A stretch of DNA of 64,000 nt from Bacillus sp. SB49 (GTDB lineage Bacteria > Bacillota > Bacilli > Bacillales > Halobacillaceae), in the NCBI RefSeq assembly GCF_000469135.2, contig NZ_CP048117.1:2641501-2705500 (forward strand), read 5' to 3'. This document shows, piece by piece, positions 1 to 64,000 of this stretch. Positions within the stretch are counted from its first letter, which is position 1. Every line of letters begins with the position of its first letter. A program made the translations under genes and the position numbers. Below the pieces are notes generated by a model. It saw only the letters and a program-made list of their open reading frames with translations, searched no databases and was not told where the DNA came from.

Positions 1-1
1 G

Positions 2-649
2 ATGTTTAACAAGGAGACCCAATTTAATATTTATCAGGCGCAGGTGAAAGAAAAGGGTGTGAACAGAGTAACGCGTATCAGTAATACTCCCAGCCCTTCT
101 CTCACTCCTCAATGGATCGATTCTCATTCCATCATCTGGTTGGATAAAAAGGGAGATCATTATCAGGTCCTTCTTGCTTCCGACGAGAAAGCAGTTATAA
201 GTAAAACCGATGGAATTTCCAGCGGGAATTTGCTTCAGGCAGGAGGGAAAACCGCCGGCATGCTTTCATTTGGAATGCTTATTGTTCCTATTTCTTTAGT
301 TTGGATCATCTGGCCTTTAGTCTTTCTAACCATTTTAATGTTTACGAAAACGAAAGCCATGGATGAAGACAGAGCATGGGTGTTTTATACAGGCGCTGTC
401 ATCTACCTCGCCGCCGTCTTCTTATTCAAGGGCCCCGTCTTTTCGGAACAATTGTTGACGCGCACCCCGGATTATTTGAATTTCTCCGGAAGTACTTATA
501 TATACCTTTTGGCATTCGCCTTAATCGCTTATGTGTTGGTCCGTGCATTCCACCGTGTCAAAGACTGGTCCCCATTTATACAACTCTCTTATTTCATCGG
601 TGTACATGTTGCTTTTATAACCGTATTCTTTGGCCCCTACCTCCTATAA
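2..649 (+). CDS. Membrane protein, C-terminal part (5' partial)
   Basis: The reading frame is open to the window edge and the first residues look internal, so this is probably the C-terminal 215 residues of a longer protein. The first ~75 residues contain a beta-strand-like stretch (SIIWLDKKGDHYQVLLAS) resembling the end of an extracytoplasmic beta domain. From about residue 88 there are four hydrophobic segments (about 88-112, 127-146, 165-182, 194-213) with short loops, so the visible part is a polytopic membrane domain. No family was recognised. It ends 1 nt before a strong hairpin shared with the convergent yutF gene. Confidence 0.6.
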   Translation: MFNKETQFNIYQAQVKEKGVNRVTRISNTPSPSLTPQWIDSHSIIWLDKKGDHYQVLLASDEKAVISKTDGISSGNLLQAGGKTAGMLSFGMLIVPISLVWIIWPLVFLTILMFTKTKAMDEDRAWVFYTGAVIYLAAVFLFKGPVFSEQLLTRTPDYLNFSGSTYIYLLAFALIAYVLVRAFHRVKDWSPFIQLSYFIGVHVAFITVFFGPYLL

Positions 650-650
650 A

Positions 651-688
651 GAAAGAGCGCTTGGATTAGTTAATCCAGGCGCTCTTTC
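651..688. terminator. Bidirectional terminator between membrane protein gene and yutF
   Basis: Near-perfect inverted repeat: GAAAGAGCGC-TTGGATT pairs with AATCCA-GGCGCTCTTTC around a 4-nt loop. It lies between two convergent stop codons. Confidence 0.8.
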
Positions 689-696
689 CTGTCCAT

Positions 697-1467
697 TCAA
701 CCTTTCATCCATTCATACAAGTCCCGGCACTTATAGGTCGGTGCAGGATCCGTTTGTTTCAACTCATCAAAAGAACTGACTCCTGTCTCCACCATCAATG
801 TGTCGATCCCTGCACGAATACCTGCAAGAATATCGGTGTTATAATTGTCCCCCACCATGAGGACTTCGTCTTTCCCATATCCAATCCGCTTTAGAGCCCG
901 ATCCATGATCAATGATTCCGGTTTTCCTACAAAAACCGGGTCCACCCCTGTACTAACCGCGACAACAGATGTAAGTGCGCCGTTTCCCGGAAGCATCCCT
1001 CTTTCGGTCGGAATAGCGATATCCCCGTTGGTACTGATCAATTTCGCTCCATTTCGAACTTCCAAGCATGCCCTTGCCAGCTTTTCATATGTAATCTCCC
1101 GGTCAATGCCGATAACTACATAATCCGAGCGGCTTTCCACTCTGGTCAATCCTTCCCGATCAAGGGCATCCAGCAGCCCGTCTTCTCCGATCACAAAAAC
1201 ACGGGCTTGGTGATTCTCGCTTTTGATGTATTCCGCTGTGGCAATACTGCTCGTGTACACTTGATCAGGATTTGCCGGTATTCCTAAATCCGTCAATTTA
1301 GCGGCGACCTGTTCCACCCTTTTAGAAGAATTGTTGGTCAGAAAGAGGAAGGGGCGTTCCTTGTCAACCAACGCTTGAACAAATTCCCCGGCGCCGTCTA
1401 TTTTGTCCGTTCCTTTGTACATCGTCCCATCCAAATCAATTAAATACGCTTTATAATCCCTGTACAT
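697..1467 (-). CDS. yutF: HAD-superfamily (NagD/AraL-type) phosphatase YutF
   Basis: A 256-residue HAD hydrolase of the NagD-like C2-cap subfamily, cytoplasmic, expected to dephosphorylate small phosphorylated metabolites. The DLDGT nucleophile/acid motif is at residues 11-15. Motif II-like NNSS is at about 45-48, the Lys in VGKP near 180, and the acidic metal site GDNYNTD near 207-213. Length and motifs match the TIGR01457/YutF group. It is followed on the same strand context by yutE, as in B. subtilis. Physiological substrate is not established from sequence. Confidence 0.88.
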   Translation of the reverse strand: MYRDYKAYLIDLDGTMYKGTDKIDGAGEFVQALVDKERPFLFLTNNSSKRVEQVAAKLTDLGIPANPDQVYTSSIATAEYIKSENHQARVFVIGEDGLLDALDREGLTRVESRSDYVVIGIDREITYEKLARACLEVRNGAKLISTNGDIAIPTERGMLPGNGALTSVVAVSTGVDPVFVGKPESLIMDRALKRIGYGKDEVLMVGDNYNTDILAGIRAGIDTLMVETGVSSFDELKQTDPAPTYKCRDLYEWMKG

Positions 1468-1490
1468 GTTGATAACACCTCATCCCTGAA

Positions 1491-1931
1491 TCAATCGTTA
1501 TTCGTAAATGTGGATACAGGGCCAAGCTCTGTATCTAGATAGCTCCTGACCTTTTCAGGAAAAGAAAGAATGACTGCTTTATACTGATTCCATATTCCGC
1601 TGATCTCTTGATGATCAACAGCTGTGTATTCCTGAACAATCATTTTCCTCAAACCGATGAACGCCTTATAGGCTTCCTCTTCCCCCTTTGGAAGCACTTG
1701 TTCATCGGTCAGTATGTCAATGATATCTTCGTAACTGCCCGGATCGCGCATGATAAAGCCGTCGATCATCATATTTCCCACATCCAGAATAGCTTCAATA
1801 GTTACATGAGTGGTTCTCTCCAATAATAGACGGTCTGAGAACGTTTCATAGCGGTTCTCCGTCACCTCTTGCAGCACCGTATTCATATAATTTAAAATTT
1901 CTTCTAATTTTTTTCTGTCGACGAAATACAT
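1491..1931 (-). CDS. yutE: DUF86 / HepT-like family protein YutE
   Basis: A 146-residue, mostly helical protein of the DUF86 (HepT-like) family. The start is the ATG at 1931, preceded by GGGAGGT at good spacing; a longer frame upstream has no ribosome site. The family includes HepT ribonuclease toxins, which pair with an MNT nucleotidyltransferase. No MNT gene is next to this one, and the RxxxxHxY toxin motif is not evident. A housekeeping role, as for the chromosomal yutE of B. subtilis beside yutF, is more likely than a toxin. Confidence 0.75.
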   Translation of the reverse strand: MYFVDRKKLEEILNYMNTVLQEVTENRYETFSDRLLLERTTHVTIEAILDVGNMMIDGFIMRDPGSYEDIIDILTDEQVLPKGEEEAYKAFIGLRKMIVQEYTAVDHQEISGIWNQYKAVILSFPEKVRSYLDTELGPVSTFTNND

Positions 1932-2089
1932 GTTCCTACCTCCCGTGTATTTTTCTTTGTTAAGAATAACATAAATTGCTATCCGATCCCTCGCCCAGCC
2001 ATGGAAACCGCGCATATTTTCCAACATCCCGGGCATACTTATGTGGACGAATATACCAGCCGCCGACATAGGACAGGAGGTGATCATTC

Positions 2090-2356
2090 ATGGCGGAACG
2101 GCCACTTTTAGAGGATTTCACACAAGACACCAGCACCCGGTTTGTCTCCTTCACCGCAGGCAGCCATCGTTTTGAGCTTGCCTTAATGAAAGCAGACTGC
2201 TTCGATAACCAGACTATGGTCATCAACCTGCCCAAAAACCGTCAGGCTCTGCTCGATTTAGAAAATATAAACAGGGCCGGACACTTAGAGCATATGTTTC
2301 AGCTGAGTACGATGGAAGCAGAAGAGCTTCGAACCTATCTCCCCGACTTACTATGA
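2090..2356 (+). CDS. DUF3055 (SAV0927-like) protein
   Basis: An 88-residue cytoplasmic protein matching the DUF3055/SAV0927 pattern known in bacilli and staphylococci: an N-terminal DTSTRFVSF strand, then RFELALMKADCF and an acidic C-terminal helix (MEAEELRTYLPDLL). Function is unknown for the family. The ATG follows GGAGGTGATCATTC. It is transcribed divergently from yutE across a 158-bp gap and ends in a hairpin that also holds the next gene's ribosome site. Confidence 0.7.
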   Translation: MAERPLLEDFTQDTSTRFVSFTAGSHRFELALMKADCFDNQTMVINLPKNRQALLDLENINRAGHLEHMFQLSTMEAEELRTYLPDLL

Positions 2357-2362
2357 AAGAAT

Positions 2363-2406
2363 AAGAAACCTCCAACGGGCGAAACTATTCCTGAAGGAGG
2401 TTTTTT
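2363..2406 (+). terminator. Terminator-like hairpin whose 3' arm contains the next gene's Shine-Dalgarno
   Basis: AAGAAACCTCC (2363-2373) pairs with GGAGGTTTTTT (2396-2406), 11 bp with one G-U, followed by the U run. The GGAGG of the 3' arm is also the ribosome site for the ATG at 2409, 8 nt downstream. The element can therefore end the DUF3055 transcript and hide the next gene's ribosome site in read-through RNA. Confidence 0.6.
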
Positions 2407-2408
2407 AA

Positions 2409-2687
2409 ATGCCCGAAGATAAATATTCCGACTTCGCTAACGTGGAAGCACAACGGAACTACCTTGTTCCAGAACAGCTGCCGGAAGGACCCTATGGTGC
2501 TCCAAGAAACAAATATGAGCCCGTTTCCAACGAAAAAAGCTCCCCTTGGACAGATAAGCAAAGGTACTATAGTGCGTTCAATTATGAATTTAAGGCTTTA
2601 CACCAGGATCTGCCGCGCCAGGAAGCCGGCGCCCACCCTACTCATGACGAAAAGGACCAGGATGTAAAGCCGTCAGAGGAACAATAA
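2409..2687 (+). CDS. Conserved hypothetical cytosolic protein
   Basis: A 92-residue, very hydrophilic protein without signal peptide or membrane segment. The visible pattern (EGPYGAPRNKYEP, WTDKQRYYSAFNYEFKALHQDLPR, GAHPTHD) is rich in Tyr, Pro and charged residues and looks largely unstructured. I recall similar small cytosolic proteins in other Bacillaceae but no function. The start is fixed by AAGGAGG 8 nt upstream, itself part of the preceding hairpin. A convergent hairpin shared with yutD follows. Confidence 0.6.
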   Translation: MPEDKYSDFANVEAQRNYLVPEQLPEGPYGAPRNKYEPVSNEKSSPWTDKQRYYSAFNYEFKALHQDLPRQEAGAHPTHDEKDQDVKPSEEQ

Positions 2688-2708
2688 AATATTGCCCAGG
2701 TAATAAAA

Positions 2709-2739
2709 AACCGGCGTGCTTTTCTTCAGCACGTCGGTT
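2709..2739. terminator. Bidirectional terminator between hypothetical gene and yutD
   Basis: AACCGGCGTGC (2709-2719) pairs with GCACGTCGGTT (2729-2739). It overlaps the yutD stop codon, and an A/T tract on the left gives a U run for minus-strand transcripts. Confidence 0.7.
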
Positions 2740-3013
2740 ATTGTCGTATCCGCTTTAGAACAAAATAGGAACAGCCGAAATTACAGTATTCATATAGATA
2801 ATCCTCTAACGTACTAATTTTGGTATCAAAGCTGGCCTTTGAATTCTGGTCATCATAAAAGCCTTTAAGGCGAAGCTGTCCGTAACCCCAGTCCCCTACG
2901 ATAAAGTCATACTTATTAAGAATATCACTGTAGCGGCTTTCCACTTCTTCCTGCTGAAACCCTTCCTGATGGTCTTCAAGCAGGTCGTACGTCTTCCCGT
3001 TTAATTCAACCAT
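2738..3013 (-). CDS. yutD: YutD family protein (DUF1027)
   Basis: A 91-residue cytoplasmic protein. The start is the ATG at 3013, preceded by AGAGGTGATG; the longer frame upstream lacks a ribosome site. The sequence starts MVELNGKTYDLLEDHQEGF, contains the basic/aromatic DFIVGDWGYGQLRLKGFY segment, and ends NFGCSYFVLKRI, as in the YutD/DUF1027 family. Function unknown. Neighbours are in the yutD-yutC order of B. subtilis, but with the next gene divergent here. Confidence 0.75.
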   Translation of the reverse strand: MVELNGKTYDLLEDHQEGFQQEEVESRYSDILNKYDFIVGDWGYGQLRLKGFYDDQNSKASFDTKISTLEDYLYEYCNFGCSYFVLKRIRQ

Positions 3014-3153
3014 ATCATCACCTCTATCTTCTATAAGTGTACCACACTTCCGTATATGGACGGAATTGCCGCTTTTCAAAAACCGTATGATTCTTCTAAT
3101 AAAAGTCCAACCTAACCATACCGTCACCGACTAACGAATAAGGAGGAAATACT

Positions 3154-3783
3154 GTGAATAAGCGATGGAGTACTGTATGTTTGACCGGCCTCCTTGCACT
3201 GACAATGGCAGGGTGCCAGGAAACAGATGAATCAGCTAAACAAAATAAACGAGCCGATGATCCCCTAAACGGAAATGCTATGGACGGCTACAATGAAGAT
3301 GGATCGGACGGACAGGTAGGCTATGTCCGCTTCAATCAGACGCAGATGGAACGGGATGACGAAGAACACCATGAAATCAAAGTGAACCGCGAAGAGATGG
3401 CAGACATGATTTCCCGCATGATTTTACGATATGACAATTTTGACGATGTAGCGACTGTCGTAACCGATAATGAGGTGCTTGTCGCTTACAGTAAAGCAGA
3501 CGATACGGATCGAGAGACGGCAGCAGATATGGTTCAAAAGACCGCCTATTCGCTTGTGCCGAGCTTCTACCACGTCTATGTGTCCGACAATCCAGCTTCT
3601 TTTGGAGACATTCAAAGTTTGAGCACATCGACCGTATACGACGAAAACTATAATGAGAATATCGACAGTATCATTAAAAAAATGAAAAAAGCACCCCAAG
3701 GTAAAGTGAAGCAGGATGACCCGAGACAACCGGATGTAGGTCCGAACATGAACACAAAAGAAGAAACAGGCATGGAGAACTGA
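3154..3783 (+). CDS. yutC: YhcN/YlaJ-family sporulation lipoprotein (YutC)
   Basis: A 209-residue lipoprotein. The GTG start follows AGGAGG. The lipobox LTMAGC places the acylated Cys at residue 21, so the mature protein would be tethered outside the membrane. The body (about 75-150) has the YhcN/YlaJ fold pattern: EMADMISRMILRYDNFDDVATVVTDN-type helix-strand followed by VLVAYSKADD. Family members are forespore membrane lipoproteins linked to germination. The C-terminal 50 residues are charged and low-complexity. In B. subtilis lipA lies between yutC and lytH; here lytH follows directly after 67 bp. Confidence 0.8.
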   Translation: MNKRWSTVCLTGLLALTMAGCQETDESAKQNKRADDPLNGNAMDGYNEDGSDGQVGYVRFNQTQMERDDEEHHEIKVNREEMADMISRMILRYDNFDDVATVVTDNEVLVAYSKADDTDRETAADMVQKTAYSLVPSFYHVYVSDNPASFGDIQSLSTSTVYDENYNENIDSIIKKMKKAPQGKVKQDDPRQPDVGPNMNTKEETGMEN

Positions 3784-3850
3784 TATTTCCAAACATAACA
3801 TTCTCCTGACTGCCTCATGCTAAAGGTATTAAAAAGTTGTAGGTGAGTAT

Positions 3851-4786
3851 ATGATATACTTCAGGCTCTTATTAAGCGTCGTTGTGGCTGGCGCCTTACT
3901 TTTTCCGTCACCGACATACGCCGATAAAGAAAGTGATGACCGGATGGCCTTGTATAAGAAGACAGCTGCCCTTACTGACATTCCTTGGGAATATTTAGCA
4001 GCTATCGATCAATACGAAAGACAGGTCAACGGGGACCCCGAGAAAGACAGGGTTACCGCTATAAAACCGGATCCAATGTTCTGGACAGGGACCAATGGAG
4101 AGATGCCTGCCGACTTGTTTCCCGAAGGCTGGGGCTCTGACGGAAATGGAGACGGTAAAGTGGAAATAGATCAGGATGATGATCTGCTCTGGTCCATTGC
4201 CGATTACGTCAAATCATATGGAACAACAGAAGAAGATATAAAAATTGCCCTATGGGATTATTACCAGCGTGATCTGACTGTGCAAACGATTATGAACACC
4301 GCCCAAGTTTTCCGAAACTTCGGAACCGTTCATTTAAAGAACAGGGATTTTCCACTTCCGTTGGAGGCAAACTTCAGCTATCGCAGTACTTGGGGGGACG
4401 CACGCGGCTTTGGTGGCCGCAGAGTTCATGAAGGTACCGATATCTTTGCCAATTACGGAGTGCCTGTGAAATCGACCACCTATGGTGTGGTTGAAATGAA
4501 AGGCTGGAACAAGTTCGGCGGTTGGAGAATCGGCATCAGGGACATTTACAATATTTACCACTATTACGCACATCTTCAAAATTTTGCAGAGGATATAAAA
4601 GTGGGAGACGTCGTAAAACCTGGTGACGTTATTGGTGCCGTGGGTGCTTCCGGCTATGGACCGCCCGGTACTTCCGGAAAATTTCCACCGCATCTCCATT
4701 ATGGCATGTATCAGGATAATGGGAAAAATGAATGGTCCTTCGACCCAACTCCTTATTTAAAACGATGGGAACAGATGGTCGATTAA
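3851..4786 (+). CDS. lytH: M23 peptidase LytH (L-Ala-D-Glu endopeptidase, sporulation)
   Basis: A 311-residue exported peptidoglycan hydrolase. Residues 1-24 form a signal peptide ending PTYA-D. The C-terminal peptidase M23 domain (about 165-300) carries the zinc ligands H193 and D197 in HEGTD and the HLH motif at 281-283. In B. subtilis LytH removes L-alanine side-chain material during spore cortex maturation; the same role is inferred here. The ATG follows TAGGTGAGT. A strong terminator sits 1 nt after the stop. It lies next to the spore lipoprotein gene, consistent with sporulation expression. Confidence 0.85.
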   Translation: MIYFRLLLSVVVAGALLFPSPTYADKESDDRMALYKKTAALTDIPWEYLAAIDQYERQVNGDPEKDRVTAIKPDPMFWTGTNGEMPADLFPEGWGSDGNGDGKVEIDQDDDLLWSIADYVKSYGTTEEDIKIALWDYYQRDLTVQTIMNTAQVFRNFGTVHLKNRDFPLPLEANFSYRSTWGDARGFGGRRVHEGTDIFANYGVPVKSTTYGVVEMKGWNKFGGWRIGIRDIYNIYHYYAHLQNFAEDIKVGDVVKPGDVIGAVGASGYGPPGTSGKFPPHLHYGMYQDNGKNEWSFDPTPYLKRWEQMVD

Positions 4787-4787
4787 A

Positions 4788-4819
4788 AAACCGCCGCACA
4801 TGATTGTGCGGCGGTTTTT
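4788..4819. terminator. Terminator after lytH, facing metS
   Basis: AAACCGCCGCACA pairs with TGTGCGGCGGTTT around a 4-nt loop, with A and T tracts on both sides. It can act for lytH (+) and for the metS transcript (-). Confidence 0.85.
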
Positions 4820-4826
4820 CTGCTTT

Positions 4827-4931
4827 TTATTGTTGTTTGGATTTGCGAACTGCATTCGTTATGCTCGCTGCAAGTCCACCCCATATGACAACGATGCCGA
4901 TAATCATCATAGCTATTGCACTACCTGTCAT
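4827..4931 (-). CDS. metS: MetS-family small subunit of NSS transporter (34 aa)
   Basis: A 34-residue microprotein. It reads MTGSAIAMMIIGIVVIWG, then GLAASITNAVRKSKQQ: one membrane helix followed by a short basic tail. This matches the MetS small subunit described for the Corynebacterium MetPS methionine carrier, a family annotated widely in bacilli. Its ATG is one base after the TGA of the large transporter gene (TGATATG), with GGAGGT inside the upstream gene's end, so the two are translationally coupled. Topology predicts a positively charged cytoplasmic C terminus. Confidence 0.8.
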   Translation of the reverse strand: MTGSAIAMMIIGIVVIWGGLAASITNAVRKSKQQ

Positions 4932-4932
4932 A

Positions 4933-6462
4933 TCAGCTTACCTCCTTTTTTACTTCTTCCAATGAGTTCGTATGCCAGCGTTTGAATGTCATAAGGAAAC
5001 CTGCGACTAAAGCAAACGCCGCGACGAACCAGCCGCCGTATAAAATGAAGGTATCCGTATATCCTTCATAGTTCCCTGTCGGCGTATCGAATGCACGCTC
5101 CAGGTTGGTTCTGAAAAGATCGAACATCATGTAACCAAGGACAACAGGTGTGACCAGTCCTAAACAGACTTTCCACCAGCCGCCAAGACGGATATCAGAA
5201 ATGGCATTGGCATGGTTTTGGAAGTCGTTCAACTTACGAAGGAACCAGGCGATCACAACGACTTCGACAAGACCGACGAAGGCGACCCCAAACTGGTTGA
5301 TGAAGTAATCTGCTGCGTCCAGGAAGAATAGTCCTCCTTGGGTAGCAAAGAGCAGCGATATGATGGCAGAGATCCCGCCACCGATTCCAACAGCAGCTTT
5401 TCTTGATATACCAAACTTCTCCTGAATACCCGCTACGTATGTTTCGGAAATGGAGATTAGAGAAGACAACCCGGCAAGAACTAAGGACAGGAAGAACAGG
5501 ACTCCAAAAAGTCCATTCAAAGCGGGAAACTCATTGATGATCTGCGGGAATACGACGAATGCAAGACCAACCCCGCCGCTCACAACCTCTTCCACCGGGA
5601 CATTACTTTGTGAAGCCATGAATCCTAAAGCTCCGAAAACCCCGATACCGGCTAACAACTCAAAGCTCGAGTTACTGAATCCTGTAATAAATGCGTTGTT
5701 CGTAATATCCGATTTCTTCGGAAGATAGCTGGAATAAGTAATCATAATGGCAAATGCAATGGAAAGACTGAAGAAGATCTGACCGTAAGCAGCTACCCAA
5801 ACCGAACCGTTCATGATTGTTTCAAAATTCGGAGCAAAGAATGTCTGTAGACCTTCCGCGGCTCCTGGAAGTGTGACCGCGCGGATGACAATGATCAGGA
5901 AAAGAATAACAAGCGTTGGAATGAAAATCTTGTTCGCTGTTTCGATTCCTTTTTTGACACCTGCGAACAGTACACCAAGGGTAATGATCCATACAAGTAC
6001 GAGCGGAATTAAAACGCCCGGGACAAGGCTGCCTGTCTGCCCTGGAGTAATGGATGATAATTGCAGGTAATCACTAAATAAGAACGTTTCTGTATCGGAT
6101 CCCCAAGAAAGATTTAAGGAAAAGACACTGTAGGACATTGCCCAGGCGATGATGACAGAGTAATAAGTAGAAATGACGAATGCCACCAATACAGCCCACC
6201 AGCCGAGCCATTCTGTTTTACGGCTCATTTTGAAGAAGGATAGTGGAGCAGATCCACGGTACTTGTGACCAATGGTAAACTCCATGATCAGCAACGGTAT
6301 CCCGGCTGTCAAAAGAGCGAATAGATAAGGAATGAAAAATGCTCCTCCTCCATTCTCATAAGCTACAGATGGAAACCTCCATATGTTCCCAAGACCAATA
6401 GCCGAACCGACAGCAGCCAGAATGAACCCAGCCCTCGTACCCCATTGTGCACGATTCTCCAT
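4933..6462 (-). CDS. Sodium-dependent NSS-family amino-acid transporter (MetP-like)
   Basis: A 509-residue neurotransmitter:sodium symporter family protein with about 12 hydrophobic segments. The NSS signature is at the N terminus: GFILAAVGSAIGLGNIWRFP, with helix 1 unwinding residues for Na+ and substrate. It should import amino acids with Na+. The paired MetS subunit suggests a MetPS-type carrier, known for methionine/alanine in Corynebacterium. No S-box precedes the operon, so methionine specificity is only a suggestion. The ATG follows GGGAGGT. A perfect spaced inverted repeat overlaps the likely promoter. Confidence 0.85.
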   Translation of the reverse strand: MENRAQWGTRAGFILAAVGSAIGLGNIWRFPSVAYENGGGAFFIPYLFALLTAGIPLLIMEFTIGHKYRGSAPLSFFKMSRKTEWLGWWAVLVAFVISTYYSVIIAWAMSYSVFSLNLSWGSDTETFLFSDYLQLSSITPGQTGSLVPGVLIPLVLVWIITLGVLFAGVKKGIETANKIFIPTLVILFLIIVIRAVTLPGAAEGLQTFFAPNFETIMNGSVWVAAYGQIFFSLSIAFAIMITYSSYLPKKSDITNNAFITGFSNSSFELLAGIGVFGALGFMASQSNVPVEEVVSGGVGLAFVVFPQIINEFPALNGLFGVLFFLSLVLAGLSSLISISETYVAGIQEKFGISRKAAVGIGGGISAIISLLFATQGGLFFLDAADYFINQFGVAFVGLVEVVVIAWFLRKLNDFQNHANAISDIRLGGWWKVCLGLVTPVVLGYMMFDLFRTNLERAFDTPTGNYEGYTDTFILYGGWFVAAFALVAGFLMTFKRWHTNSLEEVKKEVS

Positions 6463-6478
6463 GTGAAAGACCTCCCTG

Positions 6479-6522
6479 TTTTGAACACGTTTATAAATTT
6501 TATGAAAGAATAGTGTTCAAAA
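6479..6522 (-). promoter_or_regulatory. Promoter region with spaced perfect inverted repeat upstream of NSS transporter
   Basis: TTTTGAACAC (6479-6488) and GTGTTCAAAA (6513-6522) are perfect 10-bp inverted copies separated by 24 bp. On the minus strand TTGAAC at the outer arm and TTATAA about 18 bp on could serve as -35 and -10, so the repeat embraces the promoter. It looks like a repressor operator. The rest of the gap (6523-6750) is AT-rich and shows no gene. Confidence 0.5.
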
Positions 6523-6750
6523 TTTTTATTTTTTTCTGATTATTTCTGTTTAAATTATAACCACCGCGCTACGGCTTGTCAAAATAATTTTATAATTTTC
6601 AGATAATAACAGAAGAGGTAGTCTCAGGAGGATGTTCCATAGGTTAATCTTCCTACCTTTATATGGAGGTATTTACATTTTTAATAATATCCAGTCATCC
6701 TCTTATGTCTATCGGCCCTATTCATCCATCACACCAAAGGCTCAAAAAAA

Positions 6751-6776
6751 GAACAGGGATGGCGTCATCCCTGTTC
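6751..6776 (-). terminator. Terminator of the NhaC-type transporter gene
   Basis: GAACAGGGAT (6751-6760) pairs perfectly with ATCCCTGTTC (6767-6776) around a 6-nt loop. A run of seven A on the plus strand gives the U tract for the minus-strand transcript. Confidence 0.85.
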
Positions 6777-6785
6777 CTCTTATAC

Positions 6786-8342
6786 TTACTCTGGTTCAAT
6801 TTTCGGATTTACTTTATGAATGACCATGGCAATGACAGCTACTATAGCCATAGCGAGTACCAGCGGAATCCAAACCTGTCCGGTAAACCCAAGGACAAGA
6901 TACCCGACTGTCGCCCCTAAGGCTGCGAGCAGCGCATATGGAAGCTGGGTCATGACGTGATCGATATGATTGGAACCTGCCCCGGTAGAAGAAAGAATGG
7001 TCGTATCTGAGATCGGTGAACAGTGGTCACCGAAAACGGAGCCGGCAAGAACCGCGGACAAGGCCGGTAGAATCATGGACGGATCGGTAACAGCTGCTAT
7101 TTCTCCTGCGATCGGGAGCATGATACCGAACGTTCCCCAAGATGTACCGGTAGACAGCGCCATAAAGCCGGACAATAAGAAGATGATTAAAGGCAGGTAA
7201 GCAATATCAATGCTTGCCTCTGTAAATTGATTTGCCAAAAACTCTCCTGTTTGAAGCTGGCTGATGACATCCCCGATCATCCAGGCGAAGACCAGGATAT
7301 AGATAGCCGGAAGCATAGCTTTGAGTCCTTCTGTAAATACGTGGCCAAGCCCTGATTTCGGTTTAGGCTGGCTGATGTAAAGACCGCCTGCAACCAATAC
7401 AGAGACCAAACCTCCGGTGAACAGGGAAATGTTTACATTCGTATTAGCAAAAGCATCAAGCAGTGTGGCGCTTCCCTCTGTTGCCTGAATACCTGTGTAG
7501 AACATCATGGCTACCGTACCGACGACAAGCGCAACAATCGGCAGAATCAAGTGCGAAATCTTCCCATTATTGTGCTCTTCGAATTCGTCATTCAGGTCTC
7601 CTGGAATGTCACCCTTTTCCGGATTCGTGAGCTCTCCTGTCTTCTGCGCACGGATTTCGTGACTGCGCATCGGCCCGAAATCAAGGCGCATATAAATTGT
7701 CAGGAATACGAGAAGTAAAGCTGCGAAAACGTATAAGTTCGCTGGTATCATCAAAACAAACGCTTCAAAAGCACCATATTCGGTAATTTCATTTGCCGCA
7801 AGGATACTACCGATGGTACCGATGATATATGCTCCCCAGCTGGATATGGGAGAAATAACCGTGATTGGTGCAGAAGTCGAATCGATATAATAGGCCAGTT
7901 TTGCTCTTGAGACGCGGTACCTGTCCGTCACCGGTTTTGCCACCTGCCCGACAGCAAGTGCATTGAAGTAATCATCAATGAAAATAACAATGCCGAGCAG
8001 AGCAGGTACGAGTGTAGCACCCTGACGTGTACGGATCCGCTTCACCGCCCACTTTCCGAATGCCTTGCTGCCTCCGGAGGCTGTCATAAATGCAGTGGTA
8101 ACTCCTAGTAAAAGTAAAAAAGATAGCAGGTAAATATTACCTGAATTAAGTGCACCTTCACTGTAGAAAATAGTGGAAAAGATGGACCAAATCAAGCCGA
8201 TACCGGCTCCAATGTCCATTTGTGTAAGCATGAATGCTCCGACAATGATCCCTATACCAAGGGATAGGATGACTTTCCTTGTAACAAGGACAAGGATAAG
8301 CATAAGTATAGCTGGAATTAATGAATAGATCGTTCCTTCCAT
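6786..8342 (-). CDS. NhaC-family transporter, probable lysine carrier (LysW-like)
   Basis: A 518-residue polytopic membrane protein of the Na+/H+ antiporter NhaC superfamily with about 11-12 hydrophobic segments. The conserved IFIDDYFNALAVG segment and STSAPITVISPISSWGAY are typical of the group. A cytoplasmic acidic loop lies at about 235-265. By homology alone it would be called a Na+/H+ antiporter, but the transcript starts with a clear lysine riboswitch. Comparative work by Rodionov and co-workers proposed such NhaC-type carriers (LysW) as lysine transporters; lysine uptake is therefore the better inference. The ATG follows GGAGGGG. The gene has its own promoter and terminator. Confidence 0.82.
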   Translation of the reverse strand: MEGTIYSLIPAILMLILVLVTRKVILSLGIGIIVGAFMLTQMDIGAGIGLIWSIFSTIFYSEGALNSGNIYLLSFLLLLGVTTAFMTASGGSKAFGKWAVKRIRTRQGATLVPALLGIVIFIDDYFNALAVGQVAKPVTDRYRVSRAKLAYYIDSTSAPITVISPISSWGAYIIGTIGSILAANEITEYGAFEAFVLMIPANLYVFAALLLVFLTIYMRLDFGPMRSHEIRAQKTGELTNPEKGDIPGDLNDEFEEHNNGKISHLILPIVALVVGTVAMMFYTGIQATEGSATLLDAFANTNVNISLFTGGLVSVLVAGGLYISQPKPKSGLGHVFTEGLKAMLPAIYILVFAWMIGDVISQLQTGEFLANQFTEASIDIAYLPLIIFLLSGFMALSTGTSWGTFGIMLPIAGEIAAVTDPSMILPALSAVLAGSVFGDHCSPISDTTILSSTGAGSNHIDHVMTQLPYALLAALGATVGYLVLGFTGQVWIPLVLAMAIVAVIAMVIHKVNPKIEPE

Positions 8343-8421
8343 GTGGTTCCCCTCCGTTAATCTAATGGTGTAACGGGATTTGGAAGGCTACTGTGGATTA
8401 AAATTGAGGAATAAAAAAAGA

Positions 8422-8690
8422 CAATGATAGAAAATAATCTACCACTGCCTCAGCGGCAATTGGATTATCCTCCATTTCGATCAGTAGCGCTCCATGCACC
8501 CAAAAAGCATGCATGACAGTGTATCTCCTGTTCAGATGTACACCAGCGTTAAACAGCCCGACTCGCTGTCTTACACTTCGGCAGACACCCCCTTCACCAA
8601 TGATCCTCGCTTGTCATACTCCCATTGACTACTCATGATGTCTGCGCCTCTACCTCACCGATCTGATAAGGTCACGCATATTCAGTTCTT
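8422..8690 (-). promoter_or_regulatory. Lysine riboswitch (L-box) leader with expression platform
   Basis: Read on the minus strand, the leader shows lysine-aptamer landmarks in order: GGTAGAGGCGC (P1 5' side), TCATGAGTA, GGGGGTGTCTGCCGAAGTG, AGTCGGGCTG, CGCTGG, and GGAGCGCTACTG closing P1. The aptamer spans about 8658 to 8480. Downstream, ATAATC-CA-ATTGCC pairs with GGCAGT-GGTA-GATTAT to form a terminator-like hairpin followed by TTTTC. Family knowledge: lysine binding favours termination. The controlled gene is the NhaC-type transporter starting at 8342. GCTACTG of P1 can also pair with CAGTAGC at 8387-8393, a possible alternative fold. Confidence 0.92.
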
Positions 8691-8694
8691 AGCC

Positions 8695-8723
8695 ATTCTA
8701 CCAGTAGATATGCATTATTGCAA
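8695..8723 (-). promoter_or_regulatory. SigA-type promoter of the lysine-riboswitch transcript
   Basis: TTGCAA (8718-8723), 17-bp spacer, TAGAAT (8695-8700) on the minus strand. Start near 8688 gives a leader of about 345 nt. The -35 overlaps the yunB stop codon. Confidence 0.75.
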
Positions 8724-9482
8724 GGGATCCATTGGATAGGAAAAAGATGGGTCCTGACCGTCTACACCGCTGTAGAAATTGGGAACCTTTCCTAAAATAG
8801 TCGCCGTATCTATCGGAATATCGTTCTTTACGACCGTTGTCTCCGTAGAGAACGGGATAACGATTCGGAGACTTACTTCAAAATGGATGGAAATCTCAAA
8901 CAAGGCGGCATTCAAACCATATTCCGTAATTTTACTTTTCACCTGAGACTGAACGTCGCCGATCACCCTGAGCTGCACGGGAACTTTCGGGCCAAGGTTT
9001 GCAAGCAGACTGTTTCCTGTGGCAAGCCCTACCGGCACTTCAATCAAAGTGGCCGGCTGCTCCCCTAACTCCTCTGCCGTCATATTCGGATCGATGGACG
9101 GCTCGAGTGAGGTATCCTCCATCGGTAACTCTCCAAGCTCCATCCGCTTCAGGAAATTCTGCACCCGAATCGTGGTGTCACGCAGAGCACGGTTTACCAT
9201 GACGGAATTCCATCCCATATAAACGACGTTTCCCTGGTTATCCTGCTCCATTTTTACAAGATCATTGAACTGAAGGTCTTCGGCTATTTGTTTACTGACC
9301 GCCTCATTGATTGCATCCCTCGCCAGCTGCTGCGCCTTCGTCTCAGCAATATCTACAAGTGCGGGCGTGACTCCCCTGTTTATAAACCATAGGCTTAGGG
9401 CTGTGAATACAGCGAAAAACAGTAGACTGATGACGACCCGTTTTCCGATCGACGACCCGCCCGTCACTCTTTTCTTAGACAT
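8715..9482 (-). CDS. yunB: Sporulation protein YunB
   Basis: A 255-residue protein with one N-terminal membrane segment (about 15-34) after a basic tail, then an extracytoplasmic domain. It matches YunB, a SigE-dependent protein of the B. subtilis mother cell needed for normal sporulation. Conserved patches include INRGVTPALVDIAETKAQQL, YMGWNSVMVNRA and the C-terminal strand-rich region with IHFEVSLRIVIPFSTE. The ATG follows AGGAGG, which is sequestered in a 15-bp hairpin. YunC, found between yunB and yunD in B. subtilis, is missing here. Confidence 0.85.
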   Translation of the reverse strand: MSKKRVTGGSSIGKRVVISLLFFAVFTALSLWFINRGVTPALVDIAETKAQQLARDAINEAVSKQIAEDLQFNDLVKMEQDNQGNVVYMGWNSVMVNRALRDTTIRVQNFLKRMELGELPMEDTSLEPSIDPNMTAEELGEQPATLIEVPVGLATGNSLLANLGPKVPVQLRVIGDVQSQVKSKITEYGLNAALFEISIHFEVSLRIVIPFSTETTVVKNDIPIDTATILGKVPNFYSGVDGQDPSFSYPMDPLQ

Positions 9483-9487
9483 GAAAC

Positions 9488-9525
9488 AACCCTCCTCACC
9501 TATCTATATGTAGGCGAGAAGGGTT
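9488..9525 (-). promoter_or_regulatory. 15-bp hairpin sequestering the yunB ribosome site
   Basis: In the transcript AACCCTTCTCGCCTA pairs with TAGGTGAGGAGGGTT, all 15 positions paired (two G-U), around an 8-nt loop. The AGGAGG of the 3' arm is the yunB ribosome site (8 nt before ATG). The hairpin lies between yunD and yunB; on the minus strand it is followed only by GTTTC, so it is a poor terminator in that direction. Confidence 0.65.
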
Positions 9526-9540
9526 TTATTTGAATAATTC

Positions 9541-10941
9541 TCACGGACTCCCGTATGTCTGAAGCGCTTCAGACAGCAGATCACGCAGCAGTTCCGGCAT
9601 ATAATACTTTTTCTCTGAGGCATAGGCGATCTCAGGAAAGAATCGACCGAAAGTAAACGTATCCGCTGTAGCGAAACGATAGACTTTATCAGGATCAAGC
9701 GGACGGCCGTCGAAAGTAACATCCGTCACCTGAAGCTCCCCGTTGGACGCCTTCCGTACATTAATGTCCACTCCGGAAAAGACCATTTTCCCGATTACCT
9801 CTCCACGGAAGCCCAGACCTTTCAATTTGGTTTCCATCAATTCTTTCGTATGGGCAGCCCGGATCACTTCCATTATTTTATCGCCCTCAAGCTCGACCCT
9901 GCAGGGATTCATCGGGTGTGGGCAGATGCGGTGGACCTCTTCGTACGTGATTTCCCCCGCCGGTAAATGATCAAGAAGGACCCCCGCATTTAACATCGCG
10001 ATATCGGATGATGTCCATTCCCTTAATTGGTCCGTAAGACTTGTCATTAATTCGTTATCCTTGAACCATGTGATGTGAAGAGGCTCTCTCAACCTTGTAA
10101 CAGGTGTGTTTAAGTGATCCATCGCTTCTTTTCTTATACGAAGCAGATCATCCGTTGTCTGTTTGTCCTTGCCTAAATGCTCCGTCGGAACGGCATAGGC
10201 TTCTTTATTTACAAGCGTATGGGTATCATTGTCCCATTCAATCATCACTTCACCAAGATGCGTTCCGTGCTTTCCTACGGCCGTTAATAATGATCCGTCC
10301 ACGATCTCGCCTGTCTTGAACAAGTGATGGGTATGTCCGCCGATAATGACATCGATGCAGGAATAGCGCCTGGCGATCTCTTCGTCGTCATGGATGCCGA
10401 GATGCGATAACAATACAATGATATCTGCTTCCCGCTCCACTTCCGGAAGCAGGCTGTCCAGTATGTCATAAGGCGATTCGACATCCCAGCCTAACTGTTG
10501 ATAAAACGGACGGAAAGGAGCTGTCAGTCCAATAACACCGATTTTCGTCCCTTGTTTAGACGTCTCAATTTTATAATTTTGGAGCCATGTAGGAGCCTCT
10601 TGATGATGACAAACGAGGTTGGCACACACGACACCGAAGTCTGCTTCGTCATACAAAGAATGAAGATCTTCCTTAGCCAAGGTAATTCCTTCGTTATTTC
10701 CCAAGGTAGCGACATCATATGCAGCGCGATTCATAAGCTCCACGTTCCCTTTACCCATTAACCCTTCCGTAATCGGGTGGAAACGGTCTACGTGATCCCC
10801 GTTGTCAAACAACCAGTAATCTTCCTTCCTTCTGTCATGCTTCTCTTTTTTTTCTTGAAAATAGCCGACGATCTGCGGCCAATTTTCAAAATGGCTGTGC
10901 AGATCGCTTGTATAGTAGAAATACAATCTCTCTTTATTCAT
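9541..10941 (-). CDS. yunD: Bifunctional metallophosphatase/5'-nucleotidase YunD
   Basis: A 466-residue two-domain enzyme without a signal peptide, thus probably cytoplasmic. The N-terminal calcineurin-like phosphoesterase domain (about 5-240) shows SDLHSH, the DNGDHVD metal site, LGNNE, SHLGIHDD and GGHTHH. The C-terminal 5'-nucleotidase domain (about 290-450) contains NAGVLLDHLPAGEITYEEV. Homologues are UshA/YunD-type 2',3'-cyclic phosphodiesterase/5'-nucleotidases. It starts 7 nt after the yunE stop and is probably co-transcribed with it. Confidence 0.85.
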   Translation of the reverse strand: MNKERLYFYYTSDLHSHFENWPQIVGYFQEKKEKHDRRKEDYWLFDNGDHVDRFHPITEGLMGKGNVELMNRAAYDVATLGNNEGITLAKEDLHSLYDEADFGVVCANLVCHHQEAPTWLQNYKIETSKQGTKIGVIGLTAPFRPFYQQLGWDVESPYDILDSLLPEVEREADIIVLLSHLGIHDDEEIARRYSCIDVIIGGHTHHLFKTGEIVDGSLLTAVGKHGTHLGEVMIEWDNDTHTLVNKEAYAVPTEHLGKDKQTTDDLLRIRKEAMDHLNTPVTRLREPLHITWFKDNELMTSLTDQLREWTSSDIAMLNAGVLLDHLPAGEITYEEVHRICPHPMNPCRVELEGDKIMEVIRAAHTKELMETKLKGLGFRGEVIGKMVFSGVDINVRKASNGELQVTDVTFDGRPLDPDKVYRFATADTFTFGRFFPEIAYASEKKYYMPELLRDLLSEALQTYGSP

Positions 10942-10948
10942 CGTATCC

Positions 10949-11761
10949 TCACCCTATTCCTTGCCAGATTAAGCGGATGCCGATCAAAATCAAAAGGATC
11001 CGCAAGAACCATTCGACCGCCTGTCCACGCAGTTTACGGTTCATCCAAGCACCGAGCGTGCCACCTATATATGCCCCAGGGATGAACCACAGCGTATGAG
11101 CCCACTCAACATGCCCGAGAGCAATATGAGTCGCAGAGCTGGATATACTAGCAAAAAAGATCATGAACATGGATGTAGCCGTGGCTATATGTGCCGGCAA
11201 GCCGAGCAGCAGGATCATTGCAGGTACCATAAGCGACCCCCCGCCGATACCAAGCAGTCCGGACAATAATCCGACGGCGAACGATAAGACCAGCCCAAAC
11301 ATGACGGGCATCTGATACGTATAGGTTTCTCCATCCACGACTTTCTCTCTTTGAATACCTGTTGTAAATAGTGGATTATCAGGCCGTCGTCTTGGAATAA
11401 AGAACAAAAGCGAAACGGCAATCATAATCACGCCGAAAAACAGCGAGAATCCATCTGATTCAAAAAATTGATTCAGCCACGATCCGACTATACCACCGGG
11501 AATGCTTCCATAAAGGAAAATGACGCCGATTTTCTTATCGACGCGCTTGTGTTTAATATAGGAGATGGCGGATGCCATCCCGGTAAAGATCATCACGACG
11601 AGCGATATACCAACGATCGACTGCGGAGTGACCCAGTCAAAAGACGCATAGTGATCGCCGAGGAACAATAACGCGGGCACCAGAATGACGCCGCCGCCAA
11701 GTCCAGCGACGCTCCCGATAATTGCTGTCACTAAACCAATGAAGAACATAATCAGAAACAT
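10949..11761 (-). CDS. yunE: TSUP (TauE/SafE) family membrane transporter YunE
   Basis: A 270-residue protein with about eight hydrophobic helices in two repeats. Each repeat begins with the Gly-rich family motif: GSVAGLGGGVILVPALLF near residue 16 and GLLSGLLGIGGGSLMVPA near 165. TauE/SafE members export sulfite or organosulfonates; the substrate here is unknown. It is first in a two-gene unit with yunD. A 17-bp perfect palindrome containing a TATAAT lies just upstream, so expression is probably controlled by a dedicated repressor. Confidence 0.82.
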   Translation of the reverse strand: MFLIMFFIGLVTAIIGSVAGLGGGVILVPALLFLGDHYASFDWVTPQSIVGISLVVMIFTGMASAISYIKHKRVDKKIGVIFLYGSIPGGIVGSWLNQFFESDGFSLFFGVIMIAVSLLFFIPRRRPDNPLFTTGIQREKVVDGETYTYQMPVMFGLVLSFAVGLLSGLLGIGGGSLMVPAMILLLGLPAHIATATSMFMIFFASISSSATHIALGHVEWAHTLWFIPGAYIGGTLGAWMNRKLRGQAVEWFLRILLILIGIRLIWQGIG

Positions 11762-11785
11762 GGTAACCTTCCTTAACCTTTGATA

Positions 11786-11802
11786 GATACTATTATAGTA
11801 TC
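11786..11802 (-). promoter_or_regulatory. Palindromic operator over the yunE -10 region
   Basis: GATACTATTATAGTATC is a perfect 7-3-7 palindrome. On the minus strand it contains TATAAT, with TTTATG 17 bp upstream as a weak -35. The core TACTA-N3-TAGTA recalls the YodB-type (MarR/DUF24) operator, which has a 4-nt spacer. The regulator is not identified. Confidence 0.55.
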
Positions 11803-11893
11803 ACGTTTTGTATTCATAAAACATGACGCCTGCTTGATTCGTTATGCATGATTCCACCAGGGATATTTACCTTCTATTTATTATCCCACAAAT

Positions 11894-11926
11894 AAAGACC
11901 GTGCAGTCATAAGCTGCACGGTCTTT
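11894..11926 (-). terminator. Terminator of the suf operon
   Basis: AAAGACCGTGCAG (11894-11906) pairs perfectly with CTGCACGGTCTTT (11914-11926), immediately after the sufB stop codon on the minus strand. Confidence 0.88.
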
Positions 11927-11934
11927 TATCATTA

Positions 11935-13332
11935 TTAACCGATGGAACCTTCCATTTCGAACTTGATCAGGCGGTTCATTTCCACGGCGTATTCCATTGG
12001 CAGTTCTTTCGTGAATGGCTCGATGAAGCCCATGACGATCATTTCTGTCGCCTCTTCTTCTGAGATCCCACGACTCATCAAGTAGAACAACTGTTCTTCA
12101 GACACTTTCGAAACTTTTGCTTCGTGCTCAAGAGAGATGTTCTCGTTCATGATTTCGTTGTAAGGAATGGTATCTGAAGTGGACTCGTTATCCATGATGA
12201 GTGTATCACACTCGACATTGGAACGGGCCCCTTCTGCTTTACGACCGAATTGAACGATACCACGATACGTTACTTTACCACCATGCTTGGAGATGGATTT
12301 AGATACGATCGTTGAAGACGTATTCGGTGCCAGGTGGTGCATCTTGGCACCGGCATCCTGGTGCTGTCCTTTTCCTGCCAGCGCGATGGAAAGTGTCATA
12401 CCGCGGGCTCCTTCTCCTTTAAGAAGAACGGCTGGATATTTCATTGTCAGCTTGGAACCGAGGTTACCGTCGACCCACTCCATCGTTGCATTGGATTCAG
12501 CAACGGCACGCTTCGTTACAAGGTTGTACACGTTGTTCGCCCAGTTTTGAATCGTTGTGTAGCGGCAGTAGGCGTTATCTTTGACGAAAATTTCTACTAC
12601 GGCACTATGCAGAGAACTGGATGAATAAGTCGGTGCTGTACATCCCTCGACGTAGTGTACGGAAGAACCTTCATCCGCAATGATCAAGGTACGTTCGAAC
12701 TGCCCCATGTTCTCTGAGTTGATACGGAAGTATGCCTGAAGCGGCGTCTCCACCTTCGTATCTTTAGGAACATAAATGAAGGAACCTCCCGACCATACAG
12801 CAGAGTTCAGCGCTGCAAACTTGTTATCGGACGGGGGAATGACTTTACCGAAATACTCCTTGAAGAGATCTTCGTTTTCTTTGAGAGCAGAATCGGTATC
12901 CTTAAAGATAACACCGAGATCTTCCAAGTCTTTCTCCATGTTGTGGTATACCACTTCGGATTCATACTGAGCAGAGACACCTGCCAGGTATTTTTGCTCC
13001 GCTTCCGGGATACCCAGACGGTCGAACGTGTTTTTGATTTCTTCCGGTACTTCGTCCCATGAACGCTCGGAGCGTTCGGATGGTTTAACATAGTACGTGA
13101 TTTCATCAAAATCAAGTTCGGATAGGTCGCCGCCCCATTGCGGCATCGGCATTTTATAGAATTGCTCTAAGGACTTAAGACGGAAGTCGAGCATCCATTC
13201 TGGTTCTTGTTTATAGTCGGAGATCTGTTTGACGACTTCTTTCGTCAGACCTTTTTGCGTACGGAAGATGGACACATCTTTTTCATGGAATCCGTATTGG
13301 TACTCTCCTACTTCTGGCGCTTTTTTAGCCAT
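11935..13332 (-). CDS. sufB: Fe-S cluster assembly scaffold SufB
   Basis: A 465-residue cytoplasmic scaffold subunit, full length for SufB. It assembles Fe-S clusters in the SufBC2D complex. Conserved SufB features are visible: [15 protein letters not shown] near 145, the beta-helix core with [19 protein letters not shown] near 235 (conserved Cys), and [19 protein letters not shown] near 375 leading into [19 protein letters not shown]. The ATG follows AGGAGGT. It is the last gene of sufC-sufD-sufS-sufU-sufB, the standard order in bacilli. Confidence 0.95.
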
Positions 13333-13365
13333 GATTATATACCTCCTTTTGGTATGAACAGACGC

Positions 13366-16328
<2,963 letters not shown>

Positions 16329-16347
16329 GATTACCCTCCTATCTTGA

Positions 16348-17133
16348 TTACGCTTTTTGACCGATTGTTTCGTCTTCGATACCAAGCTCCTGCTTGATCC
16401 AGTCGTATCCTTCTTCCTCAAGACGCTGGGAAAGTTCAGGACCACCTGATTTGACGACACGGCCTTGCATCATAACGTGTACTTTGTCTGGTGTGATATA
16501 GTTCAACAGACGCTGATAGTGGGTAATGATCAGGCAGCCGAAGGAATCATTACGCATTTCGTTAATACCTTTGGCAACAACTTTCAGTGCATCAATATCT
16601 AGACCGGAGTCAATTTCATCAAGGATGGCGATTGCCGGTTGGATCATCATAAGCTGCAGAATCTCGTTGCGCTTCTTCTCTCCGCCGGAGAATCCTTCAT
16701 TCAAGTAACGCTGCGCCATGTTTTTATCCATTTCCAGCGTATCCATCTTACCGTCCATATCTTTAATGAACTTCATCAGGGAAATTTCGTCGCCCTCTTC
16801 TCGGTGTGCGTTGATTGCAGAACGAAGGAAGTCAGAGTTCGTTACACCGCTGATTTCGCTCGGATACTGCATGGCAAGGAAAAGACCTGCTTGAGCACGC
16901 TCGTCTACTTCCATCTCCAGAACGTTTTCACCGTCAAGAAGAATTTCACCTTTGGTTACTTCGTATTTAGGGTGTCCCATAATTGCGGAAGCCAATGTGG
17001 ATTTACCTGTTCCGTTTGGTCCCATGACCGCGTGGAATTCACCACCGTTGATTGTTAAGTTCACACCTTTTAGGATTTCCTGACCTTCAATTTCAACATG
17101 AAGATCTTTAATTTCTAACGTTGATCCTGCCAT
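16348..17133 (-). CDS. sufC: Fe-S assembly ATPase SufC
   Basis: A 261-residue ABC-type ATPase without membrane domain, driving conformational change in SufBC2D. Walker A is GPNGTGKST (about 37-45), the Q-loop QYPSEISG lies near 90, the signature FSGGEKKRNEI near 147 and Walker B AILDEIDSGLD near 170. It is the first gene of the suf operon. The ATG follows GGAGGTATT. The upstream promoter is followed by tandem GAGAAT repeats. Confidence 0.95.
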   Translation of the reverse strand: MAGSTLEIKDLHVEIEGQEILKGVNLTINGGEFHAVMGPNGTGKSTLASAIMGHPKYEVTKGEILLDGENVLEMEVDERAQAGLFLAMQYPSEISGVTNSDFLRSAINAHREEGDEISLMKFIKDMDGKMDTLEMDKNMAQRYLNEGFSGGEKKRNEILQLMMIQPAIAILDEIDSGLDIDALKVVAKGINEMRNDSFGCLIITHYQRLLNYITPDKVHVMMQGRVVKSGGPELSQRLEEEGYDWIKQELGIEDETIGQKA

Positions 17134-17193
17134 AATGAATACCTCCAGTATCTATTATTATCGAATGTCCTGGTTGATAGGGATCAAAGAACC

Positions 17194-17245
17194 ATTCTCA
17201 TTTTATTCTCATTACAATCTTATATCATTTAGTATTTGTTATCAA
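17194..17245 (-). promoter_or_regulatory. suf operon promoter with tandem GAGAAT repeats
   Basis: On the minus strand TTGATA (17240-17245), 17-bp spacer, TAAGAT (17217-17222) form a SigA-type promoter. Just downstream AATGAGAAT occurs twice, starting 11 bp apart (plus-strand ATTCTCATT at 17194-17202 and 17205-17213). TGAGAAT half-sites are found in Fur-type boxes, so iron control is possible but not proven. Confidence 0.55.
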
Positions 17246-17331
17246 CATTTTCCTACTATTGATAATATAGAAGGAACGGACATCCTGAATGACATATTCC
17301 CCTCGGTTTCTACATTATTATAACATGAAAA

Positions 17332-17358
17332 AATCAGGTGACTAAACGGCACCTGATT
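17332..17358 (-). terminator. Terminator of the small gene at 17369-17560
   Basis: AATCAGGTG (17332-17340) pairs with CACCTGATT (17350-17358); T-rich on the minus-strand 3' side. Confidence 0.8.
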
Positions 17359-17368
17359 CCATACTTTC

Positions 17369-17560
17369 TCATCTATGGAGTTGACGGTCGACCTGTGCGA
17401 TTATCTTCTTGCTCTCTTCAAAATTACGCTGACGCTGCTCTTCCACCTTCATCCTTGTATCGAGCTTCCTACTGTACTCGGCATAGCTCATATTATGAGC
17501 CTGGTGCATGGCTTTTTCCATATCAGCAGTATAATGGAGCTGTAAATCGTCACTAATAAT
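17369..17560 (-). CDS. Small hypothetical protein, probable AUU start
   Basis: A 63-codon frame followed directly by a good terminator. It codes for a charged, helical protein with YTADMEKAMHQAHNMSYAEY and then a basic/acidic coiled stretch (TRMKVEEQRQRNFEESKKII). No ATG, GTG or TTG lies in frame at the right distance from the only Shine-Dalgarno, GAAAGGG at about 17568-17574. The codon at proper spacing (7 nt) is ATT at 17558-17560. The first in-frame ATG (17521) has no ribosome site and would give 50 residues. No family recognised; an opposite-strand frame here is judged a shadow. Confidence 0.5.
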   Translation of the reverse strand: MISDDLQLHYTADMEKAMHQAHNMSYAEYSRKLDTRMKVEEQRQRNFEESKKIIAQVDRQLHR

Positions 17561-17667
17561 AAATCAACCCTTTCAAGTTATTTGCATTTCCAGATTATCA
17601 CAAAACGATACCCGGAATAAAATCCTGCCAAACCTTATTTCCGGCCATGACAAAGCAAATGTTCCAA

Positions 17668-17681
17668 TGAAAGCGTTTATT
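17668..17681. promoter_or_regulatory. cre-like site (CcpA)
   Basis: TGAAAGCGTTTATT matches the cre consensus TGWAARCGYTWNCW at 13 of 14 positions. It lies in the 175-bp gap between yurZ and the small gene, upstream of the latter. No clear SigA promoter was found in the gap. Confidence 0.4.
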
Positions 17682-17735
17682 TTTATTTCAGATGGTCATT
17701 TATTCAACATTGGTATCCATTGTTGGATTGTCCCA

Positions 17736-18101
17736 TCAATTGACGTTTGTGGACAAATCTTTATAGGCATCCTGGACAAGCGTAACGGCTTGACTCAGAG
17801 CAGCACCGCCACCAAAAGCCGCGGCAACCCCGCACGCTTCCAGAACCTCTTTCTCAGAAGCGCCTTGGTCGACACATCCTTTTGTATGATAAATCATGCA
17901 ATATTCGTCCTGGGCCACGATGCTGATTCCGAGGGCAATCAACTGCTTCTGCTTTTGAGAAATCTCGCCCTCCTTAAAGCACTCTTCCGTAAACTGACTG
18001 AATTGATGAGCTACTTCAGGCATATGCTCCTTGAACAAGCCCATTCCTTCCTTATAATCGTGTAAGTATGTTTCTGTCCATGTTCTATTGTTTTCCTCCA
18101 T
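17736..18101 (-). CDS. yurZ: Carboxymuconolactone decarboxylase-family protein YurZ
   Basis: A 121-residue AhpD-like protein of the carboxymuconolactone decarboxylase family, cytoplasmic. The helical core carries QKQLIALGISIVAQDEYCMI and the family's Cys/His region CMIYHTKGC (C68 to C75 approximately). It lacks the CxxC of AhpD, so a peroxidase-type thiol cycle would use the CxxxH/C pair; the actual reaction is unknown. It sits between suf and metNPQ as in B. subtilis. The ATG follows GGGAGGTTATACGC. The metQ terminator separates it from that operon. Confidence 0.8.
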   Translation of the reverse strand: MEENNRTWTETYLHDYKEGMGLFKEHMPEVAHQFSQFTEECFKEGEISQKQKQLIALGISIVAQDEYCMIYHTKGCVDQGASEKEVLEACGVAAAFGGGAALSQAVTLVQDAYKDLSTNVN

Positions 18102-18125
18102 GCGTATAACCTCCCAATAAAATAA

Positions 18126-18154
18126 GTGACTGCGGTTATTATCCCCGCAGCCAC
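18126..18154 (-). terminator. Terminator of metNPQ
   Basis: In the transcript GTGGCTGCGG pairs with CCGCAGTCAC (10 bp, one G-U) and is followed by TTATTTTATT. Confidence 0.8.
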
Positions 18155-18166
18155 TCGTTTTATCCG

Positions 18167-18997
18167 TTATTCGCTGTCTTCCTTCACAGGTACGACGGCA
18201 CCATCATATTCTTCTTCAATAAACGTTTGAATCTCATCAGAATGAAGCACCTCAACCAATTTCTTCAACGCTTCATTGTCTTTATCATCGCTGTTAGCTG
18301 CAATCACGTTCACATACGGGGAATCCGGACTTTCCAAGATTAGAGAATCTTCTTGTGGATCCAGGCCTGCTTCAATGGCATAGTTCGTGTTGATTGCTAC
18401 AAGAACTTCTTCTTCCCGCTTATACGTTTCCGGAAGGTTGGCTGCATCTACACCGGAATCGAATTTGATATTTTTAGGGTTTTCCACGATATCATCCACC
18501 TGGGCATCGACTTTCTCCACGTTTTCGTCAAGCTTGATCAGGCCTTCACGCTCCAAGAGGGCAAGGATTCGTCCATGGTCGGATATAGAGCGGCTCATGA
18601 CGAGTGTCGTTCCGTCCTCTACATCTTTGATATCATCATATTTCTGTGAATAGATCCCCATAGGCTCAATGTGGATGCCGCCAAGGTTCACGAAATCGTA
18701 GCCGTTATCTTTCTCCTGCAGTTCCATGTAGGGAATCGTCTGGAAGTAGTTCGCATCGATGTCCCCATCGTCCAAAGCTTTATTTGGAAGGATATAATCC
18801 TGGTACGTATCGATTGTCAGCGTAATGCCTTCCTCTTCAAGAAGCGGCTTAGCTTCTTCCAATATTTCTGCGTGAGGAATACTAGTAGCCCCCACCTTAA
18901 TTTCATTTGAATCACCGGATTCTTCATCAGAAGAACCACAGGCGGACAGGACAGCAACGCACAATAATGCCAGTAAACCAAGTGACCATTTTTTCAT
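18167..18997 (-). CDS. metQ: Methionine ABC transporter substrate-binding lipoprotein MetQ
   Basis: A 276-residue NlpA-family lipoprotein. The lipobox VLSAC puts the lipidated Cys at residue 20. The binding domain has family motifs KVGATSIPHAEIL, YFQTIPYMELQEKDNGY, ISDHGRILALLEREGLI and INTNYAIEAGL. It delivers methionine (and methionine sulfoxide) to MetNP. The mature protein is strongly acidic, as expected for a halophilic extracellular protein. It is the last gene of metN-metP-metQ, 24 nt after metP. Confidence 0.93.
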   Translation of the reverse strand: MKKWSLGLLALLCVAVLSACGSSDEESGDSNEIKVGATSIPHAEILEEAKPLLEEEGITLTIDTYQDYILPNKALDDGDIDANYFQTIPYMELQEKDNGYDFVNLGGIHIEPMGIYSQKYDDIKDVEDGTTLVMSRSISDHGRILALLEREGLIKLDENVEKVDAQVDDIVENPKNIKFDSGVDAANLPETYKREEEVLVAINTNYAIEAGLDPQEDSLILESPDSPYVNVIAANSDDKDNEALKKLVEVLHSDEIQTFIEEEYDGAVVPVKEDSE

Positions 18998-19021
18998 AAG
19001 TATTTTCCTCCTAAGGTTGTT

Positions 19022-19690
19022 TTATCTTTTATCCAATCGACGGGAAATGAAATCCCCGATGAATTGGAAGATGAATACGAGCAGAATGATTAATACAGTA
19101 CAGACGAATACGACGTCGAAATCACTGCGCTGGAAGCCATAAAAGTACGCGAAGTCCCCAAGACCTCCTGCACCGATCGCTCCGGCTACAGCCGTATAGC
19201 CGACAAGGGCGATGGCTGTAACAGTAATACCCGAAATCAAAGCTGGCATCGATTCCGGAAGCAGCACCTTGAAGATGATGGTGGAGTATTTCGCCCCCAT
19301 CGATTTTGCCGCTTCCACCACTCCTTTATCCACTTCCTTCAATGCAATTTCTACAAGACGTGCATAGAACGGAGCACCACCGATGATCAATGCCGGAAGC
19401 GCAGCCTGCGGTCCACGGATTGTCCCGATAAGGAAGTCGGTGAAAGGGAAAAGCAACAGAATCAAAATGATGAAAGGTATGGCCCGGAATACGTTGACGA
19501 CCGAAGCTGTTATACCATTTAAAATCTTGTTCTGCCATAAACCTCCCGGAGAAGTGAGGTACAACAGAAGCCCGAGCAGTAAGCCGAGGATAAACGTCCC
19601 GATCACAGATATGATAGTCATATATAATGTCTCATTCGTCGCCGTGATCATATCTTCCATTCTTACGTTTGGAAACAGTTGATTAAACAT
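19022..19690 (-). CDS. metP: Methionine ABC transporter permease
   Basis: A 222-residue MetI-type permease with five hydrophobic helices. The EAA loop EAAKSMGAKYSTIIFKVLLP (about 126-145) contacts the ATPase. It forms the membrane channel of the D/L-methionine importer. Its start overlaps the end of metN by 8 nt. Regulated with metN by the upstream SAM-I riboswitch. Confidence 0.93.
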   Translation of the reverse strand: MFNQLFPNVRMEDMITATNETLYMTIISVIGTFILGLLLGLLLYLTSPGGLWQNKILNGITASVVNVFRAIPFIILILLLFPFTDFLIGTIRGPQAALPALIIGGAPFYARLVEIALKEVDKGVVEAAKSMGAKYSTIIFKVLLPESMPALISGITVTAIALVGYTAVAGAIGAGGLGDFAYFYGFQRSDFDVVFVCTVLIILLVFIFQFIGDFISRRLDKR

Positions 19691-20708
19691 TCGGATTCAC
19701 CTCCACTTCTACGGATGTAGATTGAATATAGGAGATGGCCCGCTGCCTCTCACTTTCTTCCCCTTCCAATTGCACGAACAAAGTACCATACGCCCCTTTT
19801 TGTGTTTGGGTGATCTTCCCGTGAAGGATATTGACATCCAGCGCAAATTCTCTGGAGATCTCACTGATCAATGCCTGATTCGTACTTTCTCCTACAAAGT
19901 GGAGCCGGACGATTTCACCAGACGAATAATGGTCTTTGATCAACTGGAGAGAGTTCTCTTTATCGGGATCTCCCATTACTTGATCAACAAACTTCTTCGT
20001 CACCGGTTTTTGTGGACGAAGGAAAACATCGAGCACGTCCCCATGTTCTACAATCTTCCCCTCTTCCATCACCGCTACCTGATGGCATATTTTTCGAATG
20101 ACGTGCATTTCATGAGTAATCAGCACGATGGTCAACCCAAACTTTTCGTTGATATCAACGAGGAGGTCGAGAATCGAGTCCGTCGTCTCCGGGTCTAAAG
20201 CAGATGTCGCTTCATCGCACAGCAGGACCTTCGGGTTGTTGGCAAGGGCCCGGGCGATTCCGACCCGCTGCTTCTGCCCTCCACTCAATTGGGACGGATA
20301 TGAATTCCCCCTGCCTGACAGGCCGACAAGATCGATGAGTTCATTGACACGCTTCTTCCTGTCTTCTTTCGGTATCCCTGCTATTTCTAATGGAAATGCG
20401 ATGTTATCAAAGACGGTACGGGACCACAGGAGATTAAAGTGCTGGAAGATCATCCCGATGTCCTGTCTTGCCACCCGCAATTTATTCTTGCTTAAAGTGG
20501 TTAAGTCCTGATCATCGACGATAATACTTCCCTCCGTCGGGTCTTCCAGTCTGTTCAGCAGCCGGATAAACGTACTTTTCCCTGCACCACTGTATCCGAT
20601 AACGCCATAGATTTCTCCTTTATTGATCGTGACGCTGAGGTCATCCACCGCACGTACTTCACGATCTTTGGTCTGAAAAATCTTCGATAGACCTTTGATA
20701 GTAATCAT
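19683..20708 (-). CDS. metN: Methionine ABC transporter ATP-binding protein MetN
   Basis: A 341-residue ABC ATPase: Walker A GYSGAGKST (about 38-46), signature LSGGQKQRVGIARAL near 140, Walker B VLLCDEATSALD near 160. A C-terminal NIL (ACT-like) methionine-sensing domain follows (about 265-341, starting VRLHFVGESTNQALI), typical for MetN and used for trans-inhibition by methionine. The ATG follows AGGAGGG. First gene of the operon, directly behind the SAM riboswitch terminator. Confidence 0.94.
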   Translation of the reverse strand: MITIKGLSKIFQTKDREVRAVDDLSVTINKGEIYGVIGYSGAGKSTFIRLLNRLEDPTEGSIIVDDQDLTTLSKNKLRVARQDIGMIFQHFNLLWSRTVFDNIAFPLEIAGIPKEDRKKRVNELIDLVGLSGRGNSYPSQLSGGQKQRVGIARALANNPKVLLCDEATSALDPETTDSILDLLVDINEKFGLTIVLITHEMHVIRKICHQVAVMEEGKIVEHGDVLDVFLRPQKPVTKKFVDQVMGDPDKENSLQLIKDHYSSGEIVRLHFVGESTNQALISEISREFALDVNILHGKITQTQKGAYGTLFVQLEGEESERQRAISYIQSTSVEVEVNPNV

Positions 20709-20724
20709 GATGTTTCCCTCCTGA

Positions 20725-20894
20725 CAAAAAAAGCGCTTCTCTGTTCAGGAGAACAGAAAAGCGCACATCTATTGTATTCGCTCTGTTCTCTCATCTCCCA
20801 GAATTATAACTCTGCAGGATTTGGCACCTTGTCAAGCGTACGCTTGCCGGTTGCCGGGCATCATAGGGCCAGTCCCTCCGCCTCTCTGGATAAG
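20725..20894 (-). promoter_or_regulatory. SAM-I riboswitch (S-box) with intrinsic terminator
   Basis: The minus strand carries the SAM-I core in order: CTTATCCAGAGAGGCGGAGG, GACTGGCCC, ATGATGCCCGGCAACC, GGTGCCAAATCC, and the P1 closing strand TTCTGG pairing with CCAGAG. The terminator is a 14-bp hairpin, GCGCTTTTCTGTTC with GAACAGAGAAGCGC, followed by seven T (20725-20764). GAGAACAGAGCG just before it can pair with the terminator 5' arm as anti-terminator. SAM binding should switch off metNPQ. Confidence 0.96.
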
Positions 20895-20937
20895 AGATTC
20901 GCTTATTCGCATGTATAATTTTAATAGCACAAGATGG

Positions 20938-20966
20938 ATTGTAGCATCGCACCAAAATTGTGTCAA
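20938..20966 (-). promoter_or_regulatory. SigA promoter of metNPQ
   Basis: TTGACA (20961-20966), 17-bp spacer, TACAAT (20938-20943) on the minus strand; about 43 nt upstream of the riboswitch 5' end. Confidence 0.85.
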
Positions 20967-21093
20967 CTGGAAATATTCCGTTTTTCAGAAAAATAAGTCG
21001 TTTCCATGTGCCTCTCATTGGTCGAAGGACTCGGACAATATGTGGTAGCATGTTGCTGTAAGCTTAGTCCAATCACATAAAGGAGCCGCAGAT

Positions 21094-21513
21094 ATGAAAC
21101 AAAAAGCACCCGACTTCGAATTACCGTTTATAAATAAACAAGGAACTTATCAACTAAGAGAAGATAAAGGAAAAGCCGTCGTTCTGACCTTCTGGGCATC
21201 CTGGTGCCCGGATTGCGGAAGGGATCTTCCTTTGAAGGAACAGCTATATCAGAACGCAGATAAAGAAAAAGTAAAAATGCTGACGATCAATGTCACAGGG
21301 CGGGAAAGAAGTCCGGAAGCGGGCATCGCTTACACGAAAGAATTCCTCACTCAGCCGACCCTTGCCGATAAGGACAGGACCGTATATGACCTGTTCGGAT
21401 GCAGAGGAGTACCCTCAACGGTCATCATCGATCAGAACGGGTTTATCCACGAAGCGTTTGGTGATCAAGCTTCCTTTCTCGATATCGCACAGTCCTTGGG
21501 AAGAATCATTTAG
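21094..21513 (+). CDS. TlpA/ResA-like thiol-disulfide oxidoreductase
   Basis: A 139-residue thioredoxin-fold protein of the AhpC-TSA/TlpA type. The active site is WCPDC (C38, C41), and the cis-Pro loop is GVPSTVIID. There is no signal peptide or membrane anchor, so unlike ResA it is probably cytoplasmic. The start MKQKAPDFEL is the usual beginning of the domain and follows AAAGGAG. It is divergent from metNPQ, and its last codons overlap the convergent yusD end by 8 nt. Confidence 0.82.
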   Translation: MKQKAPDFELPFINKQGTYQLREDKGKAVVLTFWASWCPDCGRDLPLKEQLYQNADKEKVKMLTINVTGRERSPEAGIAYTKEFLTQPTLADKDRTVYDLFGCRGVPSTVIIDQNGFIHEAFGDQASFLDIAQSLGRII

Positions 21514-21817
21514 CAAGAAACATCAGGGATTCCAAATAAAGCACATCAGAGAAGGAGCCGTGAATTCGGATGAGGGAGTCGTCCATCGCCGTCAGCCTTT
21601 CCCTGCCGGCAAGCAGATCCTCCATCACAGAATCTTCCACATGGATACAAAGCGTGCCATCATCCGTTCTTTGCACATCAGGACATATCCCCGCCGGAGT
21701 GATGAGGAAAGTAAATAAATTATTCTTGGACTGAAAAGCTACATGGATCTCTCTTTCCCGCCAAGATGGAATCAGATCGTTCCTATGGTTCACTTTCTCT
21801 ATCCAAGTCTTCATCAT
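21506..21817 (-). CDS. yusD: YusD-like protein (SCP2-like fold suspected)
   Basis: About 103 residues. The start is taken at ATG 21817, with AGGATGG 5 nt upstream; ATG at 21826 or 21814 is possible. The C-terminal half, ICPDVQRTDDGTLCI then EDSVMEDLLAGRERLTAM and DDSLIRIHGSFSDVLYLESL, has the strand-helix pattern of SCP2-like sterol-carrier domains. It is in the position of yusD before yusE in B. subtilis. Function unknown. Confidence 0.6.
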   Translation of the reverse strand: MMKTWIEKVNHRNDLIPSWREREIHVAFQSKNNLFTFLITPAGICPDVQRTDDGTLCIHVEDSVMEDLLAGRERLTAMDDSLIRIHGSFSDVLYLESLMFLAK

Positions 21818-21830
21818 TTCCACCATCCTA

Positions 21831-21874
21831 AAACGCCCCCTTTGCTTAGACATTCTTGCAAAGGGGGCGTTTTT
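21831..21874. terminator. Strong hairpin between yusE and yusD
   Basis: AAACGCCCCCTTTGC pairs perfectly with GCAAAGGGGGCGTTT (15 bp, 12-nt loop), with T tracts on both strands. It should end the yusF-yusE transcript and lies just ahead of the yusD ribosome site. Confidence 0.85.
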
Positions 21875-21921
21875 CCTGTTTACCAACAAGGCTTTCCTTC
21901 GTCATTTCCCGGGAAATTAGC

Positions 21922-22236
21922 TTATTGTTTTACATATTCAGCTGTTTGTTCATACATATGAGGGACCGATTGAAACGCATACACCTTTTTGACGATTTGT
22001 TCGTTCTTCATGATTAAAAGGCATGGAACACTCTCAATTTGAAAACGCTCCATAGCGGAAGGGTTCAAGGAAGCATTCACTTTTATGAATACTTCCTCGT
22101 TATACAATTCTTCCAACGTCCTCAGCATCTTTTCTGCTAAATGACAGGTAGCACAAAAAGGGCTGTGAATGAACGACAACGTGTATCGGTCCTGCTTCGA
22201 CTGCTCGGTCCACTCCTGTGAGTCAAGTTCCTGCAC
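21922..22236 (-). CDS. yusE: Thioredoxin-like protein YusE
   Basis: A 104-residue thioredoxin-fold protein. The active site is FCATC (C28, C31) and the cis-Pro loop VPCLLIM carries an extra Cys. It is short, with no export signal, so a cytoplasmic disulfide reductase role is inferred. The start is GTG at 22236 behind AGGAGG at 6 nt spacing. It follows yusF by 10 nt and is probably co-transcribed. Confidence 0.82.
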   Translation of the reverse strand: MQELDSQEWTEQSKQDRYTLSFIHSPFCATCHLAEKMLRTLEELYNEEVFIKVNASLNPSAMERFQIESVPCLLIMKNEQIVKKVYAFQSVPHMYEQTAEYVKQ

Positions 22237-22246
22237 AAGCTTCCTC

Positions 22247-22594
22247 CTAAATCAGATAAATGGACTTCACTTGAAAATGGTGGTTCAACAATGCTCGGGC
22301 GAGCTCCTGTTCAGGCGTGGCTGCTACTTCCCGGAAGGCTTTATCGATATAAATATGCTCGGCGTGCGGAAGCTCTTCGGTCAACTGCTTCCTTAGTTTG
22401 TAGCCCGAATCGTCTTCATCCACTAAAATATATACCCTGCGATCATCCAGGTTGTGGTTGAAAATCATCTCCTCCATCCGCTCGATTCCTAAGGTGCCGT
22501 ACGTGCAGATGATTTCCACTTCTTCATCCAGCACTTTCTTCAGTTTCTTCTTGTCGGTTATCCCTTCGACAATGACGATTCGCTCTCCATCCAT
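22247..22594 (-). CDS. yusF: Toprim domain protein YusF
   Basis: A 115-residue single Toprim domain. The acidic metal-binding residues are visible in IVIVEGITD (Glu) and VYILVDEDDSGYKLRK (DxD). Similar small Toprim proteins include RNase M5-like and OLD-type nucleases, so a nucleic-acid phosphotransfer role is likely but the substrate is not known. The ATG at 22594 has AGAAGGTG 8 nt upstream; ATG 22600 or GTG 22603 are too close to it. Synteny with yusE and gcvH is as in B. subtilis, but yusG is absent. Confidence 0.78.
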   Translation of the reverse strand: MDGERIVIVEGITDKKKLKKVLDEEVEIICTYGTLGIERMEEMIFNHNLDDRRVYILVDEDDSGYKLRKQLTEELPHAEHIYIDKAFREVAATPEQELARALLNHHFQVKSIYLI

Positions 22595-22617
22595 CTGCAT
22601 CACCTTCTATAAAGAAA

Positions 22618-22645
22618 CAGACCATGCCGGAAGAGACATGGTCTG
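22618..22645 (-). terminator. Terminator of gcvH
   Basis: CAGACCATG (22618-22626) pairs perfectly with CATGGTCTG (22637-22645); TTTCTTT follows on the minus strand. Confidence 0.75.
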
Positions 22646-22713
22646 AACATGATTAAGATCCAACGCGATCATGTCAGACAAGCGCCTGTTCCCACCTGTC
22701 CGTACTGAAATAA

Positions 22714-23097
22714 TTAATCTTCGTTGATCATTTCCTTGTATTGTTCCGGAGACATTAGTTTGTCTATTTCAGAAGAGTCATTCGGCTCTACGACAACCAT
22801 CCATGCCTTTTCATAAGGAGACTCATTGACGAATTCCGGGCTGTCTTCCAGATCTTCGTTCACTTCTACTACTTTACCGCTTACCGGAGCATATAATTCA
22901 GAAACGGTTTTAACGGATTCCACACTGCCGAACGGCTCGTCCGCTTCCAGCTCATCTCCCACTTCCGGAAGTTCAACGAATACGATGTCGCCAAGCTCTG
23001 CTTGTGCAAAGTCAGTGATGCCGATACGTACTTTTTCTCCTTCGTCTTTCACCCATTCGTGTTCTTCAGAATAACGTAGTTCTTTTGGTAAGCTCAT
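22714..23097 (-). CDS. gcvH: Glycine cleavage system H protein
   Basis: A 127-residue lipoyl-carrier protein. The lipoylated Lys is K63 in [13 protein letters not shown]. It shuttles the aminomethyl group in the glycine cleavage complex, and in B. subtilis also relays lipoyl groups to other 2-oxoacid dehydrogenases. The ATG at 23097 follows GGAGGTATT; the longer frame is not supported. It stands alone here, away from gcvT/gcvP, as in other bacilli. lipA is not at its usual place near lytH in this window. Confidence 0.93.
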
Positions 23098-23180
23098 GTA
23101 AGAATACCTCCACAATCAAATTATATTTTGTTTATTTTATTACCATAAAAGCAAGAATGCCTTTATTTCCACACATCTGC

Positions 23181-23540
23181 TCACGGAAGCCAGTTTTCTT
23201 CAAACTCTTCCGCTTTGAAGCCGACGGTGACCCGGGTGCCGTCTGTTACAACAGGCCGTTTGATGAGCATGCCGTCAGAAGCGAGCCATTGAATCATCGT
23301 ATCTTCATCTGCGTCTTTCAGCTTTTCTTTCATGTTCTGCTCTCTATACTTTTTCCCGCTCGTGTTAAAGAACTTCTTGGCAGGTTTTCCGCTTTTAGAG
23401 ACCAGGTCTTTCAATTGCTCTTCTGAAGGTGGCTCTTCGACAATATGTACAGCTTTATAGTCCACCCCGTTTTCATCGAACCACTTTTTTGCCTTTTTAC
23501 AGGTTCCGCAGTTCGGATACCAATAGAAGGTTACAGTCAT
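23181..23540 (-). CDS. yusI: ArsC/Spx-family protein YusI
   Basis: A 119-residue thioredoxin-fold protein of the ArsC/Spx/MgsR family. CGTC (C11, C14) is at the N terminus, in YWYPNCGTCKKAKKW. The RPVV(T)DG segment near 95-101 is family-typical. Whether it is an arsenate-reductase-like enzyme or an Spx-type RNA polymerase partner cannot be told; the Spx RPxxR contact is not evident. Own start behind AAGGAGCG. Confidence 0.8.
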   Translation of the reverse strand: MTVTFYWYPNCGTCKKAKKWFDENGVDYKAVHIVEEPPSEEQLKDLVSKSGKPAKKFFNTSGKKYREQNMKEKLKDADEDTMIQWLASDGMLIKRPVVTDGTRVTVGFKAEEFEENWLP

Positions 23541-23629
23541 ACAAAACGCTCCTTCCTTCTTATTGTATTTTATTCTATCACATTGCCAGGTTATATTTCA
23601 TGGTGATTTTTTTGCACAAATGAAAAGAA

Positions 23630-23662
23630 CCCTGCACTTCCATCGATCAAGGAAGAACAGGG
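23630..23662 (-). terminator. Terminator of fadNAE
   Basis: CCCTG-TT-CTTCC pairs with GGAAG-TG-CAGGG in the transcript (10 bp plus a small internal loop), followed by TTCTTTTC. Confidence 0.65.
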
Positions 23663-23679
23663 CGCCTTCTTCACGCAGT

Positions 23680-25461
23680 TTATACGATATATTTTTCTGC
23701 TTCGATCAGAGCTTTAGCAATTTCCCGTTTCTTGGCGATGACATTTGTAGGAGTGTAACGGGTAAGTTTTCGCAGTGCCCCAAGCATCATTCGTAAAGAA
23801 TCCCCACTGTCTGCAGCGATCAGTGTTTCCTTAGCATGTGCTTCTAGACGGTTGAACGCTTCCTGCACATAAACTTGCGTGTACAACAACTTTTGTTTAC
23901 TATTCTCTTCTCCTACTTTATCCATCGCTTTTTCTGTTCGGAGAACGGCAGATTCCATATTGTATACCTCTCCGACCATATCAGCAATATTCACAAGAAC
24001 TTCCTGCTCACTTTCCAGCTTCTCCCCAAACTTCTGAGCAGCAACGCCGGCAGCAAGAAGACCGATTTTCTTAGCATTGGCAACCAGATATTTCTCTTGA
24101 GCAAGTGGTTCTGTGCCAGGCTCTTCCGGCATCATCGTCATGATTTCTTCCTGCAGCTTCTGTGCTTTCTGAAGCAGCGGCAGTTCACCTTTCATCGCTT
24201 TTTTCAGCAGCGTACCGGGAACAATCATCCGGTTGATCTCGTTGGTTCCTTCAAAAATACGGTTGATCCTTGAATCCCGGTAAATCCGCTCTACTTCATA
24301 CTCAGCCATAAAGCCATACCCGCCGTGAATTTGTACCGCTTCATCAACGGCAAAGTCCAGCAGTTCCGTCGCGAACACTTTGTTCAAGGAGCATTCAATA
24401 GCATACTCTGCAATGACCTTCGCTACAGCGGCACCATCCTTCAATTCCTCATCTGATAGTTTGCCCATGCTTTGTTCAAAGAGTCCAACCGTCCTGTACA
24501 CAGAGCTTTCATTTGCATACGTATTCGCAGCGACGGAGGCGATTTTTTCCTGGATCAACGGGAAACTTGAGATCGGCGTTTTAAACTGCTTCCGCTGTTT
24601 AGCGTAAGTGACAGATAACTCGACGGCCCGTTTCGCTCCTCCTACCCCTCCGATTGCCAGTTTGTAGCGACCGACGTTAAGGATGTTGAAAGCGATGACG
24701 TGTCCGCGCCCTACTTCTCCGAGAACATTCTCTACCGGGACCTCTGCATCCTCAAGAATCAGTGTTCGTGTAGAAGAACTCTTGATTCCCATCTTTTTCT
24801 CTTCCGCCCCCGTTGAGACACCTTTGTAATCTCTTTCGACGATAAACGCAGTAAATTTATCTCCATCGATCTTGGCATAGACAACAAACACATCGGCAAA
24901 GGCCGAGTTTGTGATCCATTGCTTCTCTCCATTTAAAATATAATGCGTTCCTGCTTCATTCAACTTGGCCGTCGTTTTCGCTCCGAGGGCGTCGGATCCG
25001 GAGCCCGGCTCCGTCAAAGCATATGCTGCAATTTTATCGCCTACAGCCAGTGCAGGAAGGTACTTTTGCTTCTGGTCGTCGTTACCGAAGAACACGATTG
25101 GAAGGGATCCAATCCCCACGTGAGCCCCGTGTGTAATGGAAAAGCCGCCGGCTCTTGCAAACTTTTCTGTAATAAGGGAGGAACTGATTTTATCAAGCTG
25201 TAACCCTCCGTATTCTTCCGGGACATCGGCACCAAGCAAACCGAGTTCACCGGCCTTCTTCAATAGAGCTACGGAATGTTCAAACTCGTGATTTTCAAGT
25301 TGATCAATTTTCGGAACGACTTCTCCTACTACAAAATCTTCCGTCGTCTTAGCAATCATCAAATGTTCATCCGTAAAATCCTCCGGCGTGATGATATCTT
25401 CCGCTTTCAAGTCCTCTACTACAAATCCGCCACCTTTAATCATCTCTTTCAAATCGCTCAT
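23680..25461 (-). CDS. fadE: Acyl-CoA dehydrogenase FadE
   Basis: A 593-residue flavoenzyme catalysing the first step of beta-oxidation. Residues about 25-400 form the acyl-CoA dehydrogenase fold with YALTEPGSGSDA, the FAD contact WITNSAFAD and the C-terminal QIHGGYGFMAEYEVERIYRD containing the active-site region. An extra ~180-residue helical C-terminal part resembles the VLCAD/ACAD9-type extension. The ATG at 25461 follows GGGAGG. Last gene of fadN-fadA-fadE (17 nt after fadA). Confidence 0.92.
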   Translation of the reverse strand: MSDLKEMIKGGGFVVEDLKAEDIITPEDFTDEHLMIAKTTEDFVVGEVVPKIDQLENHEFEHSVALLKKAGELGLLGADVPEEYGGLQLDKISSSLITEKFARAGGFSITHGAHVGIGSLPIVFFGNDDQKQKYLPALAVGDKIAAYALTEPGSGSDALGAKTTAKLNEAGTHYILNGEKQWITNSAFADVFVVYAKIDGDKFTAFIVERDYKGVSTGAEEKKMGIKSSSTRTLILEDAEVPVENVLGEVGRGHVIAFNILNVGRYKLAIGGVGGAKRAVELSVTYAKQRKQFKTPISSFPLIQEKIASVAANTYANESSVYRTVGLFEQSMGKLSDEELKDGAAVAKVIAEYAIECSLNKVFATELLDFAVDEAVQIHGGYGFMAEYEVERIYRDSRINRIFEGTNEINRMIVPGTLLKKAMKGELPLLQKAQKLQEEIMTMMPEEPGTEPLAQEKYLVANAKKIGLLAAGVAAQKFGEKLESEQEVLVNIADMVGEVYNMESAVLRTEKAMDKVGEENSKQKLLYTQVYVQEAFNRLEAHAKETLIAADSGDSLRMMLGALRKLTRYTPTNVIAKKREIAKALIEAEKYIV

Positions 25462-25478
25462 TTTTAAAGCCTCCCTGA

Positions 25479-26654
25479 TTATATTAATTCGAATACGCCG
25501 GCAGCACCCATACCTCCACCGATACACATCGTGACAACACCGAACTGTTCGTTTCTCCTTTTCATTTCATGTATCAGACTGAGCGTCAGTTTCGTTCCGG
25601 TACATCCGAGTGGGTGACCGAGAGCGATCGCTCCTCCGTTTACATTCACCTTCTCCGGATCGAGGTCGAGTGCGCGAATCACACGAAGAGATTGCGAAGC
25701 AAACGCTTCATTCAATTCAAACAATCCAATATCAGCTATGGATAAGCCTGCCATCTTCAAAGCCTTCGGTACCGCTTCCACCGGTCCTACCCCCATAATT
25801 TCAGGTTCGACCCCGGCAACGGCAAAAGACCGGAACTTCACTAATGGCTGCAACCCTTCGCTTTCTGCTTTTTCTCTATCCATCAGCAGCACGGAAGCCG
25901 CACCATCACTCATTTGTGAGGAATTCCCTGCCGTGACGGACCTTTTGACAGAGAAAGCGGGCTTCAGTTTTCCGAGTACTTCGGCGGTCGTGCCTGGACG
26001 AACTCCTTCATCCACCGAGAAAGTTCTAGTCGTTTCCTTAACTTTGAAATCACTGCCGAGCTCACGATTCATCACCTCTACAGGCACGATCTCATCCGTA
26101 AATTTACCTTCTTCTACTGCCTTAGCCGCTCTTGCATGACTTTGGACGGCGAAAGCGTCCTGATCTTCCCTGGAAATATCGAAACGGTTCGCCACTTCTT
26201 CTGCGGTATGACCCATGGACATGTAATATTCCGGTGCGTTTTCCACAAGTTTGACGTTCGGTTTAATGACATGGCCGCCCATCGGAATGAGACTCATGGA
26301 CTCTGCACCACCAGCAAGTGCAGTGTCGTGATGACCGAGCATGATTTTTTCGGCTGCATAGGCGACACTTTGAAGCCCTGAAGAGCAGTAACGATTTATG
26401 GTAATTGCCGGCACTTCATGGGAGAGACCGGCAAGGCCCGCTATGTTTCGCGCCATATTCATCCCCTGTTCTGCTTCCGGCATGGCGCATCCGATAATCA
26501 AATCATCGATGTTGCCCTCATAGTTGTTGGCACGCCTTAATGTTTCTTTAATGGTAAGTGCAGCAAGATCGTCAGGACGTGTAAAGGCAAGCGAGCCTTT
26601 TTTTGCAAGGCCGACAGGTGTTCGTGCACCTGCAACAATAACAGCTTCTCTCAC
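25479..26654 (-). CDS. fadA: Acetyl-CoA C-acyltransferase (3-ketothiolase) FadA
   Basis: A 391-residue thiolase, final thiolytic step of beta-oxidation. The acyl-accepting Cys is in NRYCSSGLQSV (about residue 90). The GHPLGCTG motif holds the catalytic His, and the second Cys is in CIGGGMGAA at the C terminus. Length is normal. It lies between fadN (24 nt upstream) and fadE, under the FadR-type operator upstream of fadN. Confidence 0.94.
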   Translation of the reverse strand: MREAVIVAGARTPVGLAKKGSLAFTRPDDLAALTIKETLRRANNYEGNIDDLIIGCAMPEAEQGMNMARNIAGLAGLSHEVPAITINRYCSSGLQSVAYAAEKIMLGHHDTALAGGAESMSLIPMGGHVIKPNVKLVENAPEYYMSMGHTAEEVANRFDISREDQDAFAVQSHARAAKAVEEGKFTDEIVPVEVMNRELGSDFKVKETTRTFSVDEGVRPGTTAEVLGKLKPAFSVKRSVTAGNSSQMSDGAASVLLMDREKAESEGLQPLVKFRSFAVAGVEPEIMGVGPVEAVPKALKMAGLSIADIGLFELNEAFASQSLRVIRALDLDPEKVNVNGGAIALGHPLGCTGTKLTLSLIHEMKRRNEQFGVVTMCIGGGMGAAGVFELI

Positions 26655-26678
26655 GGTTCCTTCCCCCTTTTTAAACGA

Positions 26679-29066
26679 TTAGTTACGCAGTGGTTTACCT
26701 TTCATAAGCATATGCTGCATTCTTGCCTGCGATTTCGGTTCTCCGACGAGGCTTAGGAATGCTTCTCTTTCAAGGTCCAATAAATATTGCTCATCTACAA
26801 GTGTGCCTTCTTTCAGCCGGCCGCCGGCCAGGACGTTCGCCAGTTTTTCCGCAATCTTCAAATCATGTTCACTTGCATAGCCGCTTAACAACAGCGACTT
26901 TGCACCAAGCAGCATCGTTGCGTACCCCTGTTCACCCGCAACCGGAACCTTCGTCCGTTTTGGAGCTGTATATCCCGCCCCGGCAAGACCAAGTACTTTC
27001 TCTTTCGCATCGTGGATCAAGTGATCCCCATTTGGACTAATGGCATCCATCTGATCAAGGAATCCATTTTCCTTCGCTTCTTCTCCGGAGGTCGACACCT
27101 TCGCCATGGCGATTTTTTCAAACACACTTACAGCGACCTTCTGTAAATCGACGGCAACATCTTTCGGAATACTTCGCAGTTGTTTCATGTAAAGTTCTTT
27201 ATTTCCACCACCGCCCGGAATCAGTCCGACTCCCGTTTCCACCAGTCCCATATAGGTTTCTGAAGATGCCTGGATGGCAGAAGCCGGCAGACATACTTCC
27301 GCTCCTCCTCCAAGTGTCATACCGAATGGTGCTGCAACGACCGGTTTATCGGAATACTTCAGTCTCATCATACTGTCCTGAAAATTCTTCACGACCATTT
27401 CGATTTCGAAGAAGTTAAAGTCCTGGGCTTCCATCAGGATCATTCCAAGGTTGGCACCAACGCAGAAGTTCTTCCCTTGGTTTCCAAGGACAAGACCCTC
27501 GAAATTTTTGTCAACCTCTTCCACTGCATAATTGATCATCTGGACAATATCCGGCCCGATCGAATTGCTTTGAGAGTGGAATTCGAGACCTGCCACTCCG
27601 TCTCCCAAATCAATCAGACTCGCACCGGCATTCTTTTTAATAACGTTTTTTCCCTCTTTCAGGCGCTTTAAATGAATGTTCTTCTTGTTGAAGGACTGCT
27701 GGATGTAGTTTCCTTCGTGATAAAAGTAAACGTTTCCATTTTCCTGTTTGTAAAAGCTCTCCTTACCTTCCTTAATCATGGCTTCGACCCAACCTGGAAC
27801 TGCATCTCCTTCGTCCTTCATCCGCTTCACCGATGTTTCGAGTCCGATGGCGTCCCAAAGTTCAAACGGTCCCAATTCCCATCCGAATCCCCACTTCATC
27901 GCTTTATCAATCGCAACGATATCATCTGCAATTTCACCAGCCAATTGAGCAGAATAGATAAGCACCGGCTTCAAGACAGACCAAACAAGATCTCCAGCCC
28001 GGTCATCATTGGCTGCTACCAGTGTCTTTAACTTTCTGCGGGTGCCTTTTTCCTGTTTGGCAGCCTCCGTTGCTCTCGTTTTCAATTTCGCCCTCGGTTC
28101 GTAATCCATCGTCTGAGGATTGAGCTGCAGGATTTCTCCTTTTTGCTTTAAAAAGAATCCTTGGCCACTCTTAGATCCGAGCCAGCCTTTGTCAAGCATC
28201 TGTTTCATAAAGGCCGGTATTTCAAACGCCTGCTTCTCTTCTCCATCCACTTGATCGTAAACATTCTTCGCCACATGAGCGAACGTATCAAGACCGACGA
28301 CATCCAACGTTCGGAACGTTGCGCTTTTCGGACGACCGATCAGCGGGCCCGTGACCGAGTCCACTTCCCCGACACTGTACCCTTTTTCAAGCATCTGCTG
28401 GACGGTGATCAAAAGTCCGTATGTTCCGATGCGGTTGGCGATGAAGTTCGGTGTATCTTTCGCTTCCACTACGCCTTTACCAAGCACATCTTCTCCAAAC
28501 GTTTTCATGAACTGTAGAACTTCCGGATCCGTATCCTTTGTCGGGATGACTTCGAGCAGCTTTAAATAACGAGGCGGATTGAAGAAATGCGTTCCTAAAA
28601 AGTGGCTTCGAAAATCTTCACTGCAGTCTTCCGCCATGGCTTCAATGGATATTCCCGAAGTGTTTGAACTGACAATTGCCCCCTGTTTTCTAAACCGGTC
28701 CACATCAGCAAGGACCTTCTTCTTGATATCCAGATTTTCAACGACGACTTCAACTACCCAGTCCACGTCAGCAATCCTATTTAAATCGTCTTCAAAATTA
28801 CCTATTTCAATTAAATCCATGTTACGCTTACTCGTCAGTGGTGCCGGTTTATGCTTCAACAGTTTCTGTTTATTATCAGATGAAATCCGATTGCGGACCG
28901 TACGATCTTCCAACGTCAACCCACGATTTTTCTCCGCTTCTGTCAGTTCCTTAGGAGCCATATCGAGCATAAGTGTCGGGATACCTATGTTAGCCAGATG
29001 AGCGGCAATACCTGCCCCCATTACTCCTGAACCGAGCACGGCTGCTCGTTTGATTTTATGAGCCAT
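26679..29066 (-). CDS. fadN: 3-hydroxyacyl-CoA dehydrogenase / enoyl-CoA hydratase FadN
   Basis: A 795-residue multifunctional beta-oxidation enzyme. The N-terminal NAD-binding domain begins with the Rossmann motif VLGSGVMGAGIAAHLAN. It is followed by HFFNPPRYLKLLEVIP and the C-terminal 3HCDH domain. The last ~320 residues form an enoyl-CoA hydratase/isomerase module (GQGKNFCVGANLG-type strand, oxyanion GMTLGGGAE). Domain order dehydrogenase then hydratase is as in B. subtilis FadN. The start MAHKIKR (29066) has AGGGGGATTAGGA upstream; a slightly longer start at 29084 is possible. Confidence 0.92.
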   Translation of the reverse strand: MAHKIKRAAVLGSGVMGAGIAAHLANIGIPTLMLDMAPKELTEAEKNRGLTLEDRTVRNRISSDNKQKLLKHKPAPLTSKRNMDLIEIGNFEDDLNRIADVDWVVEVVVENLDIKKKVLADVDRFRKQGAIVSSNTSGISIEAMAEDCSEDFRSHFLGTHFFNPPRYLKLLEVIPTKDTDPEVLQFMKTFGEDVLGKGVVEAKDTPNFIANRIGTYGLLITVQQMLEKGYSVGEVDSVTGPLIGRPKSATFRTLDVVGLDTFAHVAKNVYDQVDGEEKQAFEIPAFMKQMLDKGWLGSKSGQGFFLKQKGEILQLNPQTMDYEPRAKLKTRATEAAKQEKGTRRKLKTLVAANDDRAGDLVWSVLKPVLIYSAQLAGEIADDIVAIDKAMKWGFGWELGPFELWDAIGLETSVKRMKDEGDAVPGWVEAMIKEGKESFYKQENGNVYFYHEGNYIQQSFNKKNIHLKRLKEGKNVIKKNAGASLIDLGDGVAGLEFHSQSNSIGPDIVQMINYAVEEVDKNFEGLVLGNQGKNFCVGANLGMILMEAQDFNFFEIEMVVKNFQDSMMRLKYSDKPVVAAPFGMTLGGGAEVCLPASAIQASSETYMGLVETGVGLIPGGGGNKELYMKQLRSIPKDVAVDLQKVAVSVFEKIAMAKVSTSGEEAKENGFLDQMDAISPNGDHLIHDAKEKVLGLAGAGYTAPKRTKVPVAGEQGYATMLLGAKSLLLSGYASEHDLKIAEKLANVLAGGRLKEGTLVDEQYLLDLEREAFLSLVGEPKSQARMQHMLMKGKPLRN

Positions 29067-29086
29067 TCCTAATCCCCCTGTCATTT

Positions 29087-29133
29087 TGAATGAACAGTCA
29101 TTCATTTTAGAATCAAAAAAATAAGTACGACAA
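29087..29133 (-). promoter_or_regulatory. fadNAE promoter with FadR-type operator
   Basis: TGAATGAACAGTCATTCA (29087-29104) is a perfect 7-4-7 palindrome matching the B. subtilis FadR (TetR family) operator pattern TGAATGA-N4-TCATTCA. It directly follows a -10 TAAAAT (29104-29109); TTGTCG (29128-29133) lies 18 bp upstream. Acyl-CoA-relieved repression is inferred. Confidence 0.85.
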
Positions 29134-29277
29134 AATCGTATCTATGTATAATATAAAATATTTTCAGATATTTCGCAATCCTTTTGTCGTAAAAAAGGAC
29201 AAGATCTTCCAATTGAGGACAAGGGCGGCTCCAGTCTCCCCATCAAACCGGCATCTCGCCCCTTGACAAACCCCTCT

Positions 29278-30195
29278 TTATTTACCAAAAACGCCTTTTA
29301 AAACGAATGCAACATTGGCTGGACGCTCTGCAAGTCTGCGCATGAAGTACCCATACCAATCATTTCCATACGGCACATAAACTCTCACCTTGTATCCCTC
29401 TTTGACAAGCTCTTCCTGACGGTCCACGCGGATTCCATAAAGCATCTGAAATTCAAAGCGATCGTTTGGTATATTCTTTTCCGCTACCAGCTGTTTCGTA
29501 TAATCAATGATCGCATCATCGTGACTCGCTACAGCCGTATAGTTTCCATTCATGAGATGTATACGGATGATATTCTTTAAATTTTCGTCTACGTCTTTCT
29601 TTTCAGGGAAAGCGACTTTTGCTGATTCTTTATAGGCTCCCTTCACAAGGCGAAGGTTCGGACTATAAGCATTCAGCGCTTTTATATCCTCCTCGGTACG
29701 GTACAAATAAGACTGCAGAACAGTACCAATATGATCATAATCCTCTCTCAGCTTTTTGAAAATCTCAAGCGTCTTCTCACACCGCTCGAAGTCCTCCATA
29801 TCAATAGTTACAAATACATCTTTTTCTTCAGCCACATCCAATATCCGGCGCATATTATCCATAACCAGATCATCGGCTATATCCATCCCCATGGAAGTAA
29901 GCTTCAGGGATAGTTGGGAATCAAGCTTGTTATCAGCAATTGCACGGATCGCTTCCATGCACTCTTCCGCTGCTGCTACAGCTTCCGATCTGCTGTCGAT
30001 AAACTCCCCCAAGTGATCGATTGTGACGGACATTCCCTTGTCATTCAGTTCCTTGATCGTTTGAACAGCTGCTTCAATGGTTTCTCCGGCAACAAATCTT
30101 CCAGCTCCGAAGCGAAGTCCGTATCGTTTTGCCAGCTTTGTAAAGAACCGGTTTTTGGATAGAAATAAAAAGAAATTCTTAAGGATCTTTTCCAT
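29278..30195 (-). CDS. Proline dehydrogenase (FadM/PutB type)
   Basis: A 305-residue monofunctional FAD proline dehydrogenase, first step of proline catabolism to glutamate. The TIM-barrel motifs are visible: VTIDHLGEF, SLKLTSMG, DMEDFE, VLQSYLYRTEED, RLVKGAYKE, EFQMLYGIR and VYVPYGNDWYGYFMRRLAERP. The ATG at 30195 follows AGGGGGTAATGGC. It occupies the place of yusM (fadM) next to fadN. In a halophile it may serve turnover of proline used as osmolyte (inference). Confidence 0.9.
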   Translation of the reverse strand: MEKILKNFFLFLSKNRFFTKLAKRYGLRFGAGRFVAGETIEAAVQTIKELNDKGMSVTIDHLGEFIDSRSEAVAAAEECMEAIRAIADNKLDSQLSLKLTSMGMDIADDLVMDNMRRILDVAEEKDVFVTIDMEDFERCEKTLEIFKKLREDYDHIGTVLQSYLYRTEEDIKALNAYSPNLRLVKGAYKESAKVAFPEKKDVDENLKNIIRIHLMNGNYTAVASHDDAIIDYTKQLVAEKNIPNDRFEFQMLYGIRVDRQEELVKEGYKVRVYVPYGNDWYGYFMRRLAERPANVAFVLKGVFGK

Positions 30196-30409
30196 GCCAT
30201 TACCCCCTGCCAGCAAAAATATCAAAATATTTATATATTTCCGTCTTGTAATCGCTAGCAATTATATTTTATCACTTACACAGAAAAAAAGGGATAAAAA
30301 GAACCTTCATTTCGACAACGTCATCCTTATATTCCCATAAAAACCCACCCTAAATAGAACTATTATTTCCGGTCATACTAAACAAAACAGCCAAAGGAGG
30401 ATGATGTAG

Positions 30410-30673
30410 ATGCAACAGCAGCAACAGAATCAATCCATTCAACAGGCGCAGCCGATGACGCAGGTACCTGATATTGTCTCTACGAAGGATCAGCTGTATT
30501 TAGCGGACATGCTTTCCTGGAATTTAAACGCAAGTAAGAAAGCACACTTCTTCGCCCAAAATTGTCAGACACCTGAAGTTCAGGCTGCCCTTGAAGCTGC
30601 AGGTCAAATGCACCAACGACATTACGATAAATTATTAAACCATCTGAATGCCCCTAAACAAAACTTGAACTAA
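30410..30673 (+). CDS. CotF-like spore coat protein (short)
   Basis: An 87-residue protein: a Gln-rich N terminus, then a single helical hairpin (STKDQLYLADMLSWNLNASK, then KKAHFFAQNCQTPEVQAAL) as in coat F family members. Position matches yusN of B. subtilis. It probably forms a pair with the next gene (11 nt apart), and both would act in the spore coat. The ATG follows AAAGGAGGATGATGTAG. Confidence 0.75.
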   Translation: MQQQQQNQSIQQAQPMTQVPDIVSTKDQLYLADMLSWNLNASKKAHFFAQNCQTPEVQAALEAAGQMHQRHYDKLLNHLNAPKQNLN

Positions 30674-30684
30674 GGAGGACCAAG

Positions 30685-31014
30685 ATGAACCAGTCTCAAA
30701 AGATTCAAAACCCGGAAACAAATGTCCCAAAGACGCCGCAGATGAATGAAAGAGATTTCCTGAACGATCAATTAACCACCGAAAAGTATATGACTTCTTC
30801 TTATAATGTCGCTTTGAACGAAGCAAGCAATCAAAACCTTTATCAGGACTTAGCTACGATTTTCAAAGAGACACAGGACTGCCAGCGCAACTTGTATAAC
30901 CTGATGTTTCAAAATGGCTGGTATGCTGTCGAACAGGCGGAACAACAAAAAGTTCAGCAGACCTATCAACAGTTCAATGGATACAAAAATCAACTTCCTT
31001 ACAATGTACAGTAA
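30685..31014 (+). CDS. CotF-family spore coat protein
   Basis: A 109-residue CotF-domain protein: MNERDFLNDQLTTEKYMTSS, YNVALNEASNQNLYQDLATI, FKETQDCQRNLYNLMFQNGW. Two long helices and a Gln/Tyr-rich tail fit a structural coat component. It is paralogous in layout to the previous gene and starts behind AAGGAGG. A terminator shared with the convergent metal-binding protein gene follows. Confidence 0.82.
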   Translation: MNQSQKIQNPETNVPKTPQMNERDFLNDQLTTEKYMTSSYNVALNEASNQNLYQDLATIFKETQDCQRNLYNLMFQNGWYAVEQAEQQKVQQTYQQFNGYKNQLPYNVQ

Positions 31015-31020
31015 ATGAGA

Positions 31021-31046
31021 AAGCCCGGCGGTATAACGCCGGGCTT
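31021..31046. terminator. Bidirectional terminator between coat gene and HMA protein gene
   Basis: AAGCCCGGCG (31021-31030) pairs perfectly with CGCCGGGCTT (31037-31046). Confidence 0.85.
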
Positions 31047-31049
31047 TCT

Positions 31050-31256
31050 TTATCCTACTGCTTCATATCCTTGCGCTCTCACAGCTTCTTTCATCAGTCC
31101 TTTTGAAACATATGCTTCGTCGTAAGCGATATGAACTTTTCCACTCTCAAGAAGCACCTCGACACCGTGCACCCCCTCTAACGTCTGAAGAGCGTCTTTT
31201 ACCGATTCCCTGCACTTCTCACAAGACATTCCATTCACTTCCAAAGTCAATTCCAT
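31050..31256 (-). CDS. HMA-domain copper chaperone (CopZ-like)
   Basis: A 68-residue ferredoxin-fold heavy-metal-associated domain. The metal site is MSCEKC (C11 and C14 approximately, in LEVNGMSCEKCRESV). It probably carries Cu(I). No CopA ATPase or CsoR repressor gene is adjacent, unlike the usual copZ-copA operon. The ATG at 31256 follows GGAGGAGTTTTC; the longer frame is not supported. Confidence 0.83.
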   Translation of the reverse strand: MELTLEVNGMSCEKCRESVKDALQTLEGVHGVEVLLESGKVHIAYDEAYVSKGLMKEAVRAQGYEAVG

Positions 31257-31324
31257 GAAAACTCCTCCTTCACTTTCTCTATGCTGGTCCATTCCACAAG
31301 GAAGGAAAAATATAACATAAAAAA

Positions 31325-31347
31325 AGCATTCCTATCTTAGGAACGCT
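31325..31347 (-). terminator. Terminator of the B12/STAS operon
   Basis: AGC-A-TTCCT (31325-31333) pairs with AGGAA-C-GCT (31339-31347), with an A run on the left giving the U tract on the minus strand. It touches the STAS gene stop codon. Confidence 0.7.
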
Positions 31348-32111
31348 CATTTCACACAGTATTTTTGTACAGCTTGCTGCAGGGAGTTCATATATTTGAT
31401 ACTCGAAGGGAAGTGCTGCATCTGAAAACTTTGTGCCTGGACAGGCTGCATCCCTATAATCATAACTTCTGCCCCCATATAAAGAAGGGATATCATGATG
31501 TTCTTCAGTAGACCCGCGCCCTCCAGCTCCATTTCTCCAACAGCTGTAAAATCAAACAAAACACGATCGATATCAGACTTTTGCGCAGCCTTTAATATAG
31601 ACGTTTCCACCGAATACATTTTCTCTGCGGTGATATCTCCGAATAACGGCACTAGTGCGGTGTCCGCTGTAAGGCGGATGAAAGGGGCTGACAATTGGTT
31701 GCTGTTTTCAATAGCATCTTCTAACTTTTCTTTCTCTTCCAACAGCTCGAAGTTGGTATCGTTTAAACGTGACCGGAGCTGATCCAGTGTTTTGGTCACC
31801 TTGGACAACTGTTCATCTTTCGTCAGAATAAGTACTTCCGCATACATGTCATTCTCCCATTTCACATGCATGTCACATGTTTGCGGATTCCCTTGACCAT
31901 CCTCCGGCTTTAAGTGGACTTCCAAGGATAATTTCTGAACTTCCGGAGTTACCCAGTTCTTCACCTTTGGTACACTTGCCTCATCTAATAATTCAAGCAG
32001 GTTTTCCTGTCTCCCAAAAGCCTGTTCCGCTTCTTTGGAATACGATTGGACGAAGTAGTTTTTATTAATAATGAAATAAGGGAGTGGGAATGTACGTTCA
32101 ACTTGTTTCAT
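31347..32111 (-). CDS. PAS-like/STAS domain protein (RsbR/YtvA-like)
   Basis: A 254-residue cytoplasmic protein. Residues 1-97 look like a PAS-type sensor (YFIINKNYFVQSYSKEAEQA). A charged coiled segment (98-138, QLRSRLNDTNFELLEEKEKL) leads to a STAS domain (140-254: TALVPLFGDITAEKMYSVET, VLFDFTAVGEMELEGAGLL, EVMIIGMQPVQAQSF). This is the layout of stressosome RsbR paralogues. At the position of the phosphorylated Thr of RsbR (IDTMV) it reads EMELE (193-197), so, like YtvA, it lacks the phospho-acceptor. It overlaps the cobalamin-binding gene by 14 nt. Confidence 0.75.
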   Translation of the reverse strand: MKQVERTFPLPYFIINKNYFVQSYSKEAEQAFGRQENLLELLDEASVPKVKNWVTPEVQKLSLEVHLKPEDGQGNPQTCDMHVKWENDMYAEVLILTKDEQLSKVTKTLDQLRSRLNDTNFELLEEKEKLEDAIENSNQLSAPFIRLTADTALVPLFGDITAEKMYSVETSILKAAQKSDIDRVLFDFTAVGEMELEGAGLLKNIMISLLYMGAEVMIIGMQPVQAQSFQMQHFPSSIKYMNSLQQAVQKYCVK

Positions 32112-32766
32112 TTATTGCTTCATCCCTTCCCTCTTTAAACCATTGGTTCAAGTGATTCAAGTCTTTGATTACCATAGACTGATCCGACTCCAGCTGGCTC
32201 AGGTCATATTTGCCGGCCATCCGTCCACCGATCATAATAAATGGTTTCCAATCCAACATAGTGAAATGGTTGACCAGATCCTTAATGGCTGGCAGACGAT
32301 AAGACAAGGCTGCAGATATACCGATTACATCCGGGCGATACTTTTCTATTTGGACTAGAGCGTGCTGCAGAGACAAATTCGGCCCAAGATACCGGACACG
32401 CCAACCATGTTCCTTAAACGTCTCAGCGACCATTTTCAAACCTATGTAATGATGTTCTTCTTCCACACCAAATAACAGGGCTTTATATTTCTTATTTCTA
32501 TATTTCTTATCGGTCTTCTTTTCCTGTTCCAATTTAGATAAGACGAAATCACAAATAGCCGTTGCCAAATGTTCATCCGCAACAGATATTTCATTTCGCT
32601 CCCATAGTTCACCGATATAGTACATAGCGGGTGTCAAAATGTCTTCATACAAATATGCCCGGGGGTGTTCCTCTAACAATTGCCTTATATATTGCAACGC
32701 TCCCTCTTCATCTCCATCAAGGAAATAATGGGCCAGTCGCTCATGATGCAGTTCCAAACTGTTCAC
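32098..32766 (-). CDS. Cobalamin-binding sensor protein (CarH-like B12 module without DNA-binding domain)
   Basis: A 222-residue B12-binding protein. Residues 1-85 form a four-helix bundle with the Wx9EH motif (W55, E65, H66) that covers adenosylcobalamin in CarH photoreceptors. Residues ~92-215 are the Rossmann-like cobalamin domain with ExHxxG (E104, H106, G109; H106 is the expected lower Co ligand), S151 and GG at 180-181. No MerR DNA-binding domain is present. The residue after W55 is Glu, whereas T. thermophilus CarH has the light-state His there (as I recall). ATGA overlap with the gene before and 14-nt overlap with the STAS gene after. Confidence 0.8.
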   Translation of the reverse strand: MNSLELHHERLAHYFLDGDEEGALQYIRQLLEEHPRAYLYEDILTPAMYYIGELWERNEISVADEHLATAICDFVLSKLEQEKKTDKKYRNKKYKALLFGVEEEHHYIGLKMVAETFKEHGWRVRYLGPNLSLQHALVQIEKYRPDVIGISAALSYRLPAIKDLVNHFTMLDWKPFIMIGGRMAGKYDLSQLESDQSMVIKDLNHLNQWFKEGRDEAINETS

Positions 32767-33131
32767 CTCTCCGTAAGGATATCCAAATGCTGTAAAGCCT
32801 GCTGCAAATATTCTATATAGTGCTCTTTCTGCTCCTTATCATCTACTTCCATTGCTTCAAGGAGCCGTATCAGTCTCTCAAAATTATCTATGATCAACGC
32901 TGTAGGGACCTGTCTGGATGTGAGGACGTTATTTAACCAGGAGGTATAGTCAAGGAAGAAATGGACACTATCCATTTCATACGCTGCTTGGAGGTGATCC
33001 AAATGATGATGGTTGTCCTCTTCTGTTCTTTCCCGGCCGTTCTGGCCGAACTTCTCCCACAAATAAGGATAAGCTTCATAAATTTCATCGGTAACTTTTC
33101 GAGCAAGCCGGTTCTGCTCTTCCGGATTCAT
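32763..33131 (-). CDS. Unknown helical protein of the B12/STAS operon
   Basis: A 122-residue, acidic, all-helical protein with a His-rich patch (DNHHHLDHL, about 40-48) followed by AAYEMDSVHFFLDYTSWL and ALIIDNFERLIRLLEAM. No family recognised with confidence; the pattern resembles N-terminal helical sensor domains found before B12-binding or RsbR-type modules. Its ATG overlaps the stop of the ABM gene (ATGA), and its stop overlaps the start of the B12 gene (ATGA), so it is part of the same functional unit. Confidence 0.65.
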   Translation of the reverse strand: MNPEEQNRLARKVTDEIYEAYPYLWEKFGQNGRERTEEDNHHHLDHLQAAYEMDSVHFFLDYTSWLNNVLTSRQVPTALIIDNFERLIRLLEAMEVDDKEQKEHYIEYLQQALQHLDILTER

Positions 33132-33433
33132 GTCGCAACCACCTCATATTTCGTGACTTTAGGTACAATCCCCTGCAGTTCTTCGTCCGGGTATTTCTTC
33201 TCCAGCTCGTGGATTTTTCTGAACTGCTCGCTGCGCACCCATTCCAAATATGCCGCTTTTGATTCCCATTCCATGTGTACCGTTAACTCACCAGGCTTGC
33301 GGTCATTCTGAAGGAGTTGAAAAGACAAAAATCCTTCCGCTTCATCTACAAGCCTCGAGCGCTTTCGGTATATATTAATTAAATCTTCCGCCTTATGTTC
33401 TGGAACTACAACCATGGAATCCACTACATACAT
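33128..33433 (-). CDS. Antibiotic biosynthesis monooxygenase (ABM) domain protein, HmoA-like
   Basis: A 101-residue ferredoxin-like ABM domain (MYVVDSMVVVPEHKAEDLIN, FLSFQLLQNDRKPGELTVHM, EWESKAAYLEWVRSEQFRKI). Small cytoplasmic ABM proteins of this length include heme-degrading HmoA/HmoB/IsdG and other cofactor-free oxygenases. A heme ligand His cannot be assigned securely. It is the first gene of the overlapping operon with the helical, B12-binding and STAS proteins, so a link with tetrapyrrole chemistry or sensing is possible (inference). GGGGAA precedes the ATG; no clear promoter seen in the AT-rich 33434-33560. Confidence 0.72.
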   Translation of the reverse strand: MYVVDSMVVVPEHKAEDLINIYRKRSRLVDEAEGFLSFQLLQNDRKPGELTVHMEWESKAAYLEWVRSEQFRKIHELEKKYPDEELQGIVPKVTKYEVVAT

Positions 33434-33563
33434 TTAAAAATTCCCCATTCTCAATTATTTTCTCTGAATAATATTTTATCATATTGATTTTACCTATGTA
33501 TAATGTAAAGATTTACTTCCACCTTTGCCCTTAAATCCCCTGCTTTCTTCATCACAAGCAAAA

Positions 33564-33593
33564 AAAAGTGCCTGGGTTCAACCAGGCACTTTT
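33564..33593 (-). terminator. Terminator of the aeRF1-type factor gene
   Basis: AAAAGTGCCTGG (33564-33575) pairs with CCAGGCACTTTT (33582-33593). Confidence 0.85.
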
Positions 33594-33598
33594 ACTAT

Positions 33599-34408
33599 TC
33601 AGGATGGAACGACTTCTTTAATGACATGCGTCTCTTCATGATCAAGAAGATTCTTGTTTACCATATCATCGGCCGATTTGTTCATATTGTCCTGCAGATC
33701 TTTCAATTCTTCTTTATGGCCGACTAAATACAATCGTTCCCATTCATAATCTTTTGCGAGTTTATCAAGCTTGGGTGCTACACTCTTATACCATCGGTAG
33801 CGATTTGCTTCAAACCGCTCCTGGAACTCATCCTTCTTGGATGATTTCGCTCCGCCTTTACCCATGGAAGGCTGAGCCTGGTGCGGCCCCTGGTGCTGGC
33901 GCCAATCTTCCGTATCGAGATCCAGTTCAAACAGCTGGGTATCTTTCAACATTCCAAGCTCTGCATCGATTAATTTGATCTGATTCTTTTGAGTCAAAAC
34001 GATTCCTGTTTTCGGGAATTTATCCTTCATTTCCTTCAACTGTTCCAGACGCGGCGTTTCCTCCCAATAGAACTCTGTCTTTACGGGCATTTGAAAGCGT
34101 TCAGCGAACCATATCGTATCATCACCTGTAGCGAAAAGAACGACGCTTTTTGCGAAATTTTGTTCGTTTTCCTCGATAAATTGTTGGACTTTCTCTTTGA
34201 CCGCCCAAAAATTCCTTTTCTCATCAGAATCCCCGTCTTCCTGAAGATAGGATTCGAAGTTGTTCAGACCGTTCTTAAGATGGATCTTCCACTCTCCACC
34301 TTGCTGCTCGGGATCGGAAGGATCGGTGTTTAAGTACATCGTAAAAACTTTTTCCGGTTTTTCTAAATGAATAGCTTCTAATTTTTTTAGTTCTTTATTC
34401 AAATTCAT
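33599..34408 (-). CDS. VLRF1-family bacterial aeRF1-type release factor protein
   Basis: A 269-residue soluble protein resembling the bacterial archaeo-eukaryotic release factor (baeRF/VLRF1) group: an N-terminal strand with VFTMYLNTDPSDPEQQGG, an acidic middle region, then the eRF1 domain 2-like part with RYRWYKSVAPKLDKLAKDY and RLYLVGHKEELKDLQ. The Vms1/VLRF1 group hydrolyses peptidyl-tRNA on stalled ribosomes; the loop before RFEANRYRWYKS is in the place of the GGQ-like loop and contains GGA. Activity is not shown. Monocistronic, with its own terminator. Confidence 0.7.
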   Translation of the reverse strand: MNLNKELKKLEAIHLEKPEKVFTMYLNTDPSDPEQQGGEWKIHLKNGLNNFESYLQEDGDSDEKRNFWAVKEKVQQFIEENEQNFAKSVVLFATGDDTIWFAERFQMPVKTEFYWEETPRLEQLKEMKDKFPKTGIVLTQKNQIKLIDAELGMLKDTQLFELDLDTEDWRQHQGPHQAQPSMGKGGAKSSKKDEFQERFEANRYRWYKSVAPKLDKLAKDYEWERLYLVGHKEELKDLQDNMNKSADDMVNKNLLDHEETHVIKEVVPS

Positions 34409-34503
34409 GCAAAAGACCCCTTTCGATATGTTTATTTGAGCTTATGGTACGTATGTTTCCAAATTAAAAAGGGGTTAAACTTCATTTGAAATACTTCATA
34501 AAA

Positions 34504-34529
34504 AAACGGACATCCGAGGATGTCCGTTT
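34504..34529 (-). terminator. Terminator of the YfhD-like gene
   Basis: AAACGGACATCC (34504-34515) pairs perfectly with GGATGTCCGTTT (34518-34529); the 2-nt spacing means the real loop opens the inner pairs. Confidence 0.8.
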
Positions 34530-34534
34530 CCAAT

Positions 34535-34717
34535 TTATTTCTGTCGATGTGCTCTGCGGTCGGCGGCCTTGCTTCGTTCTTGAGCAATTTTATCTTCCCG
34601 ATCCGCTAGTTCCTCTGAGAACTCAACATCAATATTAGGATGTTTTTCGTTCTTAGGAGTTTGAGGTAATTTATATTTCTGTTTCCCTTTACCTTTTCGG
34701 TGATCGTCTCTACCCAT
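34535..34717 (-). CDS. YfhD-like small basic protein
   Basis: A 60-residue, highly charged protein. It resembles the YfhD family of bacilli: MGRDDHRKGKGKQKYKLPQT, then VEFSEELADREDKIA and a final KAADRRAHRQK. Probably a small acid-soluble-type or unstructured spore protein; function not established. AAGGAGGGG precedes the ATG and a terminator follows. Confidence 0.65.
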   Translation of the reverse strand: MGRDDHRKGKGKQKYKLPQTPKNEKHPNIDVEFSEELADREDKIAQERSKAADRRAHRQK

Positions 34718-34792
34718 GACTAACCCCTCCTTAAATTAGGAACAATGTTAGTATGAGCCCGGGGCGACGGATTTATTCGATTCCTTTAAAAA

Positions 34793-35965
34793 TCAAGAAG
34801 ATCGAAGGAGCTGTTTCCTTTTCGCCGGTTTCACCCTTGTAATCGAGAAAATAGCCGTTCCAAGGGCAATAAGTACGAACACACCACCGACAGAGGCATT
34901 ATAAATGACCGAGGTCTGCTCAATAACTACACTCCCCACGGAAGAACCGAAAGCAATTCCGAAATGAAGGGCGGAGTTGTTCAGGCTTTGCTGAATATCT
35001 GACGTTTCCGGAGCGGTAGAAACGAGATAGTTTTGCTGAGCAGGAGTAACGGCCCAACTGAGTGCGCTCCAAATGACAAGCACGATAAGGAAAAGCGGCA
35101 AGGAAAATGTGACGTGTGGAATGACGAAAAGAGCCACAGCAAATAGAGCAATGATTCCAATGATGCTTTTCTCAGGTCCGAACTTGTCGGATAAATATCC
35201 TCCTACTCCGCCTCCCAGGACGGCAGCTACACCGAATACGAAATATACGATACTGACCCAAGTACCGTTCATGCCAAGCTCCGATTTCAAGAATGGTGTC
35301 AAATACGCATACAAAGTTAAATGTCCGCTCAAAAACAGAAAAGAAGTGAATTGGGCGGTCCATATTTTATTGTCTTTCAAAGTACGGATCTGATCTTTCA
35401 GAGAAATGATCGGCTTCGGCGCTATCGTACCTAAGGATACCGCGACCGCCACCATTGATAATAATGTGAGAACACTGATCAACAGGAACGGTGCCCTCCA
35501 ACCGAATGCATTCCCAATCGTAAGGCCGATGGGTACGCCCAATACAAGCGAACCGCTGATTCCCATGAAAATTGTTCCGATCGCCCTTCCTCTATAGGCA
35601 GGTTCTGAAATGGAAGAGGCGATGGTAATAGCCAGTACAACCAACAGGGAGCCGCTTGCAGCCGTTACGATCCGCGACAACATCAATATCGTATAGTTTG
35701 GACTCCAAAAGGCGATCAAGTTCCCCAGGAAGAAAATGAATAATGTAACGATCATCAGCTTCTTCCGTTCCATATTGGCAGTCACAGTCAACAAGATCGG
35801 TGAAGCGACAGCGAATACTATAGAAAACAAGGAAATGAGCAAACCGGCTCTTCCGACTGACACCTGTAAATCAGCCGCAACAAGATCCAGAATTCCTCCG
35901 ATAATTAATTCAACCGTTCCTACTACGAAGGCAACAATTGTCAGCAAGTAAATTTTTTTGTTCAT
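34793..35965 (-). CDS. MFS transporter (DHA1/AraJ-type)
   Basis: A 390-residue major facilitator with about 12 transmembrane helices. The motif A region between helices 2 and 3 is weak (LTVTANMERKKLMIVTLFIF), while GYLSDKFGPEKS is seen between helices 8 and 9. It belongs to the drug:H+ antiporter-1-like group, so efflux is likely but the substrate is unknown. It is divergent from a TrmB-family regulator, with a perfect 11-bp inverted repeat just upstream of its start. Confidence 0.82.
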   Translation of the reverse strand: MNKKIYLLTIVAFVVGTVELIIGGILDLVAADLQVSVGRAGLLISLFSIVFAVASPILLTVTANMERKKLMIVTLFIFFLGNLIAFWSPNYTILMLSRIVTAASGSLLVVLAITIASSISEPAYRGRAIGTIFMGISGSLVLGVPIGLTIGNAFGWRAPFLLISVLTLLSMVAVAVSLGTIAPKPIISLKDQIRTLKDNKIWTAQFTSFLFLSGHLTLYAYLTPFLKSELGMNGTWVSIVYFVFGVAAVLGGGVGGYLSDKFGPEKSIIGIIALFAVALFVIPHVTFSLPLFLIVLVIWSALSWAVTPAQQNYLVSTAPETSDIQQSLNNSALHFGIAFGSSVGSVVIEQTSVIYNASVGGVFVLIALGTAIFSITRVKPAKRKQLLRSS

Positions 35966-35981
35966 AGTTTCGACCCTCTCA

Positions 35982-36011
35982 TTTTAGTTACCACTATGAT
36001 GGTAACTAAAA
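35982..36011. promoter_or_regulatory. Palindromic operator between MFS gene and TrmB-family regulator
   Basis: TTTTAGTTACC (35982-35992) and GGTAACTAAAA (36001-36011) are perfect inverted copies around 8 bp. It lies 16 bp upstream of the MFS ATG, over its likely promoter. On the plus strand TTTACG (36037-36042), 18 bp, TATCAT (36061-36066) is a candidate regulator promoter. Confidence 0.65.
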
Positions 36012-36096
36012 CGAGAGACAATTACAATAGGTCATGTTTACGTTAGTCGGATGTTCGGTGTATCATTTATGTAACAGCAAAATAAAGGAGACATTC

Positions 36097-36855
36097 ATGC
36101 TACAGAAATTCGGTTTCACCCAATATGAAAGCAATGTATTTGAAGTATTAACATCCAGCCGTGAACCACTTGATGCAACGAGCATTGTAAAGTATTCACA
36201 AGTTCCTAAGTCCAAAGTGTACGAAGTCCTTCAACGCCTTCAAGAGAAAGGCCTAATCCTCACATCGTTCCACGGAAAAAGAAAATTATATACAGCACTT
36301 GCTCTTGAAACGACCATTGAAAAGCTGACGTCAGACTTCGAAGCTAACTTGGAAGAATTGAAAACGAAGGAGTACACGCTCCCTGTCTCCGATGAGCGCG
36401 TTTGGACAATGGAAAATGAACAATCCATTACAGCGCTTTTGAAGGCATGTATTGATCGAGCCACTAACAGCATTCTTCTTACGGGCTGGAATGATGAATT
36501 GGCCTCTTTGGTCACAGATTTAGAGCGGAAAGCGGAGCAAGGCGTAATGGTGGAGCTTCTTTCTATAGGGGACCTTGATGCACCCATGTTCCAATCGCAT
36601 ATTCTGCACCCGAACGAGACGCACGAAGCATTAGAACGGCACAAGCTTGTCATTATTGACGGCGAGGAGATGGTGTTCGCCGGTTCCGAATCGGGAGTAT
36701 CTCAAGGGATACACACGCTTTCCAAGCCACTGGTCAAATTTTTCACGGAATATTTTTACCACGATGTCGCCCTGGCAGAAATCACCGAAAAATATAAAGA
36801 CATCTTGATGGAAGATGAAGAGGTCAAAAATATTTTGATGAAGCTTCGATATTAA
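36097..36855 (+). CDS. TrmB-family transcriptional regulator
   Basis: A 252-residue regulator. The N-terminal winged helix (about 1-75: LQKFGFTQYESNVFEVLTSS, VPKSKVYEVLQRLQEKGLI) is typical of TrmB. The C-terminal part (about 110-250) has the PLD-like/effector-binding fold (ERHKLVIIDGEEMVFAGSES). The start at 36097 is set by AAAGGAG. It probably represses the divergent MFS gene through the palindrome between them and responds to a small ligand, sugar or drug (inference). Confidence 0.8.
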   Translation: MLQKFGFTQYESNVFEVLTSSREPLDATSIVKYSQVPKSKVYEVLQRLQEKGLILTSFHGKRKLYTALALETTIEKLTSDFEANLEELKTKEYTLPVSDERVWTMENEQSITALLKACIDRATNSILLTGWNDELASLVTDLERKAEQGVMVELLSIGDLDAPMFQSHILHPNETHEALERHKLVIIDGEEMVFAGSESGVSQGIHTLSKPLVKFFTEYFYHDVALAEITEKYKDILMEDEEVKNILMKLRY

Positions 36856-36880
36856 GTACTTCATCCCCGTTCATAAAGTA

Positions 36881-36910
36881 AAACCGCACACCCGTTGGGA
36901 TGTGCGGTTT
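36881..36910. terminator. Bidirectional terminator between TrmB regulator and kinase-like gene
   Basis: AAACCGCACA (36881-36890) pairs with TGTGCGGTTT (36901-36910), T tract on the right. Confidence 0.8.
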
Positions 36911-36929
36911 TTTGTGATCCTTTTATCCA

Positions 36930-37523
36930 TTAAATCGGCAACAATCTCCTGCGATATAGGCGAATGATGCACTCGATAAAGAACCTGGGCAGCTTTTTAG
37001 GCATGTAAGGCTTCACATAATACGTCTCATACGCTTTCTTCAAATCACGCCAATGCGGGCAGTCCTGCTCCTGTTTAAAGCGGACGACATCGATGACTTT
37101 CACTTTCCCCGATGATGTGAGCAGCATGTTTTTTAAATGAATATCAGAAGGGTTCAGACCTAAGCTGCAGGCGAACAGAAGCGCTTCTTCCACCTGCTTG
37201 ACCATCTCTGCAGTGATGGGTACACCGCTCACAAGACAGTCATAAAAGGTCATTCCTTCCAGATATTCCATAACGAGATACCCTTTTCCCTGAGAAATAA
37301 AAAGAGGAAACATCTCACTGTTATTTAAACTTTCATAAACCTCCGCTTCCACTTCTGCAAGTTCAGCGAACTCCGGATAAAAAACTTTGACAGCTGTATT
37401 AGAATCCTGAACATGGAATACGGCAGCACTTCTTCCCTGCCCAACACACCGGAATCCTTCCGGTATATTTGTGATCCTGCCATTTTCAAAGACAACTTCT
37501 CTCACTTTATCCTCTATCTTCAT
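36930..37523 (-). CDS. Small protein-kinase-fold protein (YrzF-like)
   Basis: A 197-residue kinase-fold protein. Visible motifs: glycine loop VGQGRSAAVF, lysine AVKVF, helix C Glu in EAEVY, hinge LVMEYLEGMTF, catalytic loop SDIHLKN (DxHxxN, as in APH/RIO-type kinases) and metal-binding D in VIDVVRF. A long C lobe is missing, so it is a minimal, RIO/APH-like kinase; similar small kinases occur in bacilli (YrzF/YabT groups). The C terminus is basic and hydrophobic (IECIIRLYRRRLL), suggesting membrane contact. Start ATG 37523 (GTG 37526 also possible) behind AGAGGTG. Confidence 0.7.
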   Translation of the reverse strand: MKIEDKVREVVFENGRITNIPEGFRCVGQGRSAAVFHVQDSNTAVKVFYPEFAELAEVEAEVYESLNNSEMFPLFISQGKGYLVMEYLEGMTFYDCLVSGVPITAEMVKQVEEALLFACSLGLNPSDIHLKNMLLTSSGKVKVIDVVRFKQEQDCPHWRDLKKAYETYYVKPYMPKKLPRFFIECIIRLYRRRLLPI

Positions 37524-37613
37524 CACAAGGAATCACCTCTATGAAAAAGCATCTTTATTACCTCCATTATACCAAAATGAAGAATAAAACATGTTACTTT
37601 TACTCAAAACTAT

Positions 37614-37643
37614 TTGACATTGATAATCATTATCAATTATATT
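37614..37643 (+). promoter_or_regulatory. Fur box overlapping a SigA promoter
   Basis: TGATAATCATTATCA (37621-37635) is a perfect 7-1-7 Fur box, extended to a 19-bp palindrome ATTGATAATCATTATCAAT. It fills the spacer between TTGACA (37614-37619) and TATATT (37638-37643, 18-bp spacing). Iron-dependent repression of the downstream IDEAL-protein/flavodoxin operon is strongly indicated. Confidence 0.92.
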
Positions 37644-37673
37644 GAATATAACTTCTCGAAGGGAGACCTAATT

Positions 37674-38060
37674 ATGGAAGGCACATTGTTTGTTTATAAA
37701 CCTTTTCGTTACGAGAAAGGAAATACTGACTGTTCCTGTCACGAAATTATCCGGTTCCAGCACGGTGATCTGTTACATATTGCCGGGGACCCGTTCTATG
37801 TTGATTCATTAGGATGGTACATCGCCGTTCAGAAGAACGATTCTTCTCCTTTCTATATGGCCGCACATTTTATTGATGATTTATACGAGAAACAAGCGTT
37901 ATATACGAAGATGGACCTGACACTCGCTATGAACTACCACAAATATAAAGTGAATGAAGCGCTGGACAGGAAAGAGAAAGAAGTATTCCTGCAACATTCC
38001 AAAGCTTTCGACCGTTTCAAAGCTCTGCACCCGGAATTCACACCAGTGCTGAAGGAGTGA
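37674..38060 (+). CDS. IDEAL-domain protein, Fur-controlled (YkuO-like)
   Basis: A 128-residue soluble protein. The N-terminal part begins MEGTLFVYKPFRYEKGNTDC and has a short beta-rich domain (GDLLHIAGDPFYVDSLGWYI). The C-terminal ~40 residues fit the IDEAL motif region (VNEALDRKEKEVFLQHSKAF). Together with the following flavodoxin gene and the Fur box it parallels the ykuNOP iron-starvation operon of B. subtilis, where YkuO is the unknown middle protein. The ATG follows GAAGGGAG; the longer frame starting in the promoter is not real. Confidence 0.7.
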   Translation: MEGTLFVYKPFRYEKGNTDCSCHEIIRFQHGDLLHIAGDPFYVDSLGWYIAVQKNDSSPFYMAAHFIDDLYEKQALYTKMDLTLAMNYHKYKVNEALDRKEKEVFLQHSKAFDRFKALHPEFTPVLKE

Positions 38061-38064
38061 TAGA

Positions 38065-38520
38065 GTGGCGCGTATCTTGATCTGTTATGCAAGTATGTCT
38101 GGAAATACGGAAGAAATTGCGGACATCATCCATTCCCATCTTAAAAATGACTATGAAGTGATTATGAAGGAAATTGAAGAAACCGAAATTACCGAACTCC
38201 GTGATTTTGATTGTGTATTAATCGGTTCCTACACTTGGAACGACGGGGATCTACCATATGAGGTGGAGGATTTTTATGAGGAGTTGTCAGAGAATGACCT
38301 GAGAGAGGTGCACGGAGCAGTCTTCGGTTCCGGTGACAGGATCTATCCACAGTTCTGTGAAGCCGTTCACTTGCTGCAGGCACAGTTGAAAGCAAACGGA
38401 GCAGCCATTATTCAAGACGGCCTGGAAATCGAAATGACTCCCGACTCGGAAGAAGATGTCAACAAATGCAAGGTATTTGCAGAACGCGTCTCTCACTATC
38501 TCATGAAAGTCGGCGTATAA
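38065..38520 (+). CDS. Flavodoxin (YkuN/YkuP-like)
   Basis: A 151-residue FMN-binding flavodoxin. The phosphate loop is YASMSGNTEEIAD (about 7-19). The isoalloxazine loops are GSYTWNDGDLPYE (about 53-65) and FGSGDRIYPQFCEA (about 88-101). It is an electron carrier replacing ferredoxin when iron is low. Start GTG at 38065 behind AAGGAG, 4 nt after the previous stop, so it is translated with the IDEAL-domain protein under the Fur box. Confidence 0.88.
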   Translation: MARILICYASMSGNTEEIADIIHSHLKNDYEVIMKEIEETEITELRDFDCVLIGSYTWNDGDLPYEVEDFYEELSENDLREVHGAVFGSGDRIYPQFCEAVHLLQAQLKANGAAIIQDGLEIEMTPDSEEDVNKCKVFAERVSHYLMKVGV

Positions 38521-38524
38521 CAAA

Positions 38525-38552
38525 AACGGAAGAGGTCCGCACCTCTTCCGTT
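38525..38552. terminator. Bidirectional terminator between flavodoxin and SASP genes
   Basis: AACGGAAGAGGT (38525-38536) pairs perfectly with ACCTCTTCCGTT (38541-38552). Confidence 0.85.
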
Positions 38553-38565
38553 CGCTGTTTTATTT

Positions 38566-38829
38566 TTATTCTTCTGTATTCTTATGCTGAAGCTCCATTT
38601 GTGCCCGGCGGATCATCTCTTTAACCATTCCTCCACCTATTCTCCCGCCTATACGACCGGCATCTTTTGTAGACAAATCACCGTTCCCTTTTTCTCTCAA
38701 AGGAATACCCAATTCTTCCGCCACTTCAAACTTCGCTCGGTCTGCGGTGCTGCTTCTTGTTACTTCTTTCTTCAGTTGATCCAGTCCAGCTCTCGCTTCT
38801 GGAACTAATATCCGCTTTCTGTTTGGCAT
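38566..38829 (-). CDS. Alpha/beta-type small acid-soluble spore protein (SASP)
   Basis: An 87-residue DNA-binding spore protein. The two conserved blocks are GLDQLKKEVT and GRIGGRIGGGMVKEMIRRAQ. The GPR protease site lies in KFEVAEELGIPL. It coats spore DNA in the core and is degraded at germination. The ATG at 38829 follows CAGGTGAGAAT; the longer frame is not supported. It should be SigG-dependent; a promoter was not assigned. Confidence 0.9.
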   Translation of the reverse strand: MPNRKRILVPEARAGLDQLKKEVTRSSTADRAKFEVAEELGIPLREKGNGDLSTKDAGRIGGRIGGGMVKEMIRRAQMELQHKNTEE

Positions 38830-38833
38830 ATTC

Positions 38834-39019
38834 TCACCTGTGATTCTTTCCGCGGATTTTCTCTCCATGGTGGCTGATTAAATGACCTTGATCATCGACT
38901 TGGTCTATTTCCGCTTCTATCGTGCCTTCCGTCAACGTATCGGAAACCTGCTCCTCTGTCACAGCCAAACCGCTGCTGTCTTCTTCCTGTGAAGGACGTT
39001 CTTTTCTCTTGTTTGTCAT
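38834..39019 (-). CDS. Small acidic protein, DUF4025 (YozQ)-like
   Basis: A 61-residue, unstructured-looking acidic protein: EDSSGLAVTEEQVSDTLTEG, TIEAEIDQVDDQGHL and HGEKIRGKNHR. I recall the SSGLA-EQVSD-EGTI pattern from YozQ-type (DUF4025) proteins. Start ATG 39019 with AAGGAGG at 8 nt; a 17-residue longer start at 39070 behind GGGGAGG is the alternative. It ends 4 nt before the SASP start and may share its transcript. Confidence 0.6.
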   Translation of the reverse strand: MTNKRKERPSQEEDSSGLAVTEEQVSDTLTEGTIEAEIDQVDDQGHLISHHGEKIRGKNHR

Positions 39020-39147
39020 CCCTTTTCCCTCCTTGTTTTCCATAGCTTCCGCTAAAAGTTCAGAAAACATTCCATGGTTCCTCCCCCTGATTTCTCCTCT
39101 TATAAAAATTCTGCAAACCCTCATACTAATTACGGAGGTGTATAGAA

Positions 39148-39285
39148 ATGAGTAACAAAAGTAACGCTCACAAAGGAGTCCGAAAAAAGACCGTGAACCC
39201 TCAAGGCATGTCAGAGGATGCAGCAGATCAACGTCCTGACTCCCAACTGGAACAAAAAGCGAAAAAAGCAAATACAAAACGATAA
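39148..39285 (+). CDS. Small basic protein, possibly YuzL-like
   Basis: A 45-residue frame starting MSNKSNAHKGVRKKTVNPQG and ending EQKAKKANTKR, behind ACGGAGGTG at good spacing, with a stop followed by a hairpin. It is Lys/Asn/Gln-rich and has no predicted structure, similar in size and tail to YuzL-type small spore proteins, but the match is weak. It lies opposite the SASP/YozQ pair, within a cluster of small spore-type genes. Confidence 0.55.
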   Translation: MSNKSNAHKGVRKKTVNPQGMSEDAADQRPDSQLEQKAKKANTKR

Positions 39286-39286
39286 A

Positions 39287-39310
39287 AAGCTGACCCTTAC
39301 AGGTCAGCTT
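39287..39310. terminator. Terminator shared by the 45-aa gene and hpaB-like gene
   Basis: AAGCTGACC (39287-39295) pairs with GGTCAGCTT (39302-39310); it overlaps the stop of the minus-strand gene. Confidence 0.75.
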
Positions 39311-40743
39311 TCTTCAGGAAGAAACTTCGAAACAAGTTCCTGGGAGTTTTCATCATCGTAAAGCGCGTAGATGGATTGTGACAATCGAATCGGATCCCCG
39401 AAAAAGAAACGCTCGTAAAGCGTCTGTCTTGCTCCAAAGCTGCTCATTGTCATATCCCACGCCAGACGGAATAACGCGACGCGTTCCTTCCCTTTTACGT
39501 CCACACCCTGTAAATAATGGTTTAAACGTTCGCCTGTTTCAGAAAGGAATTCTTTCTCCTTTGGAATCGACATTAGACCGCTTGCTCCCAACAACTGCAC
39601 AATTTCAGAGAACCTGGGATAGAATTCCTGAAAGTTGTTGATCGCTACGTACAACGGCTGGCGGGAAGGAACCATGATACCCGTAGCATCTACTTCTGCT
39701 TCCTGTTCCGACAGCAGCAGGAGCGCCTTCTGTGTCTGTACTCCTTTTACAATTTCCACTACTTTGCTCTGCACGTGCTGGTATTCTTCGATGTTGATTG
39801 TATCAACAATCCGCTGAGCAATGCCAAGCATGAATTCTGATTTCACCACCTGCCTCGAAACAATTTGGTGCAAGGTAAACGGTACAAACTTTCCTTTCAC
39901 GTACATCTGGGTCGCAGCTCTTAGATTGTCATGAAAGAAAACACGCTCCCATGGTACGATGACGTCGTCGAACAAAACGATGGTATCCATTTCTGCATAT
40001 TTGGAAGAGAGCGGGTAATCGAAGGCAGAACCTTCGCTGGTAAAGGATTCCCTGCATATGAACGTCAGTCCCTTTGTGTCACTAGGTATAGAAAAACCAT
40101 AGGCGTGAGAATTATCCACGGCGCCGGGAGCAGAGAAAACAATCAATTCATCTGTCATCCCGCCCTGTGTAGCCAACAGCTTCGCTCCTTTCATTACTAA
40201 TCCTGCTTCCGTACGGTCCACAATTCTGGCATTCGTGACATCTTCTTCAAGGAAAGCAAGTTTTCCTCTGTTGCTCTGAGGATTCACAAACGTATGAGTG
40301 AATGATAAATCGTTCTCCCGAGCATATTCATAAAAACGAAGCAGACGTTCCGGATAACAGTTTTCTTCTCCGTCCAGAAGATCGACCGAAGCGGCGAAGG
40401 CTGCAAGCACAGTGTTCATATAATCAGGGCTTCTGCCCAATACGCCACCGGTGTGCCTCGCCCAATGCTGGACCATCGTCCGCCTTCTCTCCAAATCCCC
40501 CCGCGATTTCGGTATTAAATAGGAAAGTCCGATCGCATTTCCCGAAGTTTCTGATGTATAGGTTAATGTATCCTTCCAATCAGGATGGTGTTGTAAATCG
40601 TATAGTTCGGACTGCGTTTGGATGACGCCCCGGAAAGCCGGATGTTCCGAAATCTTACCTTTCAAGCGTCCGCCTTCCATCCGTACGTCCGTCTTCATAG
40701 CATCCAACCGCCGTTTATACTCCTCGCCTGTTATTACCGGCAT
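39304..40743 (-). CDS. hpaB: 4-hydroxyphenylacetate 3-hydroxylase family oxygenase (HpaB-type)
   Basis: A 479-residue FADH2-dependent monooxygenase of the HpaB/acyl-CoA dehydrogenase fold. Family motifs: MPVITGEEYKRRLDAMKTDV at the N terminus, SYLIPKSRGDLERRRTMVQH, LSFTHTFVNPQSNR, VMKGAKLLATQGG and DDVIVPWERVFFH. The enzyme class ortho-hydroxylates phenols using FADH2 from a partner reductase (HpaC). No reductase or ring-cleavage gene is adjacent, so the physiological substrate is uncertain. Monocistronic with its own terminator. Confidence 0.87.
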   Translation of the reverse strand: MPVITGEEYKRRLDAMKTDVRMEGGRLKGKISEHPAFRGVIQTQSELYDLQHHPDWKDTLTYTSETSGNAIGLSYLIPKSRGDLERRRTMVQHWARHTGGVLGRSPDYMNTVLAAFAASVDLLDGEENCYPERLLRFYEYARENDLSFTHTFVNPQSNRGKLAFLEEDVTNARIVDRTEAGLVMKGAKLLATQGGMTDELIVFSAPGAVDNSHAYGFSIPSDTKGLTFICRESFTSEGSAFDYPLSSKYAEMDTIVLFDDVIVPWERVFFHDNLRAATQMYVKGKFVPFTLHQIVSRQVVKSEFMLGIAQRIVDTINIEEYQHVQSKVVEIVKGVQTQKALLLLSEQEAEVDATGIMVPSRQPLYVAINNFQEFYPRFSEIVQLLGASGLMSIPKEKEFLSETGERLNHYLQGVDVKGKERVALFRLAWDMTMSSFGARQTLYERFFFGDPIRLSQSIYALYDDENSQELVSKFLPEES

Positions 40744-40833
40744 GATATCACTCCATGTCTTTGCACAGATTAAATATGTTGATACCCTACCATATTAAAT
40801 AAACGAGGAGATGTGCCTATGTAAATAAGAAAG

Positions 40834-40871
40834 AACACAAACATCTGCTTAACCAAGCAGATGTTTGTGTT
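40834..40871 (-). terminator. Terminator of aceA
   Basis: AACACAAACATCTGCTT (40834-40850) pairs perfectly with AAGCAGATGTTTGTGTT (40855-40871), 17 bp with a 4-nt loop. Confidence 0.88.
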
Positions 40872-40877
40872 TCATAC

Positions 40878-42170
40878 TCACCTTTTCGCTATCGGCTCTT
40901 CTGTGAATTGCTCTGCCTCTGTGGAACCTTTCCAAGCGGTTGTCGAAGAAGTGCCTCCTGTTATTACCTGAGCGACTTCATCAAAATAGCCGGTTCCCAC
41001 CTCCCGCTGATGCCTTGTAGCAGAATAACCGTGAACTTCACTGGCGAATTCCGCCTGCTGCAGTTCAGAATAAGCCGCCATTCCTCGATCTTTATATTGC
41101 CTGGCAAGCTCGAACATTCCATGATTTAAAGAATGGAAACCGGCAAGGGTAACAAACTGGAACTTATACCCCATTTCGCCAAGCTGTTCTTGAAAGTGTT
41201 CTATCGTCTCGTCTTTCAGCTTTTTCTTCCAATTAAACGAAGGAGAGCAGTTATAAGCAAGCAGCTTTCCGGGATACTGCTCATGAATCGCATTCGCAAA
41301 CCTTCGCGCTTCCTCCAAGTTCGGTTCCGATGTTTCGCACCAGATCAAGTCCGCGTAAGGAGCATAAGCAAGCCCCCTGGCAATGGCCTGGTCAATACCT
41401 GCTTTTGTTTTAAAGAATCCTTCCGGCGTCCGTTCTCCTGTCAGGAAGGCTGCGTCTTCTCCGTCGATATCGCTGGTAATCAACTCTGCTGCATTCGCAT
41501 CCGTTCGAGCAATAATGATGGTTGGGACCCCCATCACGTCCGCGGCAAGCCTTGCAGAGATAAGGTTTTTCACAGCCGTCTGCGTCGGTAAGAGCACCTT
41601 TCCACCGAGATGACCACATTTTTTCTCGGAAGAAAGCTGATCTTCAAAATGGACAGCCGATGCTCCCGCTTCAATCATGCCTTTCATTAGCTCAAAAACG
41701 TTCAGCTGCCCTCCAAATCCCGCTTCCGCATCAGCGACAATCGGAGCAAACCAATCAATAGAGTTATCTCCCTCCATATGGTGGATCTGATCAGCCCGTT
41801 GAAGCGCCTGATTGATTCTCTTCACCACTTGCGGAACGCTGTTCGCAGGATACAGGCTTTGATCCGGATACATATGCCCGGAAAGATTTGCGTCCGCTGC
41901 TACCTGCCATCCACTAAGATAGATCGCTTTTAAACCTGCTTTTACCTGCTGCATAGCTTGATTTCCTGTCAAGGCTCCAAGAGCATGAACATATCCATCT
42001 TCCTTTAACATCCCCCAAAGCTTATCAGCACCTCTTGCTGCAAGGGTATGTTGAATATCCAAGGACCCGCGCAGTTTGATAACCTCTTCTGCTGTATACG
42101 GTCTATTGACACCCTTCCACCTATCCTCATTTTCCCATGTCCGCTGCAAACGCTCCGCTCTTTCCTTCAT
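40878..42170 (-). CDS. aceA: Isocitrate lyase
   Basis: A 430-residue TIM-barrel enzyme splitting isocitrate to glyoxylate and succinate. The catalytic KKCGH is at residues 183-187. Mg-binding ADAEAGFGG lies at 147-155, and NCSPSFNW and the terminal [16 protein letters not shown] region are conserved. It follows aceB by 15 nt and is probably co-transcribed. With malate synthase it forms the glyoxylate shunt, needed when fatty acids (fadNAE nearby) or acetate are carbon sources. Confidence 0.95.
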
Positions 42171-42185
42171 AACCTCTCATCCCCC

Positions 42186-43772
42186 TTATAATTTTTCATA
42201 AGCTTTCCAAGTCAGAAACTCTTCCAGTTCCTCCTGCTCTGCCCACTCATCAAACAAATCCCCGGCTTCTTCAAACCGCCCTTTCTTAAATACATCTTCG
42301 CCCACTTCCCTGCGAATCGTATTCATTTCTTCCTCTTTCAGAGAATGATACAACGCAAGTGTTATCTTACGTCCATCCATAAGCACTCCTCTTGGATGAC
42401 GAATCCACTGCCATACTTGAGCTCTCGAAATTTCTGCCGTAGCGGCATCTTCCATCAAGTGGTGAATTGGTGCCGCACCTCGCCCTGACAGCCAGGAAGC
42501 AACATATTGAATGCCTGTATTTATATTGAGCCGGAGCCCACCTTCGGATATATCGCCTACAGGTTCTTCCAACAACTGTTCTCTTGTGATCGACTTCCAT
42601 TCATCCTGCCTGTCGATTTGATTATTGGAAGGCATATATTTGTTAAAAACATCCATGGCAGTCTGTACCATGCCCGGGTGGGCGACCCACGTCCCGTCGT
42701 GACCATCCTTCACCTCTCGCTCCTTATCCTTCCTGACTTTTTCAAAGGCAAGTGCGTTTAGGTTTGCATCATCTCTCACGGGTATTTGGGCAGCCATCCC
42801 TCCCATAGCATGAATCTTTCTTCTATGACAGGTTTGAATAGTCAGTTGGGAATAAGCCCGCATAAATGGCACGGTCATTGTAATAGTCGACCGATCCGGG
42901 AGGACAACATCCCGGCTTTTCATCTTCTTCAAGTAGCTGAAAATATAATCCCAGCGCCCACAGTTGAGACCTGCTGAATGTTCTTTCAGCTCATAGAGAA
43001 TTTCATCCATTTCAAATGCTGCCATGATCGTTTCAATCAGCACCGTCGCTTTCACTGTCCCACGGCTTATGCCAAGGAATTCCTGCGTAAATAGAAATAC
43101 ATCGTTCCATAATCTTGCCTCCAGGTGACTTTCAAGTTTCGGCAAATAAAAATAAGGGCCGGACCCGTCTTGGATGAGCTTCCTTGCATTGTGATACATG
43201 TAGAGACCAAAATCTACGAAGCTTGCCGCCATCGGTGCCCCGTTATACAACAGATGCTTTTCATCCAAATGAAGGCCGCGCGGTCGGACCATGAGAACGG
43301 CCGGATGTTCATGGAGCTGGTAAACTTTACCCGATTCGTTCGTAAATCGTATATCCCGATTCACCGCGTCCATTAAGTTGATCTGCCCGTTTATCGTGTT
43401 TGACCAAGTCGGAGAATGGGCATCTTCGAAGTCGGCCATGAAAACTTTTGCTCCTGAATTCAATCCGTTAATGATCATTTTTCTGTCTACGGGCCCTGTC
43501 ATCTCCACACGACGATCCTCTAAATCCTTCGGGACCGGACTTACTCTCCAATCAGATCTTCTTATGGATTCGGTCTCTTCAAGAAAGTCAGGAAGCTCTC
43601 CTTTCTCCAGAAGAGCCTCCCTTTCCCTCCTCTTTTGAAGCAATTCCTGTCGTCTGTCATTAAAACGTTCATGGAGCTGTTGTAAAAATTGCACAGCACC
43701 ATCGGAAAGGACTACTTCAAAACGCTCCTCCATGATCCCTGTACAGGATATTCCCGACAATTCTATTTCCAT
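42186..43772 (-). CDS. aceB: Malate synthase A
   Basis: A 528-residue malate synthase of the A type, condensing glyoxylate with acetyl-CoA. Signature regions: KVFMADFEDAHSPTW, MVRPRGLHLDEKHL, LIETIMAAFEMDEILYEL with catalytic Arg/Glu, and the CNCGRWDYIFSY-type strand (here LNCGRWDYIFSYLKKMKS). The ATG at 43772 follows GGGGGAGAAGG; the 5-codon longer TTG start is less likely. aceA follows. Two CTGTTA...TAACAG palindromes lie upstream, around the small zinc-ribbon gene. Confidence 0.95.
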   Translation of the reverse strand: MEIELSGISCTGIMEERFEVVLSDGAVQFLQQLHERFNDRRQELLQKRREREALLEKGELPDFLEETESIRRSDWRVSPVPKDLEDRRVEMTGPVDRKMIINGLNSGAKVFMADFEDAHSPTWSNTINGQINLMDAVNRDIRFTNESGKVYQLHEHPAVLMVRPRGLHLDEKHLLYNGAPMAASFVDFGLYMYHNARKLIQDGSGPYFYLPKLESHLEARLWNDVFLFTQEFLGISRGTVKATVLIETIMAAFEMDEILYELKEHSAGLNCGRWDYIFSYLKKMKSRDVVLPDRSTITMTVPFMRAYSQLTIQTCHRRKIHAMGGMAAQIPVRDDANLNALAFEKVRKDKEREVKDGHDGTWVAHPGMVQTAMDVFNKYMPSNNQIDRQDEWKSITREQLLEEPVGDISEGGLRLNINTGIQYVASWLSGRGAAPIHHLMEDAATAEISRAQVWQWIRHPRGVLMDGRKITLALYHSLKEEEMNTIRREVGEDVFKKGRFEEAGDLFDEWAEQEELEEFLTWKAYEKL

Positions 43773-43818
43773 CCTTCTCCCCCTCAACTGTAATAAAACA
43801 TTAAATTAATTTTACGAT

Positions 43819-43830
43819 TGTTATATAACA
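43819..43830. promoter_or_regulatory. Palindrome TGTTATATAACA upstream of aceB
   Basis: Perfect 12-bp palindrome in the 69-bp gap between the zinc-ribbon gene and aceB. It is related to the palindrome at 44003-44016; see the finding on the aceBA region. Confidence 0.5.
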
Positions 43831-43841
43831 GAAAGTGCATG

Positions 43842-43961
43842 CTATTCCTCTTTCTTAGAAAGGCAGCGATCACATTCCATCATATAAGTATAGATATGTC
43901 CTTCCACGTTACTACCACACTGCGGACAAAGGGTACCGGTTTGTTTCTTCTGCTTATTCAT
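43842..43961 (-). CDS. YhfH-like zinc-ribbon microprotein (39 aa)
   Basis: A 39-residue protein, MNKQKKQTGTLCPQCGSNVE followed by GHIYTYMMECDRCLSKKEE. Two CxxC pairs (C12/C15, C30/C33) form a single zinc ribbon, as in the YhfH family of bacilli. The ATG follows AGGAGGAATTATA. It precedes aceB-aceA on the same strand with no terminator between, so it may be the first gene of the glyoxylate operon. Role unknown. Confidence 0.78.
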   Translation of the reverse strand: MNKQKKQTGTLCPQCGSNVEGHIYTYMMECDRCLSKKEE

Positions 43962-44002
43962 TATAATTCCTCCTCTTTTATAACAGATTGTATTTTGTTT
44001 AT

Positions 44003-44016
44003 CTGTTATGTAACAG
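44003..44016. promoter_or_regulatory. Palindrome CTGTTATGTAACAG upstream of the zinc-ribbon gene
   Basis: Arms CTGTTA/TAACAG around TG. On the minus strand it is directly downstream of TTGCAT-N17-TAAACT and overlaps an alternative promoter GTTACA-N16-TACAAT. A further half-site TAACAG lies at 43981-43986. Candidate operator for the aceBA unit. Confidence 0.55.
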
Positions 44017-44088
44017 TTTATATTCGGTTGATGGATTATGCAACCCTTTTTTTGAAGAAATTTCTATTTAGGCATTTCCACACAAAAA

Positions 44089-44112
44089 AGCGATCCCTTA
44101 AAAGGGACCGCT
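44089..44112 (-). terminator. Terminator of the histidine phosphatase gene
   Basis: AGCGGTCCCTT pairs with AAGGGATCGCT in the transcript (one G-U), followed by TTTTTT; it starts within the stop codon. Confidence 0.8.
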
Positions 44113-44684
44113 CAATCAGATAAATGTCGGACGCAGTTGAAGGTGTGGCACAGCCAGTTTCCGTCTCGCCACTCCAGTTCGGTCAATGATGTATTATCCA
44201 GATTCCCTTCCACACCTTCCACTTCTTCTGCTTTCAACCAGTTCCCAATCCAACCTCCGTGTGTGACGACGATCACCCGTTTTCCTTTTGACTTATTTAA
44301 TAGAGCGGCCATAAAGTCTTGCGTACGCTCCATGATCTTATCCGGCTTCTCTATTCCAAGGTCGATCCCTCGCCATTCTTTCCCCCAGCGGGCCACCCGC
44401 TCTTCTTCCGTCGTTCCTTCGATTTGACCGCCGTCCACTTCTTTAAGCCTTTCATCGGTATAAAAAACGGGGGCACCGACGCTGTCCTGAATAATTTCGG
44501 CAGTTTCCACTGCCCGTAATAACGGACTGGCACATAGAACATCCCATTTCTCCCCTTTGAGTCGGGCGGCAAGCATCCGTGCCTGGGCTTTCCCTTCTTC
44601 ATCCAATGGGATATCCGCCGACCCTTGTGCCCTCTTTTCTTTATTCCATGAGGTAACACCGTGTCTAATTAGTAATACCTTCAA
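44112..44684 (-). CDS. Histidine phosphatase family protein (phosphoglycerate mutase-like)
   Basis: A 190-residue cytoplasmic phosphatase. The catalytic RHG is in LLIRHGVTSWN (H8), Arg in CASPLLRAVETAEII, the acid Glu in LKEVDGGQIEG and the second His in VVTHGGWIGNWL. Similar enzymes dephosphorylate phosphoserine, alpha-ribazole phosphate or other small phosphates; the exact substrate is unknown. Monocistronic. Confidence 0.82.
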   Translation of the reverse strand: MKVLLIRHGVTSWNKEKRAQGSADIPLDEEGKAQARMLAARLKGEKWDVLCASPLLRAVETAEIIQDSVGAPVFYTDERLKEVDGGQIEGTTEEERVARWGKEWRGIDLGIEKPDKIMERTQDFMAALLNKSKGKRVIVVTHGGWIGNWLKAEEVEGVEGNLDNTSLTELEWRDGNWLCHTFNCVRHLSD

Positions 44685-44712
44685 TTGGACTGCTCCTCTC
44701 TGTAAATAAAAT

Positions 44713-44739
44713 AAGGGATCGTCTGAACAACGATCCCTT
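44713..44739 (-). terminator. Terminator of ilvD
   Basis: AAGGGATCGT (44713-44722) pairs with ACGATCCCTT (44730-44739). Confidence 0.8.
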
Positions 44740-44747
44740 GTCTAGGT

Positions 44748-46463
44748 TTATTCCAAATCTAAATCTGTTACCGCACCTTTTGCAGAAGAAGAGACGAGAC
44801 GGGCGTACTTGGCAAGAACCCCGGATGTATGCTTGGGCTCCGGTTTCATCCACCCCTGTCTGCGACGTTCGAACTCTTCTTCGCTGAGATCGACATTGAT
44901 CTGCTGCGTGTCACTGTCAATGGTGATGATGTCACCGTCCTGCAGAAGACCGATCGGGCCACCTACATATGCTTCCGGAGCCACGTGTCCGATGACGAAC
45001 CCGTGGGATCCTCCGGAAAAGCGTCCATCTGTCATTAAAGCGACTTTCCCATTTAAACCTTTCCCGACAATCATCGCTGTAATAGACAGCATTTCCGGCA
45101 TTCCAGGTCCGCCCTTTGGTCCTACATTGCGAATTACGATCACATCTCCGGCTTTTACTTCATCATTAACGATAGCTTCTGTCGTTGCGTCCTCTCCGTC
45201 AAAGACACGGGCAGGCCCTTCAAAGCGGCTGATCTTCTGACCGGACATTTTTGCAACAGCGCCTTCCGGTGCCAGATTCCCCTTCATGACAACCAATGGG
45301 CCTTTAGGTTTAATCGGTTTATCAAACGGTACGATGACCTGCTGGCCTTCTTTCAAAGAAGGAACCTCCGCAAGGTTCTCTGCCACCGTTTTACCTGTTA
45401 CTGTCAGACAATCCCCATGAAGCAGCCCTTCTTCAAGAAGAAGCTTCATAACTGCAGGTACGCCACCCGCCTCGTAAAGGTCCTGCATGACGTATTTACC
45501 GCTCGGCTTCATATCAGCAATGTGAGGAACTTCCTGTCTGACCCGCTCAAAGTCATCCAGCGTCAAGTCGACACCGGCTGAATGGGCAATGGCCAGCAGG
45601 TGAAGAAACGCATTGGTGGATCCCCCAAGAGCCATAACGACGGTAATAGCGTTCTCAAACGCTTCTTTTGTCATAATGTCTCGAGGATAGATATCTTTCT
45701 CCAACAGTTCAATGACCAATTCTCCAGCCTGTTTACATTCTGATTCTTTATAGTCATTCACTGCAGGCGTAGAAGAAGAACCTGGAATACTCATTCCAAG
45801 AGCTTCCACGGCTGAAGCCATAGTATTAGCTGTGTACATACCTCCACATGCACCGGCGCCTGGACAGGCATGACACTCTACTTTGTGCAGCTCTTCCTCT
45901 CCGATTGTTCCTTCGTGATATTGGCCGACTGCTTCGAAAGAGGAGACGATATCGATGTCTTCACCATTCAATTTACCCGGCTGTATGGTTCCTCCGTATA
46001 CATAGACGGAAGGAATATTCATTCTACCAATGGAAATAAGACACCCCGGAGTCGTCTTGTCACAACCGCCTATGGCAACGATACCGTCTAGACGCTCGGC
46101 ATTCGTTACGGTTTCAATGGAATCTGCGATCACTTCACGACTTGGAAGGGAGTAGAACATTCCCTCATGTCCCATAGCAATACCATCTGCAACGGTAATC
46201 GTATTGAATATCATCGGTGCGCCTCCGTTATCGCGCGCCCCGTCCTTGGCTTCCCGTGCCAATTTATCTATATGTACGTTACACGGAGTCACTTCACTCC
46301 AAGTACTGGCAATACCGATCATCGGCTTTTTGAAATCTTCGTCTGTAAATCCGACTGCACGCAGCATCGAGCGGTTTGGAACTCTGTTTACACCTTCACT
46401 GATGACTTTACTCTTTATCCGTAAATCTTTTTTTGTCTTCTCCAATGCTGACACCCTTTCCAT
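44748..46463 (-). CDS. ilvD: Dihydroxy-acid dehydratase
   Basis: A 571-residue Fe-S dehydratase of branched-chain amino acid biosynthesis. Cluster cysteines are in [11 protein letters not shown] and [16 protein letters not shown]; the C-terminal signature [15 protein letters not shown] is present. Start ATG 46463 has only a weak upstream site (CCAGG). A GTG four codons later follows GGAAAGG and may be used. It stands alone, away from the ilv-leu operon, and no T-box is visible in the 180-bp gap upstream, which holds only a weak cre-like sequence and the DUF1540 terminator. Confidence 0.93.
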
Positions 46464-46613
46464 CCTGGCTTATGAATTTCTTGTCGATTTTTCTTATGAA
46501 AACAACTTACCATGATGATACTAACAAGAGCATGAAATGGCAATGACTTTTCAGAAAATAAGGAACTTTCAGCATTGGTTAAGCGCTTTCTTCTTCCGAA
46601 AAAAATGAAAAAA

Positions 46614-46638
46614 AAGCCTGCTGTCAAAAGCAGGCCTT
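46614..46638 (-). terminator. Terminator of the DUF1540 gene
   Basis: AAGCCTGCT (46614-46622) pairs with AGCAGGC-C-TT (46629-46638), followed by T-rich sequence on the minus strand. Confidence 0.7.
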
Positions 46639-46645
46639 CTCAACA

Positions 46646-46804
46646 TTACAAACTCGCAGGTTCGAACGTCTTACAATCTGTTTCTTTGCTGTCACTGGCT
46701 TTCTTTCCAGAGTGGCTGACGACAAAAATTTCATCTGCACCACAGGCTTTGCCGTCCCGGTTGTGTACACAGTTGCGTACTTCGCATCTGACATCAAGGG
46801 CCAT
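46646..46804 (-). CDS. DUF1540 metal-binding-like protein
   Basis: A 52-residue protein with the DUF1540 cysteine pattern: DVRCEVRNCVHNRDGKACGA, then DCKTFEP (C7, C12, C21, C44). It is probably a small zinc or Fe-S-binding protein; function unknown. The ATG at 46804 follows GGGAGGTGTGTAAG; the longer frame upstream lacks a ribosome site. No function can be read from its neighbours ilvD and murB. The 237-bp gap to murB shows no further gene. Confidence 0.78.
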   Translation of the reverse strand: MALDVRCEVRNCVHNRDGKACGADEIFVVSHSGKKASDSKETDCKTFEPASL

Positions 46805-47041
46805 CTTACACACCTCCCTTACAGACATAGATTGCCTTGTGTGCACACGCCTATTCGTGCCAAATACGCCCAAACAAATTCCTACCCAACTACTACGGTC
46901 ATTTATGTTAGAATAAATATCGTGATTATATCGCTTATTGAACGTTTCCTTATCGCCCTTCATAAACTGGTAGGAGAATAAGTGCGCTTTGGAACGAATG
47001 GTTTGGAAGGAATACATCTCAAATAGGAATGGTGTTTTTTT

Positions 47042-47962
47042 ATGAATAAAAAGGAAAAGCTGTACCATAAACTTTTGGATCTCGTGAAAGAAGACAATGT
47101 AAAAGTCGACGAGATGCTCAAAGATCATCTATATACGAAGCTTGGAGGGAAGGCGGACTTCTTTATCACTCCGACGACTTTCGAGGAAGTGCAGCACGTC
47201 GTCCGGTTGTCCAACGAGGAGGATATTCCCCTGACACTCCTGGGTAATGGATCTAATTTAATTATTAAAGACGGCGGCATTCGCGGCATTGTAATCAACT
47301 TGAAGCATCTGGACAACATTTCTTCTGAAGGCGGCGTTCTTGTCGCACAGAGTGGAGCACGAATCATTGATGCCTCCCGCTTCGCTTTGGAGGAGAAATT
47401 GTCCGGTTTAGAATTCGCCTGCGGCATTCCAGGTACCGTCGGAGGAGCCTTGTATATGAATGCAGGAGCCTATGGCGGGGAGGTCAAGGATGTGCTTGAC
47501 TACGCCTACGTTGTTGACAAAGAAGGAAACCTCGTGAAACGACTCGCTTCCGAGCTGGACCTTGATTACAGGACCAGCAATATTGCTGCAAACGGGGACA
47601 TCGTAGTAGAAGCGACGTTCCACTTAAAACCTGCGTCCTACGAAGAAATCAAAGAAGTCATGGACGACCTGACTTACAAGCGTGAATCGAAGCAGCCGTT
47701 GGAATACCCTTCGTGCGGAAGTGTATTCAAACGTCCGCCTGGATATTTCGCAGGAAAGCTGATTCAGGACAGCGACCTTCAAGGTACGAACATCGGTGGA
47801 GCGGAAGTTTCCAAGAAACATGCCGGTTTTATCGTCAATAAAGATAATGCATCCACCTCCGATTATATCTCCCTCATCGAGCACGTACAGAAAACAGTGA
47901 AGCAGAAGTTCGGCGTGGAATTGGAAAGGGAAGTACGGATTATCGGAGAAGATAAAGAATAA
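47042..47962 (+). CDS. murB: UDP-N-acetylmuramate dehydrogenase MurB
   Basis: A 306-residue flavoenzyme reducing UDP-GlcNAc-enolpyruvate in peptidoglycan synthesis. FAD-binding motifs [19 protein letters not shown] and [20 protein letters not shown] are present. The catalytic region [13 protein letters not shown] and final Glu in [10 protein letters not shown] are present. The absence of the Tyr loop marks the type II MurB of Gram-positives. The ATG follows AGGAATGGTG. Monocistronic with terminator. Confidence 0.94.
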
Positions 47963-47968
47963 AAAAAG

Positions 47969-47992
47969 AAGGCTGTGCAGCTGCACAGCCTT
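47969..47992 (+). terminator. Terminator of murB
   Basis: Palindrome AAGGCTGTGCA-GC-TGCACAGCCTT followed by TTTTCT; also usable by the convergent reductase gene. Confidence 0.85.
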
Positions 47993-47999
47993 TTTTCTA

Positions 48000-48977
48000 T
48001 TATTTCCACACCGCTACAAGTTTTCCATTAACGTGTCTCTCAGACAGCCTTTCCAGTGCAGCCGGAACTTCTTCCATGGCAACAGTATCCTTCAGCATTG
48101 GAGAGAGTTTCTTATCGGCAACGAATCGGAGCATAGCATCTCCCATCATACCGAGATCTTTTCTTGCTTCCCGACCAGCTTTATGATTGGCAGCCAATGC
48201 CACTTCATGATAAGAAACGACACTGGTGAACGGCTTAACCTTTGTGAAATCAGGTGCACCCGCTATATAAACGATATGCCCCATATAGGCAATGGAATCA
48301 AGAGAGGCCGTTGCATTATCCCGGCTGACCGTATCAATAACCGCATCCACCCCTCGTCCCTCTGTCCATTCCATAATCTTGGTATGAACATCTTCCTGAC
48401 GATAATCAATGACTCCATCAGCCCCTAAAGAACGGACATATTCATGGTTGTGTTCCGATGCTGTCGTATAAACGGTCTTGCCTGCCATTTTGGCCAGTTG
48501 AACAGCGAATCCACCTACTCCTCCAGCCCCGGCGTGAATCAAGAGAGAATTCACACGATCTAAAGGAAGCTTCCGATGGACAGCCTGGTAAGCCGTATAT
48601 CCAGCGGTAGGAAGAGCAGCCGCTTCAGCAAAAGACACTCCCGACGGAATGCGGGACAGAATATCCGCATCTGCTACATCAAATTCCGAGTATCCTCCGC
48701 TCGTGCGCAGATCCCCGTGATAGACGACCGGGTCTCCAACTTTCCATCCTTGTACATCCTCTCCGACCCCGGCAATCGTACCCGCAACGTCCAACCCGAG
48801 AATATGAGGATAACTCCATGCCGGGTTGCCGTTCGTACCTGTTTTATAGTCCACTGGATTCAGTCCTACCGCCTGTACCTCCACCAGTACTTCTCCATTG
48901 CCAGGATCCGGGGTAATCACTTCTTCTATCTGCATCTCACGCCATTTATTTTTATTCTTAAGAACCAATGCTTTCAT
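48000..48977 (-). CDS. NADPH:quinone reductase-like MDR oxidoreductase
   Basis: A 325-residue medium-chain dehydrogenase/reductase. The N-terminal GroES-like part contains VGLNPVDYKTG and HILGLDVAGTIAGVGEDV. The Rossmann part has IHAGAGGVGGFAVQLAKMAG with the NADPH site. No zinc-binding Cys ligands are seen, so it is a zinc-free quinone-reductase type. It is divergent from an HxlR regulator, suggesting induction by quinones or electrophiles. The minus-strand promoter TTGTCC-N18-TAGTAT lies just upstream of its start region. Confidence 0.85.
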   Translation of the reverse strand: MKALVLKNKNKWREMQIEEVITPDPGNGEVLVEVQAVGLNPVDYKTGTNGNPAWSYPHILGLDVAGTIAGVGEDVQGWKVGDPVVYHGDLRTSGGYSEFDVADADILSRIPSGVSFAEAAALPTAGYTAYQAVHRKLPLDRVNSLLIHAGAGGVGGFAVQLAKMAGKTVYTTASEHNHEYVRSLGADGVIDYRQEDVHTKIMEWTEGRGVDAVIDTVSRDNATASLDSIAYMGHIVYIAGAPDFTKVKPFTSVVSYHEVALAANHKAGREARKDLGMMGDAMLRFVADKKLSPMLKDTVAMEEVPAALERLSERHVNGKLVAVWK

Positions 48978-49061
48978 GATGACACTCCTTTATTTAACAT
49001 TCACACTTTCATCCTCTATACTAAAACAGATGCCGGTCTGCGGACAAGAAGGCACTTTTCC

Positions 49062-49074
49062 GTAACGTAGTTAC
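49062..49074. promoter_or_regulatory. Dyad GTAAC-GTA-GTTAC between reductase and HxlR regulator
   Basis: Perfect 5-3-5 inverted repeat, followed by a further GTAAC at 49081-49085. It is centred in the divergent promoter region and is a candidate HxlR operator. Confidence 0.5.
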
Positions 49075-49106
49075 CAGACAGTAACATAGGCGGTTTATTT
49101 GGAGGA

Positions 49107-49490
49107 ATGAATATGAAGAAATTACAACCGGAATATACATGCGCCATCGATCTCGTCATCGATATCATTGGAGGGAAATGGAAGGTGCTTCTGTTATGGA
49201 ACTTGAACGAGGGTACGAAGCGTTTCAACGAACTGCAGCGATCCGTGCCGGGAATCACACGTAAGATGCTGGCACAGCAATTAAGGGAATTGGAAGAACA
49301 CGGCTTGGTGGAACGCACTGTTTATGATGAGGTACCCCCGCGGGTAGAATATACAACGACAGATCTCGGCCGCGGTCTGCAGCCTGCTTTGTACGCGATG
49401 TGCCGCTGGGGTGATGAGTACGCAGAGGGCCACGGAATTCAAATGAACAGGTGTTGGACGCAAACGGATTTTATAAAGGAACAGAACTAA
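49107..49490 (+). CDS. HxlR-family (DUF24) transcriptional regulator
   Basis: A 127-residue winged-helix regulator of the HxlR/YodB group: CAIDLVIDIIGGKWKVLLLW, RFNELQRSVPGITRKMLAQQ and LVERTVYDEVPPRVEYTTT. The N-terminal Cys (C12) is in the place of the redox-sensing Cys of YodB/CatR/HypR, so thiol-based quinone or electrophile sensing is likely. It is divergent from the quinone reductase. A first ATG at 49107 (MNMKK) and a second at 49113 are both near GGAGG. Confidence 0.85.
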   Translation: MNMKKLQPEYTCAIDLVIDIIGGKWKVLLLWNLNEGTKRFNELQRSVPGITRKMLAQQLRELEEHGLVERTVYDEVPPRVEYTTTDLGRGLQPALYAMCRWGDEYAEGHGIQMNRCWTQTDFIKEQN

Positions 49491-49492
49491 AA

Positions 49493-49517
49493 AAGGAGGC
49501 CCTGTTACGGCCTCCTT
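49493..49517. terminator. Terminator after the HxlR gene
   Basis: AAGGAGGCC (49493-49501) pairs with GGCCTCCTT (49509-49517), with A/T tracts on both sides. Confidence 0.8.
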
Positions 49518-49560
49518 CTTTATCACGCCTCATACTTCACTCAGGTAAGAAATAAAATAC

Positions 49561-50163
49561 TTAGGACATCCATTTCGGGGGAGTATTCTTCTCCCAGTAT
49601 ACCTCACCGATTTGATGGTGCTTAACAAATTGATCATCTTTCAAATGGTAATGGAAATTGAACCAGTACCCTTCGCCCGGCCGTTTATCTCTGCGGACAT
49701 GGAATCTGGCTATTTCTTCTTTTGTCCGTTGGTTATATACATTAAATATCTTCTCTCCATAACCTGCTGTCGGCTCTTCTGTTATCTCCAAATATGGTAC
49801 TTCTTCATCCCCGGCGTTCACCAAAAGATCTGTGACGACCTCTTCAATTTTCGGAAGAATCTCCGAAGTCATATCAGCGTCCACTTTTTCAATAATTCTT
49901 GGTCCCATCTTGATCACCGTCTGTGATTTCGCAGACTCCGTTAATTGTTGAATACGCTGCTCTGATGTCTGCGCTTCGAACGGCGGTGCGTCTAAATCAA
50001 GTTCTTCTTCGGAAAGAAGGCCGCTCTGTTCTTTAATGGACCCTTCCCCTGCGATATGTTTCTTCTCTGCAGCATCTGCATCTATATGAATGGGAGGGAC
50101 ATACATCCCCAATGTCATAACGGATATAAGAACAACGAATATTCTCTTCATCAACGGTTTCAT
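49561..50163 (-). CDS. YpjP-like exported protein
   Basis: A 200-residue protein with an N-terminal signal or anchor segment (about 6-32, KRIFVVLISVMTLGMYV, then DADAAEKK). The C-terminal ~70 residues carry a conserved domain with GEKIFNVYNQRTKEEIARFH, RRDKRPGEGYWFNFHYH, which I recall from YpjP of bacilli. Function unknown. The acidic linker (SEEELDLDAPPFE) fits an extracellular halophile protein. Start behind GGGAG. Confidence 0.7.
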   Translation of the reverse strand: MKPLMKRIFVVLISVMTLGMYVPPIHIDADAAEKKHIAGEGSIKEQSGLLSEEELDLDAPPFEAQTSEQRIQQLTESAKSQTVIKMGPRIIEKVDADMTSEILPKIEEVVTDLLVNAGDEEVPYLEITEEPTAGYGEKIFNVYNQRTKEEIARFHVRRDKRPGEGYWFNFHYHLKDDQFVKHHQIGEVYWEKNTPPKWMS

Positions 50164-50337
50164 TGCATTTACTCCCTTTTATGTAATCACTTATTTATAA
50201 TTGTATACCATTTTCAGACAGCTTGTCCATACATGCGCTGAAATCGCTTCCAAAATACTATGCATCATTTACTATTCATGAATACAGCCAGCTTGGGAAT
50301 CCATAAGATGTACCAAGATCTTAAGGAGGATGTATCC

Positions 50338-50958
50338 ATGAACGTAACTCAAAACCAAGCCCAACAACAGGCGCAAATGCCGACGAACCATACGAGCCAG
50401 GCCCACGGAGGGCATGAGCTGTTTGACGCTCATGAAGTCATTGCTGGAATCATAACGATGCTCGACCAGTATCAAATGTACGACCAGCATATAAAGGATC
50501 AAGAGTTGAAGGATATTTTAAAGCGTCAGGAAATGTTCGTCACTCAGCTCTATAATACCATTGTGGAAAGCTTCCGCAGCGGACAGGATCCATCTGTAGA
50601 CACACAGCAGTATAAAATGCAGCAGAGTAATGAAGTCGTCTATGGTATCAAGCCTGGGCAACCGAAAAAGCCGAATCAGTCTGTCAATGATCTTTCGGAG
50701 AATGGTCTTTCCGCCTATATGCTCGGCCAAACGAAAGGACTTGCAACACTCCTTTCTATGACCGCGCTTGAGATGACAAACCCCGTTCTTCGTCGTGTCA
50801 TCGCAGACAGCGTTCCCAACTTCATCGAAATGAGCTATGAGATTTTTCTTTATCAGAACAAACATGGCTATTACCAAGTGCCGCAGCTGCAGCAGCAGGA
50901 CATGAATCAAATGCTGCAAAGCTATACGACGGTGCAGTCCCAAAACCAAATGCACTGA
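50338..50958 (+). CDS. CotF-family spore coat protein
   Basis: A 206-residue protein with a Gln/His-rich N terminus, a helical pair (DAHEVIAGIITMLDQYQMYD, ELKDILKRQEMFVTQLYNTI) and a second helical CotF domain (LSAYMLGQTKGLATLLSMTA, VLRRVIADSVPNFIEMSYEI), ending in a Gln/Tyr-rich tail. It belongs to the coat F-like group and is a probable structural coat protein. The ATG at 50338 follows AAGGAGGATGTATCC; the longer frame is rejected. Confidence 0.82.
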   Translation: MNVTQNQAQQQAQMPTNHTSQAHGGHELFDAHEVIAGIITMLDQYQMYDQHIKDQELKDILKRQEMFVTQLYNTIVESFRSGQDPSVDTQQYKMQQSNEVVYGIKPGQPKKPNQSVNDLSENGLSAYMLGQTKGLATLLSMTALEMTNPVLRRVIADSVPNFIEMSYEIFLYQNKHGYYQVPQLQQQDMNQMLQSYTTVQSQNQMH

Positions 50959-50963
50959 TCTAC

Positions 50964-50997
50964 AGGAAAGAGATCCGGCTGCCCGGGCCTCTTTCCT
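50964..50997 (+). terminator. Terminator of the coat protein gene
   Basis: AGGAAAGAG (50964-50972) pairs with CTCTTTCCT (50989-50997), with inner CCGG/CCGG pairs, then TTTC. Confidence 0.7.
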
Positions 50998-51061
50998 CTT
51001 TCATATGTTGAAAAGAAGCATCGTATAATAGAAACAACCGCTCCCATAAAGGAGGAATTGG

Positions 51062-51682
51062 ATGTTTTTCAGTTACATACTACTCGGCATCTCCCTATCC
51101 GCTCCCCTCGGTCCTATTAACGCCGCCCAGTTGGACAAAGGAGTTCGTTACGGTTTTCTCCATGCATGGCTTGTCGGAATCGGAGCGATGGCAGCAGATG
51201 CCCTGTTTATGCTGCTTATTTATCTTGGACTGGCCCAGTATGTCGATTTCCCTCTTGTTAAGAGCTTCCTCTGGTCGTTCGGGGCTTTCGTTCTTCTCTA
51301 TACGGGAGTGGAAAGTATCCACTCCTCCGGAGGGTGGAACGAAGAGGAGCACATATCCGGCAGCTCGAAAAGGAAATCGTTTCGGACAGGCTTCCTTATG
51401 GCCCTGACAAATCCTTTGAACATTCTGTTTTGGATGGGGATTTACGGTTCCATTCTCGCCGAGGTTTCGTCCAGATATGATGACGCAGAGATACTTCTAT
51501 ACAGCGGCGGCATATTTCTCGGCATCATGTTATGGGACATCCTGATGGCACTCGCCGCATCCGGCGCACGCCGTCTACTCACCGGACGACTGCTTCGCGG
51601 CGTATCCATTACGTCCGGAATCATGCTGATGGGCTTCGGAGTGTATTTTGGCTTTCAAGCATACCGAATGATTTTTGGATAG
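51062..51682 (+). CDS. LysE/RhtB-family amino-acid exporter
   Basis: A 206-residue membrane protein with six hydrophobic helices. The family start SYILLGISLSAPLGPINAAQ is present, and GFLMALTNPLNILFWMGIYG after helix 3 is conserved. It exports amino acids such as lysine, arginine, homoserine or derivatives. The next gene, a YqcI/GntA-type heme protein, starts 67 bp later on the same strand without a terminator between. The permease and DDAH-type genes follow. Start ATG behind AAGGAGG. Confidence 0.83.
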   Translation: MFFSYILLGISLSAPLGPINAAQLDKGVRYGFLHAWLVGIGAMAADALFMLLIYLGLAQYVDFPLVKSFLWSFGAFVLLYTGVESIHSSGGWNEEEHISGSSKRKSFRTGFLMALTNPLNILFWMGIYGSILAEVSSRYDDAEILLYSGGIFLGIMLWDILMALAASGARRLLTGRLLRGVSITSGIMLMGFGVYFGFQAYRMIFG

Positions 51683-51749
51683 ACAAACACCCGCATTCTC
51701 CTCCTTCCATACGATAGGTATGTATCCCCAGGAAGGAGCGCGCTTGTTT

Positions 51750-52493
51750 ATGCTTTACAGAAAAACAGAACTGGAGAATGCTCCGGAACGAACCACTTGG
51801 CAGTCTAAAGCCTTCACAAGCTTTTCCGAAATGATGCTCTCCAGAGAGAGCCCCTATCCATGTGTTCCCGGTATCCAAGGATTCAAAGCGGATATGCTGC
51901 GGTTCGCATTTTTATCCGATCCAAGCGGATCCGCTGCGCCGGAAACACTTGGACAAATTTTAAAGCAATACGGAACAATTTCAAGAGAAACGGGTGATTA
52001 CGCTTCTCTTGTCGTTTTGTGTGAGCCTTGCCTCCATTCTTATCAAATCAAAGATTATGAGTCGTTGTTCTGGAACCTTCTAAATGAATGTCACGCTGCG
52101 GACGAAAGAGAATGGCCCGAACATATCCCACTTGATCCATCAGATCCTGCCTGGGAATTCTGTTACGACGGAGAGCCTTACTTCGCTTTCTGCGCGACTC
52201 CCGCTCACGAACGAAGGAAGAGCAGACACTTTCCTTATCTGCTTCTCGCCTTCCAGCCCCGCTTTGTATTTGAAAAAATAAACGCTTCCACTCCGCTAGG
52301 GAGAAAACTGCAGAATGTTATCAGGAAACGTCTTTCTATTTATGATGACCTCCCTATCCACCCTTCCCTTAAGTGGTACGGAGAAGAGAATAACCACGAA
52401 TGGAAACAATATTTCCTGGCAGAAGAGAATACCTCGCCTTCTAAGTGCCCGTTTATGGCAATGAAACAGAAATGGAACAGTCTCCGATCATGA
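51750..52493 (+). CDS. YqcI/YcgG (GntA)-family heme-dependent N-hydroxylase-like protein
   Basis: A 247-residue cytoplasmic protein of the YqcI/YcgG family. Recognisable segments: PYPCVPGIQGFKADMLRFAF, YASLVVLCEPC, SDPAWEFCYDGEPYFAFCAT, PAHERRKSRHFPYLLLAFQP and the C-terminal KWYGEENNHEWKQYFLAEE plus CPF. The family includes GntA of guanitoxin synthesis and, as I recall, heme enzymes hydroxylating guanidine nitrogens. The conserved Cys/His (CVPG, PAHERRKSRHF) could serve heme binding. Start ATG 51750, 11 nt after AAGGAG; TTG 51744 has better spacing. The stop codon lies inside the terminator hairpin. Confidence 0.78.
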   Translation: MLYRKTELENAPERTTWQSKAFTSFSEMMLSRESPYPCVPGIQGFKADMLRFAFLSDPSGSAAPETLGQILKQYGTISRETGDYASLVVLCEPCLHSYQIKDYESLFWNLLNECHAADEREWPEHIPLDPSDPAWEFCYDGEPYFAFCATPAHERRKSRHFPYLLLAFQPRFVFEKINASTPLGRKLQNVIRKRLSIYDDLPIHPSLKWYGEENNHEWKQYFLAEENTSPSKCPFMAMKQKWNSLRS

Positions 52494-52515
52494 CTTCATG
52501 ATCGGAGACTGTTTT
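52478..52515. terminator. Bidirectional terminator containing both convergent stop codons
   Basis: CAGTCTCCGATCATGA (52478-52493) pairs with TCATGATCGGAGACTG (52496-52511), followed by TTTTT. The stop of the YqcI gene (52491-52493) and of the permease gene (52488-52490) are in the stem. Confidence 0.85.
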
Positions 52516-53789
52516 TGCTTTATATAGGTGGCAATTGCGATCACAATGAGAAACAGCAGACTTACATAAAAGCCGGTTCTTGCAATCTTTTCAAGAAGTG
52601 TACCTGTCACCGCTGACAATAGAAGCAGGAGACCGGTTGTAACCCTGATCTTGGCAAACCATGCCCGAGCCATTAATTTATAATAAGAGAGGAGGATGAA
52701 TGCCCAGTTATAAAGAAGGAGCAGTCCCGCAGCCGTGGTGATATACTCGAAGATCGTCTCAGGCAGCCAGACGGCGAGAATAACCGAAGCGGCGACCACG
52801 ATCACAGTAAGCAAGAATGCTGCTCCGGAAACCCTTCCCGATTTCTCTTCCTTAAACCGAGCCGGAGCATCCCCCTCCTCACTCAAAGTCATTAACATCG
52901 TAGTGACAGCATACAGCGAGGCGACCATCGTCGAAAATCCGGCAACAATCAAAAGACCGTTGAAGATATCAGGGACCAACGGAAGGGAGAACGTCTTCAA
53001 GGCCGAAAGAAAAGGACTCTCATCGGGCGATATCGCTGCCCACGAAACAATCTCCATAACAAGCCAGAACCCCAGAATATAGAGGACCGTCAACGCAAGA
53101 AGCATCCACTTACCCGACCTTAATGCGTCCTTGGGATCTTTTAATTCCTTTGCCATCAGCCCCATCACTTCTATTCCACCAAAGGCATAAAAACAAAAGA
53201 TCAGAGCTGCCCATATCCCGTTGAACCCCTGCGTGAAAAATTCTTCCAGCGGAGAGGAAAGGGTTTGTCCGGCGGATTCCTCAAAGCCCCCGAAGAGAGC
53301 GACAATCGCTAAGATAAGAAACATGACGAGTGCTGCCAATTTAATCAGCCCGCATATATTCTCAAGTTTCTCAATTAATTGTGTACCGATCCACAACACA
53401 CTCAGACCAAGCACCGCGAAACAGGCCGCACACAACCAAAGAGGCACATGCGGGAACCAGAACCTGGCGAATATTGCTAAGGCAGTTAATTGACTCCCCA
53501 TAATAAGCATTTCGGAGCACCAGTACAGCCAACCGTTCCCAAATCCCGCCCACGTTCCAAATGCCTGTTTCGCATACGTACGGAAGGACCCTTTCTCTGG
53601 ATGGTGTGCCGTCATAGAAGCAAGGGCGTGAAAAACGATATAGGTACCGATTCCGGCTGCCAGATAACAAATAAGGACCGACGGCCCGGCCAGTTCTATC
53701 GCTATGCTTGACCCTAAGAAAAATCCTGTTCCGATAATACAGCCCACGCCTATGAAGGACATCTGCCACCAAGTCAGCTTTCCATCCAC
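52488..53789 (-). CDS. APC-family amino-acid permease
   Basis: A 433-residue amino acid/polyamine/organocation permease with about 12 helices. The APC start MSFIGVGCIIGTGFFLGSSI and the helix 6 motif FCFYAFGGIEVMGLMAKELK are present. It probably imports an amino acid. The start is GTG 53789 behind AGGGGG at 8 nt; the long N-terminal extension of the open frame is not translated. It is divergent from the DDAH-type hydrolase (115 bp) and convergent with the YqcI gene. Confidence 0.82.
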   Translation of the reverse strand: MDGKLTWWQMSFIGVGCIIGTGFFLGSSIAIELAGPSVLICYLAAGIGTYIVFHALASMTAHHPEKGSFRTYAKQAFGTWAGFGNGWLYWCSEMLIMGSQLTALAIFARFWFPHVPLWLCAACFAVLGLSVLWIGTQLIEKLENICGLIKLAALVMFLILAIVALFGGFEESAGQTLSSPLEEFFTQGFNGIWAALIFCFYAFGGIEVMGLMAKELKDPKDALRSGKWMLLALTVLYILGFWLVMEIVSWAAISPDESPFLSALKTFSLPLVPDIFNGLLIVAGFSTMVASLYAVTTMLMTLSEEGDAPARFKEEKSGRVSGAAFLLTVIVVAASVILAVWLPETIFEYITTAAGLLLLYNWAFILLSYYKLMARAWFAKIRVTTGLLLLLSAVTGTLLEKIARTGFYVSLLFLIVIAIATYIKQKQSPIMKS

Positions 53790-53904
53790 GGTTTTATCCC
53801 CCTTTTTATTTCTTAGTCTTAGGGGAAATGAGAAGTTTATGTAAACGAATGGATAAAGCACGTAGGGACAAACTAAATTTAAAAATGACCAGGGGGAACG
53901 TGTT

Positions 53905-54840
53905 ATGCTGAATCCGAACTGCTGGAATGAATTTGATCGTTTGAAGACTGTCATCGTCTGTACACCATCCTGTCTCGATATTCCCGATCAGAAAACTGCG
54001 GATTATGTGCAGTGGGAAAAGCCCGTCCAATCCGACAAAGCTAGGGCCTCTTTCGAAGGCATGGTGGATGCGATGAAGACAGAGGGTGTGGAAGTGATCA
54101 ACTACTGCAATTACTTGTCTAAAGAGGACCAAAACACCCATAAACAATTAATCAACCGTTATTTCACAAGAGATCTTGCCTGCAGTTTCGGATCGATATT
54201 CATCCCTGGTGAAGCTGGCACCTCTCTAAGACGGCCGGAATACCGGCTTGCGCATCCTCTTTTTGAGAAATGGACAAGTCCTGACCAATATTCTGTTGAC
54301 TGGAACGATCCTCTGCACGCGCTCGAATTTGGAGATGTTCTCCTTCTCAGCAGAGATGCCGTCTTTATCAATGTAGGATTACGCTCCAGTCACGAGAGCG
54401 CACGACTTTTGAAAGATCGACTGCTTGCAAGCGGATTCTCAGAAGTCGGTATCATTGATCTGCCCCGACAAGGAGCGGAAATGCACTTGGATATGAACTG
54501 CGCCATCATAGGTGCGACTTCCATCCTCTGCAAAAGCTACATGCGTTTCTTTCCTGTGGAAGTATGGAAGGAGGATGGTGCTTCGTATATGATGACAGGC
54601 CCCTTCCTTGAGCGTCACGGTTATTCCCCCGTGTGGACCGATGATGTAAAGCATACTGTCGCAGATATTAACTTTCTTAATTTGGATCCGGAAACCATCC
54701 TGATCAGTACGAAAGCCAACAAAAAAATTCTTAAAGAAGATGTCTTCCGAAAGAAGCGGCTGATTGAAATTGATGTTGATGAACTGGAAAAAGGCGGTGG
54801 TGGAATACGCTGCATGACGCTGCCTGTGACAAGAGAATAA
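53905..54840 (+). CDS. Arginine deiminase/DDAH-type amidinohydrolase family protein
   Basis: A 311-residue protein of the guanidine-modifying enzyme superfamily (ADI/DDAH/amidinotransferase). Motifs: LEFGDVLLLSRDAVFI (EFGD acidic site), EMHLDMNCAIIG with the catalytic His, and GGGGIRCMTLPVTRE with the nucleophile C303. Members hydrolyse arginine or N-substituted arginines to citrulline or amines. The exact substrate is unknown, but its neighbours (LysE exporter, YqcI/GntA heme protein, permease) suggest N-modified arginine/guanidine metabolism. The ATG follows AGGGGGAACGTGTT. Own terminator. Confidence 0.82.
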   Translation: MLNPNCWNEFDRLKTVIVCTPSCLDIPDQKTADYVQWEKPVQSDKARASFEGMVDAMKTEGVEVINYCNYLSKEDQNTHKQLINRYFTRDLACSFGSIFIPGEAGTSLRRPEYRLAHPLFEKWTSPDQYSVDWNDPLHALEFGDVLLLSRDAVFINVGLRSSHESARLLKDRLLASGFSEVGIIDLPRQGAEMHLDMNCAIIGATSILCKSYMRFFPVEVWKEDGASYMMTGPFLERHGYSPVWTDDVKHTVADINFLNLDPETILISTKANKKILKEDVFRKKRLIEIDVDELEKGGGGIRCMTLPVTRE

Positions 54841-54842
54841 AA

Positions 54843-54868
54843 AAAGCTGCTCCTTCAGGGGCAGCTTT
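54843..54868 (+). terminator. Terminator of the DDAH-type gene
   Basis: AAAGCTGCTCC (54843-54853) pairs with GGGGCAGCTTT (54858-54868), one G-U. Confidence 0.8.
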
Positions 54869-54890
54869 CTGTTTTTTAAGCATAAAAAAA

Positions 54891-54913
54891 CCACCAATAG
54901 TATGTATTGGTGG
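54891..54913 (-). terminator. Terminator of ssrA overlapping the tmRNA 3' end
   Basis: In the transcript CCACCAATA pairs perfectly with TATTGGTGG around a 5-nt loop, followed by TTTTTTT. The 5' arm begins with the tmRNA terminal CCACCA, so the mature 3' end is released from inside the stem. Confidence 0.8.
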
Positions 54914-55268
54914 AGACGGTGGGAGTCGAACCCACGTCCGGAGATATCGGCACTCGGGCTTCTACGGGCGTAGTTGATATATTATCATTCACTACCTCTT
55001 CGGCCTATCAACAGGCTTCCGAGGAGCTAGCCTGATTAGTCTCTTCGTCTCTCCTCAGGCGGTGGAGAAACGCGTAGCCCACTTCAGTTTGAGACCCTTC
55101 ATCCAGCACATGGGCGATGCCGGGAAGGATCAGCTATAGACTACTTACGCAGCTACAGCTAGGTTTTGTTTAGATTCGCCAGTTATTATAGGCAAATGAC
55201 GGTTTACGAGACGTCGCTCGACTCGCGACCCGAGCTCGACCTATCCCCGTCGAATCCGTAACGTCCCC
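54908..55268 (-). ncRNA. ssrA: tmRNA (ssrA)
   Basis: A 361-nt transfer-messenger RNA. The 5' end GGGGACG pairs with CGTCTCC before the encoded CCA 3' end (7-bp acceptor). ACGGATTCGACGGGG and GTGGGTTCGACTCCCAC (T arm) are present. The tag frame reads GGC GAA TCT AAA CAA AAC CTA GCT GTA GCT GCG TAA, giving the tag (A)GESKQNLAVAA, short for a bacillus but with the usual degradation end. It rescues stalled ribosomes with SmpB, whose gene is directly upstream, as in B. subtilis. Confidence 0.95.
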
Positions 55269-55328
55269 GTTAGGATTAAAAGGGAGTACAGTCAAGCTGT
55301 ATCCAATGTCATATTGACGACAAATATT

Positions 55329-55356
55329 ATTATAACAGAAACATTTATTTTTTCAA
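55329..55356 (-). promoter_or_regulatory. Promoter of ssrA
   Basis: TTGAAA (55351-55356), 16-bp spacer, TATAAT (55329-55334) on the minus strand between smpB and ssrA. The transcript would carry a ~55-nt 5' leader removed by RNase P. Confidence 0.75.
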
Positions 55357-55363
55357 CCCGGAG

Positions 55364-55828
55364 CTACCGCAGGCTGTCTTTCATGGCGCGGTCAATTTCC
55401 CGCTTCTGCTGTTTCTGCTTCAAGTCTTCCCGTTTGTCATATTTCTTCTTCCCTTTACCGAGTCCAATTAAAACCTTCGCTACCCCGTTTTTTATATAGA
55501 CTTTGAGCGGTACGACCGAATACCCTTTCTGCTGGGTCTGACCAATAAGCTGGTTGATTTCTTTTCGGTGCAGAAGCAGTTTACGCGCCCGAGTCGGGTC
55601 GTGATTGAAGATGTTCCCCTGTTCATAAGGCGAAATATGCATGTTATGGAGAAACACTTCCCCTTTATTAATCCGGGCGAAGCTGTCTTTCAAATTTAGG
55701 CGTCCATTACGGATCGACTTGATCTCCGTGCCCTGAAGGACAATGCCCGCTTCAAACGTCTCTTCTATATGGTAATCATGACGTGCTTTTTTATTTTGTG
55801 CTAATGTCTTTCCGTTTCCCTTAGGCAT
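55364..55828 (-). CDS. smpB: SsrA-binding protein SmpB
   Basis: A 154-residue OB-fold RNA-binding protein. Conserved: [39 protein letters not shown], and NPRRxRKLLLHR-type [12 protein letters not shown]. The C-terminal basic tail ([20 protein letters not shown]) reads the mRNA channel. It delivers tmRNA to stalled ribosomes. It lies directly upstream of ssrA on the same strand; rnr, its neighbour in B. subtilis, is separated here by two inserted plus-strand genes. Confidence 0.95.
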
Positions 55829-55983
55829 AAGCTTTCCTCCTCTTTCGCGTACCTTCTATTGTACCAAATGTACCCGTTGTTTCCAATTCCAAACGAACGT
55901 CGCAATTATCTGATTTATTAGAATAGACTTCTTTAAACGGCATATGAGAAGATGGATGTATATATAGAAAAGGAGAACAAGCG

Positions 55984-56868
55984 ATGGCTGATATAAGGCG
56001 CTTAACACGAAACGACTATGATGTCTTTAAGCGAATGGATACAGGAATAGAAGATGATTACGTGCTGCGTATCTTTCCACGTTTAGTGGAATCGGATAGC
56101 GAGTACTTGTACGGGATGTTTGAAGACGATGCCCTCCTTTCCATCTGCGGCATCAGTCTATATGGCAAGGGACGTTATGCGATGCTGGGGCGGCTGCGGA
56201 GTGACCGACGGCACCAAGGAAAGGGCTGCTCCACCAACCTGCTTTCCCGCGTTATTGAAGATTTTCAAATAAATGAGAATATCCGTTGGTTCGGAGGGCA
56301 CACACAAATAAACAACAAAGCAGCGAGAAGAGTATTTTCCAAACTCGGTTTTCACGGTGAATCGGTTACTCATGCCGTCATTCTTAAGAAACCAGAGCAC
56401 TTGAAAGGGCACACACCAGGGCCTGTCTGGGAGGAAGTCACCGATCCCTCTCATAAACGCAGCCTTCTGATGCAGTACGCTTCAAAGGTTTTCCCTTATG
56501 AATGCTACTATCCCCTTCCCTACGACGAGGTATTCTTTACAGATGCTTACATGAAAGCTTCCTCTTTCTACATAAACAAAGCAGAGGATCGTTTTATGAT
56601 CATTAGAAATGATGTAAAAGGTGAAGCATATGCCCATGTGAAATACAGTTGGGATGATGCTTTTCATCAACCCGGTTTTTATGAAACCGTGCTGGAGTAC
56701 TGGAAGAAGAACAGCGAAAATGATGGGTGCTGGTTTGACTTTACCGAAGCAGGCTTCCAAACCATCCCAAACACGACTGCCTTTGAATTTCAGGACCCTT
56801 GGATCCTGTACGGACAATGGAAGCGGAACCATCTTGACTTTTTAATGAAATCAACCTGTAAGTATTGA
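55984..56868 (+). CDS. GNAT-family N-acetyltransferase
   Basis: A 294-residue protein. The N-terminal GNAT domain (about 1-145) has the acetyl-CoA loop in LRSDRRHQGKGCSTNLLSRV and the C-terminal strand NNKAARRVFSKLGF. The second half (about 155-294) does not look like a known catalytic domain but has a GNAT-like strand order (FMIIRNDVKGEAYAHVKYSW), so it may be a degenerate second domain. Substrate unknown. Start ATG behind AAAGGAG. It is not part of the B. subtilis rnr-smpB neighbourhood. Confidence 0.75.
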   Translation: MADIRRLTRNDYDVFKRMDTGIEDDYVLRIFPRLVESDSEYLYGMFEDDALLSICGISLYGKGRYAMLGRLRSDRRHQGKGCSTNLLSRVIEDFQINENIRWFGGHTQINNKAARRVFSKLGFHGESVTHAVILKKPEHLKGHTPGPVWEEVTDPSHKRSLLMQYASKVFPYECYYPLPYDEVFFTDAYMKASSFYINKAEDRFMIIRNDVKGEAYAHVKYSWDDAFHQPGFYETVLEYWKKNSENDGCWFDFTEAGFQTIPNTTAFEFQDPWILYGQWKRNHLDFLMKSTCKY

Positions 56869-56935
56869 CACGAGTGGGTTTAGTCTTTAAAATCCTGATG
56901 GTGAAACTTCTTCTCCAGAAAGGATAAATGATAAA

Positions 56936-57355
56936 ATGAACTTTATTCAAGCCGTACAGCTGTTGGACGAAGGTAATGCATTACGACGTACTTCATGGAC
57001 AAGTGCTGGATATATAACGAAGGACGAACAAGGAACGATAAGCTTCTTCGATCACAATGAACCGGCTATCTATCAACTCTCCACGACAGACGCTCTCGCA
57101 GACGACTGGGAGCAGGTAGAAAAAGACCGCTGGACGATCGTTTCCGTTTCTCACGATCGTGAACTGATGCAGGGCAGACTGTTCGTTTCCTACCAAATCT
57201 GCGCAGAACACAACGGCGAGGTTTTGAACAATCATTTGATCGACGAGCAGGAGCTGCCTCAATGGGCGCGCTATGTCGATGTAGACCTAAAAACCTCTTC
57301 CCGTCACCTCAACGAAAAAGACATCGAGAACGTACAGAACAAACTCAGTGCCTAA
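56936..57355 (+). CDS. Tad2/DUF2829-like protein with C-terminal extension
   Basis: A 139-residue protein. Residues 1-62 match the DUF2829 (Thoeris anti-defence Tad2) pattern: MNFIQAVQLLDEGNALRRTS at the start (EAL-x-EGKKVRR-W type), a middle strand pair, and DDWEQV at the end. Tad2 proteins bind the cyclic ADP-ribose signal of Thoeris. The C-terminal ~75 residues (WTIVSVSHDRELMQGRLFVS, YQICAEHNGEVLNNHLID) are not typical. Chromosomal DUF2829 proteins may have housekeeping roles; anti-defence is not shown. It follows the acetyltransferase gene by 67 bp. Confidence 0.65.
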   Translation: MNFIQAVQLLDEGNALRRTSWTSAGYITKDEQGTISFFDHNEPAIYQLSTTDALADDWEQVEKDRWTIVSVSHDRELMQGRLFVSYQICAEHNGEVLNNHLIDEQELPQWARYVDVDLKTSSRHLNEKDIENVQNKLSA

Positions 57356-57360
57356 ACAAA

Positions 57361-57385
57361 AAAGCCGTCCGCAATGGACGGCTTT
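57361..57385. terminator. Bidirectional terminator between Tad2-like gene and rnr
   Basis: AAAGCCGTCC (57361-57370) pairs with GGACGGCTTT (57376-57385), T run on the right. Confidence 0.85.
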
Positions 57386-57389
57386 TTTG

Positions 57390-59681
57390 TTATTTTTTCT
57401 TTTTCTTGCTTCCTTTTTTAGGAACGCCTTTATTTCTATAAAATGGTTTGTTTCCTTTTTGCTTGTTTTTCTTCTTATCTTTCTTCCGTTCCGGTCCTTT
57501 GGATTTAATCTGCTTCGGACGCTCCGGACGGGGACGCTGTTTACGGGGCTTCATACCGTCAATTTCGAAATCCACAACCCGTTCATCAAGATTTACATTC
57601 GTCACACGGATGGTGACTTCATCTCCAATACGGAAGACGTTCCCGGTCCTTTCTCCAATCATAGCGAACTGGTTTTCGTGGAAGGAATAGTAATCATCTG
57701 TTAAAGTACTAACATGAACAAGGCCCTCCACTGTATTCGGTAATTCAACGAACATACCGAAACTGGTGATGGAACTGATGACACCTTCAAACTCTTCCCC
57801 GATTTTATCCTGCATGAATTCCGCTTTTTTCAAATCATCTGTTTCCCGTTCGGCATCAACTGCCGCCCGTTCCATTTCGGACGAATGGCGGGCGATCTCC
57901 GGCATTTGATCTTTCCAATGCTTACGCGTCTTATAATCCAGCTTATCTTCTACAAGGTAAGTGCGGATCAGGCGATGCACAATTAAGTCCGGGTAACGGC
58001 GGATCGGAGATGTAAAGTGCGTATAGAAATCCGTTGCAAGACCGAAGTGTCCAAGGCTCTGCGGATCATACTTAGCCTGCTGCATGGATCTGAGCATCAG
58101 TTTTGATATGATCATGTCTTCCTGCGTCCCTTTGACTTCTTCCAACACTTTCTGCAGCGCCTGCGGGTGAACACTCTCGGCAGAGCCTTTCACGACATAG
58201 CCCAGGTTTGCTACAAATTCAAAGAACTTTTGCAGTTTCTCTTCATCCGGGTCCTGGTGAATCCGGTGAATGAAAGGGACCTCCATCCAGTGGAAGTGCT
58301 CCGCAACGGTTTCGTTGGCTGCAAGCATGAATTCTTCAATCAAACGCTCTGCCACCGACCGTTCCCGAAGCTTGACATCGACTGCTTTTCCTTCTTCGTC
58401 CACAACGACGCCGGCTTCTTTGAAATCGAAATCGATAGCTCCGCGTCCCATGCGTTTTCCGCGCAGCGTGCTGGCCAGTCTTTCCATTTCCCGGAACATC
58501 GGTACAAGGCTCTCATATTTCTTAATGAGTTCCTCATCCTCATCTTCAAGAATGCTGTTTACATCTTTATATGTCATTCGTTCATTTGTCTTGATCACAC
58601 TTTGGAAAATTTCATGTTGGACTACTTCACCGCTGCTGTCGATTTCCATCTCGCAGGACAACGTCAACCTGTCCACCTGAGGATTCAGAGAGCAGATTCC
58701 ATTCGATAACCGGTGAGGAATCATAGGAATAACCCGATCCACCAAATACACACTGGTCGCGCGTTCCCTCGCTTCTTTATCAATAGGAGATCCGTCTTTG
58801 ACATAATAGGAAACATCTGCGATATGAACACCGAGTTTGAAATGGCCGTTATCCAGTTTCTTCACTGTAACCGCGTCATCCAAGTCCTTCGCATCCGCCC
58901 CGTCAATCGTAACGATCGTTTCATCACGAAGATCCCGACGGTTCTTAATTTCATCTTCACTGATTGTCTCCGGTGTATCCGCTGCCTGCTGCAGCACTTC
59001 TTCCGGAAAGTCCACCTTAATTCCGTGCTTATATATAATGGAAATGATATCGATACCCGGGTCATTTTTGTGACCAAGTATTTCAACAATTTCACCTTCC
59101 GCACTCATACGCCCTTCAGGGAATTTGGTGATATTGACGATGACTTTATGGCCGTCCACCGCACCATTCGTCTGTCCCTTCGGAATGAAAATATCATTAG
59201 GGATACGTTTATCATCCGCAATGACAAAACCGAAATTGCGGCTGGATTCATAGGTCCCCACCACGCGGGTTGTCGCTCTTTCAAGAATTCTGATAACCGC
59301 ACCTTCCGGCCTTGTTCCATCTTCCTTCCGCTTCTCAATTCGAACAAGTACTTTGTCATTGTTCATGGAAGAATTCAAATCGGAATGATGGATGTACACA
59401 TCATCTTTGTCTTCCTCATCAGGAATGAGGAATGCGAAACCTTTGGCATGCATTTGGATTCGTCCACGGATCAAATTCATCTTCTCCGGTAGACCGAAGC
59501 GGTTTTTCCTAGTACGAACGAGCTCCCCTTCCTCTTCAAGACTGTTCAGCGTCTTCATTAATTCCTTAAATGAATCAGCCCCATCAAGTTCCAATGCATC
59601 CTGCAATTCTTCGACGGATAATGGTTTGGAAATATGCTCCTGGAATAAATCTAATATCTTCTGCTTTAATTCTGAACTCAA
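57390..59681 (-). CDS. rnr: Ribonuclease R
   Basis: A 763-residue 3'-5' exoribonuclease. Order: N-terminal winged helix (about 1-65), cold-shock domains (about 70-215), RNB catalytic domain (about 250-575, with [12 protein letters not shown] metal-binding Asp cluster and [14 protein letters not shown]), S1 domain (about 620-705: [20 protein letters not shown]) and a Lys-rich tail typical of RNase R. It degrades structured RNA and works with tmRNA/SmpB on defective mRNA. Start is TTG 59681 behind AGGAGGTAAGACAAA. It follows the esterase gene by 42 nt. Confidence 0.95.
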
Positions 59682-59723
59682 TTTGTCTTACCTCCTTTTA
59701 AATGAAGGACAAGACTCCGGTGT

Positions 59724-60467
59724 TTATGACCAATCCAATGATTCAAGGAATTCAAGTATATCTTCGTGAAGCTGTTCCTTTTCCTTATCCATCGTAATGA
59801 CATGCCCGGAGTTTTTGTACCATTTAATATCTTTTTGATCTGCTTCCACCTGCTCATAGATGTAGTCAGCACTATCTGTGTTGATCATGTCATCCTGTGC
59901 AGCCTGGACAACGAAAGTCGGTGTGTAGATTTGGTCGACTTCATCGTGTACGCTTGTGATAAAAGCGCCAAGTTGTTTGAACATTTCAGACGATTCATCG
60001 AGCAGCTCAGCTACCTCTTTATCAATCGTTTCTTTATCTTTGCCTTCCAGTTGTTTGTACTGTCTTGCTTTGAATTCAAATCCTTGTGTGAGCTGTTTTT
60101 CGTTATCGAAGAACATCGGTGCACACATCGTAACAAGACCTTTAATCGGTTCGGAATAAGCGGTTTTCAATCCGAGCACACCGCCTAGGGAAAGACCAGC
60201 GACTGCAATCTTCTCGTAACCGGAATCCCTTAGATGGTTTAAGGAATCCTGTACATCCTTCCACCAATCCTCCGGTCTTGCATCGATCAAAGCTTCCAGT
60301 TCACGGCCGTGCCCTCTGTAAATGGGCGCATGAGCCGTATATCCGTTCTTTTGAAGGAATCGTCCCAGCATTCTCACATCGGCAGAATGCCCCGTGAATC
60401 CATGTAGTAATAATACCGCACGTTCTCCTCCTTCAAACGTAAATGGCTGAGGTTGTTTGATTTTCAT
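59724..60467 (-). CDS. est: Carboxylesterase (YvaK/Est30-type)
   Basis: A 247-residue alpha/beta hydrolase. Oxyanion region LLLHGFTGHSADVRML; nucleophile elbow GLSLGG (Ser about 94); Asp in VVQAAQDDMINTDSAD; catalytic His in KNSGHVITMD near 226. Length and motifs match Geobacillus Est30/B. subtilis YvaK, a short-chain carboxylesterase. It lies between secG and rnr as in B. subtilis; natural substrate is unknown. Confidence 0.88.
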   Translation of the reverse strand: MKIKQPQPFTFEGGERAVLLLHGFTGHSADVRMLGRFLQKNGYTAHAPIYRGHGRELEALIDARPEDWWKDVQDSLNHLRDSGYEKIAVAGLSLGGVLGLKTAYSEPIKGLVTMCAPMFFDNEKQLTQGFEFKARQYKQLEGKDKETIDKEVAELLDESSEMFKQLGAFITSVHDEVDQIYTPTFVVQAAQDDMINTDSADYIYEQVEADQKDIKWYKNSGHVITMDKEKEQLHEDILEFLESLDWS

Positions 60468-60612
60468 ATGTCATTCTCTCCTTACCTTCATCATTGTCCT
60501 AATTACGCAATTTCATTCTCTTACACAATCGTTTCTATTTTATCAAATGCAAGAAGAAGTGGCATTTCCTTTCCATGCATGCAGATCATGGAAGCAGGGG
60601 AATAAATAGAAA

Positions 60613-60637
60613 AACCGCGCTTAAAATAGGCGCGGTC
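60613..60637 (-). terminator. Terminator of secG
   Basis: ACCGCGC (60614-60620) pairs with GCGCGGT (60630-60636); an A run on the left gives the U tract on the minus strand. Confidence 0.7.
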
Positions 60638-60656
60638 TTATGTGCATCATTTTGTT

Positions 60657-60890
60657 TTACCCGAGAATATATGTCGCCAAGAAAGCGAAAACGAAGAACA
60701 GAACTCCTGTCACGATAGTTGCTCTGTGAAGGACTGCATCAATCCCTCTTGCTTTTTGCTTACCGAACAGCTGTTCCGCTCCGCCGGAAATAGCTCCGGA
60801 CAGCCCGGCACTCTTTCCTGACTGCAGAAGAACCAGAATGATCAAAATAACCGTATCAATCGTCAATAAAGTAATCGCAAGTGTTTCCAT
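60657..60890 (-). CDS. secG: Preprotein translocase subunit SecG
   Basis: A 77-residue membrane protein with two hydrophobic helices (about 5-24 and 53-75) joined by a cytoplasmic loop with [20 protein letters not shown], the SecG signature. It stimulates SecYE translocation. The ATG at 60890 follows GGGAGG at rather long spacing (11 nt). It is the first gene of the secG-est-rnr block, though a terminator follows it. Confidence 0.93.
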
Positions 60891-61025
60891 AATATCCAAC
60901 ACCTCCCGGAAGACGTACAAATAACTAGTTTAAATGTAGCATAAACACCTTGTTCCAGCAAGATAATTATCCATTCCACTCTAAAATTTTTTGTAGGTTT
61001 TTCGCGTATTTTGACGAATTTCGTG

Positions 61026-61088
61026 TATAATGTTGAAAGTTATTGATTGTTTTTGATTATTTTTGGTTGCTTTATGTAAGTGCTTACT
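61026..61088 (+). promoter_or_regulatory. fru promoter -10, four tandem 10-bp repeats and cre site
   Basis: TATAAT at 61026-61031 (no good -35). Directly downstream 61033-61072 holds four head-to-tail 10-bp units: TTGAAAGTTA, TTGATTGTTT, TTGATTATTT, TTGGTTGCTT, a layout typical of DeoR-family operators. TGTAAGTGCTTACT (61075-61088) matches the CcpA cre consensus at 13 of 14 positions. Both are just ahead of fruR, fitting autoregulation plus catabolite repression. Confidence 0.6.
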
Positions 61089-61128
61089 TTATTATGGTTG
61101 TAGGAATCATCGGAGAGGAGGATCGTGC

Positions 61129-61878
61129 ATGCTCACGCCAGATCGTCACCAACTCATCCTGAAAGCAGTCAAAAACAATCACACAGCTAAGATACAACAA
61201 CTGGTCGATGCTACGGGTGCTTCTGAATCAACGATCCGTCGTGACTTAGATCATTTGGAAAAGGAAGGGTTGCTGAGACGCGTCCACGGCGGTGCCTCCC
61301 TGAAGAGCTCTGCGAATACGGAACCGACGATGCGCGAGAAAGCTACCAAGTTTCACAAAGAAAAAACTCACATAGCAAAATTTGCCGCATCCCTTGTACA
61401 GGACGGCGATTGCATATTTCTTGATGCGGGTTCCACAACATTCGAAATGATTCCGTACCTTAAGCAAAACGACATCACTGTTGTAACGAACGGTCTATCC
61501 CATCTGGATGCCCTCAATGACCATCAGATAGCGACATACGTCTTAGGTGGAAGGGTCAAACACCGGACCGGCGCAGTCATAGGAGCCGGCGCTTTGGATA
61601 ACTTGAAGCAGTATCGCTTTGATATCTGTTTCATGGGAGCGAACGGCGTCACCCTGGAGGACGGTTTTACGACACCGGATCCTGAAGAAGCTGTTATCAA
61701 ACAAACGACGATCCGTTTTTCGCGGAAGCGTTATGTATTGATTGATCACTCGAAATTCGGGGAAGTCAGCTTCACTAAGATTTCCGATCTATCGGATGCT
61801 GAAATTGTGACAGACTATGATGGAGAAGACTTGAAAGAATATCAAAGCAAAACGAACATAAAGGTTGTGACTACATGA
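61129..61878 (+). CDS. fruR: DeoR-family fructose operon repressor FruR
   Basis: A 249-residue regulator. N-terminal DeoR winged helix (about 1-57: RHQLILKAVKNNHTAKIQQL, SESTIRRDLDHLEKEGLLRR VHGG) and C-terminal sugar-phosphate sensor domain (about 75-230: FLDAGSTTFEMIPYL, VVTNGL, GANGV, TPDPEEAVIK). It probably senses fructose 1-phosphate and represses fruR-fruK-fruA. The ATG at 61129 follows GAGGAGG. Its last codons overlap fruK (ATGA). Confidence 0.9.
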   Translation: MLTPDRHQLILKAVKNNHTAKIQQLVDATGASESTIRRDLDHLEKEGLLRRVHGGASLKSSANTEPTMREKATKFHKEKTHIAKFAASLVQDGDCIFLDAGSTTFEMIPYLKQNDITVVTNGLSHLDALNDHQIATYVLGGRVKHRTGAVIGAGALDNLKQYRFDICFMGANGVTLEDGFTTPDPEEAVIKQTTIRFSRKRYVLIDHSKFGEVSFTKISDLSDAEIVTDYDGEDLKEYQSKTNIKVVTT

Positions 61879-62789
61879 TTTATACTTGTACATTGAATCC
61901 TTCCATTGATTACATTATGCATGTAGATGGATTCGAAGCCGGTGAATTGAACCGCGCAGAACGGACCTTCTACTACCCGGGCGGAAAAGGAATCAACGTG
62001 TCCCGCGTCATGGGCAGACTCGGTGTCGAAACAAAAGCACTCGGGTTCCTCGGCGGGTTCACGGGAGCGTTTGTAAAAGAAGCTCTTGAAGCGGAAAATG
62101 TATCCCACGACTTCATCGACACGAAGCAGAACACGCGTGTCAATGTTAAGTTGAAGAGCCAGGGTGAGTCTGAAATTAACGGTCCAGGACCTGAAATCTC
62201 AGAAATATTACAGGAAACCCTCCTTACACAAATCCGCAGTATGGATGAGAACGATACGCTTGTGCTTGCAGGAAGTGTCCCTTCCTCCCTGCCATCTGAT
62301 TTCTACGTAACCGTTGTAGGTATCTGCGCAGAGAACGGAACGAAAGTAGTAGCCGATACTTCAGGAAAAGCACTCGAACAGCTGATCGGCCTTCCTTTAT
62401 TCCTGCTGAAACCCAATCACCATGAACTTGGAGAGTTATTTGATGTAACGATAGACTCCAAAGAACTCGCAGCGGAGTATGGGAAGAAACTTTTGGACAA
62501 AGGTGTGGAGCACGTCATTGTATCAATGGGCGGCGAGGGCGCCGTTTATGTAGGAAAAGAGAGCGTTCGTTACGCCAATGTTCCGAAAGGTGTATTGAAG
62601 AATTCAGTAGGAGCCGGCGATTCTGTCGTATCCGGTTTTCTATCTGCCCTTCACCACGGCAAGCCGGAAGAGGAAGCATTCCGCTACGGCGTAGCTTCCG
62701 GAAGTGCTACAGCCTTCCAGGATGACCTTTGTCAGCAGGAAGACGTGGAGAAATTACTGCCAGAAATTAAATTAACTACTATTAAATAA
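61875..62789 (+). CDS. fruK: 1-phosphofructokinase FruK
   Basis: A 304-residue PfkB-family kinase converting fructose 1-phosphate to fructose 1,6-bisphosphate. N-terminal YTCTLNPSIDYIMHVDGFEA; GGKGINVSRVMGRLG; C-terminal ATP/anion-hole motif VGAGDSVVSGFLSAL (Asp base). It overlaps fruR by 4 nt and is followed by fruA after 13 nt, so the three are one operon. Confidence 0.94.
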   Translation: MIYTCTLNPSIDYIMHVDGFEAGELNRAERTFYYPGGKGINVSRVMGRLGVETKALGFLGGFTGAFVKEALEAENVSHDFIDTKQNTRVNVKLKSQGESEINGPGPEISEILQETLLTQIRSMDENDTLVLAGSVPSSLPSDFYVTVVGICAENGTKVVADTSGKALEQLIGLPLFLLKPNHHELGELFDVTIDSKELAAEYGKKLLDKGVEHVIVSMGGEGAVYVGKESVRYANVPKGVLKNSVGAGDSVVSGFLSALHHGKPEEEAFRYGVASGSATAFQDDLCQQEDVEKLLPEIKLTTIK

Positions 62790-62802
62790 GGAGTGTAACC
62801 AT

Positions 62803-64000
62803 ATGAAAATCACAGATCTTTTGACAAAAGACACCATTTTGTTGAACATGTCTGCCGCTTCTAAGCCGGAAGCGATCGATGAACTTGTCGGTAAGCTTGA
62901 TACCGCAGGAAAATTGAATGACCGCGCTGCATTCAAACAGGCCATCGAAGCTCGGGAAGAACAAAGCACAACAGGAATCGGTGACGGAATTGCTATTCCT
63001 CACGCCAAAACAGCTGCTGTAAAAAATCCAGCGATCGCTTTTGGACGTTCCACAGAAGGATTGGATTACGAGTCACTGGACGGACAGCCGACAAACTTGT
63101 TCTTCATGATTGCGGCTTCTGAAGGTGCAAACAACGCTCACCTGGAAACGCTGTCCCGCCTTTCTTCCTTCTTGATGGACACGAATTTCCGCGAGAAGCT
63201 GGAAGCAGCAGAGACGGATGAAGACGTTCTCGCTGCTATTAACGCTAAAGAAGCGGAAGAAGAAGGCGAAGAAGAAACAGGAGACGGCGCATCCGGTAAA
63301 GTCCTTGCAGTCACTGCATGCCCAACAGGTATCGCTCACACGTACATGGCGGCTGATAAGTTGAAAGCAACAGCTAAAGACATGGGTGTCCAGATCAAAG
63401 TACAGACTAACGGGTCCAGCGGTGTAAAAAACCGTCTGACAGCAGAAGATATTGAAGAAGCAGACGCTATCATCGTAGCAGCTGATGTCAATGTGGATAT
63501 GTCAGGATTCGCCGGCAAGCCGGTCATTCAAGTACCTGTTGCCAAAGCAATCCACGAAGCGAAAGAACTTATTCAGAAAGCAGTAGATAAAGACGCACCG
63601 ATCTATCAAGGCGGAGGCGAGAAGCAAGACAGCGGCTCTGATGCTAAAGGACGTTCCGGATTCTACAAGCACCTGATGAACGGTGTATCCAACATGCTTC
63701 CATTTGTTGTCGGAGGCGGAATTCTGATCGCTATTTCTTTCTTCTGGGGAATTAACTCCGCAGATCCGGCCAGCGGCGAATACAACCGCTTCGCAGAAAT
63801 GCTGAACATCATTGGCGGCGCAAACGCATTCTTCCTGCTCGTTCCTGTCCTTGCCGGTTTCATCGCATCCAGTATTGCTGATAAACCAGGTTTCGCCCCA
63901 GGTATGATCGGTGGTTTGATTGCCGTTACTCAAACAGTTGAAGGTGCTGGAAACGGTTCTGGTTTCTTAGGCGGATTAATCGCCGGTTTCCTAGCCGGTT
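62803..64000 (+). CDS. fruA: PTS fructose transporter subunit IIABC FruA (3' partial)
   Basis: The frame is open to the window end (399 codons). IIA domain (about 1-147) with phospho-His H67 in GIAIPHAKT; acidic linker EAEEEGEEETGDG (about 150-162); IIB domain (about 165-262) with phospho-Cys C173 in VTACPTGIAHTYMAA; IIC membrane domain from about residue 285 (FYKHLMNGVSNMLPFVVGGG). It imports and phosphorylates fructose to fructose 1-phosphate, the substrate of FruK. ATG 62803 follows AAGGAG. Confidence 0.93.
   Translation, partial: MKITDLLTKDTILLNMSAASKPEAIDELVGKLDTAGKLNDRAAFKQAIEAREEQSTTGIGDGIAIPHAKTAAVKNPAIAFGRSTEGLDYESLDGQPTNLFFMIAASEGANNAHLETLSRLSSFLMDTNFREKLEAAETDEDVLAAINAKEAEEEGEEETGDGASGKVLAVTACPTGIAHTYMAADKLKATAKDMGVQIKVQTNGSSGVKNRLTAEDIEEADAIIVAADVNVDMSGFAGKPVIQVPVAKAIHEAKELIQKAVDKDAPIYQGGGEKQDSGSDAKGRSGFYKHLMNGVSNMLPFVVGGGILIAISFFWGINSADPASGEYNRFAEMLNIIGGANAFFLLVPVLAGFIASSIADKPGFAPGMIGGLIAVTQTVEGAGNGSGFLGGLIAGFLAG

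Follow-up and report, generated by a model that had tools for sequence, protein, structure and literature searches.

A probable split photocobilin with a stressosome-type output encoded by a four-gene unit of Bacillus sp. SB49

For photoglobins, Schneider et al. in 2022 reportedly proposed a light-sensing bundle of photoglobin and B12 protein that feeds signal transduction. In the photocobilins, represented by SasPcob (PDB 8J2W/8J2X) and AbDPcob (8J2Y), a CarH-type B12 domain and a bilin-type globin form one chain; according to the available part of the paper describing them (Zhang et al. 2024, PMC10979010), Asp270 of SasPcob holds bilin rings A-C, Trp296 packs on ring D, the light state is water/hydroxide-ligated and not bis-His, and the authors predict that SasPcob contacts STAS/PP2C proteins. 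In AbPcob, as reported in the same part, His replaces Asp270 and biliverdin (BV) is poorly bound, with an occupancy of ~20%. Sets of genes for a globin, a B12 protein and a heme oxygenase are described from Myxococcales, where the globin BBAG-2 binds biliverdin, and the accessible portion of that source also gives CXRD as the phycobiliprotein motif and CXQD as the photoglobin motif (PNAS 2023, PMC10151467).

The unit considered here, ABM-HEL-B12-STAS, lies in the window, i.e. the whole stretch of 64,000 nucleotides of Bacillus sp. SB49 DNA that was analysed; the organism is a salt-tolerant Halobacillus. It shares with the photocobilins a CarH-type B12 domain, a bilin-type globin and, as far as alignments tell, the adenosyl- and bilin-pocket residues of both, and with SasPcob the absence of a His after the adenosine-facing Trp; unlike the photocobilins, it encodes these parts in two genes, accompanied by ABM and by a separate PAS-like-STAS output. 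The B12 motifs are present and the globin domain is present as a separate protein, and because the single polypeptide is absent the operon, which by its sequence features would work like a photocobilin, is not classed as one. As in the Myxococcales sets, globin and B12 genes are separate and tied to bilin synthesis, but in the available part of PMC10151467 those sets have heme oxygenase (HO) proteins, some with a bilin reductase, where the window has ABM, their globin BBAG-2 carries an RGMC motif instead of the [CT]xED that is the rule in HEL, and the description given there includes no STAS partner. The photoglobin motif CXQD, as quoted in the same portion of that source, resembles [CT]xED. 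The B12 domain and the adenosyl-pocket residues are also those of CarH/LitR, from which the window protein differs in having neither a DNA-binding domain nor a His after Trp55; the linker helix and STAS domain recall YtvA and the RsbR stressosome proteins, from which the output protein differs by the lack of LOV and of a fused globin and by changed phospho-Thr positions. The preliminary description knew of no characterised system of this composition; no paper on the four-gene combination in Bacilli was found in the open-licence literature, judged partly from titles and abstracts, but the photocobilins and the Myxococcales sets are close precedents. Of the readings considered, a split photocobilin with a stressosome output has the best support and is probably correct.

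The four open reading frames form a minus-strand run from 33433 to 31347 (table 1), and the coordinates bear out their early placement on one strand. ABM and HEL overlap by 4 nt (ATGA) and B12 and STAS by 14 nt, as first described; the HEL/B12 overlap, also 4 nt, is GTGA and not the ATGA reported before, the B12 gene having a GTG start. In the region, the consensus scan that yielded the two hairpins gives 4 sites of this kind, compared with an expectation of 2.4.

Table 1. Features of the four-gene unit and its borders (window coordinates).
Feature	Position	Strand	Remarks
ABM-fold protein	33128..33433	-	101 aa; candidate bilin-making heme oxygenase
HEL, five-helix bilin-type globin (predicted), photoglobin-like	32763..33131	-	122 aa
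B12 protein	32098..32766	-	222 aa; helical cap + Rossmann B12 domain
Output protein	31347..32111	-	254 aa; PAS-like adaptor, linker helix, stressosome-type STAS
Terminator-like hairpin of upstream gene	33564..33593	-	consensus scan; parts the four-gene unit from that gene
Terminator-like hairpin closing the four-gene unit	31324..31348	-	consensus scan

The arrangement is not a matter of chance, since the same order recurs in 76 of 80 named genome loci, so that the lack of conserved co-occurrence, named at the outset as a refutation, does not apply; one further locus has the same order with the B12 gene in pieces, and three have B12-STAS only. This neighbourhood count is domain-based, and the 80 loci, being the best-matching of 334, are weighted toward close relatives.

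The 'helical protein' of the preliminary description is, by fold and database matches, better named a bilin-type globin, an assignment made from its sequence and model. Pfam gives no family over cut-off for HEL, all matches of the window protein itself lying below it. The 50 matches listed bear photocobilin, smURFP, 'bacterial fluorescent protein' or phycobiliprotein/phycobilisome titles, which led to the rejection of HEL as a common helical protein for dimerisation or phosphotransfer; a heme globin is considered less likely, as haemoglobin-type chains rank lower in Foldseek and the helix following the long helix has no conserved His. Alignment of HEL with the SasPcob globin piece by hhalign gives a probability of 88.5, and more weight was given to the database searches.

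The residue numbers in the available part of PMC10979010 equal the chain index plus 6; with this six-residue shift, Asp270 and Trp296 of SasPcob align with Asp39 and Trp65 of HEL, and AbPcob shows His in the Asp39 column. Asp39 is kept in 48/52 distinct HEL and Trp65 in 52/52, and both are found in all 77 distinct HEL from the 80 named loci. The motif [CT]xED (TEED in the window) occupies the place of CXRD in phycobiliproteins and of CXQD in photoglobins. Sequence and model show the fold and the pocket residues of HEL, which is predicted to bind a bilin. At the phycobiliprotein Cys position, 26/52 HEL have Cys36 and 23/52 Thr, the window protein having Thr36; because of Cys36, some relatives might hold the bilin covalently. 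None of the four HEL (of 52) without Asp39 lies beside an intact ABM gene (E<1e-30, a threshold set after inspection), as against 43 of the 48 with it; as a single genus contributes three of the four, few independent events are involved. Three HEL paralogues (L063, L070 and L076) have neither an ABM neighbour nor Asp39, two of their genomes giving no B12 match at E<=1e-5 and the third only a 1162-residue frame; they are possibly pigment-free descendants.

The ABM protein matches Pfam ABM (PF03992, 3.8e-16), among NCBIfam profiles it scores best with that of the heme-degrading HmuQ, where its 47.7 bits fall short of the cut-off of 130, and its solved relatives include IsdG (8.7e-5). With heme-degrading enzymes as nearest relatives of this ABM-fold protein, the suggested link to heme/tetrapyrrole turnover appears sound. 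Functionally characterised IsdG-type enzymes require an Asn-Trp-His triad, according to the available part of PMC5557675, and in ABM Trp65 and His75 are kept while Ser6 takes the place of Asn; over 46 relatives, Ser occupies the Asn position in 43, Trp65 is found in 42 and His75 in 45. This substitution makes ABM the weak link of the split-photocobilin reading: either the subfamily works with Ser, or it makes another product, or it handles a bilin without making it. No match to canonical heme oxygenase (PF01126, E<=0.001) was found in the genome as a source of biliverdin, and with five ABM genes there the ABM of the operon is not the sole candidate source of bilin.

The state of HEL and ABM bears directly on a different account, in which the operon encodes a B12-only green/blue light sensor using AdoCbl and HEL is a structural or docking globin whose bilin was lost, as proposed for AbDPcob. 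AbPcob does retain its globin despite the His for Asp270 and the low BV occupancy (PMC10979010, available part), His43 is lost in 5/7 HEL outside the order and the ABM triad is incomplete; yet the same seven all keep Asp39 and Trp65, which are nearly invariant elsewhere, ABM is adjacent to 49/54 distinct HEL (loci fetched) and the HEL devoid of Asp39 are those devoid of intact ABM, all of which renders a bilin-free sensor unlikely.

Within the 222 residues of the B12 protein, Pfam finds B12-binding_2 (1.3e-17) and B12-binding (7.8e-15) and nothing more over cut-off, in agreement with the initial view that a DNA-binding domain is absent. The motifs first noticed by eye, W55, E65-H66, E104, H106 and G109, are at the residues named, with E56 after W55, and W55, E65, H66, H106 and G109 do not vary across an alignment of 40 B12 sequences, that of the window included. 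As for the description 'CarH-like', the motifs are indeed of CarH type, but among solved structures a photocobilin stands closer than CarH: the best PDB match is SasPcob (1.6e-16), followed by 8jbs, a putative cobalamin-binding protein (5.4e-14), and AbPcob (3.7e-11), CarH chains coming at 4.9e-11 and weaker (5c8a, 5.8e-11), and the NCBIfam CarH profile yields 55 of 400 bits. A direct CarH-to-STAS reading was dropped on account of this ranking.

W55, E65-H66 and E104-x-H106 align, at the same spacing, with Trp61, Glu71-His72 and His108 of SasPcob. The His that follows the adenosine-facing Trp in CarH and serves its bis-His light state is absent, Glu56 standing there instead; among 53 relatives this position is Glu in 43, Gln in 6 and His in none. 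The Glu had been read as a sign that the photochemistry may differ; the residue is as described, but it needs no special account, since SasPcob has Gln at this position and a water/hydroxide-ligated light state. His135 aligns with SasPcob His137, which contacts the bilin from the other monomer; at this position 20 of 53 relatives have His and 21 have Tyr. In the tree of B12 proteins, which has open forks and long branches (MetH, CarH and two GGDEF-linked rows), the fused globin-B12 rows form one group (96/91). At gathering score, Rfam shows no cobalamin riboswitch in the window.

B12 domains also have non-photic roles, and heme and oxygen are the substrates of ABM enzymes, so that the unit might be a tetrapyrrole or redox sensor that informs the stress network of oxygen, of AdoCbl status or of the products of heme degradation and does not respond to light. 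Against it stand the invariance, in the 40 sequences, of Trp55 and Glu65-His66, the adenosyl-pocket residues of CarH and photocobilins, and the fact that both subunits have photoreceptors as their nearest relatives of solved structure, and this account is judged quite improbable.

That HEL and the B12 protein belong together is suggested by genomes beyond the order. In a profile search, HEL was found in 9/299 genomes of the phylum, seven of these nine lying outside the order; six of the seven are globin-first fusions with a B12 domain in a chain of 358-363 aa, and in the seventh HEL and B12 are separated by a reverse-transcriptase/maturase gene of the group II intron type (L227 5095-8040). One fused gene has an ABM gene directly upstream, and among the four fused genes whose neighbours were examined two have hybrid histidine kinases and one a GGDEF protein nearby. 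The window and the 76 full named clusters have separate HEL and B12 genes.

Across 199 genomes of the order, B12 (E<=1e-25) occurs in 82, HEL (E<=0.01) in 79 and both in 70. Linkage explains part of this co-occurrence, as 44 genomes have the two genes within 2.5 kb on one strand; with the linked genomes removed, HEL is still found in 26/38 genomes with B12 and in 9/117 without (25/37 versus 9/117 if G146, with the genes close but on opposite strands, is also left out). In three of the nine HEL genomes without B12 at 1e-25 there is a B12 gene of this kind that scores lower or is broken (G053, G169, G171); of the other six, five HEL loci were examined (all but that of G085), and none is beside an intact ABM gene. 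Since the association persists without linkage, two separable modules are recognised, ABM-HEL and B12-partner, which are joined in Halobacillus and many others and apart in about two dozen genomes. That ABM and HEL are merely a heme-recycling pair, with HEL carrying the product off, placed in one operon with a B12-STAS sensor that works independently, would suit the 26/70 genomes in which the two pairs are unlinked on one strand, but it is made very unlikely by the co-retention of unlinked HEL and B12, the HEL-B12 fusions of other Bacillota, the three weaker or broken B12 genes and the want of intact ABM at the five examined loci.

To return to the split photocobilin, its presumed output protein comprises a PAS-like adaptor (~1-97), a linker helix (98-139) and a stressosome-type STAS domain (~143-254; Pfam STAS, 2.6e-10), linker helix and STAS being of RsbR type. 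Its best fold match is the Listeria innocua stressosome, residues 1-96 being barely covered; in place of the N-terminal globin-like domain of RsbR this part is strand-rich, and its designation as PAS-like rests on secondary structure and on weak Pfam matches (PAS_9 in 2/30 relatives of the adaptor, best 2.8e-4). A LOV domain with its flavin-binding Cys is absent, and the NCBIfam YtvA profile scores 51.5 of 250 bits with a match confined to 125-248. The EMELE sequence singled out earlier does occur, starting at residue 193. The phospho-Thr positions, which we take to be those of B. subtilis RsbRA, are Leu and Ser, as opposed to two Thr in the RsbR-like protein of the same genome (L006).

The adaptor of relatives also carries a histidine kinase or GGDEF. 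The proposal of a B12 sensor split from a STAS partner is consequently sustained by the conserved B12-STAS adjacency, but not as regards STAS as sole output. The adaptor adjoins B12 in 122/124 cases, a biased figure as most loci were fetched via B12; a fairer count is that of 95 B12 stretches, 25 of which have no adjacent partner among the matches listed (1e-20). Among the partnerless ones, short partners exist at three loci (L088, L090, L098), two stretches together make up one broken gene (G006), and at L029, L043 and L045 there is no nearby partner.

RsbT (E<=1e-25, with a query from the window's genome) is present in 155/199 genomes of the order, namely in 60/60 with the STAS partner and 95/139 others, a descriptive comparison that is uncorrected for descent. 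RsbT is missing from just three genomes with B12 (G063, G153, G178), which belong to one family, f19, and have the kinase form of the partner. All 12 of 12 B12-positive genomes of families f46 and f20 have the cluster on the strand of rsbT, 6.7-8.6 kb from it, and at four loci (L211, L212, L214, L228) ABM-HEL-B12-STAS is found 4.7-6.2 kb upstream of rsbRSTUVW-sigB. The window's genome has rsbRST-, rsbU-, rsbV-, rsbW- and sigB-like genes, and its cluster is far from rsbRST. One genome (G115; L213 12699-13510) has, ~6 kb away from its cluster, a second rsbS-rsbT pair that possibly represents a dedicated stressosome; a further rsbT is found elsewhere in that genome.

In the mechanism envisaged for the split photocobilin, ABM would oxidise heme to an open-chain bilin, which the free-standing HEL would hold through Asp39 and Trp65. 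The B12 protein has the residues to bind adenosylcobalamin in the manner of CarH and the photocobilins, base-off via His106; the adenosyl group would lie beneath Trp55, with Glu65-His66 reaching it from across the dimer. As the fusions and the photocobilin precedent suggest, HEL would dock on the B12 protein like the fused globin of SasPcob, and light caught by either pigment would break the Co-C bond and alter the B12 dimer. The partner encoded alongside would take up this change through its PAS-like adaptor, and its STAS domain may sit in, or act on, the RsbR/RsbS/RsbT stressosome and hence influence SigB, in whichever direction.

A wider proposal, put forward tentatively and with considerable doubt, is that Bacilli build a modular two-pigment photoreceptor from separate genes, with a staphylobilin- or mycobilin-like bilin made by ABM, HEL as its carrier, B12 as second pigment and an adaptor-borne output, which would be STAS for the SigB stressosome, a histidine kinase in genomes that lack the stressosome and GGDEF elsewhere. 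We know of no photoreceptor with a staphylobilin- or mycobilin-like bilin; should the reading hold, the presence of ABM would make one ask whether non-canonical bilins may be photoreceptor pigments.

If the split-photocobilin reading is true, many Bacilli would have a route, other than the LOV protein YtvA, by which green and red light act on their general stress response, the B12 gene being present in 82 of the 199 sampled genomes of the order. The photoglobin idea would gain a natural test, with two genes that can be expressed separately and mixed, and the adaptor with its swappable STAS, kinase or GGDEF output would be a plug for red/green optogenetics in Gram-positive bacteria.

Elsewhere in the genome are a separate CarH-like MerR-B12 gene (L003) and a YtvA-like LOV-STAS gene (L016), which, with the operon, make three candidate photoreceptor systems in one Halobacillus; these names, like those of the rsb and sigB genes, are given by sequence likeness. 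Just upstream of the unit, at 33599-34408 (-), is a baeRF_family5 protein (8.5e-52), related to ribosome-hibernation factors, of which a homologue occurs <=1.5 kb upstream of ABM in 28/77 named loci. On the other side of the cluster, at 30410-31014 (+) and 31050-31292 (-), lie two small frames similar to Coat F, the first of them below cut-off, and an HMA metal-binding protein. Farther away, Rfam places a lysine riboswitch, a SAM riboswitch and tmRNA at 8477-8660, 20788-20896 and 54908-55268 (-) of the window.
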